Origin: a virus
Direction: 5' to 3' (one strand)
DNA length: 64,000 bases
Virus record (IMG/VR): IMGVR_UViG_3300003322_000571
Coordinates: 286,090 to 350,089 of that record
Below the pieces are notes generated by a model, which was given only the letters and a program-made list of their open reading frames with translations, made no database searches and was not told the DNA's origin. Each line of letters opens with the position of its first letter. The stretch's first letter is position 1. A program made the position numbers and the translations under genes. Positions 1 through 64,000 of the stretch are shown here, in pieces.

Positions 1-163
1 CGGAAAGAGCGGCAATGGTTTCGCTCATCCCTTCCTTGATGTCGTCAATTTGCTGGAAGTAGTGAGTAACCGTAGCGAGAGCCGATTTGAACTTCTTACG
101 AATTTCCGGATCAGCCAACAGATTACCCTTCGATTCCTTTTCCTTCTTTGCAAACTTAGCCAT
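1..163 (-). CDS. Partial small basic protein, C-terminus beyond window edge
   Basis: The reading frame starts at the ATG at 163 behind AAGGAG and runs off the left edge. The visible ~54 residues begin with a lysine-rich stretch (MAKFAKKEKESKG) and then look helical. The pattern is reminiscent of small double-stranded DNA-binding late-transcription accessory proteins (T4 DsbA type), but that is only an impression; no catalytic motif is visible. Confidence 0.6.
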   Translation of the reverse strand, partial: MAKFAKKEKESKGNLLADPEIRKKFKSALATVTHYFQQIDDIKEGMSETIAALS

Positions 164-209
164 TTATTGTTCTCCTTATTAGGCTTTTTATATGCGTATG
201 TTACGGTGT

Positions 210-920
210 TTAATACCGTTGCGTCAACTGTAACCCGTTGTTGCGGTTAAATTGACGCACCACAGTTTCGAGTTTACGCTTGACCTCTTGGACATAGCCA
301 TACTCACTGTGATTGTCGATCTTTTGTGCACCACCGATTCCCATGTTGTATGCGGCAACAGCTCGGTTCCAGTCACCGCCCGACAACTGCATGTACAGTT
401 TGAAGTGATACGCTGCGATACGAACGTTTGCTTCGTCGTTTGACAACAACAAGGCGATGATTTCTTCGTCCATCAAAGAGCCGTATTTGCGGCCTTCGAA
501 GTACTTGTCAAGTAGAACTGGAAACCGTTCAAGGACCGATCGTGCAGCAACAACTTGAACTTGCATCAAGCCGTAAGAACGCTTGCCAATCGGTGCATTC
601 TTGTTGCCAATTCGTTCCGAACGTCCACCGTTCGTTTCTTGCATCAGAATCGCTTGAAGCGTTTCTGGATTGCCGACTTCACGACCAACCATGAACACAG
701 TCTTCAGGTGGTCTGTCATACCTTCCGGTACATCGACAGATGGTTGCACGGTTTGTTCAACGACTTGAATAGGTCGTGTGAACTCCGACGCTGCGCGGAG
801 CCTTGAAGAAGGGTCCGTGAAAGTAACTTGCCCAGTTGCTGTTGCAAAACCACACAGCAACAATACTGCCAGGAATGTCAAAACCGCAGCGACTGAGGTG
901 AATTGCAGACGATTGCTCAT
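210..920 (-). CDS. Secreted lytic transglycosylase (SLT domain)
   Basis: About 236 residues. The start at 920 is chosen because AAGGAGA lies seven bases upstream; an in-frame ATG at 956 has no such site. The N-terminus is a signal peptide or membrane anchor (hydrophobic residues ~8-28), followed by a linker. An SLT-type muramidase domain begins near residue 75: a QETNGG stretch holds the probable catalytic Glu, then SYGLMQVQ (GLMQ motif) and AAYNMGIGG, the AYN-G motif. The family cleaves the MurNAc-GlcNAc bond of peptidoglycan without hydrolysis. In a phage it would act at DNA entry or in lysis. Confidence 0.85.
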   Translation of the reverse strand: MSNRLQFTSVAAVLTFLAVLLLCGFATATGQVTFTDPSSRLRAASEFTRPIQVVEQTVQPSVDVPEGMTDHLKTVFMVGREVGNPETLQAILMQETNGGRSERIGNKNAPIGKRSYGLMQVQVVAARSVLERFPVLLDKYFEGRKYGSLMDEEIIALLLSNDEANVRIAAYHFKLYMQLSGGDWNRAVAAYNMGIGGAQKIDNHSEYGYVQEVKRKLETVVRQFNRNNGLQLTQRY

Positions 921-1028
921 CTCTGGTTCTCCTTTTGTCAGTGAAAGAATATCCATTAGGTGTTAACAAAAACACCATGCAGGATATGACAGCCTTGGAA
1001 AATAGAAAACGGGTCAGCTTGAAAAGCG

Positions 1029-1643
1029 TTATTGCCCGAACCAAGACAGATAGTTACCCTGAAACTTCGTAGGATCATACAGATATGGCACCTTTGCGCA
1101 AATCTGAATGCGTGCTTGATATGCGTCTCCGACGTGTACAAGCGAAGTCAGGTTGATAAAGTGCGGATCGCTTGGAAAAACGATCAGCGTCCCACGTTGC
1201 GGATTAAATCCGAAACGGTGCTGGGGGAATTCGAGTTTCCCACCATACACTTCATACTCCGAATCAAACGGAGGCTGTTCTTGATAATCATTGAGGAAAA
1301 GGACGGCAGTCAAATCGCGTTGATGAATGCGAGCCCACTTTCCTGAAACATACATTGAGTTTTCTGCCTGAGGAGCACTGCTGCTACCTTCAGGAAACCA
1401 CTCAAAACGAATTCGTTCTGTTCCTTTGTACTCCAAACCGTAGTAATGTTCGAGAGTAGGAATCAGTTGCTGTAGACGGCGATATACGATGTCTTGAGCG
1501 AGGTCGTGTGTCTTAACTGTCTTGACTTCGTCACCATCTTTGTTCTTGTCAGGCACTGTAAAATCACAAGTGTCAATCAGATCCTCGCACATCAACGGCG
1601 ACATGAAATCTTCAACAACAAGAAATGGTGACTTAACCGACAT
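1029..1643 (-). CDS. 2-oxoglutarate/Fe(II)-dependent oxygenase-like protein
   Basis: 204 residues. The C-terminal half reads as a double-stranded beta-helix: RIHQRDLTAVLFLND, then GGKLEFP, NPQRGTLIVFPSD, and a late His (SLVHVGDAY) before a conserved-looking Arg. This resembles the prolyl-4-hydroxylase/PKHD phage oxygenases that use Fe(II) and 2-oxoglutarate. The first metal triad reads H-x2-D rather than the usual H-x-D, so activity is uncertain. It sits two bases after the stop of the protease-like gene upstream, so the genes are probably co-transcribed. Confidence 0.6.
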   Translation of the reverse strand: MSVKSPFLVVEDFMSPLMCEDLIDTCDFTVPDKNKDGDEVKTVKTHDLAQDIVYRRLQQLIPTLEHYYGLEYKGTERIRFEWFPEGSSSAPQAENSMYVSGKWARIHQRDLTAVLFLNDYQEQPPFDSEYEVYGGKLEFPQHRFGFNPQRGTLIVFPSDPHFINLTSLVHVGDAYQARIQICAKVPYLYDPTKFQGNYLSWFGQ

Positions 1644-1644
1644 T

Positions 1645-2193
1645 TTAATCCTTAATTTCGTTTACTGCTAGGGTACGAAGATATGTAACTAGATCACTCA
1701 ATGTTACGCCATTTTCCACTAGCACTGCAACAGCTTCGAGTACCTTCTTGTCGTCACGAAGATGTGTCACTGCTTCTGTCACGTCTGCACTCGAATGTTC
1801 CTTCTCACTTCGAGAGGGGTCAATGATGAATCCCGCGTCCTGTAGAATATTTTGTCCGATTAGAACATGGCTATCCATACCGCTACGGTCGTTCAAATTG
1901 AATGATGCGTTGCGAATCAACTTGCCGTCAACTTCTACGTCGAGTGTGACGATTGGACGTGTAACACCACCAGCATCTGCAGAGTGAACTTCTTGAGATC
2001 CGTCGAGTGGCAATGTCAGATAGTTGTCTGACAGCATAGGACAGCGAAACCGTACTTGACCTCGCCCTTGCTGAATATCTTCAGCGTGCAGAGACGACGT
2101 TGTTGCACCTGTGTCAACTTTGCCCTCCACACCACGTCCACCAAGTGACAAGAACGTCACTTGTGCTGTGTTTCCGATTACTTTCTTGTCCAT
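1645..2193 (-). CDS. Retropepsin-fold / RimK-associated zinc-protease-like protein
   Basis: 182 residues. The N-terminal domain has KVDTGATTSSLHA (DTGA active-site-like motif) and later VLIGQNIL, the layout of the PF05618-type putative proteases with a retropepsin fold. The last ~60 residues are an additional helical tail. The start codon overlaps the upstream stop (TAATG), so translation is coupled to the nuclease gene. A late-promoter-like CATAAATA lies upstream inside that gene. Substrate unknown. Confidence 0.6.
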   Translation of the reverse strand: MDKKVIGNTAQVTFLSLGGRGVEGKVDTGATTSSLHAEDIQQGRGQVRFRCPMLSDNYLTLPLDGSQEVHSADAGGVTRPIVTLDVEVDGKLIRNASFNLNDRSGMDSHVLIGQNILQDAGFIIDPSRSEKEHSSADVTEAVTHLRDDKKVLEAVAVLVENGVTLSDLVTYLRTLAVNEIKD

Positions 2194-2861
2194 TATTTCA
2201 CTCCAAATTTGCGGTGATACGTATTTATGCGCTCTAGAAGCGGACGGACGTAAGGTTCCACCGGTTGTTTGAAGATCAATGGGACGGCACCCTTCTCACT
2301 AGACATCAAGATAACAATATTGTCAATCTTGATTCCGTACCTCTCTTCACACATCAAAGCATAAGCAGTCGTCTGAAGATAGTAGTCACCAATCTTATCA
2401 GACGACTTGTCATTTGTAGAGGTTTTGAAGTCGATGATCGACAGCTTACCGTCGTATTCGCCGATGCAGTCAACACGACCTGCAACACGCATAACGTCAC
2501 TCCACAGAGCCGTTTCTTGCGTGACAATGTTGTTGACTTTGCGTAGAGGGAGGCGAAGCTGATTGAAACCGACGATGTGTTCTGGTTTGTGCCCAGCTGT
2601 CGGCTTCGGATCATTGTTGAGGAGGTTCTCGATCATCGCATGAATCGCTGTGCCTCGATCGGCAGCACGTTTCATTTCCTTATCAGCGCGATCCGCACCA
2701 AGCGAATTACGCCAATCAGTTAACCATGGTTTCTCTTCGGAACCTAGAATTGTCGTGATCGAAGGATACTTGTTCCCTTCCGGGGTTACATAGAAGCGAC
2801 CTTTAGGTCCTTCGATCGTCTTGAGTTCTACAGGATTTACGTTATTCAGGTGTACGTACAC
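2193..2861 (-). CDS. PD-(D/E)XK exonuclease, Cas4/MGME1-like
   Basis: 222 residues. Motifs in order: YPSITTILG near residue 33, RGTAIHAMIE (the His/Glu motif before the core), GRVDCIGEYDGKLSIIDFKTS holding the catalytic Asp and D-x-K, then YYLQTTAYAL (QxxxY motif). This is the layout of RecB-family nucleases such as MGME1 and phage recombination exonucleases, which degrade DNA ends with Mg2+. The likely role is DNA processing or recombination. Its last base overlaps the next gene. Confidence 0.8.
   Translation of the reverse strand: MYVHLNNVNPVELKTIEGPKGRFYVTPEGNKYPSITTILGSEEKPWLTDWRNSLGADRADKEMKRAADRGTAIHAMIENLLNNDPKPTAGHKPEHIVGFNQLRLPLRKVNNIVTQETALWSDVMRVAGRVDCIGEYDGKLSIIDFKTSTNDKSSDKIGDYYLQTTAYALMCEERYGIKIDNIVILMSSEKGAVPLIFKQPVEPYVRPLLERINTYHRKFGVK
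2222..2229 (-). promoter_or_regulatory. Late-promoter-like site (CATAAATA)
   Basis: CATAAATACG on the minus strand, inside the 3' end of the exonuclease gene and ~30 bases upstream of the protease-like gene. One base from the T4 late consensus TATAAATA. Confidence 0.4.
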
Positions 2862-2869
2862 AGCAAGCC

Positions 2870-3199
2870 TTATTGAGTCTGCGAAGCAGAACCAGGCGTT
2901 GCAGCACCGGCGCTACCCGGTGTCGTAGTTTGGTTGTTAGCTTGCATCTGCTGACCTTGTTGAGCCTGCGGATTAGCTTGTGTACCTGCCTTCTTCTGTT
3001 CTGCTTGTAGTTGTTCTTGTTTTTGAGCAAGCATTGTCTGAAGCTGCTGTTTACGAGCGAGAAGCGGCTTGTTTTGCTGTGCAATACGTGCATCCAAAGC
3101 ACTGATTTGCGCTTGCAAATTCTGCACGTCTGCCGCTGTATCTTCAACCAATGGTTTATTTACAATACCCAAGTATTGCTTAAATGTCAACTTGTTCAT
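2870..3199 (-). CDS. Coiled-coil, Gln/Ala-rich protein
   Basis: 109 residues, not recognised. A short N-terminal domain (MNKLTFKQYLGIV) is followed by a coiled coil (residues ~20-65, many Gln/Leu heptads). The low-complexity Q/A/T/G tail contains two GSA(G/S) repeats. The first residues resemble those of the next gene upstream (MELIKKINALV), a possible shared N-terminal targeting or assembly segment. A virion or scaffold component is possible but unproven. Confidence 0.6.
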   Translation of the reverse strand: MNKLTFKQYLGIVNKPLVEDTAADVQNLQAQISALDARIAQQNKPLLARKQQLQTMLAQKQEQLQAEQKKAGTQANPQAQQGQQMQANNQTTTPGSAGAATPGSASQTQ

Positions 3200-3201
3200 G
3201 G

Positions 3202-4320
3202 TTACTTCACTCGGTTAAGGATGTAGCTCGCAATCTCGTGTGGATGAACTTTGCCACGAATAGGAGGAACTTTCTTTGGGGTGTGTTGAACGGGTGCTGA
3301 CCTAACACGTGGTTGAGGCATCGGCACTTCTTCATCTTCTTGATCAACTGACAGACTACGCTTTTCAGTAACTTCAAAGTCGTCATCATTGTCGTGACCC
3401 ATTTCGCTACGGAACTTGGACAACTGAGCAAGACGCTTGACTTCGCGTTCTTCTTCTTTCTTAGCCTTGTTGTACTGCTCCATGTCAAGCAGTTGTTCTT
3501 CCTGCTTTACTTTCAGGGAAGCACGGCGGGCGATCGAATCTGCTTCCTTCGTCTTAGCTTCAGCTTCACGAGCGCGGGCATCAGCTGTACGCGCTTCAGC
3601 GTCAGCCATCATCATGTCGATTACTTTGTTGAGCAGAGACTTCGCGTCTTCATCGTCACCTGTATCGGCTGGGAGTTCCGCATCAACATCGTCCATTCCT
3701 TCCATGTCGCCTTCAGGCGGAACTTCACCGTCTGCACCTTGCAAGTCGACGTTTTCTTCTTCGTCTTCTTGAACTTCAGGCCATTGAACGTCGACGATGT
3801 CGAAACGGTCCTTCAGCTTGAACAACACTTCAGCAATTTCAGGTGGTGCTTCATCTTCTTCGACGTCAGCCAAAAATGCTTGGAGTGCTTTTTCGAAGTC
3901 TTCAGCTTGTTCGTGCTTAACGACAACACGAACAAGACCACGTTCGTCATCTTCCAAACCGAACGTGACTGTATCACGATGATCTTGCTCTTCGCGGCTT
4001 TCTAGGCCTTTCAGCTTTGCAATAACACCTGCTGTGTCAAAAGTCTTGTTACCGCCGTACGTATTACCTTGGCCTTCTCCGTCTTGCGAGAATTCGACCA
4101 GTTTAGCATACTGTTCTTTGAGCGACTTCTTTTTTGTAGCCTTGGAAGTCTCTTCTTCGTCACCGACGAACGTTTCTTCCTTGTCGGCTTGAGGCTTTGT
4201 ACGCTTTACCAGAACGGAGAAAAGCGGCATGGCCATTCCTCCAGCCATACCGCCTGCGCCTACAGCTCCGCCAGCTGCGTCTTCTTTGACAAGCGCGTTG
4301 ATCTTTTTGATTAGTTCCAT
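3202..4320 (-). CDS. Large acidic protein, probable scaffold/core or virion protein
   Basis: 372 residues. The ATG at 4320 is preferred over an in-frame ATG at 4365, because a late promoter (4352-4359) lies between the two and would exclude the upstream codon from the message. The protein has a glycine/methionine-rich segment near residue 20, then long acidic and charged stretches (E/D-rich ~140-230), then an Ala/Arg/Glu-rich helix (DAEARTADARAREAEAK) typical of coiled coils. Late promoter and composition suggest a head core or scaffold protein; no direct family match. Confidence 0.65.
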   Translation of the reverse strand: MELIKKINALVKEDAAGGAVGAGGMAGGMAMPLFSVLVKRTKPQADKEETFVGDEEETSKATKKKSLKEQYAKLVEFSQDGEGQGNTYGGNKTFDTAGVIAKLKGLESREEQDHRDTVTFGLEDDERGLVRVVVKHEQAEDFEKALQAFLADVEEDEAPPEIAEVLFKLKDRFDIVDVQWPEVQEDEEENVDLQGADGEVPPEGDMEGMDDVDAELPADTGDDEDAKSLLNKVIDMMMADAEARTADARAREAEAKTKEADSIARRASLKVKQEEQLLDMEQYNKAKKEEEREVKRLAQLSKFRSEMGHDNDDDFEVTEKRSLSVDQEDEEVPMPQPRVRSAPVQHTPKKVPPIRGKVHPHEIASYILNRVK

Positions 4321-4351
4321 TGTTGTCCCAATCCTAGGTGATTTTGCTAGG

Positions 4352-4359
4352 TATTTATG
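4352..4359 (-). promoter_or_regulatory. Late promoter (CATAAATA)
   Basis: CATAAATACC on the minus strand, 32 bases upstream of the ATG at 4320. Position and sequence fit a T4-type late promoter and decide the start codon of the acidic protein. Confidence 0.6.
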
Positions 4360-4392
4360 GAACAACTACGGAAAGCAACGCGCTACGTGTGG

Positions 4393-4686
4393 TTACTTCA
4401 GTCCGGCTACCTTGAAAGTACGCCACTTCAAATCATAACTGACGCCCTGAGTATGTTCGAGCCAGTCTTCGAAGTTGAACATGCGATTGACGAACGATTC
4501 CTTGTATTCAGCGTATTCCTTATACAAAGCTGCGATTTCTTGTCGTTCAGCAGGTTCGAGTTCAGTAACATCGATCGCCTTCACGGCGTCTGTTGGTACG
4601 TATGTGGGAATAATTACACGATCAGAAGTTTCAGACGTGCTCTTTTCATATACGACAGGCGTAACGGTTGCTTCAACTAGTTTCAT
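4393..4686 (-). CDS. Hypothetical protein (97 aa)
   Basis: Starts at the ATG at 4686, with GGAGAG spaced correctly inside the end of the upstream gene; stop and start are separated by one base (TGATATG). The protein is charged and mostly helical, with YKEYAEYKESFVNRMFNFEDW in the middle. Not recognised. Co-transcribed with the helicase region. Confidence 0.65.
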   Translation of the reverse strand: MKLVEATVTPVVYEKSTSETSDRVIIPTYVPTDAVKAIDVTELEPAERQEIAALYKEYAEYKESFVNRMFNFEDWLEHTQGVSYDLKWRTFKVAGLK

Positions 4687-4687
4687 A

Positions 4688-5011
4688 TCACTCTCCTTCA
4701 GGAGTCTTGCTTTCATTCAGGAACTTTTCGACGTCGATTTCTGTTGGTGCCTGAGGTGCCTTAGGCAGCAAACCAAGAGCTTCTGCTGCCTTAACAGCGG
4801 CTTCGCGTTCCTTTGAGATCGTTTGGACCAGTTCGTTTTGCAAGTGCTTGAGAGCAGCTTGGACGAGCAACAGTTCAGAACTAGCATCAAACTCACGCTC
4901 ACGCCATCGGTCGAAGTGAGAAATCATTGCTTTGACTTCATCACTCATCTTTTCGACTTCAAACACATTTCCGTCAATGGTAATAGTCGTAGTGGGAACT
5001 ACTTTGGACAT
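4688..5011 (-). CDS. Small helical protein, DUF6447-like
   Basis: 107 residues. An ITIDGNVFEVEKMSDEVK opening is followed by a long amphipathic helix and an Ala-rich segment (EREAAVKAAEALG). The TIDG...LSDE opening resembles DUF6447 phage/bacterial proteins of unknown function. AAGGAG precedes the ATG. It sits between the helicase gene and the 97-aa gene. Confidence 0.6.
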   Translation of the reverse strand: MSKVVPTTTITIDGNVFEVEKMSDEVKAMISHFDRWREREFDASSELLLVQAALKHLQNELVQTISKEREAAVKAAEALGLLPKAPQAPTEIDVEKFLNESKTPEGE

Positions 5012-5023
5012 TCAAAATTCTCC

Positions 5024-5037
5024 TTGTTATAGTTATG
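5024..5037 (-). repeat. Shared leader box CATAACTATAACAA
   Basis: This 14-mer sits directly before the ribosome-binding site of the 107-aa gene and occurs again, identically placed, at 34956-34969 before the MazG-like gene. Possible processing, promoter or regulatory site. Confidence 0.45.
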
Positions 5038-5044
5038 TTGATGA

Positions 5045-6373
5045 TTAATCATCCATATCCATTAGATCGAGAACGGATTTAGGCCTATTCTTTCCCGCTT
5101 TAACAGCTTGGATCTTTTGGGTGATAACTCCGTCGTCGTCAACGTCTTCATTATCCTTGTTATCTAGGTTCTCAATCAACAGCCTGTTGTTATTCCATTT
5201 AAGGTATGCCGTCTTACCCACACCGTCGCTGCTACGAGTCTTAAGGAAGACAAACCCGATTTCCCCTGCAGCCTTCATAGTTGGTGACAAAACAATCGAA
5301 ACGTACCAGTCGACAGTGTTAACCTTTGTCAAACCACCTGCGATGTGCCCTTGGTTGAGTTCCTTCGCTTCGATAGCACTGCGGTTTTGCTGAGAAGCAG
5401 TAGCAATGTACATATTGTAGTCAAAACCAATGTCACGAAGCTGTTCTGCAGCGCGTTTATCCTTCTCGGAGATGTTATCAGCGGAAACTGATTCGTTAGA
5501 TCCCATGATGTCCAGGTAGTCAACAATCAACAAGTCCGGCACAAAACCGTACTTCAGTTCAAATTCTTTGATGTACGCACGAATTTGGTTTGCTGTTGTT
5601 CCGGAGTTCATCCGTTTAATAAACAGCTTGCCAGTCTTCTTGCCGATGTTCTTAACAGCTGTTGCGATCTCACGGTAGTTTTGCTGCCAAGCAACAGTTG
5701 GCACACCCGTGATCATTGTGTCAAACCGTTGACCAACGAGTTCTTCAGACAGTTCAAGCGAAATGTACAAGACATTCAACCCTTGCTGCGTGAAATTCAA
5801 ACCCAAGTTGGCAAGAGCAATCGATTTACCACCACCCGAATTGGCACTGAACAGAATCATTTCTGTGCGGGCAAGACCTCCGTTGAGAAGGCTATCAACA
5901 TCGCGCCACAGTGTTGGTGTACGCTGTGGAGTTTCGGCCATTTTCTCAAGACGCTTGAGAGGATCGGAGAAGTAGTCAAGACCGAGGTCGCGGTTAAGCG
6001 ACACAAGCATTGCGTCCTTAATCAGCGTTTCAATTCCACCGTCTTTTCCCTCTGCAAGCAGTTTGCTAGATTTGACAATCGCCTGTTCCATTGCCTTTTT
6101 GCGGCAGAACTGTTCGATTTCGTTTGAGCAATACGAAATCTGATCGCGCGTAACCTGATGTGTCTTGAGTTTGACATCAGTTTCCGCTTCGATCTGATCA
6201 GTAGACGGAGTGGTGTTGTATTTGTCGTAGTACTCGTTAATGAAGCCAACCGTCTGCCTAAATTCTGGGTTGAAGTATTCAGGCTTGACGATTGACTTAC
6301 ACAGAGCAAATGTATCAGCGGACGAGATTAGATACTCGATCAGCAATTGTTGTTTTTTATCGTTGTTATTCAA
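5045..6373 (-). CDS. Replicative DNA helicase, DnaB/gp41 family
   Basis: About 442 residues. An N-terminal helical domain (~150 aa) is followed by the RecA-like ATPase core: Walker A SANSGGGKS near residue 180, YISLELSEE, Walker B LLIVDYLDIMG, and an ATASQQNRS sensor region. This hexameric helicase unwinds the replication fork 5'-3' and is loaded with the primase (found at 16.5-17.5 kb). The frame opens with TTG codons: TTG at 6373 has GGAG at six bases, while TTG at 6379 directly abuts it, so 6373 is preferred but uncertain. Confidence 0.9.
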   Translation of the reverse strand: MNNNDKKQQLLIEYLISSADTFALCKSIVKPEYFNPEFRQTVGFINEYYDKYNTTPSTDQIEAETDVKLKTHQVTRDQISYCSNEIEQFCRKKAMEQAIVKSSKLLAEGKDGGIETLIKDAMLVSLNRDLGLDYFSDPLKRLEKMAETPQRTPTLWRDVDSLLNGGLARTEMILFSANSGGGKSIALANLGLNFTQQGLNVLYISLELSEELVGQRFDTMITGVPTVAWQQNYREIATAVKNIGKKTGKLFIKRMNSGTTANQIRAYIKEFELKYGFVPDLLIVDYLDIMGSNESVSADNISEKDKRAAEQLRDIGFDYNMYIATASQQNRSAIEAKELNQGHIAGGLTKVNTVDWYVSIVLSPTMKAAGEIGFVFLKTRSSDGVGKTAYLKWNNNRLLIENLDNKDNEDVDDDGVITQKIQAVKAGKNRPKSVLDLMDMDD

Positions 6374-6412
6374 TTGCAACTCCTATTGCAAGGAGCATAC
6401 GATCGAAACTGA

Positions 6413-7408
6413 TTAACCAACAACTAGAATCTGTGGATACGTTGTCTTTACTGCGGACGGGCTTACAAACCCCTTCCCGCCTGTGATATACGTCTGTGGA
6501 GACGTCTTATCAACGTAGTACGCATCGACATACCTGTCGTAGATGCGGTCGACTGAGGCGAAAGGAGATGTTCCTAGAACATAAAGCACTCGTCCTGGCG
6601 TTAATGGTTGAGTACTAATTGCACTCAAGTAGAACCCAGCTCCGTTGGGAATAATTCCCTGTGAGAAATACGGAGGTGCTAACGGAGACGTCAGTAGGTT
6701 GAAACTACGCAGTGTGTACATCTTGCCATTGATGATCGCTTTCTGAGCGTTGACCCACGGAGAGTCTACCGATACAACGTTGTCAATATTGATGTAATCG
6801 ACAATCACGTCGCCTTGTGGCGACAAATAGGTGATTGTGATGCCAACGGTTGTAGAGGAATCCAATGTTGCAATTGTTACTTCACCATTATCGCTAGACA
6901 ATTGCAGAACATCGGCTGGAACGGCAGCAGGATTAATGCTGTCAGCATTCGTTGTATTCTGAGAAGCAAGTGAAATACACTGAGCTGTACCTGAATATGC
7001 TGTACGGAACGTCAGCAGTGTCGTATTCAGGTCGATAGTTTCGATCGACAACGGTTCCTCCGTTACAAGAACAGATTCTCCGTCAATCACTTTGTATACG
7101 TATGCGTGAATTACTGGCTTGTTTGCCAGGTCGTGCTTGATCAGCCATTGGCTGTCAGCAATTGTTTGGTTGTATGTGAAGAGAACTCGTCGCTGAATCC
7201 AATCTTCAATACCAGCAATCTCCGGCGGATTTGCTGGCGTGTTATTGATGTCACGAATCAATGTGACGCGACGAAGCTTCCCGAGGCAACCAAGGGTGAT
7301 GTTGCAGTTTGGTAGAACATCGAGCCCCTGTTTATTCTCAGGCACGCGATTTCGACGGTTGCACGTATCACATTCGTATACGTGTTCACCCCTGGTTGTC
7401 GTAGCCAT
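6413..7408 (-). CDS. Probable virion/baseplate protein with N-terminal zinc ribbon
   Basis: 331 residues. It begins with a short zinc-binding segment (YECDTCNRRNR, then two more Cys: PNCN and GCLGK). The rest is beta-rich, Asn/Thr/Ser/Pro-rich and low in Lys, the composition of a structural or tail protein. The ATG overlaps the stop of the upstream gene (TAATG). No recognised family. Confidence 0.6.
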   Translation of the reverse strand: MATTTRGEHVYECDTCNRRNRVPENKQGLDVLPNCNITLGCLGKLRRVTLIRDINNTPANPPEIAGIEDWIQRRVLFTYNQTIADSQWLIKHDLANKPVIHAYVYKVIDGESVLVTEEPLSIETIDLNTTLLTFRTAYSGTAQCISLASQNTTNADSINPAAVPADVLQLSSDNGEVTIATLDSSTTVGITITYLSPQGDVIVDYINIDNVVSVDSPWVNAQKAIINGKMYTLRSFNLLTSPLAPPYFSQGIIPNGAGFYLSAISTQPLTPGRVLYVLGTSPFASVDRIYDRYVDAYYVDKTSPQTYITGGKGFVSPSAVKTTYPQILVVG

Positions 7409-7722
7409 TAGTTCAGTTTACCTTCCCATTCGTTCAGAGTCTGAGCGATGATGATACTAGATGTGCGTTCTTGGTATGCCTTAGCGAGTTGCTCAGGCAC
7501 ATCAACAGATTGACTAACAATCTGTGCGCGGAAGAATTTATGTTCGCCTTCTGGATTTGCAAGGCTATGCGGGAACAGGTCAAGTGCATATTCGCCGTTC
7601 TGACGTTGAATCGGACGAATAACAAGTGGATGTTCCACAACGATAAAGTTAGCGTCATGTGCGACAACTTTAGCAATAAGTTCAGCGCCTCCCGGCAGGC
7701 TGAATAGAATCTGATCAGTCAT
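7408..7722 (-). CDS. Sm-like domain protein
   Basis: About 104 residues from the ATG at 7722 (AAGGAAAACC upstream). The opening FSLPGGAELIAKVVAHDANFIVVEHPLVI has the bent-sheet Sm1 pattern seen in phage Sm-like/LSm proteins. These may bind RNA, but their role in phages is not established. It is in an operon with the structural gene downstream. Confidence 0.5.
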   Translation of the reverse strand: MTDQILFSLPGGAELIAKVVAHDANFIVVEHPLVIRPIQRQNGEYALDLFPHSLANPEGEHKFFRAQIVSQSVDVPEQLAKAYQERTSSIIIAQTLNEWEGKLN

Positions 7723-7745
7723 GGTTTTCCTTATAGTTCTTTTTA

Positions 7746-8315
7746 TCACACGTCGAACAGAGACGTGTAACCATTTACAGCAGTTGCTTTGACTGCATAA
7801 TAGTACGGGATTCCGTACAAAATTACTTCAGCGTGAGATTCAATTCCCTCGCGAAGGTTTGTTGAAGAATATGTGTACTTCAACATGTCAGTAACAACTT
7901 CAGATGCCTTTAGGCTGTCTCCGAAGTGTTCAAACAAAGTATCGACGACACGTCGGTAGTCGTGACTCGAATTCGTCACTTCCTTGCTATACAGGAAGTG
8001 GTATCCATTGATCGGGAACACGTAGAACAACTCTTGTTGTGATTCTACGAGCGGGGGCTGCGTATATGTAAACACAGCCCGCTGACGAAGGTTAGTGAAC
8101 TTCTCACGAAACGCTTCGTTGAAAATCTCACCTACGACGTCATTTCGCTTTTGTTGGCGAACTTTAACCTTCTGGAAAGGAAGGTATGTCGAAGGGAGTG
8201 GCTTTAAAAGCGGCAAGCCCGCAGACTCTTTCAAGAACTGCGAGCATTCCGCTTTGATCAACGATGATTCACGAGTGCCAAAACTAGGCGTGCCAATGAT
8301 GTCTTCAAATAGCAT
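7746..8315 (-). CDS. Hypothetical protein with its own late promoter
   Basis: 189 residues, not recognised. Rich in aromatic residues (FYVFPINGYHFLY, YGIPYYYAVKA), mixed alpha/beta. A CATAAATA late promoter is 21 bases upstream, and a short inverted repeat (AATACCTC/GAGGTATT) lies between promoter and ATG. A structural or assembly role is suggested only by the promoter class. Confidence 0.6.
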   Translation of the reverse strand: MLFEDIIGTPSFGTRESSLIKAECSQFLKESAGLPLLKPLPSTYLPFQKVKVRQQKRNDVVGEIFNEAFREKFTNLRQRAVFTYTQPPLVESQQELFYVFPINGYHFLYSKEVTNSSHDYRRVVDTLFEHFGDSLKASEVVTDMLKYTYSSTNLREGIESHAEVILYGIPYYYAVKATAVNGYTSLFDV

Positions 8316-8335
8316 GCAATACCTCTTTTCAGAGG

Positions 8336-8343
8336 TATTTATG
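8336..8343 (-). promoter_or_regulatory. Late promoter (CATAAATA)
   Basis: CATAAATACC on the minus strand, just upstream of the 189-aa gene. Confidence 0.55.
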
Positions 8344-8362
8344 GCGGACTCAATCGTTGGAT

Positions 8363-8632
8363 TTACGCCTGAGGTTGTTCACCCTGTGACAGGTCTTGAA
8401 CGACTCGGTCGATGAACTCATTGCATTCTGCAATGTTGCGTTGCAGGACGCAACGCGGACCTTGCACGACTTCGTTCAGCAGATATGCGAACTCGGTTTG
8501 CAGGACGTAGGCGTAGTTGGGGCCGTTCTTGCCGCGATGTGCACGCTCGAGACGAGCGGTTGCTTGGTTGAACGTGGAGGAGAGATAGCGGACGATCTGA
8601 CCGATGTCCTTTTCGTTACGAACTTCTGCCAT
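8363..8632 (-). CDS. Hypothetical helical protein (89 aa)
   Basis: The start at 8632 is chosen for AAGGAACC upstream. Charged helical protein with RLERAHRGKNGPNYAYVLQ and a Cys pair near the C-terminus. Unknown. It diverges from the dCMP deaminase gene. Confidence 0.6.
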   Translation of the reverse strand: MAEVRNEKDIGQIVRYLSSTFNQATARLERAHRGKNGPNYAYVLQTEFAYLLNEVVQGPRCVLQRNIAECNEFIDRVVQDLSQGEQPQA

Positions 8633-8775
8633 AATGGTTCCTTGAGGCAGTTGATGAAATCGCTTTGTTTGTTTCAAAGCGGGCTTAACATGTAGCTCAC
8701 TTTACTGATATTCTTTTTACCTTCAACGTTGTTGACCCTACCTGTTTTTAAGACAATGTGCGTCAAGGAGCTTAC

Positions 8776-9225
8776 ATGAAACTAAGACAAATTATCGCTC
8801 ATATGGATGCAGCTCATGTATACGCAGGGCTATCGTATTGTAATCGACGTAAGGTCGGTTCTGTCATCGTCAAAGATAACCGAATCATCTCTATCGGCTA
8901 CAATGGTACACCACCCGGTGCATGTAACTGCTGTGAAGGTGAGGACGGCAAAACACTACCAAATGTGATTCACGCTGAGGACAATGCGATCCGCAAGCTG
9001 AAGAATTCGCCTGAAACAGGCGTTGGTGCTACGATGTTCATCACAACAGCACCGTGTGAACCATGCGCTCAAATGATTATTGACGCTGGGATTGTTCACG
9101 TTGTTTACGACCAAAGTTATACGAATGACCACGGTATTGTCTTCCTACGCGAACGAGGCGTAACTGTTGACAATATTACCCAATTAGTGGATAGTGCTCT
9201 CATTGATAACAAGGAACAACAATGA
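8776..9225 (+). CDS. Deoxycytidylate (dCMP) deaminase
   Basis: 149 residues from the ATG at 8776 (AAGGAGC four bases upstream). Zinc motifs of the cytidine/dCMP deaminase family: VIHAEDNAI (HAE) and TTAPCEPCAQMI (PCxxC). It converts dCMP to dUMP, feeding the thymidylate synthase at 30 kb. The N-terminal half carries GYNGTPPGACNCC, typical of dCMP deaminases with an extra zinc. First gene of a three-gene plus-strand operon (stop/start overlap ATGA with the next). Confidence 0.92.
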   Translation: MKLRQIIAHMDAAHVYAGLSYCNRRKVGSVIVKDNRIISIGYNGTPPGACNCCEGEDGKTLPNVIHAEDNAIRKLKNSPETGVGATMFITTAPCEPCAQMIIDAGIVHVVYDQSYTNDHGIVFLRERGVTVDNITQLVDSALIDNKEQQ

Positions 9226-9737
9226 CACAATTGATTTTGCCGGAACAATACGAAATCAACGTTGACTTAGACGGCGTTCTCGTTGACTTCCAAGCAAAGG
9301 CGTTCGAAATCGCTGGCTTGCGTCCGTCTGATGATCCTGCTGACAAGCAACTCCGTCGTGACTTCTGGAAGAGGATCGAAATGCATGTCCGTAAGGGCGG
9401 CTCGTTCTTCGAAGACATGAAGCCGATGGTTGATGCTTTTGTCTTGTGGGACTACATCAAGCACCGTAGTCCGACGATTTGTTCTGCGACCGGCCACGTT
9501 GTCGGTGCAGCGCAGGAAAAGCGCAACTGGGTTCGTCGCCATCTTGGCGTTGAAACCGCTAACTCTGCTCGGTTTGTTCGTGATGGCCGCATGAAGGCTC
9601 AATACGCACATCCGCTCGCAATCCTGATCGATGACCGCAAGAAGGTTCTCGATCCGTGGATTGAAGCTGGTGGTATTGGTATTCTTCATACGTCTGCTGA
9701 CCGTACGATCGCACAACTTAAGGAGATGGGTCTGTGA
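9222..9737 (+). CDS. HAD-superfamily 5'(3')-nucleotidase-like phosphatase
   Basis: 171 residues. Motif I is VDLDGVLVDFQ (DxDGV), motif II CSATGHV, and the acidic motif IV ILIDDRKKVLD. This order matches the 5' nucleotidase, deoxy (C) type phosphatases. A role in dNMP turnover fits its position directly after dCMP deaminase (four-base overlap). Confidence 0.8.
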   Translation: MTQLILPEQYEINVDLDGVLVDFQAKAFEIAGLRPSDDPADKQLRRDFWKRIEMHVRKGGSFFEDMKPMVDAFVLWDYIKHRSPTICSATGHVVGAAQEKRNWVRRHLGVETANSARFVRDGRMKAQYAHPLAILIDDRKKVLDPWIEAGGIGILHTSADRTIAQLKEMGL

Positions 9738-10141
9738 CCTATGAAGCATTCGTCCTGACGCCCGAATCACGGGCACAAATCCTCGCTCACTACCCCCCGA
9801 AGCATCCGAACGTCATCGCTCACCATGTGACGCATGCGTTCGGTGTCAAGGAAGGGCACAGCGTAGGCACGCTGATCAACAAGATCAAGTTGGAATACGG
9901 TCTGTTGTACACACCGATCAAAGTGCTCGGTCATGTGTTCAACGGAGGTGTTCAGGCAGTAATTGTTGAAGTCGTCGGTGCTGAACGTCGTCCTGACGGT
10001 AAGCGCTACCACATCACGATTTCCATTGATCAAGATCGTGGCTACAAGCCAGCCGACTCGAATAAACTGATCGCAGACGTTGGCGAGAACTTTGAACGCG
10101 AAGATCAAACGTTCGTCGCGGGTACCTTCGAGTACATTTGA
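9734..10141 (+). CDS. 2H phosphoesterase (Swiss-Army-Knife RNA-repair-like)
   Basis: 135 residues. Two H-x-T motifs: AHHVTHAFG near residue 31 and RYHITISID near residue 93, followed by KPADSNKLI. This is the hallmark of the two-histidine phosphoesterase superfamily, which opens 2',3'-cyclic phosphates or other cyclic nucleotides. The downstream KP-x-SN pattern resembles phage Swiss-Army-Knife repair proteins. A role in RNA end healing or anti-defence cyclic-nucleotide hydrolysis is inferred. It overlaps the previous stop by four bases. Confidence 0.65.
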   Translation: MTYEAFVLTPESRAQILAHYPPKHPNVIAHHVTHAFGVKEGHSVGTLINKIKLEYGLLYTPIKVLGHVFNGGVQAVIVEVVGAERRPDGKRYHITISIDQDRGYKPADSNKLIADVGENFEREDQTFVAGTFEYI

Positions 10142-10156
10142 CAGCGACAGCTAAAC

Positions 10157-10183
10157 AAAAAGCCCACCTAGGTGGGCTTTTTT
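10157..10183. terminator. Bidirectional intrinsic terminator
   Basis: AGCCCACC/GGTGGGCT stem with a TA loop, flanked by A5 and T6, between convergent genes. Confidence 0.85.
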
Positions 10184-10476
10184 CATTGGACAATTATCGT
10201 GATCTCAATTGGCTTTTCACACACTTGATACCAGTACGTGAATAGTTGACGATGTTTACCGGACCTCTTTTGGTATGATCTCCATCCCGGAGTATATCCC
10301 TGCGCCTTACAGTCGTTGACAAACTTTTGTTGTGCTTCAAGTTCAGCTAATCGTCGCCGTTCCATTGCCGGTTTGACGTTGTACTCATGATTGTACCACA
10401 TCCATCCAAACAGGACGCCGATCACTAGAAGTATTGAACCAAACAAGAACAGGATGTCGTAGTCGGCTTCGTCCAT
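10183..10476 (-). CDS. Single-pass membrane protein (97 aa)
   Basis: One transmembrane helix (LFLFGSILLVIGVLFGWMWY, residues ~9-28) is followed by a charged cytosolic segment with a Glu/Lys helix. The start at 10476 follows the upstream stop by one base (TAATATG); an in-frame ATG at 10491 is an alternative. Function unknown. Confidence 0.6.
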   Translation of the reverse strand: MDEADYDILFLFGSILLVIGVLFGWMWYNHEYNVKPAMERRRLAELEAQQKFVNDCKAQGYTPGWRSYQKRSGKHRQLFTYWYQVCEKPIEITIIVQ

Positions 10477-10477
10477 A

Positions 10478-10654
10478 TTAGAACCAATCATCGGCGTGGC
10501 GATCGAGCATGTCTTGGTATTCTTCTGGCGTTAACGCCCATTGAAGCCACAAGTCATTGAGGATCAAGTAGGCGAATAGGCCTATGATGCATAGCAAACA
10601 TGCGCCTATTACCTTAGCGAACTCCAATACCTGAGACCAATCGATATCAATCAC
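10478..10654 (-). CDS. Small membrane protein (58 aa)
   Basis: A GTG start at 10654 lies seven bases after AGGA and overlaps the end of the AAA+ gene. One transmembrane helix (IGACLLCIIGLFAYLIL), then an acidic tail ending DDWF. Followed by the 97-aa membrane protein, so the two may be a pair. Unknown function. Confidence 0.6.
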   Translation of the reverse strand: MIDIDWSQVLEFAKVIGACLLCIIGLFAYLILNDLWLQWALTPEEYQDMLDRHADDWF

Positions 10655-11651
10655 GGGTGAATCCTATACCGCGGCCGAACGCTTCACTGGAATTCGGACG
10701 TGCATCCATCATCGTTTTGAGACGAGTGACTGCATCTTCGAGCGGGACATCGAATACTTCGACTGACACAATCAGTTCCTTCAGATGTGCAATTGAGAAG
10801 TTCTTCGTTTTCGCCACCCATTCTTCCAATTCAGCTGGGTCATCGGCGAGGCGAACGTTCTTTGCCAGCAAGTACGTCTTGCGTGCACGTTCGTCAGGCA
10901 TCCCGATCTTCTTGACAATGTCAAAACGGCTAGGACGGTTGATAAACCGCTTGTCGAGACGTTCAGGATAGTTTGTCGTTGCAACGAACACGACATTGTC
11001 GATCTGAAGCTCGCCGTCCATGATTGCGAGCAAGTCGCTCTCGCCATACACGTCAATGATCGAGTCAATGTCTTCGAGCATGACGATCAACGGACGAGTG
11101 GGTTCTACTTGACGAAGCAGTTTGAGACCACGTGCGGCGCGCCCTGGATGATCGACATACAGTGAGATCCCACCGTGACTAATCACTTTTTGAGAGATCA
11201 CTTGTAGTGTAGACGTTTTGCCGGAACCCGGAGGACCCCACATCAACACACCACGCTTCCACAGAAAACCGAACTTACGGAAGTGTTGTTCCTTCGTCCA
11301 AAACGTCTCAATTTCGCCGATCACTTGCTCCGACACGGAGTCGGGTAGATCAATCAAATCATCAAGATTGATGTCGGTTTTTTGGAAGAACAACCCAAGT
11401 TGTTCACTAACTTGGATCGTATATTGACCAGGCGGTAGAATAGGAACGGACTTTTCGCACGCGCTGTAGTTGCGATCCCCGTAAACAGCCCACATCTGAG
11501 CGTTGACTGCGGGAGCTGTTGATTTAGTTGGACTTGATTCGCTAGCGTCTTCGTACGCTGGCTTAGCAGGAATCGCACGCGAAACTTTATTTGAATCAGA
11601 TCCGCCAGCAACGCGGTCGTTAAACTCTTGCAAGTCTTCAATGTCGCTCAT
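10647..11651 (-). CDS. AAA+ ATPase
   Basis: 334 residues. A low-complexity N-terminal ~60 residues is followed by an AAA+ module: Walker A WGPPGSGKT near residue 145, Walker B IVMLEDIDS, sensor 1 FVATTNY, and arginine-finger region INRPSRFD. The layout resembles BCS1/FtsH-type AAA proteins and phage AAA proteins annotated near topoisomerase genes. Probable remodeller or unfoldase; partner unknown. Lies directly downstream of a 90-aa gene and the topoisomerase genes. Confidence 0.8.
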   Translation of the reverse strand: MSDIEDLQEFNDRVAGGSDSNKVSRAIPAKPAYEDASESSPTKSTAPAVNAQMWAVYGDRNYSACEKSVPILPPGQYTIQVSEQLGLFFQKTDINLDDLIDLPDSVSEQVIGEIETFWTKEQHFRKFGFLWKRGVLMWGPPGSGKTSTLQVISQKVISHGGISLYVDHPGRAARGLKLLRQVEPTRPLIVMLEDIDSIIDVYGESDLLAIMDGELQIDNVVFVATTNYPERLDKRFINRPSRFDIVKKIGMPDERARKTYLLAKNVRLADDPAELEEWVAKTKNFSIAHLKELIVSVEVFDVPLEDAVTRLKTMMDARPNSSEAFGRGIGFTRD

Positions 11652-11671
11652 CAATATCTTTCTGATATGGT

Positions 11672-11941
11672 TTAATATCCACCGTCGTCGTACTTCGACT
11701 TCTTACCCATCTTCGACCAACAGCCGTACTGGTCTTCGTCGTCTTGTTCGTCCATCGCTCTAGCCCATTCGACTAGCGATGAATAAAATTGCTTCTCTAC
11801 TGGATCGTAGACACGTCCGTCTGTACGGATCTGGATTCCGTAAAACTCTTCCAGCTCTTCAGCTGTCATTTCTTCTACGTCATCAATGACTCTGTGGTTG
11901 TGCATTTCTTTCTGGGTAAGATAACATTGGTAGGTGATCAT
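11672..11941 (-). CDS. Hypothetical acidic protein (89 aa)
   Basis: Glu-rich (VEEMTAEELEEFYG) with an aromatic C-terminus (KSKYDDGGY). ATG at 11941; an in-frame TTG at 11944 precedes it. Between the topoisomerase and AAA+ genes. Not recognised. Confidence 0.55.
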   Translation of the reverse strand: MITYQCYLTQKEMHNHRVIDDVEEMTAEELEEFYGIQIRTDGRVYDPVEKQFYSSLVEWARAMDEQDDEDQYGCWSKMGKKSKYDDGGY

Positions 11942-11975
11942 CAATGTTCCATGATCACCCCAATTTAGTCAACAA

Positions 11976-13328
11976 TTAGTCGTCGTAAGCGCCCTTCTTG
12001 TACTTCTGGAGGATCGCTTGTAGCTCCGTAATGTACACTTTCTTTCGCAGGTCTTCCGAACCGATCAGAGCTTCGTATTCGGCAAGCTGTTCAAGTGCTT
12101 CCTTGATACGTTGTTCGTTCTTCGTATACTCTTCTTCTGTGAATCTGTAGACGGGTAGATCGGCGATGTAGTCCGTATAAACAATACTGATCGTATCCAA
12201 AAACTCACGCAGTTCGCTACGAGAGGCCGTCTTCTTGGCAACACCGCCAACGTTGTTCTTAATTGCTGTACGAATGTCGTAGTAACGCTGAAGGTCGACC
12301 TTCAGCAGGTCACGAAGTCGTTCGTAACGCTTAACATACCATGTGAGGCGCCAATCAGTGAAATCTTTGATCAGTTCTGATGGAGATTGTGTGTACGACT
12401 TGACGTACTGACCATCGATACTGAGCACGTTTAGGTTCTCAATATGACGGACAGCAAGACCTGTCAATTCAAGCAACTCATCTTGTTCAACAGTCGCCAA
12501 GAAACCGCGTTTGAACTTCAGTGTGATCGAGATGACATCCTTGGAATCGTCGACGTATCCCGTCAATGTTCCGCTTTCAACTAGAGCGTCAAGCTTTGCG
12601 ATTACCTTGTCGTGACTTTGTCCGAAAGGTAGACGCGTAATTTCAGCAGTCGTAGTATTCTTGATGTCAATTTCGCCGTTGAAGTAGTACGCAATTCCGC
12701 GGGCGGTTTCTTCTTTTGCGTGTGATGCTGATTCAATCGGATGGAAGATTGGCATCGGATCTTCGATCTTTTTGACGCCCTTCAGATGATTGATCTGGCA
12801 TGTAATCACATCAGCAAGATCGCGCGGAAGGATGTTCGTTGCATAACCAATCGCCACACCTTCTGCAGGGTTCAGCAATACTGTCGGAACGATTGGCAGG
12901 AAGTGGACAGGTTCTTCAAGAGTACCGTCGTAGTTTTCTTGCATCGGTACGATTTCGATGTCGGCATACATCACATCTTTCGTGAACGCTGACGCACTGA
13001 CAGTCGTATAACGACTTGCGGAGTATTCGTTTGGCTTAAGCAATGTACCGAACGCACTATCTCCCTTGAAATACGGAAGGTTGTTCCCGTACTGTGCCGT
13101 CAGCGTATCAATTGCACCTTCTGGAGCTCCGTGCGGATGGATAGGCATCGTTGCACCAGCGAGTGTTGCAGCTTTGTACTTCTTACCGTCGCGTGCCGTC
13201 CATAGAACACGGCGACCGCCCGACTTCATACCGTCAGTTAGTGCTGGAATCGCACGCATGCGAATCACATAGAGGGAATACTCTCGTCGTTGGTCGTTAA
13301 TATATTGTGTCGATTCTGCTTTTTTCAT
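11976..13328 (-). CDS. Type II topoisomerase medium subunit (gp52/GyrA-like)
   Basis: 450 residues. The N-terminal breakage-reunion domain is clear: RALPxLxDGMKSGGRR-like segment near residue 28, catalytic Tyr in SASRYTTV (~residue 107), then PIVPTVLLNPAEGVAIGYATNI. The C-terminal third is coiled coil. It cuts and rejoins DNA with the large subunit encoded at 13987-15885. Start and stop overlap the neighbouring phosphoesterase gene (ATGA), so the topoisomerase genes form one operon. Confidence 0.92.
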   Translation of the reverse strand: MKKAESTQYINDQRREYSLYVIRMRAIPALTDGMKSGGRRVLWTARDGKKYKAATLAGATMPIHPHGAPEGAIDTLTAQYGNNLPYFKGDSAFGTLLKPNEYSASRYTTVSASAFTKDVMYADIEIVPMQENYDGTLEEPVHFLPIVPTVLLNPAEGVAIGYATNILPRDLADVITCQINHLKGVKKIEDPMPIFHPIESASHAKEETARGIAYYFNGEIDIKNTTTAEITRLPFGQSHDKVIAKLDALVESGTLTGYVDDSKDVISITLKFKRGFLATVEQDELLELTGLAVRHIENLNVLSIDGQYVKSYTQSPSELIKDFTDWRLTWYVKRYERLRDLLKVDLQRYYDIRTAIKNNVGGVAKKTASRSELREFLDTISIVYTDYIADLPVYRFTEEEYTKNEQRIKEALEQLAEYEALIGSEDLRKKVYITELQAILQKYKKGAYDD

Positions 13329-14005
13329 TGGGACAACATCAATTCACGAAGATTAATAGGTGCGTAATTTGTATGTTCAACACAGATGTTGACATGCCCT
13401 TTTGAAGGAGCTGGGTGCTGGTGGATATGTCCGTGAACATTCCAACAGTTATCCGGCACGCGGTCAAGAGGGTAGTGTGTGAACAACAATTGTGTACCGT
13501 TCCAGTCAACGATCTTACAAAGATGGCGTTCGTTGAAAGCCAAACTAAGCAGGTTGCCTCGACGATCGATGTCGTGATTGCCAATGATTTGGATCTTGTA
13601 ACCGGGAAGCAGATTGAGGATATCGTTTGTTTCGTTGACGTTCATGAACGTAATATCGCCTCCGAAAATGACGATGTCACGGTCCTTGACAACATTAAGA
13701 TAGTTGCCAATCAAACAGTCATTCATCAGCGATGCTGAAGGATAAGGACGACCCGAATACTTCATGATGTTTTTGTGGCCGAAGTGAATGTCACTCCACA
13801 CCCACACATCGCGAGAGTAGTCGTCTAGGTCGATCTCAATCAGAGGGTCGCCTGTTAGCGATTCGCTCGTTAGGATTGCTTTCCAGTGTTCGATGTTGCG
13901 GACTTTCAACGCACGATTGTGCGTTGGGTCGCCTGTAAATTCTAAGTCATGCAAATAATGCTGACGGAAAGATTCAGATGTAAATTTCATTTTGCTGTCA
14001 GCCAT
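13325..14005 (-). CDS. Calcineurin-like metallophosphoesterase
   Basis: 226 residues. A ~50-residue N-terminal extension is followed by the metallophosphatase core: WSDIHFGHKN (D-x-H), VIFGGDITFMN (GGD), IGNHDIDRRG (GNHD), LFTHYPL and VHGHIHQH (GHxH). Family enzymes hydrolyse phosphomono- or diesters with Mn2+/Fe; small phage versions may act on nucleotides or DNA/RNA ends. It overlaps both topoisomerase subunit genes by four bases and more, so its product is made with them. Substrate unknown. Confidence 0.85.
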   Translation of the reverse strand: MADSKMKFTSESFRQHYLHDLEFTGDPTHNRALKVRNIEHWKAILTSESLTGDPLIEIDLDDYSRDVWVWSDIHFGHKNIMKYSGRPYPSASLMNDCLIGNYLNVVKDRDIVIFGGDITFMNVNETNDILNLLPGYKIQIIGNHDIDRRGNLLSLAFNERHLCKIVDWNGTQLLFTHYPLDRVPDNCWNVHGHIHQHPAPSKGHVNICVEHTNYAPINLRELMLSQ

Positions 14006-15885
14006 TCTTTACGAGCGTCAGAGTCGTTGCCGAATAGCAGTTCCATAACTTGTTTTGTGTCCTCGTCTGCGACAATCGGGATCATTGTGTCAGTTTCACC
14101 GGACAAGCACATATCCCAATCTTCCTTGCTCATAGAGCCCAGACCCTTGTAATATCGTACTTCATAACCCTTGTACTTGTCTTTGACTTTTTCGTAATCG
14201 GCACGGCGTGGGAAATGGACGCGTGTTTTCCCTTTAACCAAGCAGACGTTAGGAGCAATCATTCGGAACAAGAACGGTGGCTGTTTTGGATCGAGCAGTT
14301 CAGGCCAGAACTTGTAGAATAGGTTTGTCAACAATGTGAAGATGTCGGAGCCGTCGTAGTCAGCGTCGGTTGCGATGATCACTTGACCGAAGTTGAGTTC
14401 ACTACGAACAGCTTTCTTACCAGGGATCAGTCCAATCGCTTGCAACATGTCCTTGACTTTGACCATCTTCAGTACTTGCGCAGGAGTAGCGTCGTACACG
14501 TTGTTGATCTTACCAGTCAATGCAAACGCAGCCGTTGTTTTTGGATCGCGAGACATCGAGATCTGTCCTGCAGCAGAATTACCTTCTGTGATCAGAACGC
14601 GACATTCTGCACGGTTCGTGCTCGTTGCATCGAGCAGACCGTCAACCTTCTTACCGATTTTTTTCGCGTGTTCCTTTTGTGCATCAGCATCTGCTTGAGC
14701 GTGGTGGCGGTTGTTGGCACGGAACAGAATATCTTCAAGCCACAACTCCGAACGCTTAGCGAACATCTTCCACTGAGCGTCGATCATTCCCGTCATTTCC
14801 TTGCGGAGATCGGGACCTGTCAGGCGGGTTTTAGCTTGACTATCGTATTCTGGATTACGGACTTTAAGGTTTGCAAGAACAAGCAATCCACGACGAATGT
14901 CGTTGTTTGTAATCTCGGACTTAGTCTTCTTAGCAGCTTTTTCCAGGTGATTTTGTACACGGCTATACAGTGCGTTGAGGAACTGCGTGTTGCATTTACC
15001 GCCGTCAAACAACAACGAACTGTTGACCCAAGTGAACATCTGTTCGTCGATACCGTCATGTGCATTAAGGACAACAAACACTTCGCCAACGAGTGTTGGC
15101 TCGTTGACTTCAAAGCAGTAGAACTGTTTATCGCCAGCGATCTGAGCGACGAGGTCAAGCAGTCCCTTCTTGAACCTGTACTTTTCACCGTTATATTCAA
15201 CAGTGACATCCGGGTTTGTCATCGCAATTTCGATAGCGCGATTGCGGACAAGTTCGTCAGGAAGGGTTACATTCTTGAATACGAGCGGATCGAGCTGGAA
15301 TGATACCTGTGTCCCGGAAGGTGTATTGTCAGGAACAGAAGTGATTTTTGGTGATGAGGCCTTATCAGCACCGTCAACGAATCGCTGAACGTACTTTTTG
15401 CCGTCGCGGTGAATGACAACGTCAAATTCACTCGAGCAATAGTTAGTACATGCTGCGCCAACACCGTTTTGACCGATGACGCCGACTTCCTTATCATCAG
15501 TGAAGTTGCGTCCGGCTTTCAAGCTACCGAGAGCGACTTCTGGTGTGCGCTTCCCTGTAGCGTGCATATCAATCGGAATGCCGCGGCCGTTATCGCCAAC
15601 AGAATACCAGCCAATGTCTGGCTTAGCGTCAAACTTGAGTAGTTTGATTCGAGATGTTGTTTGGGAGAATTCGTCGAGCGCGTTATCAACGACTTCGTTG
15701 ATAGCTTTGAATACAGACGGGATGAATTCGACTTCGCGAATTTCTAGTTTATCCGCCGTAAGCAGTGGAATTCGATAGGTGGTGGGGTTCATGTTCCCCA
15801 GGTAGATCTGAGTTCGTAGACGAACGTGATCCCTATCCGACAATGCAACGATGTCATTGCCGGTGTAGTTCTTGTCCTTAGCCAT
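13987..15885 (-). CDS. Type II topoisomerase large subunit (fused gp39-gp60 / GyrB-like)
   Basis: 632 residues. GHKL ATPase: NEVVDNALDEF near residue 63, DNGRGIP, GQNGVGAACTNY. Then a transducer domain and a Toprim domain (ITEGNSAAGQIS, DADYDGSDI). It couples ATP hydrolysis to strand passage by the gp52-like subunit. In T4 these regions are split into gp39 and gp60; here they are one chain. The 3' end overlaps the phosphoesterase start. Confidence 0.92.
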   Translation of the reverse strand: MAKDKNYTGNDIVALSDRDHVRLRTQIYLGNMNPTTYRIPLLTADKLEIREVEFIPSVFKAINEVVDNALDEFSQTTSRIKLLKFDAKPDIGWYSVGDNGRGIPIDMHATGKRTPEVALGSLKAGRNFTDDKEVGVIGQNGVGAACTNYCSSEFDVVIHRDGKKYVQRFVDGADKASSPKITSVPDNTPSGTQVSFQLDPLVFKNVTLPDELVRNRAIEIAMTNPDVTVEYNGEKYRFKKGLLDLVAQIAGDKQFYCFEVNEPTLVGEVFVVLNAHDGIDEQMFTWVNSSLLFDGGKCNTQFLNALYSRVQNHLEKAAKKTKSEITNNDIRRGLLVLANLKVRNPEYDSQAKTRLTGPDLRKEMTGMIDAQWKMFAKRSELWLEDILFRANNRHHAQADADAQKEHAKKIGKKVDGLLDATSTNRAECRVLITEGNSAAGQISMSRDPKTTAAFALTGKINNVYDATPAQVLKMVKVKDMLQAIGLIPGKKAVRSELNFGQVIIATDADYDGSDIFTLLTNLFYKFWPELLDPKQPPFLFRMIAPNVCLVKGKTRVHFPRRADYEKVKDKYKGYEVRYYKGLGSMSKEDWDMCLSGETDTMIPIVADEDTKQVMELLFGNDSDARKEWLTAK

Positions 15886-15890
15886 TCTAG

Positions 15891-16142
15891 TTAGTCTTTC
15901 TTCTTTTTGTTCGAAGTTGCCTGATTGATCAGTTCTGTTAGTACGTCTGAAGCGTGTTGTAGTGCTGCGTGCATCCCTGCCATGCTTTCAACTGCAAAGC
16001 CGCCTGAGCGCATAGACGCAACGGCATTGATTCTGTTCAACACAAGAGCTTGTTGGTTCAACAGTTCATGGAGGTTCATGTCTTGCCACAAATCTGATCG
16101 AATTGCGGTCTCTGGATTGGTATCGTCAGGATAGATGTTCAT
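15891..16142 (-). CDS. Hypothetical helical protein (83 aa)
   Basis: ATG at 16142, a few bases after the stop of the SprT-like gene. Met/Leu/Ala helices (MNLHELLNQQALVLNRINA) and a lysine-only tail (SNKKKKD). Unknown; in the topoisomerase/primase operon. Confidence 0.6.
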   Translation of the reverse strand: MNIYPDDTNPETAIRSDLWQDMNLHELLNQQALVLNRINAVASMRSGGFAVESMAGMHAALQHASDVLTELINQATSNKKKKD

Positions 16143-16149
16143 TTTGTTA

Positions 16150-16590
16150 TCAGTATTCTTCCCGCAGCGGGAGGCCCGTTGCTTCAAAAATCCTTGGTTG
16201 CCAAGAATGAAAACGTTTTCCGTGTCCCATTCGTCCGTATGCTTGGTATTCCCAAGCATGAACCATTTCGTGTACTAGTACAGTCAAAAATAGTCGCCTA
16301 GACTCATAGAACGGTTGCATCGACAGGTCGACTTTCTTCCCTGTCGTAGCTCCGAAAGCCCAAGCATGTTCGTGTTCGTGTTCAACGAATTTGACACTGC
16401 CAGGCGTAGGAAGAATGTCGTTGAAAATAGCTACATTCAACGTATTCCACCAGTATTTAACCATTTTTGACGACAGGGTTACCGATTGATGTCCGTACTT
16501 ACGAATGTGCTTTTTTATTCTTCTTTGCGCTTTGCTTGCCGTAATCTTCACAGTAAATCCCAAGCTGTGAGCGGGCGTAAAAACCGTCAC
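16150..16590 (-). CDS. SprT-like zinc metallopeptidase
   Basis: 146 residues. Active site VLVHEMVHAWEYQ (HExxH near residue 111) and a downstream GHGKRFHSW supplying the third zinc ligand: the SprT/Spartan layout. Spartan-type enzymes digest DNA-bound proteins, which would suit its place between primase and topoisomerase genes. The GTG at 16590 has AAAGGA eight bases upstream but overlaps the primase gene by about 90 bases; an internal ATG at 16464 has no ribosome-binding site. Confidence 0.8.
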   Translation of the reverse strand: MTVFTPAHSLGFTVKITASKAQRRIKKHIRKYGHQSVTLSSKMVKYWWNTLNVAIFNDILPTPGSVKFVEHEHEHAWAFGATTGKKVDLSMQPFYESRRLFLTVLVHEMVHAWEYQAYGRMGHGKRFHSWQPRIFEATGLPLREEY

Positions 16591-17545
16591 AAGTGTTTTC
16601 CTTTACTGTCATCAACGTATACATTTCACCGTACTTCAATACAGCTGCATTAATGTCCTTACAAGATCCAATATCTGGATAGCTTACAGACCAACCGAGC
16701 TCAAGAGCTTGCTCAGCCAACAGAAATCCTTCACCGAACTTGTCAGGTATGACGACCTTTTGTCTGGGTGATTGATTAATCCATTTCGTTTGAGCAGGCG
16801 TCATCTTGCTACCAAAGATAGCAACACCGTTCAAATGGTACGCATCAAACCACCCTTCGGTAATATATAGTGGTTCGTCTGTGTACCGTGAAATCTCGGA
16901 ATATCCGCTTAACACTGCATCTTTGATTATGCTTGGGCTCAGGTACTTCTTGACCATTGAGTCAGTCAAGTCTCTCCCTTGCCAAAACACAACATTGCCA
17001 TCCTTGTATGTTGGGATGATTAGACGTCCATACCACCTTGCATTATCCGGATGATCCGCTTTTCTGACAAGATGGAACGGATGTTTCTTCCAGTCGATCT
17101 TACGACTTGTTAGGTAGTAGATCGCTTCTTCGGCCCATACATCGTTTGGATCGTCCGTCAACGGATAAAAGTAGTCCGGCATCTGAAGGACAGGTGGTTC
17201 GATACTCTTAAATTCTTCTTTGAGAGCTCGTTCTTGTTCGTTCGATAGCATTGCATCAAACAACACAGGACCCCAGTCCACTTCCTGAACACCAAAGCTA
17301 TCGAGGACAACAACCATGTCCTTAGGCATCGTCTTATGTTTGTATGGATCAAACCCAGCACTATGGCCGCAGTTAAAGCAGTTATATCCTACTGCTTTTC
17401 CTTCGAACTTGAATCCGGCTCGCGGTCCTTTCTTGCCGTGGTCATTACACACTTTACACAAGACGGAGAAAAACCCGCGACTATTAGGCCGCGGGTTCAA
17501 CGAAATGTGCTGTCGAATGACTTGCTCAAGAGTTGGTGCGTTCAT
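16499..17545 (-). CDS. DNA primase with zinc finger and Toprim-like core
   Basis: 348 residues. N-terminal zinc finger: CKVCND near residue 30 and YNCFNCGHS near residue 54. Then a catalytic region with RLIIPTYKDGNVVFWQGRDL and Toprim-type LYITEGWFDAYHL, followed by VVIPDKFG. It makes RNA primers for the gp41-like helicase. Only one strong Asp is visible after the Toprim Glu (DKF rather than DxD), so it is divergent. Confidence 0.8.
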   Translation of the reverse strand: MNAPTLEQVIRQHISLNPRPNSRGFFSVLCKVCNDHGKKGPRAGFKFEGKAVGYNCFNCGHSAGFDPYKHKTMPKDMVVVLDSFGVQEVDWGPVLFDAMLSNEQERALKEEFKSIEPPVLQMPDYFYPLTDDPNDVWAEEAIYYLTSRKIDWKKHPFHLVRKADHPDNARWYGRLIIPTYKDGNVVFWQGRDLTDSMVKKYLSPSIIKDAVLSGYSEISRYTDEPLYITEGWFDAYHLNGVAIFGSKMTPAQTKWINQSPRQKVVIPDKFGEGFLLAEQALELGWSVSYPDIGSCKDINAAVLKYGEMYTLMTVKENTCDGFYARSQLGIYCEDYGKQSAKKNKKAHS

Positions 17546-17565
17546 ACACCAACACTATACGAGGG

Positions 17566-18366
17566 TTAATCCGTACCTTCAACTTCCTTCTTTACACGTG
17601 GACGACGTGGAGCAGCTTTCTTAGCTGGCTTGCGGGGTGTACGTTTTGGTTTAACCTCGACTTCAACTTCTTGCTCCGCGGCATCTGCTGCGATTGCTTG
17701 TTCAATTGCTTTTTCGATCGCCTTTTCCTGCTTTTCGATTTCTGCAATCATGTTTTGCAAGCGAGTACGAATCTCAGGCGATTGCATCCAGAAGTCTTCT
17801 CCCTTAGCGATTCGAGTGAATTCTTCTTCTGAAATGAACGGAACATAAATGTCGCGTGCAAGGGATGCGAACCACTTGATAGTAGCTTCGAGTTCCGACA
17901 CAAGTTCGTTGCCCTTACCGATCAGACCACCGTTAAAGTTGTGGAACATCATCATGCAGTTGTCGTTGACGACCATCTCATCACCAGCCAAGAAGATTAG
18001 CGTTCCGAGAGAGTATGCACTACCTTCAAGGATTGTAACAATCTTCGCTTGGGAATTCTGCATTGCATTGACGATTTGCACGCCAGTATCAAGTTGACCG
18101 CCGGGTGTATTCAGGTGAATGAAAATTGTATCAGACGGTCCAGCGCACGTGATGCGGTAGATCATGTCTGTGTAATCACCAGGAGCGCCAATACTTTCGC
18201 TGATGTAGTAGTGGACGTGCTGTGCCGTAAATGTCTGAGCGTACTCTTTGTACGGCTTCTTGTTCATGGCGATAAGCGGAAGCCCTGTTTGGTCCTCGCC
18301 GCTCTCTTCTTCATCGTTTGCACGCTTAGGTGCGAGTTTCGACTTATACGTGTACGAGTATACCAT
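17566..18366 (-). CDS. ClpP-like serine protease with basic C-terminal tail
   Basis: 266 residues. The ClpP/crotonase fold is visible: HLNTPGGQLDTG near residue 84, nucleophile Ser in LEGSAYSLGTLIF (~residue 113), His in MMMFHNFNGGLIG, then a helical segment. The last ~60 residues are Lys/Arg/Pro/Ala-rich (KPKRTPRKPAKKAAPRRPR), unlike bacterial ClpP, and could bind DNA or RNA. Such proteases can process head proteins or act in host takeover. A CGTAAATA late-promoter-like site lies 27 bases upstream and AAGGAGA precedes the ATG. Confidence 0.85.
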   Translation of the reverse strand: MVYSYTYKSKLAPKRANDEEESGEDQTGLPLIAMNKKPYKEYAQTFTAQHVHYYISESIGAPGDYTDMIYRITCAGPSDTIFIHLNTPGGQLDTGVQIVNAMQNSQAKIVTILEGSAYSLGTLIFLAGDEMVVNDNCMMMFHNFNGGLIGKGNELVSELEATIKWFASLARDIYVPFISEEEFTRIAKGEDFWMQSPEIRTRLQNMIAEIEKQEKAIEKAIEQAIAADAAEQEVEVEVKPKRTPRKPAKKAAPRRPRVKKEVEGTD

Positions 18367-18392
18367 TGGTTCTCCTTTGCTCTGTACGAAAC

Positions 18393-18400
18393 TATTTACG
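18393..18400 (-). promoter_or_regulatory. Late-promoter-like site (CGTAAATA)
   Basis: GCGTAAATAG on the minus strand, upstream of the ClpP-like gene. The same CGTAAATAG variant occurs at 23382-23389. Confidence 0.4.
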
Positions 18401-18450
18401 CTGGAGAAATAGCAGTGATCTTTACCCGTATACCCAGGGACCGGAAATGA

Positions 18451-18474
18451 AGGAAGGCGCCGAAGCGCCTTCCT
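18451..18474 (-). terminator. Intrinsic terminator of the tmRNA gene
   Basis: AGGAAGGCGC/GCGCCTTCCT stem with a CGAA-type tetraloop, followed on the minus strand by a short T-rich run. Confidence 0.75.
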
Positions 18475-18805
18475 ATGATACTGTTGTTATCGGGGTATCA
18501 TGCCCTCAGTCAAGCATTAAGCTGCGAGACGGAAGTTACCTTCATTTGCATTTAGGTTGTTTTCTTGAGTTACGGTCTTCGCCACCGGCATGCGCCATCC
18601 ATCTCAGTAACTCTGTCGAAACCAGGGCAGGCCCATGACAGAAGATTCAACGCTACGTTACTTTTCGAGGGCCTAGGTTCCCTTTAACCGTTTCACGCAG
18701 CACTAAACCTTCTGTGGTGGACCTGGCGGGAATCGAACCCGCGTCCAAAATCCTTCAACATCAGTCGAATTACATGCTTCATCTGCTTGCGCAGATACGT
18801 CTATT
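18475..18805 (-). ncRNA. ssrA: Circularly permuted (two-piece) tmRNA gene
   Basis: On the minus strand the 3' acceptor piece comes first (18715 to ~18800): T-arm GCGGG-TTCGATT-CCCGC, acceptor strand CAGGTCC, A, CCA at 18715-18717. An ~80-base intervening segment follows, closed by a 7-bp repeat (ACAGAAG 18638-18644, CTTCTGT 18709-18715). The coding piece starts at 18634 with GGGCCTG, which pairs with CAGGTCC including a G3-U70 wobble, the alanine identity element. Next are the tmRNA signatures TGGTTTCGAC and GGCGCATGCC, the tag frame, and a 7-bp hairpin (18475-18501). It rescues stalled ribosomes with host SmpB. A TTGATA/TAAATA promoter-like pair lies near 18800-18830. Confidence 0.9.
18517..18549 (-). 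other. tmRNA tag-peptide frame (ANEGNFRLAA)
   Basis: Resume codon GCA at 18547-18549, then AAT GAA GGT AAC TTC CGT CTC GCA GCT and TAA. The encoded tag ANEGNFRLAA ends in LAA, the usual degradation signal read by ClpXP-type proteases. Confidence 0.88.
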
Positions 18806-18827
18806 TAAGCATAGAACCCTAAAACTA

Positions 18828-19040
18828 TCAACACGTGCAGTTCAACGACTCACGTTTGACCATTTTCCATCCAGGCTCGTTGTTGTCATTGCAAAATTGG
18901 TAGTGCATTCGAACGACACCAAAGCAAACAGGGCACATCTTCGGCCGTGTCTCGATGTCTCCGACCTTGTTCTGGTATGTTCGTCGGAGGATTTGACCAT
19001 TCAAATGCGTCTCTTGCACCCAATCAATCGTCGTTTCCAT
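18828..19040 (-). CDS. Small zinc-ribbon-like protein (70 aa)
   Basis: Contains MCPVCFG near residue 35 and NCTC at the C-terminus, a likely four-Cys zinc site, with a QFC between. Unknown function. Lies immediately upstream of the tmRNA gene and overlaps the next gene upstream. Confidence 0.6.
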   Translation of the reverse strand: METTIDWVQETHLNGQILRRTYQNKVGDIETRPKMCPVCFGVVRMHYQFCNDNNEPGWKMVKRESLNCTC

Positions 19041-19212
19041 TTAGTTGTTCCTGTACTTGGCGTTTACCTAGCGTTCTGTCGTGTTTGTGAATGAAACGTT
19101 TAAGTTGTCTGCGTGCTTCTCGAATCTCTTTGCGGTTCGATGCTGTTTCAGCGTCAGCAAGGAGTTCAAATTGTTCCTTAAGCAGTGCGTCCGTCTTGTC
19201 CTTTGGCTTCAT
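19024..19212 (-). CDS. Small Lys/Arg-rich helical protein (62 aa)
   Basis: ATG at 19212, inside the end of the preceding gene. Helical and charged (NRKEIREARRQLKRFIHKH). Unknown. Overlaps both neighbours, suggesting a compact operon downstream of nrdA. Confidence 0.55.
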   Translation of the reverse strand: MKPKDKTDALLKEQFELLADAETASNRKEIREARRQLKRFIHKHDRTLGKRQVQEQLNGNDD

Positions 19213-19372
19213 CAGTTTTCTCCCATCCAAATACTTCAGCAAGGCATTTGTGCAGCCTTGCTTTACTTTCCTCAGTCCAAGGAGGAATGTCAGCAGGGTC
19301 ACATGACCAAACGCTGATTTCTCCTCGTTCATATGCAGCCATCATTTGTTGTCGGATAGATTCTTCTGTCAT
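19178..19372 (-). CDS. Small hypothetical protein (64 aa)
   Basis: ATG at 19372. Sequence with IRQQMMAAYERGEISVW and Trp-rich middle (DPADIPPWTEE). Unknown. Begins just after the nrdA terminator. Confidence 0.55.
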   Translation of the reverse strand: MTEESIRQQMMAAYERGEISVWSCDPADIPPWTEESKARLHKCLAEVFGWEKTDEAKGQDGRTA

Positions 19373-19391
19373 TTCATTCTCGTATATAGAA

Positions 19392-19411
19392 AGAGACGCC
19401 GAAGCGTCTCT
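19392..19411 (-). terminator. Intrinsic terminator after nrdA
   Basis: AGAGACGC/GCGTCTCT stem with a four-base loop and a T-rich tail on the minus strand. Confidence 0.75.
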
Positions 19412-19418
19412 CTTTACC

Positions 19419-21116
19419 TTATTGACATGCGACGCATTCGTCTTTGTCTTTGGAAGCCTGAACACCAGCCTTACTGTACACGTAGTACAAACCAAGAATG
19501 TCGTCGTTCAGGATCGCTTCGCGGTGAACATCGTTGATGTACGATTCATCTTCACCAGCAGAGAAGAACACATTCAAACTCTGCCATTGATCGATGTATT
19601 TACCGCGCGTAGCTGCCATGCGAATAACTGCATGCTGATTGATTTCGAAAGCAGTTTTGAACACGTCTTTCTCGTGATCAGTCAGCCAGCTAACGCCCTG
19701 GACAGAGCCCATTGCATCGCGCACTTCTTCGATATTCTTCTTGTTGTACACGCCCTTCTTCTTCATCAAGTCGAGCAAGAACGGGTTGACACGGTCAACT
19801 TCACCGCCAGCTGTACGTTGTGTGAACACCATAGCCGTATCAGGATTGATACCTTCTGAGTAACCACCCATAATCAGAGCAGTACTCTTTGTCGGCGCAA
19901 CTGCCAGCAAGTGGCTATTTGCACGACCGTATCCCTTCAACCATTCTGGTTCGCCCCACCATTCAGCGAGCTTCTTCGTTGCGATCTCAGCTTCCGAGCG
20001 CATGTGCTTGAAGATTTCTGCGTTTAGCAGGCTGGCATCAAGCGACTCGAACGGCATCATTTCCTTTTGGAACAGCGAATGCAATCCAAGCAAACCAAGG
20101 CCGAGAGCACGTGACTTCTTCGTGAATGCAACAGCACGTTCAAGACCACGAATGTTCTTAGCACGTTCAATGAATTCCTGTGCGACAGCGTCAAGGAACA
20201 CAATACCGACTTGAACCAAGTCCGTATCCTTCCAGTCGTGGTAGAATACTGCATTGACGCTAGCGAGGACGCACGTATATGTGTAGTCTACGCTGGAATG
20301 CAATGTAATTTCGTTACACAGCTGGGCAGCCTTAACATCGAGTCCGTGGTCAAGATACCACTGAGGACGCTTTGCGTTGACCTTGTCAGGGAAGAAGAAG
20401 TAGCCCTTGCCGGTAACCATCTTCGTCTTCATCACTTTAGCGTAACGCTTCAGTGCTTCAGGATCGCGTGCCGTTAGACGTTCAATGAACTTGTTCGACA
20501 GGTTCCAACCAATGTTGTTACCGTCTGGGTTTTGTTCAAGATACGTGACTACTTCGTAGAAGTCACCGTGATCGATTGGTACGTAGCCAGCCCAAGAACC
20601 ACGACGTGCGGTACCTTGCGAAACATACTCCATGTCCTTCTGGAAACCTTCGATGATAGGAAGGATACCAGACGACTTGCCACCACCAAAGATTTCAGCA
20701 CCGCGAGGACGAACGTCACCAAGATATCCAGAAGTTCCAAAGCCATACTTCGTCAGCATAGCTGTTTCAAGTTTAGCTTGGTAGATTCCGTAGATTGAAT
20801 CGTCAACGTACGTACCAGCACACGAAACAGGCAAACCTCGCGTCGTACCAACGTTAGCGAGAACAGGAGTAGAAGGGCTGAGCCAACCTTTCCACATTAC
20901 GTCGAAGAACTTCTTCGTCCACAGTTCAGGATCCTTCGTATGCGTTGCCAAAGTACGTGCAATTCGCATGTATTGTTCGTACGGATTGGCAGCCTGGTAC
21001 AGGTACTTTTCTTTGAAAAGCTGCCACCCACCTGTACTCCACCATTCAGGCATTAGACCTTCTGCCTGTAGTTTCTTTCGCTCCTCCGAGAGCTGACGGT
21101 AAATGTTATCACTCAT
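19419..21116 (-). CDS. nrdA: Ribonucleoside-diphosphate reductase, large subunit
   Basis: 565 residues, much shorter than E. coli NrdA (~760), because the N-terminal ATP-cone is absent. Active-site features: LPVSCAGTYVDD (first redox Cys), AQLCNEITL (thiyl Cys and Glu), YTCVLASVN (second redox Cys), the Tyr pair in LGLYYVYSKAG, and a C-terminal ECVACQ for reduction by a redoxin. The position usually Asn before the thiyl Cys reads Gln. It reduces NDPs to dNDPs with NrdB, whose gene lies 14 bases upstream. Confidence 0.93.
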   Translation of the reverse strand: MSDNIYRQLSEERKKLQAEGLMPEWWSTGGWQLFKEKYLYQAANPYEQYMRIARTLATHTKDPELWTKKFFDVMWKGWLSPSTPVLANVGTTRGLPVSCAGTYVDDSIYGIYQAKLETAMLTKYGFGTSGYLGDVRPRGAEIFGGGKSSGILPIIEGFQKDMEYVSQGTARRGSWAGYVPIDHGDFYEVVTYLEQNPDGNNIGWNLSNKFIERLTARDPEALKRYAKVMKTKMVTGKGYFFFPDKVNAKRPQWYLDHGLDVKAAQLCNEITLHSSVDYTYTCVLASVNAVFYHDWKDTDLVQVGIVFLDAVAQEFIERAKNIRGLERAVAFTKKSRALGLGLLGLHSLFQKEMMPFESLDASLLNAEIFKHMRSEAEIATKKLAEWWGEPEWLKGYGRANSHLLAVAPTKSTALIMGGYSEGINPDTAMVFTQRTAGGEVDRVNPFLLDLMKKKGVYNKKNIEEVRDAMGSVQGVSWLTDHEKDVFKTAFEINQHAVIRMAATRGKYIDQWQSLNVFFSAGEDESYINDVHREAILNDDILGLYYVYSKAGVQASKDKDECVACQ

Positions 21117-21130
21117 TGTTGTTCTTGTTG

Positions 21131-22129
21131 TTAGAATGTGAACGCAGCTTCGTTCCAGTCGCGCTGGTATTGGTTACCTTGTGAGCTGAAGAAGTCTTGC
21201 ATCTGGTAGCCGTTGATTCCCTTGTAGAACCATTCAGCAATTGGGTTGTATTCAACCTTGTACAGGTTCTCGTAGCCGAGGTTACGGAGGCACAGGTTGA
21301 TACGTGATTGAACGAAGTGTTCGAGTTGGACTTCTGTGATCGAAGCAATCTTGCCCTTCTCGAACAGCTTTTTGATGATCTGTACTTCGTGCTCAAACAC
21401 CGTCTTAGCAGCAAGATAGATGTCAGCCTTCAGTGATTCTTGTTCTTCCTCAGACAAAAGTCCAAGTTCGATCAGTTCTTGCTTGAGTGTGCGGAATAGC
21501 CAACCTGCAGCTTCAGCATGGAGATTCTCGTCGCGCGATGAGAAATTAATGCCGCTGACGATGTTGAGGGCTTTGTTCTTACCTTGGCTCTGGAAGTGCT
21601 TGAGGAACGCGAAGCTGCTATACAAAATAGCACCCTCACCGAACGTGAATGCACCGAGAGCACGCAAGTCATCCTTGTTATCGAGGACAGAACGAAGGAA
21701 GTCAACACGGTCCTTTAGAACTGGATCGTTTGTGTATTCGTTATAGAAATCATCTGTTGCAAGGCCGAGTTCTTCGTTAATCTTCGAATAGAACTTAGCG
21801 TGTACTGCGAGTTCCATGGCAGCGAACAAAGCAGCCATAGGCTGAATGTCGGCAGCGCGGGGGAACTTCTTGAACACAAAGTTGAGCCAGAATTCATCAC
21901 CGATGATCTGTTCGTACTTCGTGAATAGTTTGAGCGTCGTAATCGTCGCGTGACGCTCTGCTTCCGTCATGTTGACGAGAATGTCTTGTTTGTCCTTGTG
22001 GACCTTCACTTCTTTCCATGGCCAGAACACAGCTGCTTGTTGATCAGCGTATTCGCATGCTTCTGGATAGTCGACGGTGAATGTTGCTTTTGGTTGTTGA
22101 ATCCTTGGGAGGATGGTTGAGGTAGTCAT
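21131..22129 (-). CDS. nrdB: Ribonucleoside-diphosphate reductase, small (radical) subunit
   Basis: 332 residues. Ferritin-like four-helix protein: GDEFWLNFVF, MELAVHAKFYS (His and radical Tyr spaced as usual, H-x3-Y), GEGAILYSSFAFL and SRDENLHAEAA (ExxH). It makes the tyrosyl radical for NrdA. The first-helix Glu is four rather than three residues before its His, an unusual spacing. It is preceded by a perfect TATAAATA site and a long inverted repeat. Confidence 0.92.
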   Translation of the reverse strand: MTTSTILPRIQQPKATFTVDYPEACEYADQQAAVFWPWKEVKVHKDKQDILVNMTEAERHATITTLKLFTKYEQIIGDEFWLNFVFKKFPRAADIQPMAALFAAMELAVHAKFYSKINEELGLATDDFYNEYTNDPVLKDRVDFLRSVLDNKDDLRALGAFTFGEGAILYSSFAFLKHFQSQGKNKALNIVSGINFSSRDENLHAEAAGWLFRTLKQELIELGLLSEEEQESLKADIYLAAKTVFEHEVQIIKKLFEKGKIASITEVQLEHFVQSRINLCLRNLGYENLYKVEYNPIAEWFYKGINGYQMQDFFSSQGNQYQRDWNEAAFTF

Positions 22130-22216
22130 GCTAACAGCGCAATCCTTGTAGTTATTTTTGTTTGGATCGCCGGAGGAACCGGGGACACTTGAGTGAAGAT
22201 AATTGAGGCGAGCGGC

Positions 22217-22224
22217 TATTTATA
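22217..22224 (-). promoter_or_regulatory. Perfect TATAAATA site upstream of nrdB
   Basis: TATAAATAG on the minus strand, ~88 bases before the nrdB ATG; identical to the T4 late-promoter consensus, although nrdB is normally an early or middle gene. Confidence 0.5.
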
Positions 22225-22288
22225 ACCCGTCTTCAAGACCTCAAAAAAGGTTTAGTAACCCCTTGATCTTCAATGTGTCATTCTTATT

Positions 22289-22319
22289 GTTGTTCAATCT
22301 TACGTCAAAATTGAACAAC
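22289..22319. repeat. 10-bp inverted repeat in the nrdB leader region
   Basis: GTTGTTCAAT and ATTGAACAAC separated by 11 bases. The loop contains TTGACG on the minus strand, so it may be an operator over an nrdBA promoter or an RNA hairpin. Confidence 0.55.
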
Positions 22320-22329
22320 CTAAAACAGG

Positions 22330-22352
22330 AAAGGCCGCACAAGGCGGCCTTT
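22330..22352 (-). terminator. Intrinsic terminator
   Basis: AAGGCCGC/GCGGCCTT hairpin with a following T run on the minus strand; a second hairpin (GTTGAG/CTCAAC, 22361-22377) precedes it. Ends the Acb1-like/117-aa gene transcript. Confidence 0.75.
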
Positions 22353-22391
22353 CGTTTATTAGTTGAGTTTCGCTCAACCGAATGTGTTTAA

Positions 22392-22745
22392 TTACTGAAC
22401 GGTTGGTGGTTCACGTTCCGCGAGATCAGCGATTGCTGATGCAACAAAACCTTGCAGCTCATCTTCAGTCAGCTCGTGGACAGCTGGTGGGTGTCCAGCT
22501 AGCACTTCACCATCAAGTCCGATAGAATACAGGCCACCGTCAGTAACTCTCTTCTTATCTTCTGACAAGTTAACGAGAACGAGATGTTGGAAAGTCAGTT
22601 CCGTGTAACGATCGCCTTCAGGCACGGTAAACACTTGACCTTCTTCGGCTACCTTGTTTTGTTCGTCAAGAGGGAAGCAAGCAAATGAGATGTCGTGTCC
22701 GGCTTGTGTCGGAATGCGAAAGATAATTGAGTTTACTTGTGTCAT
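22392..22745 (-). CDS. Hypothetical protein (117 aa)
   Basis: Beta-rich N-terminal half (IIFRIPTQAGHDISFACF) and an acidic C-terminal helix. Not recognised. Directly downstream of the Acb1-like gene, nine bases apart. Confidence 0.6.
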   Translation of the reverse strand: MTQVNSIIFRIPTQAGHDISFACFPLDEQNKVAEEGQVFTVPEGDRYTELTFQHLVLVNLSEDKKRVTDGGLYSIGLDGEVLAGHPPAVHELTEDELQGFVASAIADLAEREPPTVQ

Positions 22746-22754
22746 ATTGTTTTC

Positions 22755-23285
22755 TTATTTGGTAGATTTGCTTGCCCAGTCAAGGTCTAAGTCTTCGCCG
22801 TATTCGTCTACGATTTTGATCTCACCTAGAAACTTCGTAACATCCGGCAATTCCTTTTCATCAAGGTCGCCAATATCATATGATAGCGTGATGTGTGGCA
22901 AATAGTCTGGGAAGTCGTAAGATGCGTTGTGCTCATCCATTAATGATTTGTGACGGTCACTTAGTTCAGTGCACTTGTACTTCAAAACGAGACATCGTTT
23001 CTCAGGTTCGTCACGGTTCTTCCCTTTTGTTGGCCATACATCTAGCTCAGACGGTGTTCCAATCCACGGAGGACTGATTTTGCCTTGAGCTGTGTAGTCT
23101 GGACAATATTTCCGACTATACAACAACGTTGTGTGCATCTTCCCAGGTGCCACACCGTTTGGAATGTTGTTTTCGTGGATATAGTCCTGCAATGCATCGA
23201 CAGTTGCTTTGTCGAATTTCACTGCTGCGTATGTTCCGCGTGTTTCTTCAGTTTGCTCTTTTTCGTATAGGTCAGACCACTTCAT
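22755..23285 (-). CDS. Acb1-like 2H phosphoesterase (anti-CBASS candidate)
   Basis: 176 residues. Order of motifs: RGTYAAVKF near residue 16, GKMHTTLLYS (first H-x-T), a middle sheet LDVWPTKGK, then DFPDYLPHITLSYD (second H-x-T). This matches Acb1, the T4 57B family that cleaves cyclic di- and trinucleotide signals and so blocks CBASS immunity. Assignment is by motif recall; a different 2H substrate cannot be excluded. A CGTAAATAG site and a 12-bp hairpin lie upstream. Confidence 0.72.
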   Translation of the reverse strand: MKWSDLYEKEQTEETRGTYAAVKFDKATVDALQDYIHENNIPNGVAPGKMHTTLLYSRKYCPDYTAQGKISPPWIGTPSELDVWPTKGKNRDEPEKRCLVLKYKCTELSDRHKSLMDEHNASYDFPDYLPHITLSYDIGDLDEKELPDVTKFLGEIKIVDEYGEDLDLDWASKSTK

Positions 23286-23356
23286 TCCTTTATTCTTTCG
23301 TGGTGTTACTGACGTTTTTGTCAGTAAGGCCCTCGTTAAGAGTGTTGGGCACCACT

Positions 23357-23382
23357 AGATCAACCTCGTACGAGGTTGATCT
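23357..23382. repeat. Perfect 12-bp hairpin in an intergenic leader
   Basis: AGATCAACCTCG pairs with CGAGGTTGATCT across TA. It directly follows a CGTAAATAG site (minus strand), so it would be near the 5' end of the Acb1-like transcript. It may also end the upstream gene, but lacks a U run. Confidence 0.6.
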
Positions 23383-23389
23383 ATTTACG
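23382..23389 (-). promoter_or_regulatory. Late-promoter-like site (CGTAAATA)
   Basis: CGTAAATAG on the minus strand, ~100 bases upstream of the Acb1-like gene. Confidence 0.35.
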
Positions 23390-23394
23390 ACTGT

Positions 23395-24477
23395 TTAGTT
23401 GTCAACTTCGAATCCCGTGAGGCCCTCTTTCAAGCCGTTTGGAATAACCTTTTGCCCCATCATCCAGTGTTGGGTCGTTTGAATATGATTAGCTCGGACG
23501 TATTTGCCAACCATTGATTTGAACTGACTGTAGTGGAAAGGCTCGTCAACGCGTATGACGTAGCCTTCAATTTCGCCACCAGCAGCTTTTCGTTCTTTCT
23601 CGAGTTTGGCGTAGATACTTTCGATCTTTTGACGATCATATTCACCCCAGTAAATGACTGGGCACGGTTTAATACCCAGCAACTGGAACCATTCCAGTTG
23701 TTGAGTCCAATCAAGCATCACATTCTTATCGTTCCATACGGCGAATCCGTATGCGTACGTTTCCAAATCTTCATACTTGATCGAATGCTTTGCGTACACG
23801 TTTTCAACGTTAATACGCCATCCTTCGGGAATATCTCCTTGAATCCGGCCGTGCAAGGCACGAACCCAGTTTCGAGAAGGATGCCCTCCAGATGTTACAC
23901 TACGTGCATGAATATGATCATTATACATCGTAGTGTTTTCACCATCAAGTTTCTCCATCACAACGACGCGTTTACCGTTGAAGACGTTAACATCAGGCAT
24001 CATCCGGTCGTCACTGTGCATACCAGGACTCCACGGCAGATGATACGTCCGTGGGTACTTGACATGTTGGACGAACAGTCCAAGAACACCGCCCTTGTCG
24101 AGGATCTTTTGAACACTTTCGTCTTCAAACAGGTCACCACGGAGACGAGTTCCGTTATCCATGATAATATTACCCCACTTGTCATACACTTGATCCTCGT
24201 ACAGATGAGGTGGCAAGACGGGTTTGGTAATACCAAGTAGTGCTCTGATATTTTCAACAGAGAACGTGTCATGAGTTGTCATTTCACATTCAAGATGATG
24301 TTCCTCGCAGACGGAAGCACCATTGTTCAAATAGTAGCCGCCGTCAGGGAAGAGTCGTCGTTCGAGAATGTGATGTGCATCGACTGCAGGTTTATCGCAG
24401 AAGATGCAAGTGTGTTTGTCACGTGCGAACACACCTTCGCGGAATTGATCCCGCGTAAGGAGTTTTGTTCCATCCAT
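23395..24477 (-). CDS. HNH nuclease / RNA ligase fusion protein
   Basis: 360 residues from the ATG at 24477. The N-terminal ~90 residues are an HNH module: HTCIFCDKPA, DAHHILERRLFPDGG, GASVCEEHHLECE. The C-terminal domain is a nucleotidyltransferase of the Rnl2/DRB0094 RNA-ligase type: VVVMEKLDGENTTMYND (K-x-DG adenylation Lys), YAYGFAVW, EIEGYVIRV (motif IV) and FKSMVGKYVR (motif V Lys). A cut-and-seal arrangement is unusual. Likely RNA repair or an anti-defence enzyme; which nucleic acid the HNH part cuts is unknown. Confidence 0.82.
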   Translation of the reverse strand: MDGTKLLTRDQFREGVFARDKHTCIFCDKPAVDAHHILERRLFPDGGYYLNNGASVCEEHHLECEMTTHDTFSVENIRALLGITKPVLPPHLYEDQVYDKWGNIIMDNGTRLRGDLFEDESVQKILDKGGVLGLFVQHVKYPRTYHLPWSPGMHSDDRMMPDVNVFNGKRVVVMEKLDGENTTMYNDHIHARSVTSGGHPSRNWVRALHGRIQGDIPEGWRINVENVYAKHSIKYEDLETYAYGFAVWNDKNVMLDWTQQLEWFQLLGIKPCPVIYWGEYDRQKIESIYAKLEKERKAAGGEIEGYVIRVDEPFHYSQFKSMVGKYVRANHIQTTQHWMMGQKVIPNGLKEGLTGFEVDN

Positions 24478-24478
24478 T

Positions 24479-24691
24479 TTAGTAATCTCTATAGTCGTGC
24501 TCAGACGTACAGTTATTCTGTGCCTTAGCGTCGTTATATGCACAACTCCAAATTGAAGCAACTAGTACGCCGAGTATTACGAATGGCATGCTGTCTGACG
24601 CATAGACGCATACAGCAACGATCGCACCAATTATAATAGCCAGTACAATTAGATAAACTGTGGCTTGGACAGCAGCTTTTTTATCCATCAC
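24479..24691 (-). CDS. Small two-helix membrane protein (~70 aa)
   Basis: Two adjacent hydrophobic segments (VYLIVLAIIIGAIVAVCVYA and FVILGVLVASIWSCAY) and a polar tail. GGAGG lies seven bases before GTG 24691 and ten before ATG 24688. Unknown; one base from the HNH/ligase start. Confidence 0.6.
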   Translation of the reverse strand: MMDKKAAVQATVYLIVLAIIIGAIVAVCVYASDSMPFVILGVLVASIWSCAYNDAKAQNNCTSEHDYRDY

Positions 24692-24727
24692 ATTTCATCC
24701 TCCAAATAGTGTCTTTAGTATTTCTTG

Positions 24728-24901
24728 TTAACCCAAATGCATACGTACGAAGATCCAGATTAATCCAAATACTGCTGCAAACATCAGTATAGCGAGTAAC
24801 CACGGATATAGAACAGTAAGCATTGCCACACCTATGATCAAGGTAGCAAGAAGTCCCATGATGCCAAGCGTAATCAGTGTCGTCCGCAGGATGATGTTCA
24901 T
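24728..24901 (-). CDS. Small membrane protein (57 aa)
   Basis: Opens MNIILRTTLITLGIMGLL and contains two hydrophobic helices. The ATG overlaps the DHFR stop by one base (TGATG). Unknown; forms a pair with the 70-aa membrane protein downstream. Confidence 0.65.
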   Translation of the reverse strand: MNIILRTTLITLGIMGLLATLIIGVAMLTVLYPWLLAILMFAAVFGLIWIFVRMHLG

Positions 24902-25572
24902 CACTTTCTCTTCCAGACAGTGAATTTCAGGTCAGGAGCACCTTCGTGCTTGAACTCCTGAGTAATATCAAAGTGCTTCAGCGTGTAGGCAATCGGAAAC
25001 TTACGATCGCCTTCAACGTCCTTGTTGACGACAGTGATGTACAGTGTGTCGCAATAAGCGATACCTTCACTGTAAATCCCTTCACCACCGCAAATAAACA
25101 CCGTTTTCGTTTCACGTTCCTCGAACGACAGATGCTTCTCCAATTCGCCAAGGTTGGCGATCGCAATAGCGTTGTCCTTTTCAAGCGGGCGAGACGTAAC
25201 AACGAAGCATTTACGTCCGGGAAGGACGCTCTTTGCAGCTTTGTCGCCGAGGTGATTTGTGATATCTTCGTACGTCGTGCGACCCATCACACAAATGTGA
25301 CCTTGAGTCTTACCTTGGAACCACTTGAAATCTTCAGGGTAATTCCACGGAATCTTGCCATCCTTAGCGAATGAACCAGCAAGGTCGACGGCAACAATTG
25401 CAGCGTACTTTGTCCGCGGCATATTGTTGATTTCGTTTTGTGTGACTTGTGCCCATCGTTGTGCGTCTTGCACCTTCCGTTGGAATTCAAGTTGTTCAGC
25501 GTGCACACGTTGCATGTACTCTTGGTACAACCGGTGCATTTCTGCTTCTTGTTGCTTTTGCTCGTCGTTCAT
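24901..25572 (-). CDS. frd: Dihydrofolate reductase with N-terminal coiled coil
   Basis: 223 residues. The first ~50 are a Gln/Glu-rich coiled coil absent from standard DHFR. The reductase domain follows: AAIVAVDLAGSFAKDGKIPW, ICVMGRTTYEDI, FVVTSRPL, FICGGEGIY. It regenerates tetrahydrofolate for the thymidylate synthase at 30 kb. The ATG overlaps the upstream stop (ATGA). Confidence 0.92.
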   Translation of the reverse strand: MNDEQKQQEAEMHRLYQEYMQRVHAEQLEFQRKVQDAQRWAQVTQNEINNMPRTKYAAIVAVDLAGSFAKDGKIPWNYPEDFKWFQGKTQGHICVMGRTTYEDITNHLGDKAAKSVLPGRKCFVVTSRPLEKDNAIAIANLGELEKHLSFEERETKTVFICGGEGIYSEGIAYCDTLYITVVNKDVEGDRKFPIAYTLKHFDITQEFKHEGAPDLKFTVWKRK

Positions 25573-25817
25573 TTCTTTTTGGGCTTAAGGATTCGAACAG
25601 TTCCGGTTTTACCGTGGACGTTAACTTTGTACAGTTCGTACATTTCATTGAAATCGTTCCGCTTCAGCTGTTTTACTTCCAGCGTGAAGTTGCCGATCTC
25701 TTCAATGATTGCCTCACGCGACTTGCCTGCAGCAATCAGTTCACGTTTACGGCCTTCAACAATCACGCTGTACATGCTGCTGACGCCTTCGCCATAAACC
25801 ATCATTTCGAACACCAT
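25569..25817 (-). CDS. Hypothetical protein (~82 aa)
   Basis: The C-terminal part is clearly coding by its coupling to DHFR; the start is uncertain (ATG 25817, 25805 or 25802; none has a good ribosome-binding site). Helix (KSREAIIEEIGNFTLEVKQLK) and a basic end (LKPKKK). Unknown. Confidence 0.5.
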   Translation of the reverse strand: MVFEMMVYGEGVSSMYSVIVEGRKRELIAAGKSREAIIEEIGNFTLEVKQLKRNDFNEMYELYKVNVHGKTGTVRILKPKKK

Positions 25818-25875
25818 CAGTGAATTGATCTTGACGTGATTTTCGTCGAACAAAGCAACCGAATCAACAAATAAA

Positions 25876-25898
25876 AAAGGGGCCACGAAGGCCCCTTT
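25876..25898 (-). terminator. Intrinsic terminator
   Basis: AAAGGGGCC/GGCCCCTTT stem followed by a T run on the minus strand. Ends the transcript of the secreted-protein gene. Confidence 0.8.
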
Positions 25899-25921
25899 GA
25901 TGAACAGGCAACAGTTGATGA

Positions 25922-26473
25922 TCAGTTCGCCTCGAACACGTACGGGTTCGGGTTGTCGCTGCTTGACCAAGACGCGTAGTCGAGGACGAACATCCAGTTG
26001 ATCTGGTACGGAACGCCGTTGTACGACCACACGACACCTTCCCAGTGACCACTCGTGGTGATCTGCATATTGCTGCCTCCCGGCGAGCGTTGAATACCAG
26101 ACGAACCACCACTGCCAGACTTGCCTGCGGCACTGACATTGATGTAGTTCTTTCCGGTCGACCAGTAGTTGTCAGTCGACACACCAACGGCACCACGGAA
26201 CGCTTCCCAGCGATACGTGTACACGCTGTCGTACTTCACTTGATAGCAGTAGTGGCCGTTGCAGACGTCAACGACGTCGTTGTTGCTCGGCTGGAAGTTC
26301 GACGGGAACGTATCGTTCGCGAACTTCACGAGTGCGTCGATTTGTGCGTTGGTGATCCCCGACGACGGGATCGTGCACTCAGGACACCACAGCGCGCCGA
26401 TGGCGGCTGCGTTTGCGAAAGGAGCCGAGGCGACGAACGCCAAGGCTGCCAGGAACTTGATGACAGCTTTCAT
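25922..26473 (-). CDS. Secreted protein with signal peptide (183 aa)
   Basis: Signal peptide MKAVIKFLAALAFVASAPFANA with a canonical AxA cleavage site. The mature part has three or four Cys (WCPEC, VCNGHYCYQ), likely disulfides, and a Gly/Ser-rich central loop. Base composition is visibly more GC-rich than neighbouring phage genes, with C/G third positions, suggesting recent acquisition from a bacterium. Function unknown. Confidence 0.7.
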   Translation of the reverse strand: MKAVIKFLAALAFVASAPFANAAAIGALWCPECTIPSSGITNAQIDALVKFANDTFPSNFQPSNNDVVDVCNGHYCYQVKYDSVYTYRWEAFRGAVGVSTDNYWSTGKNYINVSAAGKSGSGGSSGIQRSPGGSNMQITTSGHWEGVVWSYNGVPYQINWMFVLDYASWSSSDNPNPYVFEAN

Positions 26474-26503
26474 GTTTCTCTCCGAAAAAAGTATGGTTTA
26501 ACG

Positions 26504-27334
26504 TTATTGCTTCTGGGTCAGGCGACCCAGAGCCTTGCCATCGCGAACTGCCTGTTCAATTTGCTCGCGACTCAAGCTCTGTTCAGAGGACTTGATCAAC
26601 CCGACCATTGCGCCCTCCAGTTGTACTTGGTTCCTCGGTGACGACAGACGCGATGCTTCGATCGACGCAATCTTGTACGTGAGGAAGTCTTGGTAACGAC
26701 CAGGCTCCTGATACAGGATGCCTGCAGCGATCTGAATCGCATCGATGTCGCCATGATTGGCGGAATCGGTCAGCAGCGACAACGCTTCTTGGTACCATTG
26801 CTGGTAATTCGGATCTTTGCGTGCTTTGTTGAGCGTCGTGCCGTCAGCAGTCTCACCGATATACAGTTGTGCTGCTCCGGGATAACGGCTCTTTGCCAAG
26901 GCAGCGATCACGTTGAAACGCTGACTCATTTGGACGTTCGTCACGCCATCGCACGTCGCTTGCATCTCTTGATACAGCGAACCGGCTTGTGCGGGAAGCG
27001 TCTTTGCCAGGTCTGCAACGTCGCGTTGTGCACGGACGCACTTGAGAACCGCCTTATAACCGTCTAAACGGTCAGCTGGGTTCGAGGACACAAGCAGACG
27101 ATCGATCATCTGCGTGCGCGTTTCTTGAATGGGAGAGGAAGGGGTGGGTTGGGAAGAGGCCTGTTGAGCAACAGGGACTTCTGGCAACGGATCAGAACTG
27201 AGGCGAGCCCAGGGCGAGCTCGCACTTTCCGTCACCTTGATTTGTTCGTTTTCGACAGACGATACGAACCAGGATCCGCCAGACACGGCGAGGATGATGG
27301 CAATGGCTGCCATCCATTGTTTAGATCGTTGCAT
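26504..27334 (-). CDS. Membrane-anchored periplasmic protein (276 aa)
   Basis: N-terminal anchor (WMAAIAIILAVSGGSWFV), a Pro/Ser/Gln-rich linker (~30-75), then a helical domain with Sel1/TPR-like spacing (AAQLYIGETA, AIQIAAGILYQEP). GC-rich codon use like the next gene, 30 bases away. The pair looks like a host-derived insertion. No catalytic motif seen. Confidence 0.65.
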   Translation of the reverse strand: MQRSKQWMAAIAIILAVSGGSWFVSSVENEQIKVTESASSPWARLSSDPLPEVPVAQQASSQPTPSSPIQETRTQMIDRLLVSSNPADRLDGYKAVLKCVRAQRDVADLAKTLPAQAGSLYQEMQATCDGVTNVQMSQRFNVIAALAKSRYPGAAQLYIGETADGTTLNKARKDPNYQQWYQEALSLLTDSANHGDIDAIQIAAGILYQEPGRYQDFLTYKIASIEASRLSSPRNQVQLEGAMVGLIKSSEQSLSREQIEQAVRDGKALGRLTQKQ

Positions 27335-27404
27335 GTTTCCACCTAGAAGTTAAAAACTGGTAGGGAGAATAGCTTGACCCGTACTAGCGACAGCCATTTC
27401 CATA

Positions 27405-27454
27405 ACTGCTTATATTTGAAGCAGTTTGAGGATAATAGATACTGATCAGTATCT
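27405..27454. repeat. Two intergenic hairpins
   Basis: AACTGCTT/AAGCAGTT, then an 18-base palindrome (AGATACTGA/TCAGTATCT). Between the 146-aa gene and the secreted pair; possibly a terminator region or insertion junction. Confidence 0.45.
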
Positions 27455-27468
27455 TTTCAACAGGGCAA

Positions 27469-27909
27469 TTACAAAATATCGCCGACACCGTCTGGTAGAA
27501 GAGGGAGTAGATCGGACATTAAAGCAGTTTGGAATGCTTCAGATCTTGCAGCAAGAGCGACATCAACGAAAACACGATTGAATGTCGCTCCGCATAACGT
27601 ACTTTTCATTTGTTGGACGCTTCTGCAGATTAAGCGTTGGTTCATTTCACCAAAATACGCCGTATCATACGTCCTTTGCGTCGGAGTGATTCCACATTCT
27701 GAAAGCCGTTTCAGAATTCGGCTGAGCGTTTGCTCACCGATTGCGCGTGTCTCAGCAATGTACAGATAAGTGTTGCCGTAGTCGCCAAGTAGAATCTCTC
27801 CAACGATCAATTCAACGTAAGCAGAGGTAATCTCGGCTGACCTGCGCAGCCGAGGTGCTTTGTTGATGATCAGTTCAACCGCATTGTGTAGTTTGTCGAT
27901 GTCAGTCAC
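27469..27909 (-). CDS. Hypothetical protein (146 aa)
   Basis: Helical, with RRSAEITSAYVELIVGEILL and FNRVFVDVALAARSEAF. The start overlaps the ligA stop by four bases. Not recognised. Confidence 0.6.
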   Translation of the reverse strand: MTDIDKLHNAVELIINKAPRLRRSAEITSAYVELIVGEILLGDYGNTYLYIAETRAIGEQTLSRILKRLSECGITPTQRTYDTAYFGEMNQRLICRSVQQMKSTLCGATFNRVFVDVALAARSEAFQTALMSDLLPLLPDGVGDIL

Positions 27910-29849
27910 AGCATTCCTTTGAGCTCCTCGACGCTGATCACCGTAACTCCCAGCTCGCGCGCCTTTTGCGCTTTGCCAGACGTGCTGTTCGGTTCAGCGG
28001 TCACAAGATATGTAGTCTTGCTGCTGACACTGCTGCCCATCTTTCCACCAACTTCGACAATCTTCTTTTCAAGATCGCCGTTGCGGAAGCCAGTGAACAC
28101 GAACGTTTTACCGCTCAGAGAGCCGGTCTTTGGCGGCTCATACTTTGCCAAAGTAACGAAACGTTCAATCTTGGCAAGGAACTCTTGGAACGGCTGATAA
28201 CCAGCAGCAATCTTCGATGCAGTCTTGTGCTCGAAGCCTTCCACCTGAACGATGTCGACCACGTTCGCACACTTCGACATATCGCCTTGGAATGCCTCCC
28301 ACAGCTTAAGCATCTTCCGCTTGCCGACACCACGACCAAACGCACTGTGCGATCCCATCAGGACGTACAGAGGGATGTTCGTGAACTTGGCACGCATATT
28401 GTCGAAAATCTTCTTGCCAATCGGACGCGAACCAACCAAACTTTGGATGTCTTCCAGAGTCAGTGTGATAATCGATTCCGGTGTGTCGAACCCCATATCA
28501 AACATCTGACGGAGGTTTCCTTCACCGAGATGAGGAACGTCAATCGAAGCAAAGAAGTCGTTAAGACGCTCAAACTTGACCGTTGCATTGTCGTTGACGT
28601 TCGCAACGACGATATCAACGCCAGTGCTCGTCCAAACAAAGTCATCGTCAGGCAGTTGAGGTTCGGCACGTTCGACGACCTCAAGGATGAACGGGATCAC
28701 ATCACCAGAACGAGTGATCTTGATCTTAGCACCAGGACCAATGCCGTTCTCTTGAATAAACTTCGCATTGAAGCCAGTAGCGTGCTTGACGGTGACGCCA
28801 ACCAGTTCAACAGGGTCGATCTTGACGCGAGGTTTGTAGTAACCGTCCTTAGACAGATTCCACTCAACCTCTTTGACGGTCGCGACAGCAAGGTTGGACG
28901 CATCAGCGACCTTGAACTTGCGTGCATAGCCGGGATTGAGCGAGCCGGGGTTGGCCAGACGTGCGCGAGTAGTGGGATCATTGACTTCAATCACAATCCC
29001 GTCAAGTTCGTACGGAGAGAACTTACGACGCTCGTTAAGGATTTTCGTCCATTCGTCATCGTTCATCTCACCAGCAACATGAGCACGATACGGGACGACA
29101 CTGAAGCCGAGCTGTTTCAGCTTCTTCAGCTGTTCGACCTTCGACAGCGATGAGCCGACGATTTCATATGCGATCACGTCGATGTACTGATAGACCGTGT
29201 CGTTCAGTTCAGACGAATTCATCATGCCAGAAGCGGCATTACGCGGGTTCTTGTATTCGCGACGAAGTGTGCCCTTAGGAAGCTGAAGCAGTTCCTTGAA
29301 CCGTGCAGGAGAGATGATCGTTTCTGCACGAACGGTGATTGGCTCACCGTTGTTATCGATCTTCTTAGGGACGTTGTGGATCCGGCTGATGTGACGAGTG
29401 ATGTCAGCTCCACGTTCGCCGTCGCCGCGCGAGTATGCGATCTGCAGGTTCCCACCTGCATTATACAGCATCATGTTCGATGCACCGTCCAGTTTGTCGG
29501 TGTCGACCACAGTTTCGTTACTGAGTTTGTTGTCAGCAACCCACTTCTGGTAATCGCCTTGATACACTTGATCGAGCGATCCCATCGTGAACGGCAGCTT
29601 GAGCTTGCCGCCACGAACAGCACTACCAACGCCCGTGAAATATACATCTGTCGGTGCAAGACGCTGTGCATATTGCTTGAGCGCATCGTACTGAGCATCA
29701 TCCATCACAAGTTCGCTCGATTCCTCATTGAAATAGAGGTCGTCAGCGAGTGTGAGGATTTCGATAATCCGTGCTACGGGCGTTTCTTCAAACGAACCGA
29801 GGACGAACATTTCAGTAACTGTGCGCTTTGCATCGCTCAAGGTGGACAT
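27906..29849 (-). CDS. ligA: NAD+-dependent DNA ligase
   Basis: 647 residues. Adenylation motif DTDKLDGASNMMLYN (K-x-DG near residue 118), an N-terminal Ia-like NMN-binding region (FNEESSELVMDDAQYD), an OB fold, helix-hairpin-helix repeats (LGEGNLRQMFDMGF) and a C-terminal BRCT domain (FVFTGFRNGDLEKKI). It seals nicks with NAD+, unlike T4's ATP ligase. No cysteines of the usual Cys4 zinc finger are present between OB and HhH. A strong sigma-70 promoter and an SD-holding hairpin precede the ATG. Confidence 0.94.
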   Translation of the reverse strand: MSTLSDAKRTVTEMFVLGSFEETPVARIIEILTLADDLYFNEESSELVMDDAQYDALKQYAQRLAPTDVYFTGVGSAVRGGKLKLPFTMGSLDQVYQGDYQKWVADNKLSNETVVDTDKLDGASNMMLYNAGGNLQIAYSRGDGERGADITRHISRIHNVPKKIDNNGEPITVRAETIISPARFKELLQLPKGTLRREYKNPRNAASGMMNSSELNDTVYQYIDVIAYEIVGSSLSKVEQLKKLKQLGFSVVPYRAHVAGEMNDDEWTKILNERRKFSPYELDGIVIEVNDPTTRARLANPGSLNPGYARKFKVADASNLAVATVKEVEWNLSKDGYYKPRVKIDPVELVGVTVKHATGFNAKFIQENGIGPGAKIKITRSGDVIPFILEVVERAEPQLPDDDFVWTSTGVDIVVANVNDNATVKFERLNDFFASIDVPHLGEGNLRQMFDMGFDTPESIITLTLEDIQSLVGSRPIGKKIFDNMRAKFTNIPLYVLMGSHSAFGRGVGKRKMLKLWEAFQGDMSKCANVVDIVQVEGFEHKTASKIAAGYQPFQEFLAKIERFVTLAKYEPPKTGSLSGKTFVFTGFRNGDLEKKIVEVGGKMGSSVSSKTTYLVTAEPNSTSGKAQKARELGVTVISVEELKGML

Positions 29850-29854
29850 AAAAA

Positions 29855-29876
29855 GGCTCCGATATTAGATTCGGAG
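29855..29876 (-). promoter_or_regulatory. ligA leader hairpin with buried ribosome-binding site
   Basis: On the minus strand CTCCGA, loop ATCTAATA, TCGGAG, then CC and five T directly before the ATG. The SD (GGAG) forms the 3' arm, and the hairpin plus T run also resembles an intrinsic terminator. The same loop and layout occur before the gene at 39026. Confidence 0.65.
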
Positions 29877-29878
29877 TG

Positions 29879-29907
29879 ATTATACTTCCACCCTGAGTTT
29901 TCGTCAA
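29879..29907 (-). promoter_or_regulatory. Sigma-70 promoter of ligA
   Basis: TTGACG (29902-29907), 17-base spacer, TATAAT (29879-29884) on the minus strand: nearly perfect consensus. Confidence 0.85.
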
Positions 29908-29909
29908 CG

Positions 29910-30965
29910 TTAGACTGCTACGTCCATCTTGATCAGAGGTCCGGGCGTATATCCTGTAATTACAAAGTCATCCAGGACAAATCCATCGATATCTTCCACC
30001 TTACGCTTAAAGTGCAAAGTTGGCGACGGCTTAAATGGATTCTTCAATTGCTCACGCAATTGTTCAACGTGATTTTCGTAGATGTGGACATCGCCACCGT
30101 TCCAGATAAACTCACCCGGAAGCATATTTGTCACTTCACAAAGCATGCGTAGCAACATGCTGTATTGGACGATATTAAATGGCACACCAAGTCCAACGTC
30201 TGCACTACGCTGGTTAAGCATCATCGACAAACGGTATGTAGGAATATCCGCTTCCGTCAATGCTTGCTCTTGTTCGCTGTCAGTAGCTTCAATGAAGTCC
30301 TGAGGATTTGACGTAGTAATACGAAGGAACTCAGACACTCGCTCTTGTTTAGACAAAGGCCTTGCATATACTTGGAACAGATAGTGACAAGGCGGGAGAG
30401 CCATATCAGGTAGATCTGCAACGTTCCATGCACTGACAATCAACCGACGGTCATTCGGATTTGTCTTTAGCTTATGTACGAGTTCAGCTAGTTGATCAAC
30501 TGGTTGATCTTCTACGAAATACTCTGTGATCGGACTTGCCAGAATTCCTGAATCGATCGGATCTGGACGCTCGTATTGTGTATGCGCGTATTTGTACTTC
30601 TTCCATTTACGCCATTGCACACCATATACTGGTCCGAGATTACCGGCATGATCAGCCCATTCATCCCAAATCCGTACATTCTGTTGTTGGATGTTCTGAA
30701 TGTTTGATTCACCTGCGACAAACAGATCGAGTAGTTCGACGATCGTTCCACGCGTGAACATTTTCTTCGTCGTTAGCATCGGTATCGTAAAGTCGCTCAG
30801 ATTAAACCGCATTTGATATCCAAAAACGGAGTATGTACCAATGCCAGTGCGATTCGGTTTATACACACCGTTATCGAGGACGTACTTAACGAGCTTCAGA
30901 TACTCTGGATCATGACTAGCAGGTGGAAACCCAAACTTTACTTGAGTGTTGATAGTTTCTGACAT
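29910..30965 (-). CDS. thyA: Thymidylate synthase
   Basis: 351 residues. PNRTGIGTYSVFG, the dUMP/folate-binding WADHAGNLGPVYGVQWR, catalytic Cys in ALPPCHYLFQVY, QRSADVGLGVPFNI and DVHIYENHVEQL. It methylates dUMP to dTMP using methylene-tetrahydrofolate, working with the dCMP deaminase and DHFR here. An insertion of ~40 residues follows the catalytic Cys region (KQERVSEFLRI... to ...EADIPTY). Starts inside the end of the next gene upstream. Confidence 0.94.
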   Translation of the reverse strand: MSETINTQVKFGFPPASHDPEYLKLVKYVLDNGVYKPNRTGIGTYSVFGYQMRFNLSDFTIPMLTTKKMFTRGTIVELLDLFVAGESNIQNIQQQNVRIWDEWADHAGNLGPVYGVQWRKWKKYKYAHTQYERPDPIDSGILASPITEYFVEDQPVDQLAELVHKLKTNPNDRRLIVSAWNVADLPDMALPPCHYLFQVYARPLSKQERVSEFLRITTSNPQDFIEATDSEQEQALTEADIPTYRLSMMLNQRSADVGLGVPFNIVQYSMLLRMLCEVTNMLPGEFIWNGGDVHIYENHVEQLREQLKNPFKPSPTLHFKRKVEDIDGFVLDDFVITGYTPGPLIKMDVAV

Positions 30966-31288
30966 TTGTATTCTTGTTCTGCTGCTTTTTTAGCGCCTTT
31001 CTTCGTCAGATAGGCAATACCTTTATAGTAGGCGGTTCCATCATCCATGACGGTCACAGTTGCATAAATCTGTTCTGTCACGGGATCAACCATCAGAAAG
31101 CGTTTATTGACTTCGTGCCATTCAACTGCTACCTTTTCCGTCTCTTTAATCGCTTCTGTAATACGGACAAAATCAGACGTCCGCTTGGTTTTTGGTTTGC
31201 AAAATGGGCATACGCCATTTACCAAATTTCCAGGAGCTGCTCCGCAGCTCCCACAATAGCCTGGACGGCATTCATCGTAATGTCCCAT
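30938..31288 (-). CDS. Zinc-ribbon protein (116 aa)
   Basis: N-terminal zinc ribbon (YCGSCGAAP, VCPFCKP), then a beta-rich domain with a basic helix (KKGAKKAAEQEYKC). Overlaps thyA by 28 bases. Unknown. Confidence 0.6.
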   Translation of the reverse strand: MGHYDECRPGYCGSCGAAPGNLVNGVCPFCKPKTKRTSDFVRITEAIKETEKVAVEWHEVNKRFLMVDPVTEQIYATVTVMDDGTAYYKGIAYLTKKGAKKAAEQEYKCQKLSTLK

Positions 31289-31291
31289 AGT

Positions 31292-31486
31292 TTAACTCAC
31301 TACAAAAAGTACGTTTTGACGAACCCACTTCTTCCACGTACCGACTGTAGTGTCGACGGGTGTGATTTCGTATTTGATATCGATCTTGCCCGAAGGCAAG
31401 GTTTGTTGCGATTTTCGGCCTGTTTTTTGTACTTCGACGTCTTCAAACACGTATGTTTGAAGAACGTCTTCTTCGTCAGCGTTCAT
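31292..31486 (-). CDS. Hypothetical protein (64 aa)
   Basis: Acidic start (MNADEEDVLQTYVF) and Trp-containing C-terminus. Start overlaps the Thg1-like stop. Unknown. Confidence 0.55.
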   Translation of the reverse strand: MNADEEDVLQTYVFEDVEVQKTGRKSQQTLPSGKIDIKYEITPVDTTVGTWKKWVRQNVLFVVS

Positions 31487-32283
31487 TAGATTGTCAACAG
31501 AAGATCCGCCACTTCTTCTAATTCTTGTTGTTCAGCGGGTGTTCGGAGATGCTTTCCGACGTAGTTCCGATCTTGCGAGAAGATTGGAATGTCGTCATCA
31601 ATATGTAGTCCCTTAACGTCGGGCGCTGACGATCTCGTGATGCATGAACCGCGTTTCATCCAGGTAGGCAAGTCGTTCCAGTTGACGCCTTTTTCCAGCA
31701 TCAACATGTCGTGAACTTCACTGTTCTTCTTGCCATGCATCTGTTTTTGGCTGAAGTGATAGTGGCCGAGCATTTGAACGCTGTTACGCGATGCATCGTT
31801 CTGACGCCAGATGAAGTAGTTTACGACTTCTTCTTTCGGAAGGTTGTAAACGCGTGCATCAAACTTAGCGTAGTCGCTTAGCTTTTCCGGTTTTTGATAT
31901 TCGTGGAACTTGAAGTTGAAACCGTTCGTGCACGTCGATGCAGCGATCGACACCATCTTCTGGACGTTGTTGCCGAACCAGGATTGTGTTTCAAGTGTAT
32001 CCCAATCGCGGATCAGGATCGAAATCTCATCAGACTGCGTGTATGTTAGTGTAGCGTTCTGCACTTCTGTATGGACGGCAAGAGCCGCGGCCTGCATAGC
32101 ATTTTTCATCATGCTACTGAAAGGCACGGTCTTTAGGTCTGGATCGAGGTGTTTGAGTCGCTTCGTAAACGTGTGAAACGCTTTACCGTCAAGACGAATG
32201 ATGACGGGCATGCGACGGATGAGATGTGTTTGGGAGACGGCTTCGTATTCCTTCATACGATCGCCAAGAGAGTCGTGACTCAT
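31486..32283 (-). CDS. Thg1-like 3'-5' RNA polymerase (tRNA-His guanylyltransferase family)
   Basis: 265 residues. Palm-domain metal motifs VIIRLDGKAFHTFTKRL near residue 29 and TYTQSDEISILI near residue 80, then FNFKFHEY and ARVYNLP, as in Thg1/TLP enzymes. Eukaryotic Thg1 adds G-1 to tRNA-His; bacterial and phage relatives repair 5'-truncated tRNAs by templated 3'-5' addition. The phage's own tRNA-His (55.8 kb) already encodes G-1 and C73, so repair seems likelier than G-1 addition. AAGGAT precedes the ATG. Confidence 0.85.
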   Translation of the reverse strand: MSHDSLGDRMKEYEAVSQTHLIRRMPVIIRLDGKAFHTFTKRLKHLDPDLKTVPFSSMMKNAMQAAALAVHTEVQNATLTYTQSDEISILIRDWDTLETQSWFGNNVQKMVSIAASTCTNGFNFKFHEYQKPEKLSDYAKFDARVYNLPKEEVVNYFIWRQNDASRNSVQMLGHYHFSQKQMHGKKNSEVHDMLMLEKGVNWNDLPTWMKRGSCITRSSAPDVKGLHIDDDIPIFSQDRNYVGKHLRTPAEQQELEEVADLLLTI

Positions 32284-32337
32284 GGTGGGTATCCTTCTAC
32301 TAAGAATTAACCCACCTATTGTCTCACATTGTGGTTA

Positions 32338-32718
32338 CTAAGTCAACAAATGGTCTTCTTGGGTAACAAGCGACTGTTTGTCTTTGTTTTGCTTCTTCCA
32401 CCAACGTACAAGCGTCAATGATGTAGGAATCAAATAAGCGCTGTAGAATACGTTGATTACGACGATTGCGTCTGCGATTGTTGAAGCAAGATATGGCTCG
32501 CAGATCAAGTAAACAGCCATTAGCAAATTGGCTGCGATCATGAATTTGACGTTGCTCTTATCGGTTGGCCTGCAATGACGATTGCACTTTGTTGCAAAAC
32601 GAATCATGTTGCCATACGCAAACATCGCGTATGTTCCCCACGAAAGTACGAGAGCAGACCACAACGACAGAACGGTAGGTAGATTACTGAGAATCGCTTC
32701 CGTTGTAAGAGTATCCAT
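32338..32718 (-). CDS. Membrane protein (126 aa), the only TAG-terminated gene seen
   Basis: The start at 32718 has GGAGACCAGG upstream. Three hydrophobic segments (VLSLWSALVLSWGTYAMFAY, FMIAANLLMAVYLI, AIVVINVFYSAYLI). The stop is TAG, immediately followed by TAA. Overlaps the upstream small membrane gene. Unknown function. Confidence 0.65.
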   Translation of the reverse strand: MDTLTTEAILSNLPTVLSLWSALVLSWGTYAMFAYGNMIRFATKCNRHCRPTDKSNVKFMIAANLLMAVYLICEPYLASTIADAIVVINVFYSAYLIPTSLTLVRWWKKQNKDKQSLVTQEDHLLT

Positions 32719-32896
32719 CCTGGTCTCCTGTCTTTTTCTGAGTTTCTGCAGCGGCCTTAGCTGCGAGTTGAGCGTAGTAAGGCTTGTGTTGCGTATGCAG
32801 GTACTGCACACTGAAACCAATGCAAATAGCACCCAAAACCACGATTCCAATAGCGCGCAACACTTGCACTACCAGCGAGCGTGAAGATGTGTTCAT
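32684..32896 (-). CDS. Small membrane protein (70 aa)
   Basis: One transmembrane helix (VLRAIGIVVLGAICIGFSV), then a polar Ala/Lys/Gly tail. Preceded by a late promoter. Overlaps the next gene by 35 bases. Unknown; a lysis-type accessory role is possible. Confidence 0.6.
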   Translation of the reverse strand: MNTSSRSLVVQVLRAIGIVVLGAICIGFSVQYLHTQHKPYYAQLAAKAAAETQKKTGDQDGYSYNGSDSQ

Positions 32897-32921
32897 AAAG
32901 TATCCCTCCGGACTGTGAGGT

Positions 32922-32929
32922 TATTTATG
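32922..32929 (-). promoter_or_regulatory. Late promoter (CATAAATA)
   Basis: CATAAATAACC on the minus strand, ~25 bases before the 70-aa membrane gene. Confidence 0.55.
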
Positions 32930-32966
32930 GGATAAGGGTGAAACACTGAAAAAACAGGTTTGCCCC

Positions 32967-32974
32967 CATAAATA
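32967..32974 (+). promoter_or_regulatory. Late promoter (CATAAATA)
   Basis: CATAAATATC, 22 bases upstream of the coiled-coil membrane gene; diverges from the late promoter at 32922. Confidence 0.6.
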
Positions 32975-32996
32975 TCTTCAAGGTAGGGAGAAAATC

Positions 32997-33314
32997 ATGG
33001 CAACGAAACCTAGGAGCCAAAGTAATGGGGTTGCGATCCGATTCCCAGAGATGCTTACACTAAAGGACCTGATTACAATCGTGTCGTTTGCTGTGTCTTT
33101 GACGGTCGCTTGGGGTGTGTTCAGCACACGTATTGCACTGTTAGAAAAGGAAGTCGTTACATTGCAGGCGGTTGACGCCAGCAAGACTGCATCTATTGAA
33201 AAATTGCAATCGCAGGTCCGTCGTCTGGAAGCTCACCAGCAAGATGATGAATTGATCTTAGACCAAGCGTTTATGATTATGCGTCGTCCACCTCCACTAC
33301 GTCGTGCAGAATAA
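32997..33314 (+). CDS. Membrane-anchored coiled-coil protein (105 aa)
   Basis: One transmembrane helix (LITIVSFAVSLTVAWGVF), then a periplasm-sized coiled coil (residues ~50-85) and a basic tail (MRRPPPLRRAE). GGGAGAAAATC precedes the ATG. Size and topology fit an inner-membrane spanin or similar lysis protein; no outer-membrane partner was seen. A single plus-strand gene among minus-strand ones, with its own promoter and terminator. Confidence 0.65.
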   Translation: MATKPRSQSNGVAIRFPEMLTLKDLITIVSFAVSLTVAWGVFSTRIALLEKEVVTLQAVDASKTASIEKLQSQVRRLEAHQQDDELILDQAFMIMRRPPPLRRAE

Positions 33315-33317
33315 GAA

Positions 33318-33340
33318 AAACCGGCCTAGGCCGGTTTTTT
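33318..33340. terminator. Bidirectional intrinsic terminator
   Basis: AACCGGCC/GGCCGGTT stem, A run on one side and T6 on the other, between convergent genes. Confidence 0.85.
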
Positions 33341-33346
33341 GTTGTG

Positions 33347-34141
33347 TTAAGCGTCTTCTGCTTCAATGTCTTCAGCCGCGATAATCCACGCTTTGACGAA
33401 TCCACTACGGAGAATGTCGTACTTTGTGAACAAGATGCTTGCAAAGTTACCTGTCCTCTCCATTACACGTAGTGCCTTAGGGAAGCCGGACTCGTCACCC
33501 TTCTTGCGAAGGTCCTTCTGTGGCAAGTCGCCTGCAAAGATCACACGACTGTTCTTACCGAGACGAGTCATGATCGTGTTGATTTCTTCCCAGTTCATGT
33601 TTTGACCTTCGTCAACAACAACGATTGCATTGTCCCATGTCAAGCCACGTGCAAACGACGTTGATTCGAACTGAACAATCTCAGCTTCCTTCATATCTTC
33701 ATACGTTGATGTACGACCGAATAGTTCCTTGAAGATGTTGACGTATGGCTTTTCATACACAGCCATCTTTTCTTCGTCTGTACCTGGCAAGTGGCCAATT
33801 TCACGGGCTGGGACAGCTGAGCGAACAATGATCAAACGTTCTGCATCTGTATCCGGATTGAGAATCTCGTTCATTGCAAGCCAGATAGCTCCCATCGTCT
33901 TACCTGTACCTGCAGAACCGTGAGCTGCAATATTGTCTCCGTTGAAGAATGCTTCATACATTTCACGAAGTGGAGGTGTGACGGGTTTGAGAACTTTCAG
34001 ATCATGGCGTGTCCATGTCTTACGCTTTGGTCCAGTTTCGATGGCCCTGCCGTTAGAGACAAGAGCTTGTTCGAGTTGAAATACATTGTTACGGTGTGAC
34101 TTGCTGCCGCGGAATGCCTTGAGGGCACGGTTTCTGGACAT
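33347..34141 (-). CDS. phoH: PhoH-like ATPase
   Basis: 264 residues. Walker A AHGSAGTGKTMGAIW near residue 74, VRSAVPAREIGHLPGT, LTWDNAIVVVDEGQNM (Walker B), then SRVIFAGDLPQKDL (motif III-like). PhoH is a superfamily-1 helicase-like ATPase common in large phages; role unclear, possibly RNA metabolism. Its leader carries a late-promoter-like site and an 8-bp hairpin (CATGCGGA/TCCGCATG, 34190-34210). Confidence 0.92.
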   Translation of the reverse strand: MSRNRALKAFRGSKSHRNNVFQLEQALVSNGRAIETGPKRKTWTRHDLKVLKPVTPPLREMYEAFFNGDNIAAHGSAGTGKTMGAIWLAMNEILNPDTDAERLIIVRSAVPAREIGHLPGTDEEKMAVYEKPYVNIFKELFGRTSTYEDMKEAEIVQFESTSFARGLTWDNAIVVVDEGQNMNWEEINTIMTRLGKNSRVIFAGDLPQKDLRKKGDESGFPKALRVMERTGNFASILFTKYDILRSGFVKAWIIAAEDIEAEDA

Positions 34142-34292
34142 AGGAATAGCCTCCTGGTGTTAGTGGAGTAGTTGCTTTGGGGGAGAGCATGCGGAAGGAC
34201 TCCGCATGTAGGGGCGGGCTGATGTGTGGAAAGCTGAGCGAAAGAGGATCGTCATTAACATCGTGCCGAGAAGTGAATTACTGAGGCAAACG

Positions 34293-34300
34293 TATTTATC
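34293..34300 (-). promoter_or_regulatory. Late-promoter-like site (GATAAATA)
   Basis: GTGATAAATACG on the minus strand, ~150 bases upstream of phoH. Confidence 0.45.
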
Positions 34301-34331
34301 ACTTCTGTTTTCTAACGGCCAAAACATACGA

Positions 34332-34356
34332 AAAGAGCGGGATATACCCGCTCTTT
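34332..34356 (-). terminator. Intrinsic terminator
   Basis: AAAGAGCGGG/CCCGCTCTTT stem with an ATATA loop, after the MazG-like gene. Confidence 0.8.
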
Positions 34357-34944
34357 TTAGCTCAACTTTTGTTCAAGCAGTCCACGCTCCGCTTCGACGT
34401 CACGATTGATTGTCGCTTCGGCGTTGAATGTCGCTCCTTTGTTGCGAGCGCGGAGTTTGGCAATATTAGTCTCCTGAACCTTTTCCCAATCACCACCAAG
34501 TGCATCGATTGCAATTGCGTGATACCAGTTCAAGTCACCGAGTTCTTCTAGAATGTTGACACCGTCAATAGGTTGTCCGCTGTGAATTGATTGCCACAGG
34601 GCTTCCAGCAATTCTACCGATTCAGTTGCCAAGCCGATAATGGCATGAGCAAGACGTGGATCAACTTGAGGAATTGCTACTGGTGCAGTAGCACTGGACA
34701 GTTGGACGTTCGTGTTTGCGTCGTTCAACAGCTGTGTGTTAATTGCAAGGCGTTGTTCACGCTGAGCGTACTTCGTTGCGTCTTTGGGAAGACCGTAGTA
34801 CGTGTCCTTCTTGATCACATCAAGAAGGTTGCCTGCAGCAATCACTGCTTGCAGGACGTTAACGAGACGGGTTGCATCTGTTACGAATGCTGGAAGACGG
34901 CTTTCGGTTTGAATGGCGGCTGCCGTGTATTCTTGCAGGTTCAT
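34357..34944 (-). CDS. MazG-like nucleotide pyrophosphohydrolase
   Basis: 195 residues. All-helical NTP-PPase motif in the second half: LATESVELLEALW (ExxE) and ILEELGDLNWYHA (EExxD). MazG-type enzymes hydrolyse (d)NTPs or ppGpp-like nucleotides to monophosphates. The N-terminal ~90 residues are extra helices. The leader contains the CATAACTATAACAA box. Confidence 0.75.
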   Translation of the reverse strand: MNLQEYTAAAIQTESRLPAFVTDATRLVNVLQAVIAAGNLLDVIKKDTYYGLPKDATKYAQREQRLAINTQLLNDANTNVQLSSATAPVAIPQVDPRLAHAIIGLATESVELLEALWQSIHSGQPIDGVNILEELGDLNWYHAIAIDALGGDWEKVQETNIAKLRARNKGATFNAEATINRDVEAERGLLEQKLS

Positions 34945-34955
34945 AAGAGTCCTTA

Positions 34956-34969
34956 TTGTTATAGTTATG
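34956..34969 (-). repeat. Shared leader box CATAACTATAACAA
   Basis: Second copy of the 14-mer found at 5024-5037, again just upstream of a ribosome-binding site. Confidence 0.45.
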
Positions 34970-35014
34970 GTGCTTATGATCTAGCAATCAGGAACGGGTC
35001 ACAACAGCAAAAGA

Positions 35015-35038
35015 AAAAGCCCACCGAAGTGGGCTTTT
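35015..35038. terminator. Intrinsic terminator after tRNA-Gly
   Basis: AAGCCCAC/GTGGGCTT stem with CGAA loop, A and T runs on either side. Confidence 0.85.
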
Positions 35039-35043
35039 GTTTG

Positions 35044-35116
35044 AGCGGGCAAAGAGACTCGAACTCTCGACATTCACCTTGGCAAGGTGATGCTCTACCA
35101 ACTGAGCTATACCCGC
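35044..35116 (-). tRNA. tRNA-Gly(GCC)
   Basis: Canonical cloverleaf: acceptor GCGGGTA, D-arm with AGTTGGTAGAGC, anticodon loop TTGCCAA, T-arm GAGAG-TTCGAGT-CTCTT. No CCA. Closely resembles bacterial tRNA-Gly. Isolated from the main array. Confidence 0.93.
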
Positions 35117-35173
35117 ATGAAGGTATATATGATTGGTCACTCGAAAGTCACCAATCATTTCCTTGGGTCACCG

Positions 35174-35761
35174 TCAATTCAGTTTGATTGGCTTGAGGAT
35201 ACGGCTATCCTTACCGACCATCTTTGACAAGAATTCCATTTGATCCGCAAGGATGTTGCGGTTCATCAGGATCAGATATTCAGCACGATTCGGTGTGTAC
35301 GGGACATACAACAGCTTCATACCTGCTTCTTCGAGCGTACGGTCATCCTTACGCTTGTTGCAGTTGCCGCAAGCAGTGACAACGTTTGTCCATACGTCAG
35401 GACCGCCCTTCGAACGTGCTTGGACATGGTCGCGAGTCAACTTTTCAGGCTTGAACTCACCACCGCAGTAAGCGCAGATATGCTGGTCACGACGGAACAG
35501 CGCTTTGTTCGTCAGTGTTGGAACACGGAACAAGCCCTTATCGCCAACTTCACCCTTGACCGCAATGATCGTGTTCATGTCCATGAACGATTGCGTACCT
35601 GTGATTCGGTTTTCACCACCATAAATGGTGAATTGCGATTCAGTAGGTGTCCACGCAACGAGATCCTTTGCGTAGTAGTACGCAGCGTCTTCGTACGAGA
35701 TCCAGCGGCATGGATTGCCGCCTGCGTCAAGTTGTAGGATTAGCGGGTGTTCTCTCGCCAT
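35174..35761 (-). CDS. HNH endonuclease
   Basis: About 195 residues. C-terminal HNH fold: ICAYCGGEF, LTRDHVQARSKGG, NVVTACGNCNKRK, with two CxxC zinc knuckles. The N-terminal ~90 residues are unrelated and may bind DNA. This layout is common in bacterial and phage HNH nucleases (McrA type). AAAGGAG precedes two consecutive ATGs. A free-standing nuclease downstream of which lies tRNA-Gly. Confidence 0.82.
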   Translation of the reverse strand: MAREHPLILQLDAGGNPCRWISYEDAAYYYAKDLVAWTPTESQFTIYGGENRITGTQSFMDMNTIIAVKGEVGDKGLFRVPTLTNKALFRRDQHICAYCGGEFKPEKLTRDHVQARSKGGPDVWTNVVTACGNCNKRKDDRTLEEAGMKLLYVPYTPNRAEYLILMNRNILADQMEFLSKMVGKDSRILKPIKLN

Positions 35762-35856
35762 CATAGTTCTCCTTTGGGGGGTTGGGGGTTTAACACCGCT
35801 TGTATTTACAGTATTAACTTCCCCACTATCCCGCTTAGTTACCTTTTTATCAACAG

Positions 35857-36162
35857 TTACTCTTTCAGTAATGAGTAACGACGTAGTGGTCGACGGCGTT
35901 CACCACTGAGAGGTTCAGTAGCAATTGCTGTGTAGCCAGTGTCGTAATCAGGCTCGTAAAACATCCGGTACTTGATACCATTTTGGTCCAAGTGTGCAGC
36001 TGCTTTAAGCAAGTCCTGTTCGTTGTTGATCCCGAGCAGCGCCATATGTGAGTGACGACCAAAGTGTTCACCCGCCTCATGTGCTGCATGAGCTGTTTGC
36101 ACGATTCGCTGAGGACCAGTAAGGTCCTTGCGAATGAACAAATACGTATACGGCGTTTCCAT
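35857..36162 (-). CDS. PTH2-like peptidyl-tRNA hydrolase family protein
   Basis: 101 residues. LFIRKDLTGPQRIVQTAHAAHEAG near the start matches the PTH2 pattern (basic loop, Q-x-x-HA helix); later RMFYEPDYDTGYTAIATEPL matches the C-terminal strand region. PTH2 releases peptides from peptidyl-tRNA, which would complement the tmRNA and tRNA set. The usual catalytic Asp/Lys positions were not individually verified. Confidence 0.6.
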   Translation of the reverse strand: METPYTYLFIRKDLTGPQRIVQTAHAAHEAGEHFGRHSHMALLGINNEQDLLKAAAHLDQNGIKYRMFYEPDYDTGYTAIATEPLSGERRRPLRRYSLLKE

Positions 36163-36163
36163 G

Positions 36164-36496
36164 TTAGTTCGAATTCATCAGAGCACCATACAGGCGCTTG
36201 AATTCTTCGTCTGGAATGTCGAAGCCGTACGTCTTCTGAAACTGTTCCCTGTTACGCAATCCACCGTACTGCAGGTTGCCCTTGGCAGTAAGGTATGAGT
36301 AACGGGGATTTGTTCCGTTGGTCAGCTTGGTTTTGTTGGTGACAGCCGTGAATCCACGATCAGCAGGCAACTGACGAATCAAATTGTGCAAGACAATTTC
36401 AGACGGCGTCAACGAACGTTGAGCAGCTAGAGCGTGGAAACGGTTACGAAGAGCGCGGAACGATTCGCGCGAGAGGAATGTAGTATCGAAAGTCAT
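36164..36496 (-). CDS. Hypothetical protein (110 aa)
   Basis: The start at 36496 has GGAG six bases upstream. Mixed helix and sheet with RFHALAAQRSLTPSEIVLHN. Unknown. Its ATG overlaps (ATGA) the stop of a small frame containing an internal TAG (see 36494-36603). Confidence 0.6.
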   Translation of the reverse strand: MTFDTTFLSRESFRALRNRFHALAAQRSLTPSEIVLHNLIRQLPADRGFTAVTNKTKLTNGTNPRYSYLTAKGNLQYGGLRNREQFQKTYGFDIPDEEFKRLYGALMNSN

Positions 36497-36603
36497 GTTA
36501 ATCTCCAAAAGTTAATGTTCACATTGCATGTACACGGACAAACGTCCGAAACTTTGGGATTAACAGGTGGGCCGGTTGAGCGGCAGATCTACAGCTTGGT
36601 CAT
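36494..36603 (-). other. Possible small gene with in-frame TAG at codon 5
   Basis: A strong AAGGAG lies eight bases before ATG 36603. The frame reads MTKL, then TAG, then 31 sense codons to a TGA that overlaps the next start (ATGA). If TAG is read as sense it encodes ~36 residues with a CPCTC cluster; otherwise it is a 4-codon leader. Chance openness of 31 codons is not negligible. Confidence 0.25.
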
Positions 36604-36645
36604 GAGGATTGCTCCTTGGTTAGTGATGATGTCAGTATATATGCG

Positions 36646-37032
36646 TTAGTTACTTTTAGCAACCTGGTTGGGGTGAAATGGGTTGATGATGCCGTGAATT
36701 GTGATTTCGCTTTTTGACATATCTTTGCGAACACCAATAAACATTTCTGTAATTGCATATGCTTCGTATGCAATCATTTCGTCGACATCATGATATACAG
36801 CGATTGGCTCAAGATCGAAGTCTTCAATCAATGTGTACATCATACCGCTTTGGAAGTCATCGAATTGACCCCACTTCGGTTCCGTCAACGTTGGGAACAG
36901 TTGTTTCCATTCCTCTTGTTGCTCACGTGTTCCAAACAGTAGTTCATGTTCACGTTGGGTAAGTTTGTTCAACTGGTCCGCCTTCAGGGTAGTGATCAAT
37001 GATTTCATTGACAGTGAATTGGTCACTGCCAA
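36646..37032 (-). CDS. Hypothetical protein (~120-128 aa)
   Basis: Acidic, with FQSGMMYTLIEDFDLEPIAVYHDVDEM. Start uncertain: TTG 37032 has GGAG but only three bases away; ATG 37008 has none. Overlaps the next gene upstream. Unknown. Confidence 0.5.
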   Translation of the reverse strand: MAVTNSLSMKSLITTLKADQLNKLTQREHELLFGTREQQEEWKQLFPTLTEPKWGQFDDFQSGMMYTLIEDFDLEPIAVYHDVDEMIAYEAYAITEMFIGVRKDMSKSEITIHGIINPFHPNQVAKSN

Positions 37033-37261
37033 TAGCTCCGATTAACTGGTAATATTTTCCGTCGACCTTATAGCAGATATCCCAAGCTTGGAGAGAGGAG
37101 CCTTGATGGAACGGTTCAATTGACTGCTGATCAATTGCCTCGAGTACTTTGGTACGTGTTGCTTGATCGACTTCAACTTCTTCAAACCGAGCGATCGTTT
37201 TGCGAGCCCACTCGGAGATCCGATGTTGTTCATCTTTCGTTAGTTCGTCCCACGTCTTCAT
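36950..37261 (-). CDS. Hypothetical protein (103 aa)
   Basis: The ATG overlaps the prs stop (TGATG), so it is translated with prs. Helical N-terminus (HRISEWARKTIARFEEVEV) and a beta-rich second half. Unknown. Confidence 0.6.
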   Translation of the reverse strand: MKTWDELTKDEQHRISEWARKTIARFEEVEVDQATRTKVLEAIDQQSIEPFHQGSSLQAWDICYKVDGKYYQLIGAIGSDQFTVNEIIDHYPEGGPVEQTYPT

Positions 37262-38274
37262 CACTTATCCATGATTTCCGAAATTGAACGACCGGTGTGA
37301 ATTCGGTTGATTGCCTCTGCGAGAGTATGTGCACAGCTGATCTGACGAACTTTCGACTTACTTTGAACGATCGTTGCTTCTTCGCGATCGTCCTCAGAAA
37401 TCTGAATCAGATTGACCGTTTCGAATTCAGAACGAAGCGGAATCGAGTCAGTGACAATCAGTTCTTCCAATAGGCTATTGTTCAGATTCTCGACAGCTGC
37501 GCCTGACAAAACACCGTGAGTTGCATACGCGATCACTCGGCGAGCACCGCCACGTTCAATAAGTGCGTTAGCAGCTTTAGCAAGAGTACCAGCGGTATCG
37601 ACCATGTCGTCAATAATGATGCAAGTGCGGTCGGTAACATCACCAATGATGTTCATCACTTCGGACACGTTTGCCTTCGGCCGACGCTTATCAACGATTG
37701 CAAGATCGATATCCTGTGCTAGTTTTGCAACATGCCGCGCACGCGCGACGCCACCAACGTCAGGAGAAACGATGATCGGATTTTCATCACGCCACTTGTG
37801 ATAGATGTCCGACACGAACAAATTGCTTGCAGTCAGATTGTCAACGGGAATGTGAAAGAAGCCTTGGATCTGTGTTGCATGCAGGTCAATCACCATTACA
37901 TGATCGACACCTGCACTTTGCAGAATGTCTGCAGTAACACGAGCAGAGATTGGAACGCGACTGAAACCCGGCCGGCGATCTTGCCGTGCATATCCGTAAT
38001 AAGGAATGACAGCAATCACTTTCTGTGCAGCTGAACGCTTGAGGGCGTCTGCCATTAGAGCAAGTTCCATCAGCGTATCGTTCGCAGGAGCACACGTTGG
38101 TTGAATCACATATGCATGGCAGCCACGAACGTTGTCACGAAGTTCGACACGAATCTCACCATCACTGAAGCGAGTGACTTCTGTTCGTTCCAGTTTGACG
38201 CCCAGTTTTTTCGCGACACCTTCGGCCAGTTTCGGGTTTGCAGTTCCCGCAAACAACTTCATTTCACCATTCAT
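37261..38274 (-). CDS. prs: Ribose-phosphate pyrophosphokinase (PRPP synthetase)
   Basis: About 337 residues from the ATG at 38274 (GGAG six bases upstream); the in-frame ATG at 38307 lacks a site. Full bacterial Prs layout: RFSDGEIRVEL, YYGYARQDRRP, VIDLHATQIQGFFHIPVDNL, VDKRRPKANVSEVMNIIGDV, PRPP loop CIIIDDMVDTAGTL, and ATHGVLSG. It makes PRPP from ribose-5-phosphate and ATP for NAD and nucleotide synthesis. Very close to bacterial enzymes, so probably acquired from a host. Relatives include the Adps enzyme of phage NAD-reconstitution pathways. Its ribosome-binding site is held in a hairpin. Confidence 0.93.
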   Translation of the reverse strand: MNGEMKLFAGTANPKLAEGVAKKLGVKLERTEVTRFSDGEIRVELRDNVRGCHAYVIQPTCAPANDTLMELALMADALKRSAAQKVIAVIPYYGYARQDRRPGFSRVPISARVTADILQSAGVDHVMVIDLHATQIQGFFHIPVDNLTASNLFVSDIYHKWRDENPIIVSPDVGGVARARHVAKLAQDIDLAIVDKRRPKANVSEVMNIIGDVTDRTCIIIDDMVDTAGTLAKAANALIERGGARRVIAYATHGVLSGAAVENLNNSLLEELIVTDSIPLRSEFETVNLIQISEDDREEATIVQSKSKVRQISCAHTLAEAINRIHTGRSISEIMDK

Positions 38275-38279
38275 ATATT

Positions 38280-38301
38280 GCTCCAGATCACTTTTTGGAG
38301 C
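38280..38301 (-). promoter_or_regulatory. prs leader hairpin burying the ribosome-binding site
   Basis: GCTCCA pairs with TGGAGC across ten bases; the GGAG used by prs is in the 3' arm, five bases before the ATG. Confidence 0.5.
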
Positions 38302-38314
38302 GTGCATATTACAC

Positions 38315-38328
38315 GGTGAATTTTCACC
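38315..38328. promoter_or_regulatory. 14-bp palindrome, operator candidate
   Basis: GGTGAATTTTCACC, a perfect palindrome in the divergent region between prs (minus) and the muramidase (plus). Confidence 0.45.
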
Positions 38329-38397
38329 TTAAAACGAGCTTGAGTTGCTATATACATTAGCAAAGCACGTGTTTTACACACATATACAGGAGCTACA

Positions 38398-38967
38398 ATG
38401 GCAAGTTTTGACAAAGCGATTCCAGTCATCCTCCAACATGAGGGCGGATGGGTGAATAATCCAAATGATCCAGGTGGAGCAACGAACTACGGCATCTCAC
38501 TTCGTTTCTTGGCAGAACATCCGGAAGACGGTGACTTTGATGGAGACGGTGATGTTGATGCTGAGGACATCAAAGGAATGTCTGTGGACGATGCTAAGAA
38601 AATCTACAACAAGTACTGGTGGGTTAAGTACGGCTACGGCAAGTTGAACGATCAGACGATTGCTACAAAAGTATTTGACTTTTCTGTTAATATGGGAGCA
38701 TCACGTGCTCACAAACTTCTTCAGCAAGCTCTCAATAAGGCTTTTGGTTTGAAGTTGACAGTTGACGGGATCCTTGGTCCTGCGTCATTCAGCGTACTCA
38801 ATTCAATTGCTGATGGTGACCAAGAACAGAAACTGATCACTGCTTATTGTAATGAAGCGTGGGCATTCTACCAAGGTTTGGTAGCTAATAACCCTAAACT
38901 CGCTGTGTTCCAAAAAGGCTGGAAGAATCGCGCGTACAGCATCTCTGTTGCAAATACGTATAGTTGA
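38398..38967 (+). CDS. Glycoside hydrolase 108 muramidase (endolysin) with Ca-binding-like insert
   Basis: 189 residues. ILQHEGGWVNNPNDPGGATNYGIS carries the catalytic E-G-G motif of GH108 N-acetylmuramidases; the second half is a peptidoglycan-binding region (LTVDGILGPASF). Residues ~47-58 (GDFDGDGDVDAEDIKGM) form a DxDxDG EF-hand/dockerin-like loop inside the catalytic domain. It degrades the cell wall at lysis. CAGGAGC precedes the ATG. A terminator follows at once. Confidence 0.9.
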   Translation: MASFDKAIPVILQHEGGWVNNPNDPGGATNYGISLRFLAEHPEDGDFDGDGDVDAEDIKGMSVDDAKKIYNKYWWVKYGYGKLNDQTIATKVFDFSVNMGASRAHKLLQQALNKAFGLKLTVDGILGPASFSVLNSIADGDQEQKLITAYCNEAWAFYQGLVANNPKLAVFQKGWKNRAYSISVANTYS

Positions 38968-38993
38968 TTTGGTCAGTTGATGTGATCTAATAT

Positions 38994-39025
38994 AGCCTCC
39001 AACATCTAATATTGGAGGCTTTTTT
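38994..39025 (+). terminator. Terminator that doubles as ribosome-binding leader
   Basis: GCCTCCAA, loop CATCTAATA, TTGGAGGC, then six T directly before ATG 39026. The 3' arm contains the GGAGG used by the next gene. Shares its loop and layout with the ligA leader. Confidence 0.7.
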
Positions 39026-39481
39026 ATGCCTGATTTTCCTACGTCTGTAGTGTTCCGCAAGTCTGATATCGGTATCGATATCGATGCTGTGGAGAAGCAC
39101 TATAACGCCACATTTGTTGGTGACTTTTGCTTGAAAGACCGCAATGGTCAATATGTCGAGCGAACTGTCGCTATCTTCTGGCAAGAGAAACCTCCTGTAG
39201 AAGGCTATAGTCATTATTTCGGTTTGCTAGTCAATATGAATGGCAATTTGGTAATCACATCCGGTCAATCGGCGTTTGACAAGGAGATTACTGCGCTCGT
39301 CACACCAGCGGGTGAAGTAGTATACAGCCGTCACCGTTGGGATTGTCGACAAGCTGAGACAGCCGGTTTCATGATCGACGGTGGTCGTGATTACACACGA
39401 ATTGTCGGTGATATTGGTCAGAGCCGTTGGGCTACACTCAAAATTGATGGTCCAACGATTAACATCGAGTACGCACCATGA
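39026..39481 (+). CDS. Hypothetical protein (151 aa)
   Basis: Beta-rich (VAIFWQEKPP, HYFGLLVNMNGNLVITSG) with a charged middle. Its start lies directly after the terminator-like hairpin holding its GGAGG. Its stop overlaps the coaE start (ATGA), so it is the first gene of the CoA operon. Not recognised. Confidence 0.65.
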   Translation: MPDFPTSVVFRKSDIGIDIDAVEKHYNATFVGDFCLKDRNGQYVERTVAIFWQEKPPVEGYSHYFGLLVNMNGNLVITSGQSAFDKEITALVTPAGEVVYSRHRWDCRQAETAGFMIDGGRDYTRIVGDIGQSRWATLKIDGPTINIEYAP

Positions 39482-40053
39482 AAATCGTCATCACAGGTAA
39501 CATTGGTTGCGGTAAGTCAACAGCGACTCGCGTAATCCATAGGATGCTGCCTGATTACTATCTGTTTGATTTTGATCATGTCGTGGCTAGTTTATATAGC
39601 GACGAAATTGTCCGAATGCAGCTGATCAATGCGTTTGGTACAGCAGATAAAGGACAAATCAGTGATATTGTGCATGCTGATCAAAAAGCAATGTTAAAAT
39701 TGCGCAGTATTACTGATGCAGCTATTTTGACCGCAATTTACTCAGCGAATAAAAGGGTTGATGTTATTTTTGACATCCCTTTGTATTTTGAGTTCAATGA
39801 TCTAATGCGTCTTAACCCTGACGCAGTTATTTGTGTCACTGCTGACGAAGCCAGTCAGATTGAGCGCGTAAAGGCGCGCAGCGGATTCTCTGAGGAAAAG
39901 ATTCGGTCTATCATTGCAAAACAGCTTCCTCAAGACGAGAAAGTTGCCAGAAGTGATTACCTTCTGCATAATGATGCTCCTTCAGCAGAAGTATTTGAGC
40001 AGGATGTCGCTGAGTTTATTGTGTTTCACCAAAACTTTGGATTTTTACGATGA
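39478..40053 (+). CDS. coaE: Dephospho-CoA kinase-like protein
   Basis: 191 residues. P-loop VITGNIGCGKSTATRVI at the start, then LFDFDHVVASLY (the DxD of CoaE), a central Arg/Lys lid region, and IFDIPLYFE, which matches the CoaE pattern of a strand followed by VxxPLLFE. It phosphorylates dephospho-CoA to CoA. It overlaps coaD by four bases, placing the last two steps of CoA synthesis side by side. A deoxynucleotide kinase is the alternative but less likely given the partner. Confidence 0.78.
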   Translation: MKIVITGNIGCGKSTATRVIHRMLPDYYLFDFDHVVASLYSDEIVRMQLINAFGTADKGQISDIVHADQKAMLKLRSITDAAILTAIYSANKRVDVIFDIPLYFEFNDLMRLNPDAVICVTADEASQIERVKARSGFSEEKIRSIIAKQLPQDEKVARSDYLLHNDAPSAEVFEQDVAEFIVFHQNFGFLR

Positions 40054-40577
40054 AAACAGGTGTGATTGCTGGATCGTTTGATCCAATTACGAATGGTCAT
40101 CTTGGCTTGATTCATCAGGCTATTATGGCTGTTGACAAACTTCATATTGTTGTTGGCCACAATCCAACGAAGAAGTACATGTTTACCAGTGAAGAACGTC
40201 AGAAACTGATTCAAGATGTTCTTTTTCACAAATATGGTGAAGTTGCCGCCAAGGACATCAAGGTTGTGATTGCTGAACACGAATTGCTCGTCAATTATGC
40301 AGCTCGTGTTGGGGCGAGGTATTTGATCCGTGGTATTCGTAACGGTGCTGATTATCAGTACGAAGCGGAAATGGAACGGATTAATAAGGATATCAATCCG
40401 AGCATTGAAACGATGTTCTTTATGCCGACTCCTCGTATGTCGCAAATTAGCTCGTCGTCAGTTAAGGGACTTGTTGATTTCGAAGGCGCTGAGTCAACTG
40501 TTAAGAAATATGTGCACTCGATCGTGTACAAAGCAATGAAAGAGAAGATCAAACATGAGCGACAATCAAAGCGATAA
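40050..40577 (+). CDS. coaD: Phosphopantetheine adenylyltransferase
   Basis: 175 residues. Nucleotidyltransferase motif GSFDPITNGHLGLI, VVGHNPTKKYMF, YLIRGIRNGADYQYEAEMERIN (RGxR and the family's NxxL/ME motif), and MSQISSSSVKGL near the end. It adenylates 4'-phosphopantetheine to dephospho-CoA. Length and motifs match bacterial CoaD closely. Ends with a basic tail (KEKIKHERQSKR). Confidence 0.9.
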   Translation: MKTGVIAGSFDPITNGHLGLIHQAIMAVDKLHIVVGHNPTKKYMFTSEERQKLIQDVLFHKYGEVAAKDIKVVIAEHELLVNYAARVGARYLIRGIRNGADYQYEAEMERINKDINPSIETMFFMPTPRMSQISSSSVKGLVDFEGAESTVKKYVHSIVYKAMKEKIKHERQSKR

Positions 40578-41067
40578 TTCTTCGTGGAGTGACTACACGG
40601 TTTATCCTAATCATCTTCATGCTATGCATCGTCGCAGTGAGGAGATTCAGAAGGAGTCGTGGCTCAATCTCAAAACCGATCCGAAGGTACTCGACAAAAT
40701 CGAACGAGCTGTCGAACAATCTCGACCGATGTTCACTCGCGAAACTGACACAAAGTACAATGCAGAACACGCTCTTCGTGAACTGCCTGACTTCGGCACG
40801 ATTAAGGTGGTCAAGTTGACGCCTAACACGTTCAAGCTAATGGACTCTGCAGTGTCGTACTGGGTGTTCAATTCGTACGGTGTTGGGATTGACGTACCGA
40901 CAGGTATCAACATTCTGCACCTACCTAAAGGACTTCAAGACGTTGATCAGTACCTCGAAAGCGGTATGTTTAACAATGCTGTGATTTACGTTATTGGTCG
41001 TGCTGAAGATGTATTCCGGTTGCAGCAACGATTCCCTAACCTCGACATTACGTTGTTGTTCGTATGA
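40555..41067 (+). CDS. Hypothetical protein (170 aa)
   Basis: Overlaps the coaD end by 23 bases. The N-terminal half is charged; the C-terminal half is alpha/beta (SYWVFNSYGVGIDVP, AVIYVIGRAEDVFRLQQ). Unknown. Confidence 0.6.
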   Translation: MSDNQSDNSSWSDYTVYPNHLHAMHRRSEEIQKESWLNLKTDPKVLDKIERAVEQSRPMFTRETDTKYNAEHALRELPDFGTIKVVKLTPNTFKLMDSAVSYWVFNSYGVGIDVPTGINILHLPKGLQDVDQYLESGMFNNAVIYVIGRAEDVFRLQQRFPNLDITLLFV

Positions 41068-41267
41068 GTATCTGTAGTGCTCATCGCGTAGCGCGAGATG
41101 ACTGTCCTCAATGCCAGGCAACGATCTATGATTTGATTCCAAACTTCGATCAGTTGCTTGCAGAGGCGGAAGCGTCAGGAAAGACGACTTGCCATTGTGG
41201 GTTCACTTACTACAACACAACTCCCTCTTGCCCTAAGTGTTGCAGAGGTTCACCTAAAGTAGAATAA
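41064..41267 (+). CDS. Small zinc-ribbon protein (67 aa)
   Basis: Two Cys pairs: DCPQCQ near residue 14 and CHCGF/CPKCC near the end. ATGA overlap with the previous gene. Unknown. Confidence 0.6.
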   Translation: MSICSAHRVARDDCPQCQATIYDLIPNFDQLLAEAEASGKTTCHCGFTYYNTTPSCPKCCRGSPKVE

Positions 41268-41680
41268 TTCTTTAGGTTAATTAGACAGCGAAGACTGTCC
41301 GCTGAAACAAACAGCGTATAACTAGAAACGTCAGGAGTGCATGTCCTAACTGCCTCCGGAGTGGGAACAGGTCGCGTGGAGCCGCGACAACGAGCCCGTG
41401 GTATGAAGTCCACAGAAGTTGACCCGCTTGGAAGAGATGCCCACTTGTCTACGACTAAACTTGTAATGTCCAGGTCGCGAGGTATCTTCCAAATCAGCTG
41501 CGTTAACGCGGGGCAGGGGATTGTGATTGATACGGCTTACCTACGCTAATGTGTATTTTGCAGATACAGTCTATCCTCTGTACTTCCGCTAGGTATTCCA
41601 TAATGCCGGCATGTGATGCTGAAGATGTAGCTTGAGTGCAAACGAAAGCTACATCTGATCCGTAGGTATATCCCGCTTCG
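41268..41680 (+). other. Non-coding, structured region (possible ncRNA)
   Basis: About 400 bases with no convincing gene. Hairpins: GACAG/CTGTC (near 41283), GTCGCG/CGCGAC (near 41371), GTGG/CCAC (near 41398), and a 10-bp stem GATGTAGCTT/AAGCTACATC (near 41623-41657). Possibly a structured RNA between the CoA and NAD genes. Confidence 0.4.
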
Positions 41681-41681
41681 T

Positions 41682-41710
41682 TGTTCTCCTTATTGGGTTT
41701 GCTTAATATA
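41682..41710 (+). promoter_or_regulatory. Sigma-70-like promoter of the NadM-Nudix gene
   Basis: TTGTTC, 17-base spacer, TAATAT. Downstream, hairpins GAACTGG/CCAGTTC and GAAAG-GAT-CTTTC occlude the AAAGGA ribosome-binding site. Confidence 0.5.
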
Positions 41711-41762
41711 TACCTCATGAACTGGATAGACCAGTTCGTCTCCATCAATGAAAGGATCTTTC

Positions 41763-42803
41763 ATGTCTTACAAGTACGACTTCCTCGTATTCATCGGCCG
41801 TTTCGAGCCATTCCATGTTGGCCACCTCCAGGTCATTCAATCTGCACTAAACCAAGCACAGAACGTAATTGTTCTTGTTGGCAGCAGCAATCAACCTCGA
41901 ACAGAAAAGAATCCGTTCACGTACGATGAACGTGTATCGATGATTTACTGGTCTTTGGAGGACTTGAATCCTGACCTTTCAGGTCGTGTCGAGGTAGTTC
42001 CTCTTCGTGACCAGAAGTATAATGACCAGAAATGGGCAGTTAACGTCCAGTCGATTGTTGATCACCGCGTCAAGTTCGTAACCCAAGGTGTGCAACGCAG
42101 TGCACGAGTTGGCTTGATTGGCCACACCAAGGATGAAAGCTCGTATTACCTGAAGATGTTTCCGCAGTGGGATCTGGTGGAACACGAGATGAACGAGGAA
42201 ATCAACGCAACTGATCTTCGTCGCTTGATCTACGAAGGTAAGAGTTTGAAGTTCCTGCAAGGTGTCGTGCCTCCAGCAGTTCACAGTCTTATCGAATCGT
42301 TCGTCAAGACACCTGAGTATCAATTGCTTGTCTCTGAGTACGAGATGATCAAGAAGTACAAGAAAGCATGGGAAGTCGCGCCATATCCACCGATTTTCGT
42401 CACTACCGATGCAATCGTTGTTCAGTCTGGTCACGTGCTATTGGTCGAGCGAGGTGCTGCACCAGGTAAAGGATTGTGGGCGTTGCCGGGTGGTTTCTTG
42501 GAGCAGAACTTGACTGTTCAACAGAACATGATTAAGGAGCTGCGTGAGGAAACGAAGCTGAAAGTGCCTGAGCCAGTATTGATTGGTAATATCAGGCAGT
42601 GGCGTGTGTTTGATCGCCCTGATCGCAGTGCTCGTGGACGTACAGTGACGCACGCAGCTCACATTGAACTTCCTGCTGGACCTCTTCCCCTTGTTAAGGG
42701 AGGCGACGATGCAGCGAAAGCACGGTGGGTGCCAATCGCAGAACTGCGCGAAGATAATATGTTCGAGGATCACTGGCACATCTTGATGCACTTCCTTGGA
42801 TAA
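41763..42803 (+). CDS. nadM: Bifunctional NMN adenylyltransferase / Nudix hydrolase
   Basis: About 346 residues; ATG 41763 follows AAAGGA, while ATG 41748 lies upstream of it. N-terminal NMNAT domain: FIGRFEPFHVGHLQVI (GRFxPxHxGH), then NATDLRRLIYEG. The C-terminal Nudix domain (~residue 200 on) has GLWALPGGFLEQN and IKELREETKLKV; the first Nudix-box Glu position reads Leu. It makes NAD+ from NMN and ATP and probably hydrolyses ADP-ribose. With prs it forms part of an NAD salvage route. Confidence 0.9.
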   Translation: MSYKYDFLVFIGRFEPFHVGHLQVIQSALNQAQNVIVLVGSSNQPRTEKNPFTYDERVSMIYWSLEDLNPDLSGRVEVVPLRDQKYNDQKWAVNVQSIVDHRVKFVTQGVQRSARVGLIGHTKDESSYYLKMFPQWDLVEHEMNEEINATDLRRLIYEGKSLKFLQGVVPPAVHSLIESFVKTPEYQLLVSEYEMIKKYKKAWEVAPYPPIFVTTDAIVVQSGHVLLVERGAAPGKGLWALPGGFLEQNLTVQQNMIKELREETKLKVPEPVLIGNIRQWRVFDRPDRSARGRTVTHAAHIELPAGPLPLVKGGDDAAKARWVPIAELREDNMFEDHWHILMHFLG

Positions 42804-42808
42804 CCAAC

Positions 42809-42835
42809 AAAGGGGCTGTATGCCCCTTTTCTTTT
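42809..42835 (+). terminator. Intrinsic terminator
   Basis: AAAGGGGC/GCCCCTTT hairpin plus T-rich tail after the NadM-Nudix gene. Confidence 0.8.
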
Positions 42836-42892
42836 TGCTTTACATTAAGGTTACGTTGTTGTAACATAGTGTTTTCAATTACGGAGCCTTAA

Positions 42893-43345
42893 ATGGACTA
42901 TTTGGTTGGTATTGCAATGGTTGTGATGTTGTTCATCGCATGTATTCACATCGTTGCACAACTCAGCTTGGAAGACAAAGCACAGCGATGGAATCCCGTT
43001 GCAGCCCGTTACCGCAGTGCTGGAATGCAATTGATTTGTTTCACAGCACTCGCGTTTGTTCTGTTCGGTAGCCGGATGTTCCTTCGTCCCGACGTGTCGA
43101 TTGCGTACAGTGACATTGAAATCGGCGTGTACAAAAATGTCACCCAAAATGACAAGTTGCAAGACGTAATCGAAACGAAGACAATCGCAGGTTGTCAGGT
43201 CACTTTGAAAAAGACGTATCCTTTGTTCGTCACCATTGGATCGGATACCAAAGAGATCAAGTACAAGCTCCCTTGTGATCGACTTGCACCTGAGATGAAG
43301 ACTGACATCGCAAGTGTCGTCAGCTATCTCAAAGAAGAGAAGTAA
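42893..43345 (+). CDS. Membrane protein (150 aa)
   Basis: Two transmembrane helices (GIAMVVMLFIACIHIVAQ, LICFTALAFVLFG), then a soluble beta-rich domain. A promoter-like TTTACA-17-TAACAT precedes it. Unknown. Confidence 0.65.
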   Translation: MDYLVGIAMVVMLFIACIHIVAQLSLEDKAQRWNPVAARYRSAGMQLICFTALAFVLFGSRMFLRPDVSIAYSDIEIGVYKNVTQNDKLQDVIETKTIAGCQVTLKKTYPLFVTIGSDTKEIKYKLPCDRLAPEMKTDIASVVSYLKEEK

Positions 43346-43351
43346 TGATTG

Positions 43352-43381
43352 TTGACATGTTGAGGGTAACGCATATATAGT
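43352..43381 (+). promoter_or_regulatory. Strong promoter of the large ncRNA unit
   Basis: TTGACA, 18-base spacer containing GGTAAC, TATAGT. Shares GGTAAC and CATATATA(G/C)T with the promoter at 55420-55449. Confidence 0.75.
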
Positions 43382-43483
43382 TCTCTCAATGTTGAACAAA
43401 GCGCTCTTAATTGAGCGCTGCTTTCAAATTAAGTTGGTCAATTTTACCCTTGTTGACTTAATTTGAAAGCAGTGATAAAGTTC

Positions 43484-43571
43484 ACTCATCGATTCAAACA
43501 ACGAAGTTAATTCAGCGATGTTTGATCAAAGCCAAGCTGTGAAGGGACTGGTTCGATTCCAGGTGTGAGTA
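43484..43571 (+). other. tRNA-like element at the 5' part of the large RNA
   Basis: T-arm CTGG-TTCGATT-CCAG with flanking strands ACTCAT and GTGAGT that pair as an acceptor stem, but the D- and anticodon-arm region cannot be folded canonically. Confidence 0.4.
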
Positions 43572-44425
43572 ACAGAAGCTCTATCAAGGACGGAGCGTCA
43601 TTGTTTGGTACGTTCTTTACAATTCAAGATTTGGGGCATAGCCCGGATAACTCCAGTGATGGAGCCAAAGCCTTAATGCTACATTATGGCGCCAGAAATG
43701 GTCAATCTATGCAAGCTCAGTTCTCTCCAGAAATGGAGGCTTCGTCGGGTTATCTGGCGGAGATAACTAGGAAATGAGTGTTGTGGAAAGAACACGAGGT
43801 CAAGTGCCACGCAAGTGGGAACACAACTGAGTGGAAAGCTGGGTGGTACCGGCTTCACAACAAACCAAACTCATCAGTAGGTAAGAACAAGAGTAGTGTC
43901 AATGTCCAAGCCGGCAAGCGAGGGCTATGATGCAGTTTGAGAGGTTAGTGGTGTGTGAAACATCATTGGTCTTGAAAAACAGTTGAGTAAGCGGCAGCTG
44001 AAAGACATGGAGGTGTGTTGTATTTTGGTGGTCAAAAGCCATCGAAGCAACTGGACGCACACATCTTCGTAGCGATTTCCGGTTAAAAACCGGGTAATTC
44101 ACGGTTTATGAATATCTTTAACGCAAAAGTTGCGTCCGGTGTTGTGTGAAAGTGGCTTAATTCTGTGGCAGCAATGTAACACAGACGTCTGAAGCTCGCA
44201 AGGCAGAGGATGTTGAAAGTGAGTCGCACGTTTGGCTAGGCATAGTCGAGCGGTAGACAAACTTCGAATAGCACAACGCGACGAGGTAACCGCCAACCTC
44301 TAAATAAGGCAGTCATGCAAGGTACTCTCATGAGAGAGTGGATAAGTGTAGAACCAATGGTGTAGCAGCCAAAGGATAATGACACAAAAGTCTTGTACCA
44401 ACCGATGTAATCTCAGTCGTTTGAC

Positions 44426-44464
44426 CTAACCGAACAGCATTCTGTGTTGTTCGGTTAGTCTTTT
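44426..44464 (+). terminator. Intrinsic terminator of the large ncRNA unit
   Basis: CTAACCGAACA/TGTTCGGTTAG, 11-bp stem, followed by TCTTTT. Confidence 0.85.
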
Positions 44465-44476
44465 ACAGATACGTAT

Positions 44477-44767
44477 ATGAACTTCGACAACATCCGAAAG
44501 GCGTGGCGTCGAGCAAAAAGCTTCAAGCTGGTCGGCAGTGTACAATTCACACCGTACAATCCCGTTGGAGCTGAAATCGCAGCAGCTAACTACTGCTTGT
44601 TGATCGACGCTGAAGGCGATCTTGTTGATGACTTAGTCCTCTTCGATAGTTGGGCTCAAAGCATTAACCGTGCATGTGATGCACGAATGATCGTCGATAG
44701 TCCAGACATTCAACACTCTCTTCGGTGCTTTGCTTCAAGGCTCTGGGTTGATCCTGAACGTCTTTGA
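44477..44767 (+). CDS. Hypothetical protein (96 aa)
   Basis: Sits alone between two non-coding RNA blocks. Basic start (IRKAWRRAKSFKLVG) and acidic middle (DAEGDLVDDLVLFD). No clear ribosome-binding site; could start later. Unknown. Confidence 0.5.
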   Translation: MNFDNIRKAWRRAKSFKLVGSVQFTPYNPVGAEIAAANYCLLIDAEGDLVDDLVLFDSWAQSINRACDARMIVDSPDIQHSLRCFASRLWVDPERL

Positions 44768-44814
44768 CTAAATAGAAAGTCGGGAGACCCACTACCCTAA
44801 GTGTGGAACTTTAA

Positions 44815-44943
44815 ATACAAATGTGGTGAGCAATCACCGCCGAATGCAAACCCAACCACGTAAGTGGATGAAAGCTTCGATTACCGTAGTTAAATGGGAC
44901 TACGGAGTAGGTCTGGTTCGGAATCGCTGCCAGACATTTGTAT
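44815..44943 (+). ncRNA. Five-stem structured RNA next to tRNA-Met
   Basis: Closing stem ATACAAATG/CATTTGTAT (9 bp). Inside, in order: GGTGA-GCAA-TCACC and CCAC-GTAA-GTGG (both GNRA tetraloops), CCGTAGT/ACTACGG (7 bp) and GTCTGG/CCAGAC (6 bp). No reading frame. Six bases upstream of tRNA-Met. The CCAC-GNAA-GTGG hairpin also occurs in the large RNA. Not a known class that I recognise. Confidence 0.65.
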
Positions 44944-44948
44944 ACGAT

Positions 44949-45019
44949 TGCGGGCGAGTGTGATGGAAGCACGTAAGGCTCATAACCTTAAGGACCTGTT
45001 CGATTCAGTGGCCACGCAT
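44949..45019 (+). tRNA. tRNA-Met(CAT), imperfect arms
   Basis: Anticodon arm TAAGG-CTCATAA-CCTTA is perfect and the D-stem GTG/CAC present. The acceptor TGCGGGC pairs with GCC-CGCA only if one A is bulged, and the T-stem is reduced to CTG/CAG. Isoleucine-type (lysidine) reading of CAT is possible. Confidence 0.65.
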
Positions 45020-45114
45020 CAAATAACATGACTTCGAGTGTTGGCATAGTGCGAATGCTCATATAACCGACTTTAATTTGCGTCCTTAGTCGGTGGGCGG
45101 TAAAAGTAGGAATC

Positions 45115-46011
45115 ATGATGTATAGCAACAAGCTAGCCGTCGCTGTGAAAGCGAGCGGCAAGGTTCTCCGTGAATTCGGAGATAAAGTGTACGTGCCATT
45201 CGGCAGTGAATACACAATCCTGATCAAGAACCTCAACAGTGTTCGTGTCCAAGTTCGTGTGACGATCGACGGAACTGACGCTACTGAAGGAACTTCTCTT
45301 GTCATCGGGGCAAATCAAGAACTAGAACTGCAACGGTTCATTAAGAACGGTAACCTCCGTGAGGGCAACCGATTCAAGTTCATCGAACGCACTTCCAAGA
45401 TTGAAAATGGACCGCGCGGTGCGAAGGTTGACGATGGTTTGATTCGTATTGAGTACGAATTTGAAAAGGTCGTTCAGCCGATCGAACCTCTAGTTTTCAA
45501 AGAAAAATGGATCAAGACGTACGAAGTTGAACGTCCCAATCCGTGGAAGACGTACCCTGACGTATGGTGCAGCACAAATAATCAGATCATCGGTTCGATC
45601 GCAAATGGCGAAGGGATGCTGATGAATACGTCGGTGACGAATGCGAATTATCTTGCTGTTGCACAAAACACTGCATCCGTTCAACCTGCGTCGTCGATCA
45701 CGATCACGACGACTGCACCGGTAAAAACCAAAGGTGCTCTCCGTTGTGCTACAAAACCACAATTGAATGAAACAGGTATTACCGTTGCTGGCAGTAAGAG
45801 CGAACAGCAATTCAGAACAGTTTCATCATTCCCTGTGGAGTCAACAACGCATTCACTTGTTATCCACTTGCTTGGTGAGACAGAGACAGGAAAGTCGGTA
45901 AGGGAAGCTGTAACCGTTAAGGCAAAGCCGAAATGCACGACTTGCGGACACTTGAACAAAGCTACTGCTAAGTTCTGTACAGAATGTGGAACCGCACTAG
46001 AGATCATCTAA
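45115..46011 (+). CDS. Protein with C-terminal zinc ribbon (298 aa)
   Basis: Beta-rich N-terminal half (YVPFGSEYTILIKNLNSVRVQVRVTI), a Thr/Ser-rich middle, and a zinc ribbon at the end (CTTCGHLNKATAKFCTECG). Similar ribbon-tailed proteins occur in large phages as virion or regulatory proteins. AGGAATC precedes ATG-ATG. Unknown function. Confidence 0.65.
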   Translation: MMYSNKLAVAVKASGKVLREFGDKVYVPFGSEYTILIKNLNSVRVQVRVTIDGTDATEGTSLVIGANQELELQRFIKNGNLREGNRFKFIERTSKIENGPRGAKVDDGLIRIEYEFEKVVQPIEPLVFKEKWIKTYEVERPNPWKTYPDVWCSTNNQIIGSIANGEGMLMNTSVTNANYLAVAQNTASVQPASSITITTTAPVKTKGALRCATKPQLNETGITVAGSKSEQQFRTVSSFPVESTTHSLVIHLLGETETGKSVREAVTVKAKPKCTTCGHLNKATAKFCTECGTALEII

Positions 46012-46017
46012 ACGAAA

Positions 46018-46042
46018 AAAGAGCGCCAATTGGCGCTCTTTT
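46018..46042. terminator. Bidirectional intrinsic terminator
   Basis: AAAGAGCGCC/GGCGCTCTTT stem between convergent genes. Confidence 0.85.
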
Positions 46043-46691
46043 ACATTGCGGCTTCTGTTCCCGCTAAGAATTGTCTAACAAGAGTGGCTCGTGTACTAAG
46101 AACAAACCAATTTTGTTGTTGACCAACGGTGAACATCGGCGGGCCAATGTCAATTACAGCCAACCCTTTGATCACACCAAACAGCTTGTATTGGCCATTT
46201 TCCTTACCAAACAATGCTCCACCTGACCCTCCAGGTGCTGTTGGTGTTGTTGAAATGATACTATTACCGTATAGTCCTTGGATCGTTCCCAGTGTCAATG
46301 TTTGAATCTTATAGTCAAGAAACATTGGGAAACCTACTGCGTACACAGGATCATCGATGATCACTTTGTTAGCAGTACTGATCGATGCACAAGGGCACTT
46401 GACATCTGCTGCAAGTAGAGCAAGATCATTGACTTGATCAACCTTGATCACACGAGCTGGCTTAAGACCATTGTCGTTGATATAAGCAATCTGCTTAGAT
46501 TTCGGTACTACGTGTGCGACAGTTAGCACATAACCTTCTTTAATCACGGTTCCCGACCCACTGGCTACGATATTCGTTTTTTCATCGCTAATCAACACCG
46601 GATAGACGTATTTCCTGGTGACAGAATAGTCGGCGGCCTGCGCCGAAGAAACAGCGAACAAGAGCATTGCGAAAAGTAGCCTGACAAACAT
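46041..46691 (-). CDS. Secreted trypsin-like serine protease
   Basis: 216 residues with signal peptide (FVRLLFAMLLFAVSSAQA). Chymotrypsin-fold triad: VLTVAHVVP (His), VNDLALLAAD (Asp), APGGSGGALF (Ser), as in DegP/HtrA-type S1C proteases, but no PDZ domain. It would act in the periplasm, for example on host envelope proteins. The only minus-strand gene in the right half, with its own upstream region; an added (moron-like) gene is likely. Confidence 0.85.
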   Translation of the reverse strand: MFVRLLFAMLLFAVSSAQAADYSVTRKYVYPVLISDEKTNIVASGSGTVIKEGYVLTVAHVVPKSKQIAYINDNGLKPARVIKVDQVNDLALLAADVKCPCASISTANKVIIDDPVYAVGFPMFLDYKIQTLTLGTIQGLYGNSIISTTPTAPGGSGGALFGKENGQYKLFGVIKGLAVIDIGPPMFTVGQQQNWFVLSTRATLVRQFLAGTEAAM

Positions 46692-46778
46692 AGCTGTTCC
46701 CTAATATTGTTAACAAATATTTAGGTAAAAGGATGTTGAAAACGTGATAGGGTAAGCCTATCGTGATGTTTCTTTCAA

Positions 46779-46855
46779 GCTCTCTTAGCTCAATTGGTTA
46801 GAGCGGCGGTCTCTAAAACCGACGGCTACGGGTTCGAATCCCGTAGAGGGCACCA
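46779..46855 (+). tRNA. tRNA with anticodon CTA (amber-reading)
   Basis: Very canonical cloverleaf: acceptor GCTCTCT/AGAGGGC, D-arm GCTC-AATTGGTTA-GAGC, anticodon loop CTCTAAA (U33, CTA, A37), T-arm ACGGG-TTCGAAT-CCCGT, encoded CCA. CTA reads UAG. Charging identity unknown. It lies just upstream of the VWA gene, outside the main array. Confidence 0.9.
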
Positions 46856-46878
46856 CACTATTCCTCATAGGAGTTTCC

Positions 46879-48210
46879 ATGACAGTTTCTACACGTAAGA
46901 TGTACGTGGGTATTGCTCGCGACCATTCTAGTTCAATGGGCAGCCTGCGTGCACCCGCAATGCGCGACTTCAACAGACAAGTCGATGATCTGATTCAACA
47001 GGCGAATCTGCACGGTATCGACGTTGTCGCCAGCGTTGTGTCGTTTGCTGACACTGTTAAGCGTGAAGTGACGATTTCGTCGATCAATGCGCTCAAGAAG
47101 CTGACGTCGTATCCTACGTCTGGCTGGACTGCACTGTACGATGCGATCAATGATCTGCACACGCAATTTAGCGCAATGCCTGACTTCAACAACGAAGACG
47201 TTCAGGTCGTCATCTTCGCGATCACTGACGGTGAAGAAAATGCTTCATCGATCAAGGCAACCGAACTTCGCGCCAAGCTGCAGAAGTTCCACGCTACCGG
47301 CCGCGGCACTGTCGTCATTCGTGTTCCGAACGGTCATCGCTCCAGCATCGCATATAGCCTCGGTATTCCCGAAGGCAATATCGACGAATGGGACCAGAAC
47401 GAACGCAGCCTCAACGAATCGTCTGCCAAGACGTCAGCTGGCGTCGCCAAGATGTTCAGTGATGCGAAGGCAGGTATCAAGTCGACGACCGGCTTCTACA
47501 CCGACCTGAGCAATGTCACTGCAAAGGACGTCAAGGCTGTTGCCAAGGACATCAGTGGTGAAGTTTCGCTGTGGACGGTCAAGAACGCAACGGAAGGCAA
47601 CACAATCCGTGGCTTCTGCGAACTGAAGAGTGGTAAGCCGTTCCTCAAGGGTGGCGCTTACTACCAGCTGATGAAGCCGGAAAGCGAAGTCCAAGACTAC
47701 AAGCAGATCGCTCTTCGCGACAAGACGACTGGTCATGTGTATGCCGGTGACGGTGTTCGTGCACTGCTCGGCTTGCCTGCACACGGCACGGTTAAGGTTG
47801 TTCCTGGTGACCACGGCAACTACGACATCTTCATCCAGTCGACGTCGGTCAACCGTAAGCTGCCTGTTGGCACGACGGTTCTGTACCGCACGAGCACTGG
47901 TGTCGCGTACAAGGAAGGCGCCAGCGCTCCAAAGACGAACCTGCCGACGCCGGTGCAAGCAACCGCACCTGCAACTTCGAAGGCGACAGCGTCTCCGTAC
48001 GCAGCTGTGAAGCCAGCACCGGCTCCGAAGCCTGTTGTTCCAGCAAAGACAGCAGTTGCTCAAGGTCGTCGTCTTGACGTGTACACGATGGGCTACAAGG
48101 ATGGTCGTGGCAAGAAGAAGAACCGTAAGGCGGACTTCAGCGCACTGGAAACGACAATCTACCAAGAAGGTTTCGCTGACGGTAAGGCGAAGAAGCCAAG
48201 CAAGTACTGA
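46879..48210 (+). CDS. VWA-domain protein
   Basis: 443 residues. N-terminal von Willebrand A domain with MIDAS motif RDHSSSMGS near residue 14, SGWTALYDAI (Thr) and FAITDGEEN (Asp). A beta-rich middle is followed by a Pro/Ala/Lys linker (PAPAPKPVVPAKT) and a basic C-terminus. Opening and composition fit a virion or host-interaction protein. Codons are GC-rich relative to the tRNA-array genes. Follows the CTA tRNA by 24 bases. Confidence 0.8.
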   Translation: MTVSTRKMYVGIARDHSSSMGSLRAPAMRDFNRQVDDLIQQANLHGIDVVASVVSFADTVKREVTISSINALKKLTSYPTSGWTALYDAINDLHTQFSAMPDFNNEDVQVVIFAITDGEENASSIKATELRAKLQKFHATGRGTVVIRVPNGHRSSIAYSLGIPEGNIDEWDQNERSLNESSAKTSAGVAKMFSDAKAGIKSTTGFYTDLSNVTAKDVKAVAKDISGEVSLWTVKNATEGNTIRGFCELKSGKPFLKGGAYYQLMKPESEVQDYKQIALRDKTTGHVYAGDGVRALLGLPAHGTVKVVPGDHGNYDIFIQSTSVNRKLPVGTTVLYRTSTGVAYKEGASAPKTNLPTPVQATAPATSKATASPYAAVKPAPAPKPVVPAKTAVAQGRRLDVYTMGYKDGRGKKKNRKADFSALETTIYQEGFADGKAKKPSKY

Positions 48211-48440
48211 TGGACTTCGATGTTACACCTAGCGCAAAGCCGTGGATTCTGCTGACAGCACCCGCGGCGCTCGGTAACCGGGAAAGGGTGCAAGCCCTTT
48301 CCCGTCACTTTGACCTCATTATTGTCCCCGTTGAATATTTCGACCAGGCGATTGATGTCTTAGATCACCTAAAACAAGAACCAGAAAATGGTCAACAAGA
48401 CGAAGTACTACAAACTACCGACGGGCCAAGTAACGACTAA
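48210..48440 (+). CDS. Hypothetical protein (76 aa)
   Basis: Starts at the VWA stop (TGATGG). Alpha/beta (WILLTAPAALG, FDLIIVPVEYF). Overlaps the next gene by ~50 bases in another frame. Unknown. Confidence 0.5.
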   Translation: MDFDVTPSAKPWILLTAPAALGNRERVQALSRHFDLIIVPVEYFDQAIDVLDHLKQEPENGQQDEVLQTTDGPSND

Positions 48441-48780
48441 CGTTGATGAGTACATCGACAGTTGGCGTCAAATAAGCGATCCAATCTGCAACGCCTTCGG
48501 GATGGAGGTAGTAGGTTTTGATCCAGGAATTGCCTTCCGTAAAGGCAGTCCTTATTCTGCGCAAGCGGCATACTTCGACATGCCGCTGTGGTTTGCTAAA
48601 ATCCTATCGGCAACACTGCAAAGTAACGCAGATCGTCACAATAACACAGCGGGTGTTTTGATGGCGGTACAAGAACAGTTCCGAATCCACGGTAACAACT
48701 TCCCCGACGAGTTCGACACGCGCGTGTTTAACTGGGTTGACGATACGTTAGCCGGAACTCCTCCGAATTTGAGGGGTTAA
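48388..48780 (+). CDS. Hypothetical protein (130 aa)
   Basis: Mixed alpha/beta with DMPLWFAKILSATLQ. Ends two bases before the next gene. Unknown. Confidence 0.6.
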   Translation: MVNKTKYYKLPTGQVTTNVDEYIDSWRQISDPICNAFGMEVVGFDPGIAFRKGSPYSAQAAYFDMPLWFAKILSATLQSNADRHNNTAGVLMAVQEQFRIHGNNFPDEFDTRVFNWVDDTLAGTPPNLRG

Positions 48781-48782
48781 AC

Positions 48783-49700
48783 ATGGGTTGCTGGAATGGT
48801 TCATGTGGCCTAACAGGCCTCCCTATTTTTGCTGGCGACGAAGTTGTTGTGTTCACATTGATTCAGCAACGTCCGCAAGGTGATCACTGCTATCCGGAAA
48901 CGTATTGGCAGCCGTTGATCTATACGTTCGACGCACAGTATGACGATTACGGTGGTGCAGATGAATGCAAAGGTCCATTACTAGAACGAATTCTCGAAGT
49001 AATCCGTGACAATCTTGTTGAACTGGACATCGGTGAAAACAAGTATCACGATATCGCAGTCAAGAAGACTGACTTTGATGTAAGCAAATACTTCGAAGCA
49101 GCTCACGAATCGCGATTGTTCGTCGCTCACGACTGGAAAACGAATGATGCGTTTAAGACGCTCAGCGTGTTCCCGTTGATGGTTCATAAGTCGGTCGTTA
49201 AACAACTGCTAGAACAGTACAAAGTCGACGATTGGCGGAAAGGACGATACGGCTACGGAGAGATCGTTGAGGATGGATATCAGTATGTCACCGGTCTACA
49301 ACAGGTCCTTGCTAAAGATATCACACTCAACGGTCGTAGTGATATTCCGTTACGACTGAAATTGACCTTGATTTCAGATAACGAAGATGCATATAGTAGG
49401 TTCACGGACTTACAACATGTGTTCAGGTTACCTGACTACATCCGTTACGTTGATGATATGAGTAAGGCGGTCGAGTCGGGCAATATTGATCTAGCGAACG
49501 CGATCGTCGAACAAGTAGCACAGATGGCGATCATCAAAGCGTACATGCAATCCTCACGTCGAATGTGGACGCCGATGTCAGGTGCAGGTTCACAAGATGG
49601 AAGCACTAAGGCACACCGCCTTATGGCTGAAATTACAGTGACAAAAGCAACTGAGATTGACGAACAATGGGGTGACGAAGAAGATGACCTCGATGAATAA
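48783..49700 (+). CDS. Hypothetical protein (305 aa)
   Basis: N-terminal Cys-containing segment (GCWNGSCGLTGLPIFAGDEVVVF) recalls a zinc site; then long charged helices and an acidic C-terminus (WGDEEDDLDE). Not recognised. Middle of a plus-strand operon. Confidence 0.6.
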   Translation: MGCWNGSCGLTGLPIFAGDEVVVFTLIQQRPQGDHCYPETYWQPLIYTFDAQYDDYGGADECKGPLLERILEVIRDNLVELDIGENKYHDIAVKKTDFDVSKYFEAAHESRLFVAHDWKTNDAFKTLSVFPLMVHKSVVKQLLEQYKVDDWRKGRYGYGEIVEDGYQYVTGLQQVLAKDITLNGRSDIPLRLKLTLISDNEDAYSRFTDLQHVFRLPDYIRYVDDMSKAVESGNIDLANAIVEQVAQMAIIKAYMQSSRRMWTPMSGAGSQDGSTKAHRLMAEITVTKATEIDEQWGDEEDDLDE

Positions 49701-49717
49701 TTAAGGAATCACTACAA

Positions 49718-50008
49718 ATGTTTTCAAATGATGTAATCTCTATCCGTTGGAATGCGATCAAAGAAAAAGACCTTGATCCGTTTCACGACCTGCTTGTTGA
49801 CATTTATGATCGCGAATACACATTCGAGAACATGATTGAGATCCTTAAGCTAGTTCCAAAATATCTGGTTGTAGAAGCGTGCAACTGGGGATTCGATACG
49901 GAAGTTCGCGAAAAGCTGCACACTACGCTCAGTGATGTTGCGTACAGGGGCTTGATCGAAGATCCTAACTTCATGAACAAAAATGTTTCCACTCAGCAAA
50001 CGAGTTGA
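49718..50008 (+). CDS. Hypothetical protein (96 aa)
   Basis: Acidic, helical, IRWNAIKEKDLDPFHDLLVD. AAGGAATC upstream. Overlaps the M23 gene by 26 bases. Unknown. Confidence 0.55.
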   Translation: MFSNDVISIRWNAIKEKDLDPFHDLLVDIYDREYTFENMIEILKLVPKYLVVEACNWGFDTEVREKLHTTLSDVAYRGLIEDPNFMNKNVSTQQTS

Positions 50009-50453
50009 CATTCCAAGAGCCGGTCATCCCGGCTCTTTCGGTTTCCGTCGCAAAAACCACATCCATGAAGGGATTGACTTGTACGGCAATCCTGGAGATC
50101 CCGTATACGCAATTCAATCAGGCTACGTACTGACGAGTTATCCTTTCACAGGCGAACAAGTAGGAATGCCGTGGTGGCACAATACTGATGCGATCGCAAT
50201 CGCTGACGAGAATGGCACGTGGGTATATGGCGAGATGGAAGTTGAACGATTAACTCCCGGCACATATGTCAACGAAGGTGATATCGTTGGTTATCTGAAG
50301 ACTGTCCTCAAGAAGGACAAAGGTCGTCCGATGACAATGCTTCATATTGAGCGTTGGAAGCCGGAATATATTCCGCATACAATGCTATGGCAACTTGATC
50401 AACCACAGCCTGATTTCTTAATTGACCCAACAGAATTACTGGAAGTACTATGA
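49983..50453 (+). CDS. M23-family peptidase domain protein
   Basis: 156 residues. Zinc motifs IHEGIDLYGNPGDPVYA (HxxxD) near residue 27 and TMLHIERW (HxH-like) near residue 119, as in LytM endopeptidases that cut peptidoglycan cross-links. No signal peptide. The second His of HxH is Glu here (HIE), so activity is uncertain. Confidence 0.7.
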   Translation: MFPLSKRVDIPRAGHPGSFGFRRKNHIHEGIDLYGNPGDPVYAIQSGYVLTSYPFTGEQVGMPWWHNTDAIAIADENGTWVYGEMEVERLTPGTYVNEGDIVGYLKTVLKKDKGRPMTMLHIERWKPEYIPHTMLWQLDQPQPDFLIDPTELLEVL

Positions 50454-50692
50454 CACATTACAATACAGCGATCCCACCACTGCATGAATATTATGTTGCT
50501 GGTGTCATTGACGACAAAGGTCCAGCATACGTATATGCAATGGGTGCTCAGGATCCAGAGCCACATGCGTACATTCGCGACCTAACATATGCCTGTAATT
50601 GGCCTTCACTTGAAGCACTTGAGAAACAACAAGAGTGTTATCCGTGTTTGAAGCCTATGCAACGGTTCAAGGTCACGGTTACTCCTATTTGA
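50450..50692 (+). CDS. Hypothetical protein (80 aa)
   Basis: ATGA overlap with the M23 gene. Pro/Tyr-rich, with WPSLEALEKQQECYPCLKP. Unknown. Confidence 0.55.
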   Translation: MTHYNTAIPPLHEYYVAGVIDDKGPAYVYAMGAQDPEPHAYIRDLTYACNWPSLEALEKQQECYPCLKPMQRFKVTVTPI

Positions 50693-50698
50693 CCCTGT

Positions 50699-50727
50699 TG
50701 ACCCAAAAGTGACTTACTAATAAAGTG
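50699..50727 (+). promoter_or_regulatory. Sigma-70-like promoter of rnlA
   Basis: TTGACC, ~17-base spacer, TAAAGT, before the RNA ligase gene. Confidence 0.5.
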
Positions 50728-50756
50728 GTCAAACTTTTACTCAACAGAGACCTAAA

Positions 50757-51884
50757 ATGGAACTGTACAATCAACTGATGGCGCTGACGCAAGATGGCGA
50801 TGCTTTCTACTTCCAGGACTTCGAACTGGATCGTGTGAAGTATCGTATCTTCAACTACCGTCTCGCTTCGTACAGCGACTTCCTGAAGCCAGGCGCTCTG
50901 GAGTGCCGTGGCATCATGTTTGATATCACCGACGGTATTGCTGAACTTGTTGCACGTCCGATGCAGAAGTTCTTCAATCTGAACGAAAATCCGATGACGA
51001 TGAACCTCGATCTGTCGCAAGTCGACACGGTTGAGCTGAAGGCTGACGGTTCGTTGATGTCAACGTTCATTCATTGGACTGATTCTGGTCCGATGCTTCG
51101 TCTCAAGTCGAAGGGTTCGCTGTTCTCTGAACAAGCAATCGACTCGCTGAAGTGGCTCACTGACCACGATCCGGAACTGAAGCATCATCTGTTCATGGTG
51201 ACGCTCGATGGCTACACGGTCAATCTCGAGTGGTGCGCTCCGTTCAACCGGATCGTGATTGGTTATGAAAAGCCGCACCTGAAAATCCTGAACGTTCGCA
51301 AGATGGAAACCGGCGAATACATGCCGCGTGTTGTGATCGAAGATCGTTTCCGTAACCCGGATTGGATCATCGACCGCGTCCGTACAGACGGCCTCAACAC
51401 GGCTGATTTCGTCAAGTCGATCCCTGCGCTGCAAGACGACATTGAAGGTTACGTGTGCCGTATCGGTGACCTGTGGTTCAAGGTCAAGACCGAGAAGTAC
51501 ATGTCGCTTCACCACGCGAAGGATTCTGTCAACAATCCACGTCGTCTGTTTGAAGCAATCATCGACGAAGGAATCGATGACCTTCGCTCAATGTTTGCAC
51601 AAGATGCACTCGCGATGAAGTTGATCGACGAGATGCAAGAGAAGGTTACACGGATGTACAACAGTGTTGTTCGTCAAGTGGAAGACTACTACAGTGCGAA
51701 CAAGGCGAAGGAACGCAAGGATTATGCGATCGGTGCACAGACGCTGTCGATTGACGGTGTCAAGCTGATGTCACTCGCGATGAACCTGTACATCGGCCGT
51801 GATCCTGGTTTCAAGGACTTCCTCAAGGGGAAGTACAAGGAACTCGGCTTCAAAGATACGTCGGTTGACAAGAAAGAAGACTGA
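50757..51884 (+). CDS. rnlA: RNA ligase 1 (T4 Rnl1 family)
   Basis: 375 residues. Resembles T4 gp63 closely: RIFNYRLASYSDFLKPGALECRG, the FFNLNENPMTMN segment, adenylation motif VELKADGSLMSTF (K-x-DG), motif IIIa NLEWCAPFNRIV, IEGYVCRIG and WFKVKTEKY (motif V). It seals RNA breaks; in T4 it repairs tRNA cut by the anticodon nuclease PrrC. Its presence with many phage tRNAs supports a tRNA-repair role. Followed by a 12-bp terminator. Confidence 0.93.
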   Translation: MELYNQLMALTQDGDAFYFQDFELDRVKYRIFNYRLASYSDFLKPGALECRGIMFDITDGIAELVARPMQKFFNLNENPMTMNLDLSQVDTVELKADGSLMSTFIHWTDSGPMLRLKSKGSLFSEQAIDSLKWLTDHDPELKHHLFMVTLDGYTVNLEWCAPFNRIVIGYEKPHLKILNVRKMETGEYMPRVVIEDRFRNPDWIIDRVRTDGLNTADFVKSIPALQDDIEGYVCRIGDLWFKVKTEKYMSLHHAKDSVNNPRRLFEAIIDEGIDDLRSMFAQDALAMKLIDEMQEKVTRMYNSVVRQVEDYYSANKAKERKDYAIGAQTLSIDGVKLMSLAMNLYIGRDPGFKDFLKGKYKELGFKDTSVDKKED

Positions 51885-51889
51885 CCTGT

Positions 51890-51924
51890 AGAACTATAAC
51901 CTGAAAAGGGTTATAGTTCTTTTC
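51890..51924 (+). terminator. Intrinsic terminator of rnlA
   Basis: AGAACTATAACC/GGTTATAGTTCT with a 7-base loop and TTTT. Confidence 0.85.
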
Positions 51925-51946
51925 ATTAAGTCAACCAGGAATAGAA

Positions 51947-53047
51947 ATGTACTTCCTGCTTATTGCGTTCATTCCGATGATCCTTCCGTGGATCGCCAAG
52001 GCTGTGTGGCCTCACGAAATCAAGTGGGCTGAAATGGCCGTTGCAAGTGTCCTTGCAATCGTCGTTGCTGGTGCCGTGTATGGTTTCGGCTTGTATGACC
52101 AGACTGCAGACCAAGAAATCTGGAACGGTCAGCTTGTGTCGAAGCAACGTATCCATGATACGTATGAGCAGTCGTATGAATGCAACTGCACTTCGTCAAC
52201 TGATTCGAAAGGTAACACTACTCGTAGTTGCCAAACGTGCTACGAAACGCATTACACGGTTGAATGGCTGTGTAACACGACAATCGGCACGTTGCAATAC
52301 GACAAGCTCGATAGTACGAGCCGTAGTGTGTACAAGAAACCCGATCCGTTCCTGTACACGCGCGCACAGGTTGGTGACCCCGTGTCGCGATCTGTAGCAT
52401 TCACCAACTACGTCAAAGCTGTACCGGACAGTTTGTTCCATCAGCACGACATCCAGAAGTTTGAGAAGCTGATCCCGCCGTATCCTGGCAACATTTATGA
52501 GTTGTACCGTATCAATCGTGCACTCGCTGCAGGCGTGATGATTCCTGATCTCGCTGACTGGAATCAGGACATTTCGTTGATTTTGCGTAAGCTTGGTCCT
52601 CAGAAACAGGCGAATGTGATCACAGTGTTTGTCAACACGAACGACATGAACTATGTTCAAGCACTCGAAGGCAAATGGATCGGCGGTAAGAAGAATGACA
52701 TCATCGTGATCATGGGTGTTACGCAGTATCCAAAGATTGATTGGGTTGCTGTGTCGAGCTGGACTGATAGCCAGATTTTCAAGGTTCAACTGCGCGATGC
52801 GATCACTGAAATTGGTGTCGTCGATCGCTCGAAGATCATAGCTGCAATCGAACAACACACGATGAAGAGCTTCGTTCGCAAGAAGATGAAGGACTTCGAA
52901 TACCTCAAGGCGCAAATTGAACCATCTGCGACCGTGTTGACCCTTGCTGTGATTCTCAGTATGCTTGCTTCAATCGGGTCAACGTTCTACTTCTACAAGT
53001 ACGATCCGTTTGGCTCTTCATACAGGTCTTCACGTCGTCGGTTCTAA
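51947..53047 (+). CDS. Membrane protein with two terminal anchors (366 aa)
   Basis: N-terminal helices (LLIAFIPMILPWIAKAVW, MAVASVLAIVVAGAVYGF) and a C-terminal helix (TVLTLAVILSMLASIGSTFY). The soluble middle has a Cys cluster (CNCTSS, CQTCYETHY). It directly precedes a LemA-like gene; in bacteria LemA genes often accompany a TPM-domain membrane protein, which this could mimic. Unverified. Confidence 0.6.
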   Translation: MYFLLIAFIPMILPWIAKAVWPHEIKWAEMAVASVLAIVVAGAVYGFGLYDQTADQEIWNGQLVSKQRIHDTYEQSYECNCTSSTDSKGNTTRSCQTCYETHYTVEWLCNTTIGTLQYDKLDSTSRSVYKKPDPFLYTRAQVGDPVSRSVAFTNYVKAVPDSLFHQHDIQKFEKLIPPYPGNIYELYRINRALAAGVMIPDLADWNQDISLILRKLGPQKQANVITVFVNTNDMNYVQALEGKWIGGKKNDIIVIMGVTQYPKIDWVAVSSWTDSQIFKVQLRDAITEIGVVDRSKIIAAIEQHTMKSFVRKKMKDFEYLKAQIEPSATVLTLAVILSMLASIGSTFYFYKYDPFGSSYRSSRRRF

Positions 53048-53091
53048 CTGCAAATTCCCTCAACCACTATGCCCAATGGGCACATATGCAA

Positions 53092-53694
53092 ATGAAACAA
53101 AATCGTATCAACCAACGTGGCGGTGCTGGTATCGTCGCCCTGATCGTTCTGGCGATCGTCCTCGTGATCGGTGGCGGTATCTTCGCTCTGTACGTGTCGA
53201 ACGCGAACTACGGCAACCGGACGGAAGTCCAGATCCAAGGTATCTGGGAAAACAACCAGAACATCCTTGGTCAATACACGCTGAAGGTGCAAGAAATTGC
53301 ATCGGTGCCGGAGATGTACAAGAATGACCTGAAGGAAGTGATGACTTCCGTCATGCAGGCTCGTCAAGGTCCAGATGGCAGCAAAGCAGCGTTCCAGTTC
53401 TTCAAGGAACACAACATCAACATTGACACGGCGATGTACACGAAGATCCAACAAGTGATCGAAGCCGGTCGTAACGACTTCCAAACGAATCAGACGCGCC
53501 TGATCGACACGAAGAAGGTGTACCGTGAGCAGCTCGGTTCGATCCCGAAGGGTTGGTTCCTGTCGATGGCTGGCTACCCGAAGATCAAGATCGGTTATCC
53601 GAACATCAACGATGATGACTACAAGCCGGTCGTTGCTGAAGACACCCGTGACGTGTTCAAGAGCGGCGTCCAGAAGCCGGTCAAGCTGCGCTAA
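53092..53694 (+). CDS. LemA-family protein
   Basis: About 200 residues. One N-terminal transmembrane helix (GIVALIVLAIVLVIGGGIFAL), then the helical LemA pattern (VQIQGIWENNQNILGQY, then DFQTNQTRLIDTKKVYREQL). LemA proteins are membrane proteins of poorly known function. An in-frame ATG at 53086 is an alternative start. Confidence 0.75.
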   Translation: MKQNRINQRGGAGIVALIVLAIVLVIGGGIFALYVSNANYGNRTEVQIQGIWENNQNILGQYTLKVQEIASVPEMYKNDLKEVMTSVMQARQGPDGSKAAFQFFKEHNINIDTAMYTKIQQVIEAGRNDFQTNQTRLIDTKKVYREQLGSIPKGWFLSMAGYPKIKIGYPNINDDDYKPVVAEDTRDVFKSGVQKPVKLR

Positions 53695-53711
53695 GTAACT
53701 GCGCATGAAAC

Positions 53712-53738
53712 AAGGCCCCTCTAGAGGGGCCTTTTCTT
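53712..53738 (+). terminator. Intrinsic terminator
   Basis: AAGGCCCCTC/GAGGGGCCTT hairpin with T-rich tail after the LemA-like gene. Confidence 0.85.
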
Positions 53739-53747
53739 TTGCCTGTT

Positions 53748-53755
53748 CATAAATA
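53748..53755 (+). promoter_or_regulatory. Late promoter (CATAAATA)
   Basis: CATAAATATC, 30 bases before the 406-aa acidic gene. Confidence 0.6.
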
Positions 53756-53785
53756 TCTGATCCAACTCGTCTAAAGGACCAGATA

Positions 53786-55006
53786 ATGAACAAACAAGGT
53801 TTTGTAATCGCTAAAAACAAGGGCGTAGATGCATTCTTCACGTCACAGAGTTCTTACGACCGTCCAAAGTGGGTTGCTGTTACTGAATCGAAGGTATACG
53901 CAACCGTAGAGCTTGCCGAAACAGCAGCTAAGAAATTGTACCGTTATGGTGCGTATGAAGCACGTATTGTTCCTCTTGCGGAGGCAATGGCATTTGAGAT
54001 GCCAGATGAAGACCTCGATGATGAAACAAACGTAGCGTCTGTTCCTGAAGACGACGATAAAACTGAAATGGTTGCTATCGTTCGTGGTGAAGACGGCGTT
54101 GACATTCCGCAAGGCGACGAAACAGCAGATATCGAAGGTATGGTTGATGCTGACCTCGGTATTGCTGACGATGTTGACAAGCAAGCTATCACGACGACGA
54201 TTGATGCTGAGATGGACCTGGGTGATGAGGATTTGGACCTTGAACTTGATGATGAAGACGAAGTCGGTCTTCCAAACGGCGATCAAGTAGCAGGTGGTCC
54301 AGACGGTGCGCCAATTACACGTATGGAGTCCGCTATCGTTAACGAGCTGTCGCTTGATACAGTCAAATCGTATGCAAACAAGTCGGGTCGCTCAATTGCA
54401 CAACTTCGTGCAAAAGCTGACCGTGGCGATGTAGCAAGCGATCGTAAGCGTCAGCAGCGTAAGCAAGGCAATGTGCGTGCGATCAACCGTATCTTCTCGA
54501 ACAGTCAATACAACGAATCAGAAACGATGCCAGCTAAGCCACCTTTGGATGCTAAGCCGTCAGAGAACAAAGACACGGCTCTTGACACAAAGAAGGCTGA
54601 AGTAATTAAGTACAAGGATCAGGCTGTTGACTTCAATGACACTGATACCAAGCTTGACAAATCAGGTGCATGGCCACATGATGCTAAGGTGAAAACGCCA
54701 GCTAATGTGTTGTCGGATCTCCGTAAGGCAATTGAAGATCACAAGAAGAGTGCTAAGGAATCCGAACGCTCGAACACAGAACGTGCCTCGTTCTGCTTAA
54801 CAGTCGCCAATGCGTTCGAACAGTTGCTCGCTGACCTCGAACAAGGTACTGGCGAAGGCGTCAAGGCTGCTCAGATTCACATGACGAGCTGGATGAACCC
54901 TATCACGGCATACTTGCCACAGTCTGTACAACAGTACGTTTACCTTGGTGGTCGTAAGCCTTCGTTGAAGGACTTCTACACAAAGGCACAAAAGGCTGGA
55001 GAATAA
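53786..55006 (+). CDS. Large acidic protein (406 aa)
   Basis: The N-terminal ~65 residues form a small folded domain (VAVTESKVYATVELAETAAKKL), followed by a highly acidic stretch (~75-165), a basic patch (DRKRQQRKQGNVRA), and a helical C-terminal region. Late promoter and composition suggest a virion-associated or internal head protein. Unknown. Confidence 0.65.
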   Translation: MNKQGFVIAKNKGVDAFFTSQSSYDRPKWVAVTESKVYATVELAETAAKKLYRYGAYEARIVPLAEAMAFEMPDEDLDDETNVASVPEDDDKTEMVAIVRGEDGVDIPQGDETADIEGMVDADLGIADDVDKQAITTTIDAEMDLGDEDLDLELDDEDEVGLPNGDQVAGGPDGAPITRMESAIVNELSLDTVKSYANKSGRSIAQLRAKADRGDVASDRKRQQRKQGNVRAINRIFSNSQYNESETMPAKPPLDAKPSENKDTALDTKKAEVIKYKDQAVDFNDTDTKLDKSGAWPHDAKVKTPANVLSDLRKAIEDHKKSAKESERSNTERASFCLTVANAFEQLLADLEQGTGEGVKAAQIHMTSWMNPITAYLPQSVQQYVYLGGRKPSLKDFYTKAQKAGE

Positions 55007-55009
55007 CAA

Positions 55010-55408
55010 ATGAAACTACGTTCGATTTTGGAAGCAAAGAAGCTGTTGACGCAGGACGAGTTGGAAGCGATCAACAAGCAAGCTTTGAAAGATGACATCA
55101 GAAACAATGAAATCGCCTTGCAAAAGGCGATTGAAGATGGTGATGACGAATCTGCCGCTGAATATCGTGAAATTCTCAAGGCTTGCCGTGCTGAATTGAA
55201 CGAAGACATGGGCCAAACAGCTGAAGCATCACAAGCATATGCTGCCCACATGGGTGCTATTAGGCAAATGTTGACTGAATTGGGGAAAAGTCTTGACAAT
55301 CATGCTAAACGTCAAGCACTCGATAAAGGCAACTGGGGTTACGCAGGTGACCTTGAGTCTGTCGCAGAGAAATTGAAGGATGTTCTTGAAGGTTTCAGCC
55401 AATTCTAA
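55010..55408 (+). CDS. Helical protein (132 aa)
   Basis: Almost entirely helical and charged (LTQDELEAINKQALKDDIRNN). Three bases after the acidic gene. The N-terminal SILEAKKLL recalls the start motifs of late virion genes in this window. Unknown. Confidence 0.6.
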   Translation: MKLRSILEAKKLLTQDELEAINKQALKDDIRNNEIALQKAIEDGDDESAAEYREILKACRAELNEDMGQTAEASQAYAAHMGAIRQMLTELGKSLDNHAKRQALDKGNWGYAGDLESVAEKLKDVLEGFSQF

Positions 55409-55419
55409 GTAAACGGTTG

Positions 55420-55449
55420 TTGACTTTTTAGGTAACTCTCATATATACT
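55420..55449 (+). promoter_or_regulatory. Promoter upstream of the tRNA region
   Basis: TTGACT, 18-base spacer with GGTAAC, TATACT. Followed by a 10-bp hairpin (TTCAAACACG/CGTGTTTGAA, 55461-55490). Same plan as the promoter of the large ncRNA. Confidence 0.7.
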
Positions 55450-55518
55450 TCACGTAACAGTTCAAACACGTCGTCAAAAGCGTGTTTGAACCGATAGGTA
55501 AATTCTGTTGTAACCCTT

Positions 55519-55526
55519 CATAAATA
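55519..55526 (+). promoter_or_regulatory. Late promoter (CATAAATA) inside an inverted repeat
   Basis: CATAAATAG is flanked by GTTGTAAC (55507-55514) and GTTACAAC (55535-55542), which could form a hairpin or operator around the promoter. Confidence 0.5.
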
Positions 55527-55568
55527 GAAGTACAGTTACAACAACTTAACGAAACAAGGTTTTCACAA

Positions 55569-55706
55569 ATGCAACACTTCGGTCAACATCACAGCGAGCA
55601 GCTTAGCCTTCAGTGGCAAGGCATGAGCTCCCTGCGTTCCGAATTGTGTGACTATCCTCGATTTGATGAACCTACGACCGCCCTTTGTGGAGGACTTGCA
55701 GCATAA
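55569..55706 (+). CDS. Small protein (45 aa)
   Basis: Frame MQHFGQHHSEQLSLQWQGM... ending GGLAA. AAGG lies ~10 bases upstream; a late promoter and a terminator (55733-55765) bound it as a single-gene unit. Gln/His-rich. Unknown. Confidence 0.5.
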   Translation: MQHFGQHHSEQLSLQWQGMSSLRSELCDYPRFDEPTTALCGGLAA

Positions 55707-55732
55707 TACGCGCAAGAACTGAAACCAAACAC

Positions 55733-55766
55733 AAAGGGCTTAGAGAAATCTAGGCCCTTTCTTTTT
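55733..55766 (+). terminator. Intrinsic terminator before the tRNA array
   Basis: AAAGGGC/GCCCTTT with inner TAGA/TCTA pairing, then CTTTTT. Confidence 0.8.
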
Positions 55767-55841
55767 GGTCAAGTTGAAAAACAAAACCTTAATTGTTCTT
55801 TTTACAATTTGGATAAAACCGATGAATCTAGTGTTCATCGG

Positions 55842-55917
55842 GGTGACGTTAGTGTAGTGGTTCGCATTACTGTCTGTGAAACAGTAGGAACGGGTTCAAT
55901 CCCCGTACGTCACCCCA
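55842..55917 (+). tRNA. tRNA-His(GTG)
   Basis: Acceptor GTGACGT/ACGTCAC, anticodon loop CTGTGAA, T-loop TTCAATC, encoded CCA. G-1 (55842) pairs with C73, the histidine identity pair. First tRNA of the array. Confidence 0.9.
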
Positions 55918-55934
55918 ATGAACATTAGAATTAT

Positions 55935-56026
55935 GGAGGCATGGATGAGTGGTTTATATCGCTTCCCTGCTAAGGAAGAGCTCGGCGAAAGTCGGGCCGT
56001 GGGTTCGAATCCCACTGCCTCCTCCA
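55935..56026 (+). tRNA. tRNA-Ser(GCT)
   Basis: Acceptor GGAGGCA/TGCCTCC, anticodon arm CTTCC-CTGCTAA-GGAAG, long variable arm, T-arm GTGGG-TTCGAAT-CCCAC, CCA encoded. Confidence 0.92.
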
Positions 56027-56039
56027 ATGTGTGTAGTGT

Positions 56040-56111
56040 CAGGGTAGAAGGCGTTTGGTAGCCACTTAGCTTTGGAAGCTTTGAGTCTCAGTTCGATTCT
56101 GAGTATCCTGA
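56040..56111 (+). tRNA. tRNA-Pro(TGG)
   Basis: Acceptor CAGGGTA/TATCCTG (C1-G72, typical of Pro), anticodon loop TTTGGAA, T-arm CTCAG-TTCGATT-CTGAG. The anticodon stem is weak (three good pairs). No CCA. Confidence 0.75.
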
Positions 56112-56129
56112 CAGTGCACATATTACAAT

Positions 56130-56203
56130 AGGGGAATGGTGTAGCGGTAACACAACTGGCTTTGACCCAGTCATCCCAGGTTCGAATCCTGGTTCCCTTG
56201 CCA
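56130..56203 (+). tRNA. tRNA-Gln(TTG)
   Basis: Acceptor AGGGGAA/TTCCCTT, anticodon arm ACTGG-CTTTGAC-CCAGT, T-arm CCAGG-TTCGAAT-CCTGG, CCA encoded. Confidence 0.92.
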
Positions 56204-56213
56204 ACTGATTTCT

Positions 56214-56285
56214 AGGGAAGTAGTGTAGCGGCTATCACCTCTGGTTCTGACCCAGACAACACAGGTTCGAGTCCTGTCTTCCCTG
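56214..56285 (+). tRNA. tRNA-Gln(CTG)
   Basis: Acceptor AGGGAAG/CTTCCCT, anticodon arm TCTGG-TTCTGAC-CCAGA, T-arm ACAGG-TTCGAGT-CCTGT. No CCA. Confidence 0.9.
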
Positions 56286-56366
56286 CAGAGAAACATGCTT
56301 GCATGTAACGACCGAGTCAACGACATGAACTGTGCAGACGTAGTAGTGTTCTTGATTCATTCCTTA

Positions 56367-56435
56367 CTCACCGCCGTCGGAACGGTTCTGTGTCTACGAA
56401 ACACGGATTTGGAGGTTCGAATCCTCTCGGTGGGT
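56367..56435 (+). tRNA. tRNA-Arg(ACG), short D-arm
   Basis: Acceptor CTCACCG/CGGTGGG, anticodon arm TGTGT-CTACGAA-ACACG, T-arm GGAGG-TTCGAAT-CCTCT. The D-arm collapses to CCGT-CGGA-ACGG, so this copy is atypical. A second tRNA-Arg(ACG) follows. Confidence 0.75.
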
Positions 56436-56440
56436 CAAAT

Positions 56441-56514
56441 GTCTCCATAGCTCAGCGGATTAGAGTAACACGCTACGAACGTGTTGGTCGGGGGTTCGAA
56501 TCCCTCTGGAGGCT
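56441..56514 (+). tRNA. tRNA-Arg(ACG)
   Basis: Acceptor GTCTCCA/TGGAGGC, D-arm with AGCGGATTAGA, anticodon arm ACACG-CTACGAA-CGTGT, T-loop TTCGAAT. No CCA. Confidence 0.9.
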
Positions 56515-56523
56515 CAAAAGAGT

Positions 56524-56561
56524 TGATATGTAAAAGGTTACAAAGTAAAGTTTACATATCA
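56524..56561 (+). repeat. 11-bp hairpin between tRNAs
   Basis: TGATATGTAAA and TTTACATATCA separated by 16 bases; a possible processing or stability element. Confidence 0.5.
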
Positions 56562-56573
56562 GTTTCCAAATCT

Positions 56574-56646
56574 GGTGCACTCGGCTCTCTGGGAGACCAC
56601 TTCACTGTCTATGAAGGCTAGACGGGTTCGATTCCCGTGTGCATCG
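56574..56646 (+). tRNA. tRNA-Asp(GTC)
   Basis: Acceptor GGTGCAC/GTGCATC, anticodon arm CTTCA-CTGTCTA-TGAAG, T-arm ACGGG-TTCGATT-CCCGT. No CCA. Confidence 0.88.
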
Positions 56647-56653
56647 CAAATGT

Positions 56654-56828
56654 GTGTTTAAGACTGTCGCACGCCAAAAGGCACAGTGGGTTAAGTCTTA
56701 CTTCATGTCTTTACTTGTTGGCGCAAGTATAACATGTTGTCCATTAGTACAGTGGTAGTACGTCGCCTATAACGGCGAAGACGCGGGTTCGATTCCCGTA
56801 TGGAATTTTTGACGACAGCCTTAAACAC
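56654..56828 (+). ncRNA. Long-stem RNA enclosing a tRNA-like gene
   Basis: GTGTTTAAG-A-CTGTCG (56654-56669) pairs with CGACAG-C-CTTAAACAC (56813-56828), 15 pairs with one mismatch. The loop holds a CGCCAA/TTGGCG hairpin region and the tRNA-like element at 56739-56807. No reading frame. Confidence 0.6.
56739..56808 (+). tRNA. tRNA-like gene with six-base anticodon loop
   Basis: D-arm GTAC-AGTGGTA-GTAC and T-arm GCGGG-TTCGATT-CCCGT are canonical. The anticodon stem TCGCC/GGCGA encloses only TATAAC, and two acceptor pairs are missing. Isotype unassigned. Confidence 0.55.
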
Positions 56829-56829
56829 A

Positions 56830-56880
56830 TGGTTCGTTAGCATAGTCTGGCTTAATGCGCTTGCCTGTCACGCAGTTCGA
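56830..56880 (+). pseudogene. 5' half of a tRNA-Asp(GTC), 3' half missing
   Basis: GGTTCGT acceptor strand, D-arm, and anticodon loop CTGTCAC with 5' stem, then the tRNA sequence stops. The matching 3' acceptor (ACGAACC) is not found downstream; an HNH gene follows. Confidence 0.55.
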
Positions 56881-56890
56881 AGGTGACAGT

Positions 56891-56898
56891 CATAAATA
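56891..56898 (+). promoter_or_regulatory. Late promoter (CATAAATA)
   Basis: CATAAATATC, ~16 bases before the HNH gene inside the tRNA array. Confidence 0.5.
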
Positions 56899-56913
56899 TC
56901 GTCAGAGGTGTTT

Positions 56914-57330
56914 ATGGAAACAAAAGTGTGTTCGGCTTGTAAGGTTAACAAATCGTTGAGTGAGTACAACAAGTACAAGCGATCAAAGGATGGGTTAGAT
57001 TATCGTTGCAAATTGTGTCAGCGCAATTCAAACAAGAGTTGGGTTGAAAACAATTGGGAGCGTAAGCTAGCACAGCAAACTGATCGACGTTCTCAACTAC
57101 TGACACAGTTGAGAGAGTTCAAAAGAACTGCTGGTTGTAGATGCTGTCCTGAAACCGAGCCGGTGTGCTTGGAACTGCATCACCTTGATCCGAATGAGAA
57201 GGAAATTGATCCTTCAAGTATGGTAAGTCAAGGTTGGAGCTGGGAACGCATGAAGAGTGAAATTGATAAGTGTGTAGTCTTGTGTAGTAACTGTCACAAG
57301 AAAGTACATGCGGGATTGTTGGAAATTTAA
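56914..57330 (+). CDS. HNH endonuclease inserted in the tRNA array
   Basis: About 138 residues from ATG 56914 (AGAGGTG upstream). N-terminal zinc knuckle (VCSACKVNK, YRCKLCQRN), then HNH: CRCCPETEPVCLELHHLDPN, VVLCSNCHKKVHAG. Resembles free-standing phage HNH (homing-type) nucleases. It directly follows a truncated tRNA-Asp and carries its own late promoter, suggesting invasion of a tRNA gene. Confidence 0.82.
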   Translation: METKVCSACKVNKSLSEYNKYKRSKDGLDYRCKLCQRNSNKSWVENNWERKLAQQTDRRSQLLTQLREFKRTAGCRCCPETEPVCLELHHLDPNEKEIDPSSMVSQGWSWERMKSEIDKCVVLCSNCHKKVHAGLLEI

Positions 57331-57332
57331 TT

Positions 57333-57407
57333 GGTCTCAAGGTGTTCATGGACGCATACGGCACTGTCACTGCTGAGGAGGGGGATCGTTACCCCCTGGG
57401 ACCGCCA
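57333..57407 (+). tRNA. tRNA-Asp(GTC)
   Basis: Acceptor GGTCTCA/TGGGACC, anticodon arm CGGCA-CTGTCAC-TGCTG, T-stem GGGGG/CCCCC, CCA encoded. The T-loop is ATCGTTA, lacking T54. It may replace the broken tRNA-Asp upstream. Confidence 0.8.
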
Positions 57408-57410
57408 AAT

Positions 57411-57583
57411 GTCTTCTTAGTGTAAAGGCTCAATGCTAGCTGTTGAGGTTACGGAAATGAAAGACTACAATTAATCGGTTGTGAATCGGCCGATAACTCA
57501 TCCGCGAGATTGTAGGAGATAATCAACGTGATGCACCTCATTCCCTAAGAATGAATGAGATGGTTCGATTCCATCAGAAGACA
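57411..57583 (+). tRNA. tRNA-like gene with ~100-base D-loop insertion, anticodon position CTA
   Basis: Outer parts form a cloverleaf: acceptor GTCTTCT/AGAAGAC, D-stem GTGT/GCAC, anticodon arm TCATT-CCCTAAG-AATGA, T-arm GATGG-TTCGATT-CCATC. Between D-loop GG and TGATGCAC sits ~100 bases with its own fold (CTACAAT/ATTGTAG enclosing ATCGG/CCGAT). Positions 34-36 are CTA but position 33 is C. Confidence 0.55.
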
Positions 57584-57588
57584 CAAAT

Positions 57589-57670
57589 GTAGTTGCTGTC
57601 CTCGGAGAGACTTGCTCGCGAATACGCTTGCTGAAAAGTACCTGAGTAGGTTCGAATCCTACCAACTACA
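57589..57670 (+). tRNA. tRNA gene, isotype unassigned
   Basis: Acceptor GTAGTTG/CAACTAC and T-arm GTAGG-TTCGAAT-CCTAC are perfect, D-stem GTC/GAC. The middle (50 bases, with a repeated CTTGCT) does not give a canonical seven-base anticodon loop. Confidence 0.5.
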
Positions 57671-57671
57671 C

Positions 57672-57829
57672 TAATACGTCAATGCGGTATGAACGCAAGC
57701 CGGATGGGAGGTCTACATTCGGTGTCAGACGCTGTCGAGAGAAAGTAGACGTTGACCTCGAAGCGCCCTCGGGGGCTGAGTCAGAGAGTTGGTGCAACAG
57801 GCTGCAATCTGCCAATCCAACACGTATTA
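57672..57829 (+). ncRNA. Structured RNA A in the tRNA array
   Basis: Closed by TAATACGT/ACGTATTA (8 bp). Inside: GTCTAC/GTAGAC, a GCCC-TCGG-GGGC hairpin with UNCG loop, and GTTGG/CCAAC pairing. 158 bases, no T-arm, no convincing reading frame. Confidence 0.5.
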
Positions 57830-57834
57830 AATTT

Positions 57835-57916
57835 GGATCATTATACTCCTATGGACGGAGACCAGATTGTAATCCTGGTGCCTTTGGCTGGGTAGGTTCG
57901 ATTCCTACATGATCCA
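57835..57916 (+). tRNA. tRNA-Tyr(GTA)
   Basis: Acceptor GGATCAT/ATGATCC, D-stem CTCC/GGAG, anticodon loop TTGTAAT, long variable arm, T-arm GTAGG-TTCGATT-CCTAC. A second tRNA-Tyr lies at 58203. Confidence 0.78.
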
Positions 57917-57926
57917 CTAAGATGTT

Positions 57927-58117
57927 ATATGTCGGCTCTTGAGACATCGCAACTCGTGAGAGATGCTATTAGCGTCGACATTAATTCCGGGACAACACGA
58001 TGGCGCGCTCAGTCATAACGTAAAACCGGAGCCTATCTGAGCAATAGGTAAAGTCTTCGATTGTACGGCAGGCTTCTATAATAGTGGCCAGGAACTCGAA
58101 GCCAAGAGCCGACATAT
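57927..58117 (+). ncRNA. Structured RNA B in the tRNA array
   Basis: Closed by a perfect 15-bp stem: ATATGTCGGCTCTTG (57927-57941) with CAAGAGCCGACATAT (58103-58117). Inside: TCCGG/CCGGA, CCTAT-CTGAGCA-ATAGG and CTTCGA/TCGAAG. 191 bases, no tRNA features. Confidence 0.6.
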
Positions 58118-58124
58118 GACATCG

Positions 58125-58196
58125 GGGGAGGTCGTTTAGCGTTCAAGACACTGGCCACTAAAGCCAGCGACGATGGTTCGAATCCATCCCTCCCCA
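58125..58196 (+). tRNA. tRNA with anticodon position CTA (A33)
   Basis: Acceptor GGGGAGG/CCTCCCC, D-stem GTTT/AGAC, anticodon arm CTGGC-CACTAAA-GCCAG, T-arm GATGG-TTCGAAT-CCATC. Loop numbering places CTA at 34-36 with A at 33 instead of U. Possible amber reader. Confidence 0.65.
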
Positions 58197-58202
58197 CAAA
58201 TT

Positions 58203-58285
58203 GGATCGCGAGTGGCATTGGTGACTACAGCTGACTGTAAATCAGCCGCCTTCGGGCATACTAGGTTCGATTCCTAGGCGATCCA
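58203..58285 (+). tRNA. tRNA-Tyr(GTA)
   Basis: Acceptor GGATCGC/GCGATCC, anticodon arm GCTGA-CTGTAAA-TCAGC, variable arm with CGCCTTCGGGC, T-arm CTAGG-TTCGATT-CCTAG. Confidence 0.9.
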
Positions 58286-58300
58286 CAAAGTGATGGTCGG

Positions 58301-58412
58301 CGAGGTACGCTGTTCAGTCGATCATCGAAATTCCCTACAGGCGTACTGCAAAGGGATGCTTACCAAACTTGAGGCGGCGGAAGCACGACCTCGGAAACTA
58401 GAAGTAGTTTCC
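58301..58412 (+). ncRNA. Structured RNA C in the tRNA array
   Basis: CGAGGT/ACCTCG closing pair, inner GTACGC/GCGTAC stem, and an 8-bp hairpin GGAAACTA/TAGTTTCC (58393-58412). No tRNA arms. Confidence 0.45.
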
Positions 58413-58419
58413 AACCTTT

Positions 58420-58503
58420 GTCCCGTGATGACTGCTGGTAACGGTCAGTAGCCTTTCAAGCTACCGCCTTTGTGCTGGGGTTCGATTCCCCCACGGGATA
58501 CCA
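58420..58503 (+). tRNA. tRNA-Glu(TTC)
   Basis: Acceptor GTCCCGT/ACGGGAT (G1-U72), anticodon arm GTAGC-CTTTCAA-GCTAC, T-loop TTCGATT, CCA encoded. The variable region is longer than usual. Confidence 0.82.
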
Positions 58504-58505
58504 AT

Positions 58506-58581
58506 GATGAGGTAGCTCAGAGAAAGAGTGCTGTCCCCGCAAGGGCAGAGGCCGGAGGTTAAAGTCCTTCTCTCATCTCCA
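58506..58581 (+). tRNA. tRNA gene, isotype uncertain
   Basis: Acceptor GATGAGG/TCTCATC, D-arm AGCTCAGAGAAAGAGT, CCA encoded. The anticodon stem CTGTC/GGCAG leaves an 8-base loop CCCGCAAG and the T-loop is TTAAAGT. GCA or CGC possible. Confidence 0.55.
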
Positions 58582-58582
58582 T

Positions 58583-58656
58583 GACGTGTTGGCCGATCGG
58601 TTAGGTGTGAAGCTGCAACCTTCACCAGGCAGGTTCGATTCCTGCACACGTCTCCA
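58583..58656 (+). tRNA. tRNA-Cys(GCA)
   Basis: Acceptor GACGTGT/ACACGTC, anticodon arm TGAAG-CTGCAAC-CTTCA, T-loop TTCGATT, CCA encoded. Confidence 0.92.
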
Positions 58657-58679
58657 AACTTGATTACGGAAAGTTTATC

Positions 58680-58811
58680 GTGAAGATGAAATGGAAAGTG
58701 CTGAAACGCATTAACAGCGGTAAATTGTTCGAGTATACGAGTTGGTGTTACGGTTCTGAATCAATCTGCTTCTGGAAGTGGGAGCTTGTGATTCATAACA
58801 GAAGGAAATAA
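58680..58811 (+). CDS. Small basic protein (43 aa)
   Basis: GTG 58680 has GGAAAG eight bases upstream (ATG 58686 is alternative). Trp- and Lys-rich (KMKWKVLKRINSG, CFWKWELV). Unknown. Confidence 0.5.
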   Translation: MKMKWKVLKRINSGKLFEYTSWCYGSESICFWKWELVIHNRRK

Positions 58812-58812
58812 C

Positions 58813-59037
58813 ATGAAGTTGGTTCTTGATCTAGATGATGATCAAATCAAAGCATTGATGGCATTGTCGGACACAACGGATCCAGCGGTTTTGACAAATG
58901 AAAGTTTGTCAATTTTGAAATGGATGATCAAGGAAACTATCAAAGGTCGCGCGATCGTATCGTGTGATTATGATGGTGGCGACTTGAAGCAGTTGAAAAC
59001 ACCTGTGCTGAATCGCACAAAGGCAAAGTTCAATTGA
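58813..59037 (+). CDS. Small acidic protein (74 aa)
   Basis: MKLVLDLDDDQIKALMAL opening, one base after the previous stop; AAGGAA upstream. Unknown; between tRNAs. Confidence 0.6.
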   Translation: MKLVLDLDDDQIKALMALSDTTDPAVLTNESLSILKWMIKETIKGRAIVSCDYDGGDLKQLKTPVLNRTKAKFN

Positions 59038-59042
59038 ACAAT

Positions 59043-59114
59043 GCCCCCGTAGTTTAGTGGCTAGAACGACGCCCTTTCAAGGCGTAGAAGACGGATCGTA
59101 ACCGTTCGGGGGTA
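59043..59114 (+). tRNA. tRNA-Glu(TTC)
   Basis: Acceptor GCCCCCG/CGGGGGT, anticodon arm ACGCC-CTTTCAA-GGCGT. T-loop is ATCGTAA (T54 replaced), like the tRNA-Asp at 57333. Second Glu(TTC) gene. Confidence 0.8.
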
Positions 59115-59120
59115 CATATT

Positions 59121-59192
59121 GGTAACGAGGCTGAATGGTTAAGCAGGAGTCTCATAAGCTCTGTGTCGTGGGTTCGATTCCCACTGTTACCA
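59121..59192 (+). tRNA. tRNA-Met(CAT)
   Basis: Acceptor GGTAACG/TGTTACC, anticodon arm GGAGT-CTCATAA-GCTCT, T-arm GTGGG-TTCGATT-CCCAC. Met or lysidine-Ile cannot be told apart. Confidence 0.85.
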
Positions 59193-59197
59193 CTAAT

Positions 59198-59270
59198 AGG
59201 TTGTTCGCGGGCCGCGGACTTGTAGTCTCCAAAACTCATAGGGACAGTTCGACTCTGTCACAGCCTGCCA
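59198..59270 (+). tRNA. tRNA-Trp(CCA)
   Basis: Acceptor AGGTTGT/ACAGCCT, loop CTCCAAA, T-arm GACAG-TTCGACT-CTGTC, GCCA end as in bacterial tRNA-Trp. The anticodon stem has only three good pairs. Confidence 0.75.
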
Positions 59271-59272
59271 TT

Positions 59273-59345
59273 CCCCTCCTAGCTAATCTGGTGAGAGCGA
59301 CCGTTTGAAACGCAGTAGAGACTGGTTCGATTCCAGTGGTGGGGA
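59273..59345 (+). tRNA. tRNA-Phe(GAA), one mismatch in stem
   Basis: Acceptor CCCCTCC/GGTGGGG (one T-T), anticodon loop TTGAAAC on ACCGT/GCAGT, T-arm ACTGG-TTCGATT-CCAGT. Its GGGGA 3' end serves as ribosome-binding site for the next gene. Confidence 0.75.
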
Positions 59346-59348
59346 CAT

Positions 59349-59819
59349 ATGAATCCAAGATACAGTAAGCAACGTCGCGCAACCACGTGTGGACCAACTG
59401 CTGTGATCAATGCGATGAAGTGGAAGGATCCACGGATTTCGTACACAAAAATAATTGACAAGGTTGCGAAACAGTGTAAACAGCAGAAAGATGGAAGCAG
59501 TTACACTAATATTGCTTCAGCGTGCCGTGCTAACGGGTTCAAAGCGTTTATTCGCAGGTATCCATCGATTGATTTTATTCGCCAGCAATTGTTGAAAGGA
59601 AAGTCAATCATTTTGTTGTACAGACATCCAAAAGACTTTTGGCCTGAATATAACCATTTTGTATTCATTCCTGAGTACAATAAAGAGTTTACAGTAGTCA
59701 ACGGTCATGTGTATGACAACCTTGAAGAAGAACGAGAGACGGTTGTGATGTATGACGATCATACGTTCAACAATAGAATATCAAAGAGACAACGTCACGC
59801 TGTGATTGTGTTGTCGTAA
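59349..59819 (+). CDS. C39-like cysteine peptidase domain protein
   Basis: 156 residues. RRATTCGPTAVINAMKW near the start (Cys nucleophile as in C39/papain-like peptidases), later YNHFVFIPEY and VVNGHVYD supplying His-like positions. Family members process leader peptides or cleave host proteins. ATG starts four bases after tRNA-Phe, with the tRNA's GGGGA as SD. Confidence 0.7.
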   Translation: MNPRYSKQRRATTCGPTAVINAMKWKDPRISYTKIIDKVAKQCKQQKDGSSYTNIASACRANGFKAFIRRYPSIDFIRQQLLKGKSIILLYRHPKDFWPEYNHFVFIPEYNKEFTVVNGHVYDNLEEERETVVMYDDHTFNNRISKRQRHAVIVLS

Positions 59820-59821
59820 CT

Positions 59822-59894
59822 GCCGCTTAAGCTAATCTGGTGAAAGCGCTAGTTTGAAACACTAGAGAGACAGGCTCGAAACCTGTAGGCGGCA
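59822..59894 (+). tRNA. tRNA-Phe(GAA)
   Basis: Acceptor GCCGCTT/AGGCGGC, anticodon arm CTAGT-TTGAAAC-ACTAG, T-loop CTCGAAA. Second Phe gene. Confidence 0.88.
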
Positions 59895-59907
59895 CAAAGG
59901 AATAAGT

Positions 59908-60090
59908 ATGAACACATTACTTGCTTGGAGTCATTTTGCAATTGGCGACTTTTTCTGTCGTTTATTGTCCCTAAATGACGATAACGAAAAATGGGTGAAT
60001 ATGTTCTTCGGCTTGTATCAATATCATATGAGTCGGAGTGTTGAAATCCAAGATCAGTTTGGCTTAGCTGGACCTTGGGATCCTAAATAA
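59908..60090 (+). CDS. Small protein (60 aa)
   Basis: AAAGGAA before the ATG. Aromatic-rich helix (AIGDFFCRLLSLND, MFFGLYQYHMSR). Unknown. Confidence 0.55.
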   Translation: MNTLLAWSHFAIGDFFCRLLSLNDDNEKWVNMFFGLYQYHMSRSVEIQDQFGLAGPWDPK

Positions 60091-60108
60091 GGCAACGGAG
60101 GTTGTCTT

Positions 60109-60267
60109 ATGAAGATCAAAGAGCTAATTCGTGAGTTTGTCGAACAACGCAACGGTAAGTGGGTAGTGCTTGATCACACCAAGAAAAAGGTGTTGGGAAC
60201 GCATGATACCAAAGACGAAGCGGACAGGCAGCTTGCAGCTATTGAGATCAATAAGCACAAACACTAA
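60109..60267 (+). CDS. Small protein (52 aa)
   Basis: GGAGG upstream of ATG 60109; MKIKELIREFVEQRNGKWVV..., basic, KAEADRQLA-type helix near the end. CTAAATAAGG precedes it. Ends next to tRNA-Leu. Unknown. Confidence 0.6.
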   Translation: MKIKELIREFVEQRNGKWVVLDHTKKKVLGTHDTKDEADRQLAAIEINKHKH

Positions 60268-60347
60268 CCCTTCGTGGCAAATGTAAATTGGTACAGCTAC
60301 TACGTTCAGACCGTAGGCTTTTGTCGGTTCGAATCCGACCGAAGGGA
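60268..60347 (+). tRNA. tRNA-Leu(CAG), short variable arm
   Basis: Acceptor CCCTTCG/CGAAGGG, anticodon arm CTACG-TTCAGAC-CGTAG, T-arm GTCGG-TTCGAAT-CCGAC. Variable region only GCTTTT, unlike the usual long Leu arm; large D-loop. Confidence 0.82.
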
Positions 60348-60352
60348 CAAAG

Positions 60353-60604
60353 ATGAGTAAGGCTTCAGAAATTGAGCGAACACTTCACTGTTTGATCGAC
60401 ACACTCGAAAAGCTAGATCCAAAAGGTGATCCACTCGCTTGTAATTATGCAAAGATGCTGATCGATAAGTCGCACGACTATATGCTCGATGTGATTGCAG
60501 ATTTGGATGATGAGACTGAAGAAGGTAAGCAAGTTGCTGTGGTGATTGATCGTTACCGTAAAACGATCATGTTGCTTGACTCTTACGACAAATGTGAAGT
60601 ATGA
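60353..60604 (+). CDS. Small acidic protein (83 aa)
   Basis: Helical (IERTLHCLIDTLEKLD). GAAGGGA of the tRNA-Leu acceptor lies six bases before the ATG. Overlaps the DUF4031 start. Unknown. Confidence 0.6.
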   Translation: MSKASEIERTLHCLIDTLEKLDPKGDPLACNYAKMLIDKSHDYMLDVIADLDDETEEGKQVAVVIDRYRKTIMLLDSYDKCEV

Positions 60605-60849
60605 TTTACGTAGATAAGCCAACGTGGAAGAAACCAAACGGACGAAAGTATTTCGCTCATATGGTTGCTGACACTGTTGAAGAGTTACATCAGTTCGCTG
60701 AACTGATTGGTGTGAAGAAACATTTCTTCCATCGCGGTGATAAACCTCACTACGACATCAGTGTGGATCAGCATGCTGCGGCGATAGCAAACGGTGCTGT
60801 CGAAGTTAGTACCAAACAGATCGTTGCGGTAATAACGCAACGGAAGTAA
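60601..60849 (+). CDS. DUF4031-like protein (82 aa)
   Basis: MIYVDKPTW..., HMVADTVEELHQFAELIGV and FHRGDKPHYDISVDQ follow the DUF4031 pattern (HMxADTxEELH...PHYDI) seen in many phages; function unknown. Confidence 0.75.
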   Translation: MIYVDKPTWKKPNGRKYFAHMVADTVEELHQFAELIGVKKHFFHRGDKPHYDISVDQHAAAIANGAVEVSTKQIVAVITQRK

Positions 60850-60932
60850 AGTCTAAAAAAGAAAACGTCATCCAGAACGATATCTGGCTGCTCGAACGGC
60901 AACGGTGAGAGCGTAAGGTGACAGTTGTACAA

Positions 60933-61006
60933 GCGGCCATGGTGTTGAAGGGTTAGCACGAGACCTTGCCAAGGTTTAGGTCCGAGTTCGAATCTCGGTG
61001 GCCGCT
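60933..61006 (+). tRNA. tRNA-Gly(GCC)
   Basis: Acceptor GCGGCCA/TGGCCGC, anticodon arm AGACC-TTGCCAA-GGTTT, T-arm CCGAG-TTCGAAT-CTCGG. Second Gly(GCC) besides the one at 35 kb. Confidence 0.9.
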
Positions 61007-61010
61007 CAGA

Positions 61011-61121
61011 CAGGTTCTCACCCGTTGCTGGGGAGGGTCGGTACGATGGATTGTTCTGCGATACGTACCAACAGACTTCGCGCATTCAAGAGTAAGCGAA
61101 CATGAGGAATGCTGGAACCTG
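61011..61121 (+). ncRNA. Structured RNA D in the tRNA array
   Basis: Closed by CAGGTTC/GAACCTG (7 bp); inside GGTACG/CGTACC and GCATTC/GAATGC. Directly after tRNA-Gly. No reading frame. Confidence 0.5.
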
Positions 61122-61310
61122 ACCAAGATCCCCCACACTTGGAAATGTGTTGACGCGTTCAGTCTATAAAACACTGAACTGGTTGAGACGGATAACCACT
61201 AACTGAAACCGTCTTCGTTTGAGTTTTAGTTCCATATTGGCGGTACGGAAGTCGCTGGTTATGCTGGTAGGTAAAGCTACAAGTTTGTGTAGGATGCACA
61301 GGCGGTCAAT
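61122..61310 (+). other. Non-coding spacer with hairpins
   Basis: CACA/TGTG, GACGG/CCGTC, and ATAACCA/TGGTTAT can pair. Nothing else recognised. Confidence 0.35.
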
Positions 61311-61398
61311 GCGGAAGTGATGGAATTGGTAGTCTTGCCATGTTGAGCGCGTGGTGTCCGCTAAGGGCGTGTGGGTTCGAATCCCATCTTCCGCACCA
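61311..61398 (+). tRNA. tRNA-Leu(GAG)
   Basis: Acceptor GCGGAAG/CTTCCGC, anticodon arm CCATG-TTGAGCG-CGTGG, long variable arm, CCA encoded. Canonical class II. Confidence 0.92.
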
Positions 61399-61412
61399 AT
61401 TAGGAGATGCAA

Positions 61413-61577
61413 ATGGGCAGCAAGTACACTGTCAAGTCTTGGGGCCAACATAATGGACCTGAAGATGTATATTCTTGGAATCAAGAATGGGCGGGTAGGT
61501 CCTTGTGGCAAGCTCTGATCCAAACTTGGCGTGCAAAACGTCGCGGCTTTGGGTGTGTGGTTCTAGAGATTCGCTGA
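61413..61577 (+). CDS. Small protein (54 aa)
   Basis: TAGGAG upstream; MGSKYTVKSWGQHNG..., Trp-rich with a basic patch (WRAKRRGFG). Unknown. Confidence 0.6.
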   Translation: MGSKYTVKSWGQHNGPEDVYSWNQEWAGRSLWQALIQTWRAKRRGFGCVVLEIR

Positions 61578-61580
61578 GAT

Positions 61581-61757
61581 ATGAGAAGTACACCAGTACC
61601 AGCAGGTAACATTAAGCTCCGTGGTAAGAAAACACGGCCGCTGTCATGTATGTGTTGTGTTGCAGTGAACTTCAAAGACATGATTCGTGAGAAAGAAGCG
61701 GACCGTGAGATCAAAAACTTCAAGGAAGGGAAAGACGATGGGACCGACCGGATTTGA
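61581..61757 (+). CDS. Small Cys-containing basic protein (58 aa)
   Basis: NIKLRGKKTRPLSCMCCVAVNFK with a CMCC cluster, possibly metal-binding; starts after the previous stop. Similar short proteins occur in other phages. Unknown. Confidence 0.6.
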   Translation: MRSTPVPAGNIKLRGKKTRPLSCMCCVAVNFKDMIREKEADREIKNFKEGKDDGTDRI

Positions 61758-61863
61758 AGCTGAATACCTCGGTGAAGTTCAGTGGGATACTACAGCAAAA
61801 GTGTTCTTCTCGGTAGTTACCGTAATTACATTAACGTTGCTGGTAATTCTTCTTTTGACGTAA
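61738..61863 (+). CDS. Small membrane protein (41 aa)
   Basis: Acidic start, then one hydrophobic helix (VFFSVVTVITLTLLVILLL). GGAAGGG upstream; overlaps the previous gene. Unknown. Confidence 0.6.
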   Translation: MGPTGFEAEYLGEVQWDTTAKVFFSVVTVITLTLLVILLLT

Positions 61864-61864
61864 G

Positions 61865-61942
61865 ATGCGACCGACAAACTTCACGATTTATACGTTGTTG
61901 ACAGTCTCAGTACTCCTCACACTGATAACAATTGTAGTTTAA
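61865..61942 (+). CDS. Tiny membrane peptide (25 aa)
   Basis: MRPTNFTIYTLLTVSVLLTL..., a single hydrophobic helix one base after the preceding gene. Plausible but short. Confidence 0.4.
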   Translation: MRPTNFTIYTLLTVSVLLTLITIVV

Positions 61943-61949
61943 ACACCTT

Positions 61950-62033
61950 GCCCAGGTGGCGGAATTGGTAGACGCGTAACATTGAGGGTGTTATGTCCGA
62001 AAGGACGTGCAGGTTCGAGTCCTGTCTTGGGCA
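61950..62033 (+). tRNA. tRNA-Leu(GAG)
   Basis: Acceptor GCCCAGG/CTTGGGC, anticodon arm TAACA-TTGAGGG-TGTTA, variable arm GTCC-GAAA-GGAC, T-arm GCAGG-TTCGAGT-CCTGT. Second Leu(GAG). Confidence 0.9.
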
Positions 62034-62120
62034 CAAACGCAAGTGCATGCTGGCTAAAACAGTAGCACAGAAACTGAGTGATGACGACATCAGTTGCAAG
62101 AGATGTGAGCTCTCTACAAT

Positions 62121-62201
62121 GCCCGAGTGGTGTAATGGTAGCCACAGGAGACTCAAAATCTCCCGCCTCACAGCGTGTCGGTTCGAATCCGACCTCGGGT
62201 A
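62121..62201 (+). tRNA. tRNA-Leu(CAA)
   Basis: Acceptor GCCCGAG/CTCGGGT, anticodon arm GGAGA-CTCAAAA-TCTCC, long variable arm, T-loop TTCGAAT. Confidence 0.9.
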
Positions 62202-62205
62202 CAAA

Positions 62206-62340
62206 GTAACGGTTCAGTGTTAGCGCATTGGACATACCAGTCTGGCCAGACGGATGATATGTACGGCCGTACGTTGAGTCTTATTTGTGAATTGGTTCTT
62301 GCGTTCGAATCGCAGGTCACAATAGGTAACGTTACTAACA
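62206..62340 (+). ncRNA. Structured region with tRNA-like minihelix
   Basis: Palindromes GTCTGGCCAGAC (62240-62251) and GTACGGCCGTAC (62261-62272), then at 62285-62322 an acceptor-like TTGTGA/TCACAA stem stacked on a T-arm TTGCG-TTCGAAT-CGCAG, with D- and anticodon arms replaced by eight bases. Confidence 0.45.
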
Positions 62341-62355
62341 TATTAGGAAAAGTAG

Positions 62356-62907
62356 ATGCGAGTTAAAATTGGTCCATATCTGACGTGGTGGGGTCCTTAC
62401 CAAATTGCAGATCTGCTCCAATACGTAGGCGTATCAGAAGATCGATGCCAGAAAATTGGTCGTTGGTTGTCTAATACTCGATTGAATGATCTGTGTCAAT
62501 GGATTTACGACAAGCGACAACGAACAATCAAGGTCAAGATTGATTATCACGATGTGTTTTCTGCTGATTACACACTTGCGTTGATCATTCTCCCAGTGTT
62601 GAAGCAGTACCGTGAAAAGTTAAACGGGTCACCGTGGACAGATGATCAAGATGTACCTGATCATCTGCGTTCAACAAACGCACCACCGTTCAACCCAGAA
62701 AATGGTGAAACAGACGAACTATTTCACCAGCGATGGGAATGGATGGTTGACGAAATGATCTGGGCGTTCGAACAGATCATTGACGATGATAATGATGCTC
62801 AATTTCATGTCAATGGTTACGATCACGAATCACACATGAAACATGAACAACGTATCAAGAATGGTACGACACTGTTCGGCAAATACTATCGTGGTATTTG
62901 GCTGTAA
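62356..62907 (+). CDS. Hypothetical protein (183 aa)
   Basis: VKIGPYLTWWGPYQIADLLQ opening and DYHDVFSADYTLALIILPVLKQY; acidic C-terminal half with FHQRWEWMVDEMIWAFEQI. A family I recall only as conserved phage proteins of unknown role. Weak AAAAG site. Confidence 0.7.
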   Translation: MRVKIGPYLTWWGPYQIADLLQYVGVSEDRCQKIGRWLSNTRLNDLCQWIYDKRQRTIKVKIDYHDVFSADYTLALIILPVLKQYREKLNGSPWTDDQDVPDHLRSTNAPPFNPENGETDELFHQRWEWMVDEMIWAFEQIIDDDNDAQFHVNGYDHESHMKHEQRIKNGTTLFGKYYRGIWL

Positions 62908-62913
62908 CAAAAT

Positions 62914-62999
62914 GGAGAGGCAGGCCGTGATGTATGTACGGCACCAGCAGGAACAGCTGGCGTCTCTGACTAACGGTGGTTAAATTCCATCACTCTCCA
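62914..62999 (+). tRNA. tRNA-like gene, isotype uncertain
   Basis: Acceptor GGAGAGG/ACTCTCC (one mismatch), D-arm GCCGT/ACGGC, anticodon stem CCAGC/GCTGG with loop AGGAACA (no U33), long variable region, T-loop TTAAATT. Serine-like shape. Confidence 0.5.
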
Positions 63000-63011
63000 C
63001 TAAAACAATGA

Positions 63012-63019
63012 GATAAATA
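63012..63019 (+). promoter_or_regulatory. Late-promoter-like site (GATAAATA)
   Basis: GATAAATAG, 23 bases before the ParB-like gene. Confidence 0.45.
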
Positions 63020-63042
63020 GTGTACACCAAGGAGCACTGTTT

Positions 63043-63378
63043 ATGTTGTTGTCGGAACTGTATCAAGAGCACAAGGGAAGTTCGTTCACCCATGATGGTG
63101 AAAAGTATGACCTTAATAAAGTGTTGAAGGCAGTTGATAAAGATCCTGAGGAAGAATTTGATGTCGATGAACTTAAATGGGTTCTCGATTATGATTCTCC
63201 TGACGATAAACGTGTACGCAAAGCAGACCTAACCACACCAATCTTGGTAACAAGATGGGAAGGAAAACTAGTTGCTATTGATGGTCTTCATCGCCTACAA
63301 AAGGCGGTCGACGAGGGTAGGAAGAAGTTGCCTGGTAAGATGGTTTCGAAGAAAGTATTGAACAGCGCAAAGAAATAA
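63043..63378 (+). CDS. ParB/Srx-like domain protein
   Basis: 111 residues. TPILVTRWEGKLVAIDGLHRLQKAVDEG matches the ParB N-terminal fold's G-x-HR (here DGLHRLQ) nucleotide-binding box. Phage relatives act as small nucleases or CTPase-like regulators. AAGGAGC upstream. Confidence 0.65.
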   Translation: MLLSELYQEHKGSSFTHDGEKYDLNKVLKAVDKDPEEEFDVDELKWVLDYDSPDDKRVRKADLTTPILVTRWEGKLVAIDGLHRLQKAVDEGRKKLPGKMVSKKVLNSAKK

Positions 63379-63384
63379 TGAATT

Positions 63385-63464
63385 GTCCTCTTGGCTAGGG
63401 TAAATTGGTACAGCCACTACGCTCAAACCGTAGGCTCTTGCGGGTTCGAATCCCGCAGAGGACA
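63385..63464 (+). tRNA. tRNA-Leu(CAA), short variable arm
   Basis: Acceptor GTCCTCT/AGAGGAC, D-arm GGCT...AGCC with long loop, anticodon arm CTACG-CTCAAAC-CGTAG, variable GCTCTT, T-arm GCGGG-TTCGAAT-CCCGC. Pairs in style with Leu(CAG) at 60268. Confidence 0.85.
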
Positions 63465-63477
63465 CAAAGGTTAAACA

Positions 63478-63717
63478 ATGGAAATCAAGATCATTACGCA
63501 TTTCCCGACAGACGACGAAGATTGTAACGGCGATTACTACGACGTTGAAGTTCAAATCGATGGTAAAGTTGTTGCTAGCTTCGGTGATTACTACCACGAC
63601 AAAGGTCAGGATAAGGCAGAGGCGTGGAAAGATGGGTACATTGCTGCAATGGAACAGCTTGCACCGACGACGCAGGTTACAGTTGATTACGATTCCGTTG
63701 CAGATCGAGACGATTGA
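63478..63717 (+). CDS. Small acidic protein (79 aa)
   Basis: MEIKIITHFPTDDEDCNGDYYDVEV, double-psi-like beta start then a helix (KAEAWKDGYIAAM). AAAGG upstream. Unknown. Confidence 0.6.
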   Translation: MEIKIITHFPTDDEDCNGDYYDVEVQIDGKVVASFGDYYHDKGQDKAEAWKDGYIAAMEQLAPTTQVTVDYDSVADRDD

Positions 63718-63724
63718 AATTAAT

Positions 63725-63811
63725 GGATAGTTGTTCGCTTGGAGCGTAACTACTTTGGAACAGTAGTCCACTTGTGAAAAGCAGGTGAGAGTTCGATTCT
63801 CTAACTATCCT
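63725..63811 (+). tRNA. tRNA-Ser(GGA)
   Basis: Acceptor GGATAGT/ACTATCC, anticodon arm CTACT-TTGGAAC-AGTAG, long variable arm, T-loop TTCGATT. Confidence 0.9.
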
Positions 63812-63821
63812 CATACATTGT

Positions 63822-63895
63822 TGCGTAGATAACAGTTACTTCTTTTATTTTGCTTATAAAAAGGACGGGGTTCGATTCCCTGTTTGGAAGCTGGG
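63822..63895 (+). other. Possible degenerate tRNA-like segment
   Basis: A T-arm (CGGGG-TTCGATT-CCCTG) and an AT-rich anticodon-like hairpin TTTAT-TTTGCTT-ATAAA, but no matching acceptor strands. Confidence 0.3.
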
Positions 63896-63936
63896 TGCCA
63901 CATGTGCACTGTTGTCGACTTCATCTCAATGTTATT

Positions 63937-64000
63937 CGGAGTGTAGCGCAGTCTGGCTAGCGCAACTGCTCTGGGAGCAGTGGGTCGGGGGTTCGAATCC
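63937..64000 (+). tRNA. tRNA-Pro(TGG), truncated by window end
   Basis: CGGAGTG acceptor, D-arm AGCGCAGTCTGGCTAGCGC, anticodon arm ACTGC-TCTGGGA-GCAGT, start of T-arm. Matches bacterial tRNA-Pro, but position 33 is C instead of U. Confidence 0.82.

Follow-up and report, generated by a model that had tools for sequence, protein, structure and literature searches.

Introduction

GOLLD RNAs are among the largest known RNA-only cages. The cryo-EM structure of GOLLD env-38 showed a 14-mer, a hollow cage built only of RNA that encloses the linker, and the 5' domain of this RNA is 420 nt long (PMC12286853). GOLLD linkers were already known to contain tRNAs in some cases, and ROOL RNA also forms cages (PMC12286853). 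According to reports cited in PMC12286853, GOLLD increases in the course of lysis, and ribosomes were found to bind it in pull-down experiments. In rrn operons, the boxA element has the gamma-proteobacterial consensus GYTCTTTAANA (PMC5725501).

Here, we analysed a stretch of 64,000 nucleotides (the window) from the 350,089-base record of an uncultured jumbo phage, and a locus in it is a divergent yet clear GOLLD member from promoter to terminator. The locus shares with env-38 (RF02032) a complete 3' domain above the gathering score, a variable linker, and a location in a phage genome with a tRNA cluster, which was found at 55.8–63.8 kb of the window. The 5' domains of the two RNAs agree in length (about 400–430 nt) and are likened by length alone. 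Unlike env-38, the window carries no tRNA in its linker, and it has an extra ~190-nt leader that contains both a tRNA-like element and a site resembling boxA. The GOLLDs of Caulobacter phages BL57/phiCbK and Phaeobacter phage MD18 belong to the same 5'-domain family by profile. Their linkers hold a tRNA (Gly, Arg), and by the strict rule they lack a boxA, whereas the window has a boxA-like site and no linker tRNA. ROOL RNAs and the window RNA are both large phage RNAs near tRNAs, but the window gave no ROOL match. As in the rrn leader with boxA (PMC5725501), a boxA-like site precedes a long structured untranslated RNA and a tRNA-like sequence lies within the same unit; however, the window RNA is a phage RNA with no rRNA, and its boxA function is putative.

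Identification of the Locus as a GOLLD RNA

As shown in Table 1, the 3' part of the locus matched the Rfam GOLLD model over its entire length (model positions 1–416) in a cmscan search, with 207.3 bits and an E value of 4e-57 against a gathering score of 150. RF02032 covers the GOLLD 3' domain only. No second GOLLD was present in the entire virus record. ROOL gave no match in a cmscan of the whole window at the gathering score, and none at E ≤ 1 in 43300–45200; ROOL and the other Rfam classes, which had no match at 43352–44465, were rejected for this stretch. Near-identity relatives of the locus were not found in the phage collection, and a plasmid search returned no GOLLD. When 17 relatives and named phages were searched with Rfam, all 17 exceeded the GOLLD gathering score.

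Table 1. Features of the GOLLD locus, in window coordinates
Feature	Position	Strand	Basis
Sigma70-like promoter P1, TTGACA-18-TATAGT	43352..43381	+	11/12
17-bp perfect inverted repeat, P1 leader	43418..43472	+	sequence; arms 43418-43434 with 43456-43472
Possible second promoter P2, TTGACT-17-TAAAGT, extended -10	43453..43481	+	9/12
Degenerate tRNA-like element	43484..43570	+	T-arm at 43548-43562; acceptor-like pairs between 43484-43489 and 43565-43570
BoxA-like (antitermination) site CGTTCTTTACAA, immediately ahead of the 5' domain	43611..43622	+	consensus match
GOLLD 5' domain	43628..44007	+	profile matches in 27 loci; covariation
GOLLD 3' domain (RF02032), full model	44008..44419	+	cmscan, covariation
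Variable linker within the Rfam-modelled part, no tRNA	44070..44128	+	alignments; ARAGORN
Intrinsic-terminator-like hairpin	44426..44458	+	11-bp outer stem, 15 pairs in all

Of the 98 RF02032 pairs mapped on the locus, 38 were identical, 9 carried a one-sided change, 39 had changes on both sides that preserved the pairing, 6 were non-canonical and 6 were gapped. The independent Rfam structure was then placed on 26 GOLLD loci that had been aligned by sequence only. Two-sided changes were observed in 77 of 92 pairs, and the covariation score was 0.499, compared with 0.187 after shuffling (none of 500 shuffles reached the observed scores) and at most 0.144 with slid partners. Likewise, 77.5% of the cells at paired positions were paired, compared with 57.5% after shuffling and 38–44% with partners slid.

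The locus was therefore assigned to GOLLD, and not to ROOL or a new RNA class, on the full-model Rfam match, the compensatory pairs and the 5' domain, which is shared with relatives and covaries. A preliminary description had proposed a large ornate RNA without a gene at 43352–44465, belonging either to the GOLLD/ROOL group, as a divergent member, or to a new class, and had pointed to an Infernal search and to covariation in aligned homologues. The ornate RNA and its membership in GOLLD were borne out by both analyses and by the 5' domain, whereas the ROOL and new-class options were not.

Transcription Signals and Coding Potential

The locus lies between two ORFs. The longest ORF within it has 70 aa and a GTG start, and the two longest sense-strand ORFs had no Pfam or PHROG family match; a protein-coding reading was rejected on both grounds. 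Many hairpins were predicted across 43352–44465, and the leader (43385–43600) folded better than 200 of 200 shuffles, with a z score of -3.8. No homologue of 43388–43580 was found among the GOLLD loci fetched.

The near-consensus promoter, the internal hairpins, the 11-bp terminator and the absence of a credible gene in the preliminary description all held on reanalysis. Its 16-bp perfect 5' stem proved to be a 17-bp inverted repeat, and the T tail of the terminator, TCTTTTACAG, is weak. P2 had been overlooked; by eye it is similar to the promoter that precedes GOLLD in another locus (L347), and its -35 is overlapped by the inverted repeat. The predicted RNA would start from P1 (~1,070 nt) or P2 (~970 nt) and end at the terminator, at 44458. 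It would consist of a leader with the degenerate tRNA-like element and the boxA-like site, a 5' domain of ~400 nt and a 412-nt 3' domain.

The 5'-Domain Subtype and tRNAs in the Linker and Leader

GOLLD loci were drawn from viral contigs, bacterial genome contigs and named phages; nhmmer gave 81 distinct loci, a count made before the final named phages joined. A 5'-domain profile was seeded from the window and four relatives and iterated, so that later-round members depend on iteration; most first-pass matches were already strong, with E values from 1e-33 to 1e-11. The 5' domain, ~430 nt long, was common to 27 loci, the window included, and the 5' region of the other 54 was not recognised by this window-based profile. 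Several cultured phages were matched as well, among them phiCbK, MD18, Phosso and DSS3P8. RNAalifold predicted 22 pairs in the 5' domain, 18 of them with two-sided changes, and a covariation score of 0.618 compared with 0.212 after shuffling, a weaker test than that of the 3' domain because the structure came from the same alignment.

After ARAGORN analysis, complete tRNAs were found in the linker of 15 of the 27 loci with the window-type 5' domain and in none of the 54 lacking it. Fourteen of the 15 lay at +64 to +146 from the start of the 3' domain; the start had been placed off in the remaining locus (L029), which hence fell outside this range. The isotypes varied and included Lys, Arg, Gly, Met, Ile, Asn, Thr, Tyr and others. 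The present comparison adds that the linker tRNA is confined to one 5'-domain subtype and changes isotype at a fixed slot.

In the window, the tRNA-like element is found in the leader and not in the linker, where relatives hold real tRNAs. Its T-arm, CTGGTTCGATTCCAG, is perfect and is 95% identical over 20 nt to the T-arm of the phage's own tRNA-Phe, and its acceptor-like pairing comprises 6 bp. A T-arm and acceptor embedded in the RNA had been noticed before, and both are present; however, the element is degenerate, has a T-arm without a complete cloverleaf, and was not called as a tRNA by ARAGORN or Rfam, so a real tRNA in the leader was rejected. Elsewhere in the phage genome, the search for repeats of the element gave short T-arm matches only. 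The element lies at -524 to -438, and a real tRNA was found at about this place in five other loci (L173, L230, L352, L356 and L382). With moderate confidence, we consider it a tRNA remnant.

The boxA-like Element

The boxA-like site of the window matched the degenerate consensus used at 11 of 12 positions and GYTCTTTAANA at 10 of 11, with one mismatch either way. Several GOLLD loci carry GTTCTTTRAMA, the rrn boxA pattern, directly upstream of the 5' domain. To count such sites, a match of at least 11 of 12 positions to a 12-position degenerate consensus was required at -620 to -330, the consensus having been set after the first examples, and loci were grouped into clusters at 85% identity. 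Sites were found in 13 of 30 clusters, compared with 0.44 expected from dinucleotide shuffles (maximum 3 in 200). The controls gave 1 of 30 on the reverse strand, 2 of 28 further upstream and 0 of 27 downstream, and the overall rate of matches to the rule was 0.0785 per kb over 6.57 Mb.

In a fresh test on named phages fetched later, the rule was met in 1 of ~9 independent phages (L392, a 634-kb uncultured phage), with ~0.2 expected, indicating that the boxA-like element is not a general GOLLD feature. By eye, outside any rule set beforehand, AGTTGTTTGACAAGTGAAT (the GTTGTTTGACAA form) was seen at about the matching place in an actinobacterial GOLLD (L389, from the class of Schaalia canis), and TTGTTCTTACACAGTTGAAT in that of Mycobacterium phage Papyrus.

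Instead of a boxA, the GTTCTTT element could be a conserved part of GOLLD that serves structure or goes with the promoter, a reading that we find doubtful but well worth weighing. Its flanks are partly conserved too in a large cluster of 46 related loci, and many GOLLDs do not have the element. Against this reading, the element is found ahead of 5' domains of two kinds, its flanks being unrelated between them; conservation is confined to the columns of the boxA core, and the flanks differ. By eye, the actinobacterial GOLLD also has its form of the element in the same place. Comparison with relatives suggests a boxA-like signal, such RNAs often, not universally, being transcribed behind an rRNA-style antitermination signal. 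A literature search that left the original GOLLD papers outside its scope found no paper naming boxA with GOLLD or ROOL, and the element ahead of the GOLLD 5' domain may be a novel feature.

Genomic Neighbourhood and Related Phages

Downstream of the locus, a second structured stretch without an ORF was found at 44776–45075, upstream of the ORF at 45115–46011 (fold z score -3.4). It has a closing stem, AAAGTCGG/CCGACTTT, and an alternative CCGACT/AGTCGG hairpin (45068/45089). Within it, a weak tRNA-Met(CAU)-like element at 44953–45014 (26.2 bits, below threshold) is related to a tRNA-Met that lies immediately 3' of GOLLD in another locus (L107), with an E value of 5e-4. We read this stretch as a possible leader RNA or the possible relic of a tRNA.

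A permuted (two-piece) tmRNA of the beta-proteobacterial type, with the tag ANEGNFRLAA, is encoded on the minus strand at 18448–18817; permuted or alpha/beta tmRNAs near GOLLD were also present in BL57, phiCbK, XacN1, MD18, DSS3P8 and L173. Two tRNAs with anticodon CTA (ARAGORN 'Pyl') at 46779–46855 and 58125–58197 are possible amber suppressors, and a tRNA call with an unusual four-base anticodon (ataa) at 56738–56807 may reflect either a genuinely odd tRNA or an artefact of ARAGORN.

Among other phages, nhmmer found a GOLLD 3' domain (E 3e-20), unannotated in the record, in Mycobacterium phage Papyrus (L402, ~1836–2264) and in Weiss13, with matching records for several other phages of M. smegmatis mc2 155. 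Experimentally accessible GOLLD phages therefore exist. The ~800-nt ncRNA of phage ICP1, its most abundant transcript, has been compared with GOLLD and ROOL (PMC7567579). We rejected it as a GOLLD, since 98–1108 of the fetched locus L390 (Vibrio phage ICP1, 80097–81107) had no Rfam GOLLD or ROOL match; it may represent a further class of large phage RNA.

Discussion

Family membership, both conserved domains, and promoter-like and terminator-like signals are directly supported, and transcription itself is predicted. A linker without a tRNA, a degenerate tRNA-like leader, and 6 non-canonical and 6 gapped Rfam pairs would fit a decayed, non-functional GOLLD remnant. We consider this very improbable: the helices have been maintained through many compensatory changes, the promoter and terminator are intact, and the score of 207 bits is above that of many relatives, such as BL57 (169.7). 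A new class of large ornate RNA with only a chance likeness to GOLLD is scarcely credible, for although 43388–43580 has no homologue in the fetched loci and the 5' region of ~54 GOLLD loci lies outside the profile, it is refuted by the full-length RF02032 match above the gathering score, the 39 two-sided compensatory pairs, the covariation over 26 loci and a 5' domain common to other Rfam-validated GOLLDs.

Taken as a whole, the locus is best explained, with high confidence, as a GOLLD RNA gene that is complete and belongs to a jumbo phage rich in tRNAs, with an inferred cage and boxA role. By analogy with env-38 (PMC12286853), many copies of the RNA would come together as a hollow cage made of RNA only, the linker lying inside. 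The boxA-like site would recruit host NusB/S10, rendering RNA polymerase resistant to Rho while it transcribes a long RNA that is not translated, much as in rrn operons, and would perhaps also aid RNA folding; such antitermination is proposed only for GOLLDs with boxA. From the gene neighbourhood and the published ribosome pull-downs, we might guess that the translation machinery (tRNAs, tmRNA or ribosomes) is the most likely target of the cage in late infection.

More broadly, many phage GOLLD RNAs may be rrn-like units, in which an adjacent boxA recruits host Nus factors to complete and fold a long untranslated cage RNA, and one subtype may lodge a tRNA of changing isotype in a fixed slot of the cage-forming RNA. 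We offer this tentatively, at a little under an even chance.

The locus is a known kind of RNA, a clear GOLLD member from an uncultured jumbo phage, and it defines a 5'-domain subtype that is also present in phages of common laboratory hosts, namely phiCbK of Caulobacter and phages related to it. Two features merit follow-up, the association with boxA and the tRNA slot specific to this subtype. A tRNA slot at a fixed position and a leader with a boxA-like site provide two testable links from GOLLD to the translation and ribosomal-RNA machinery of the host.
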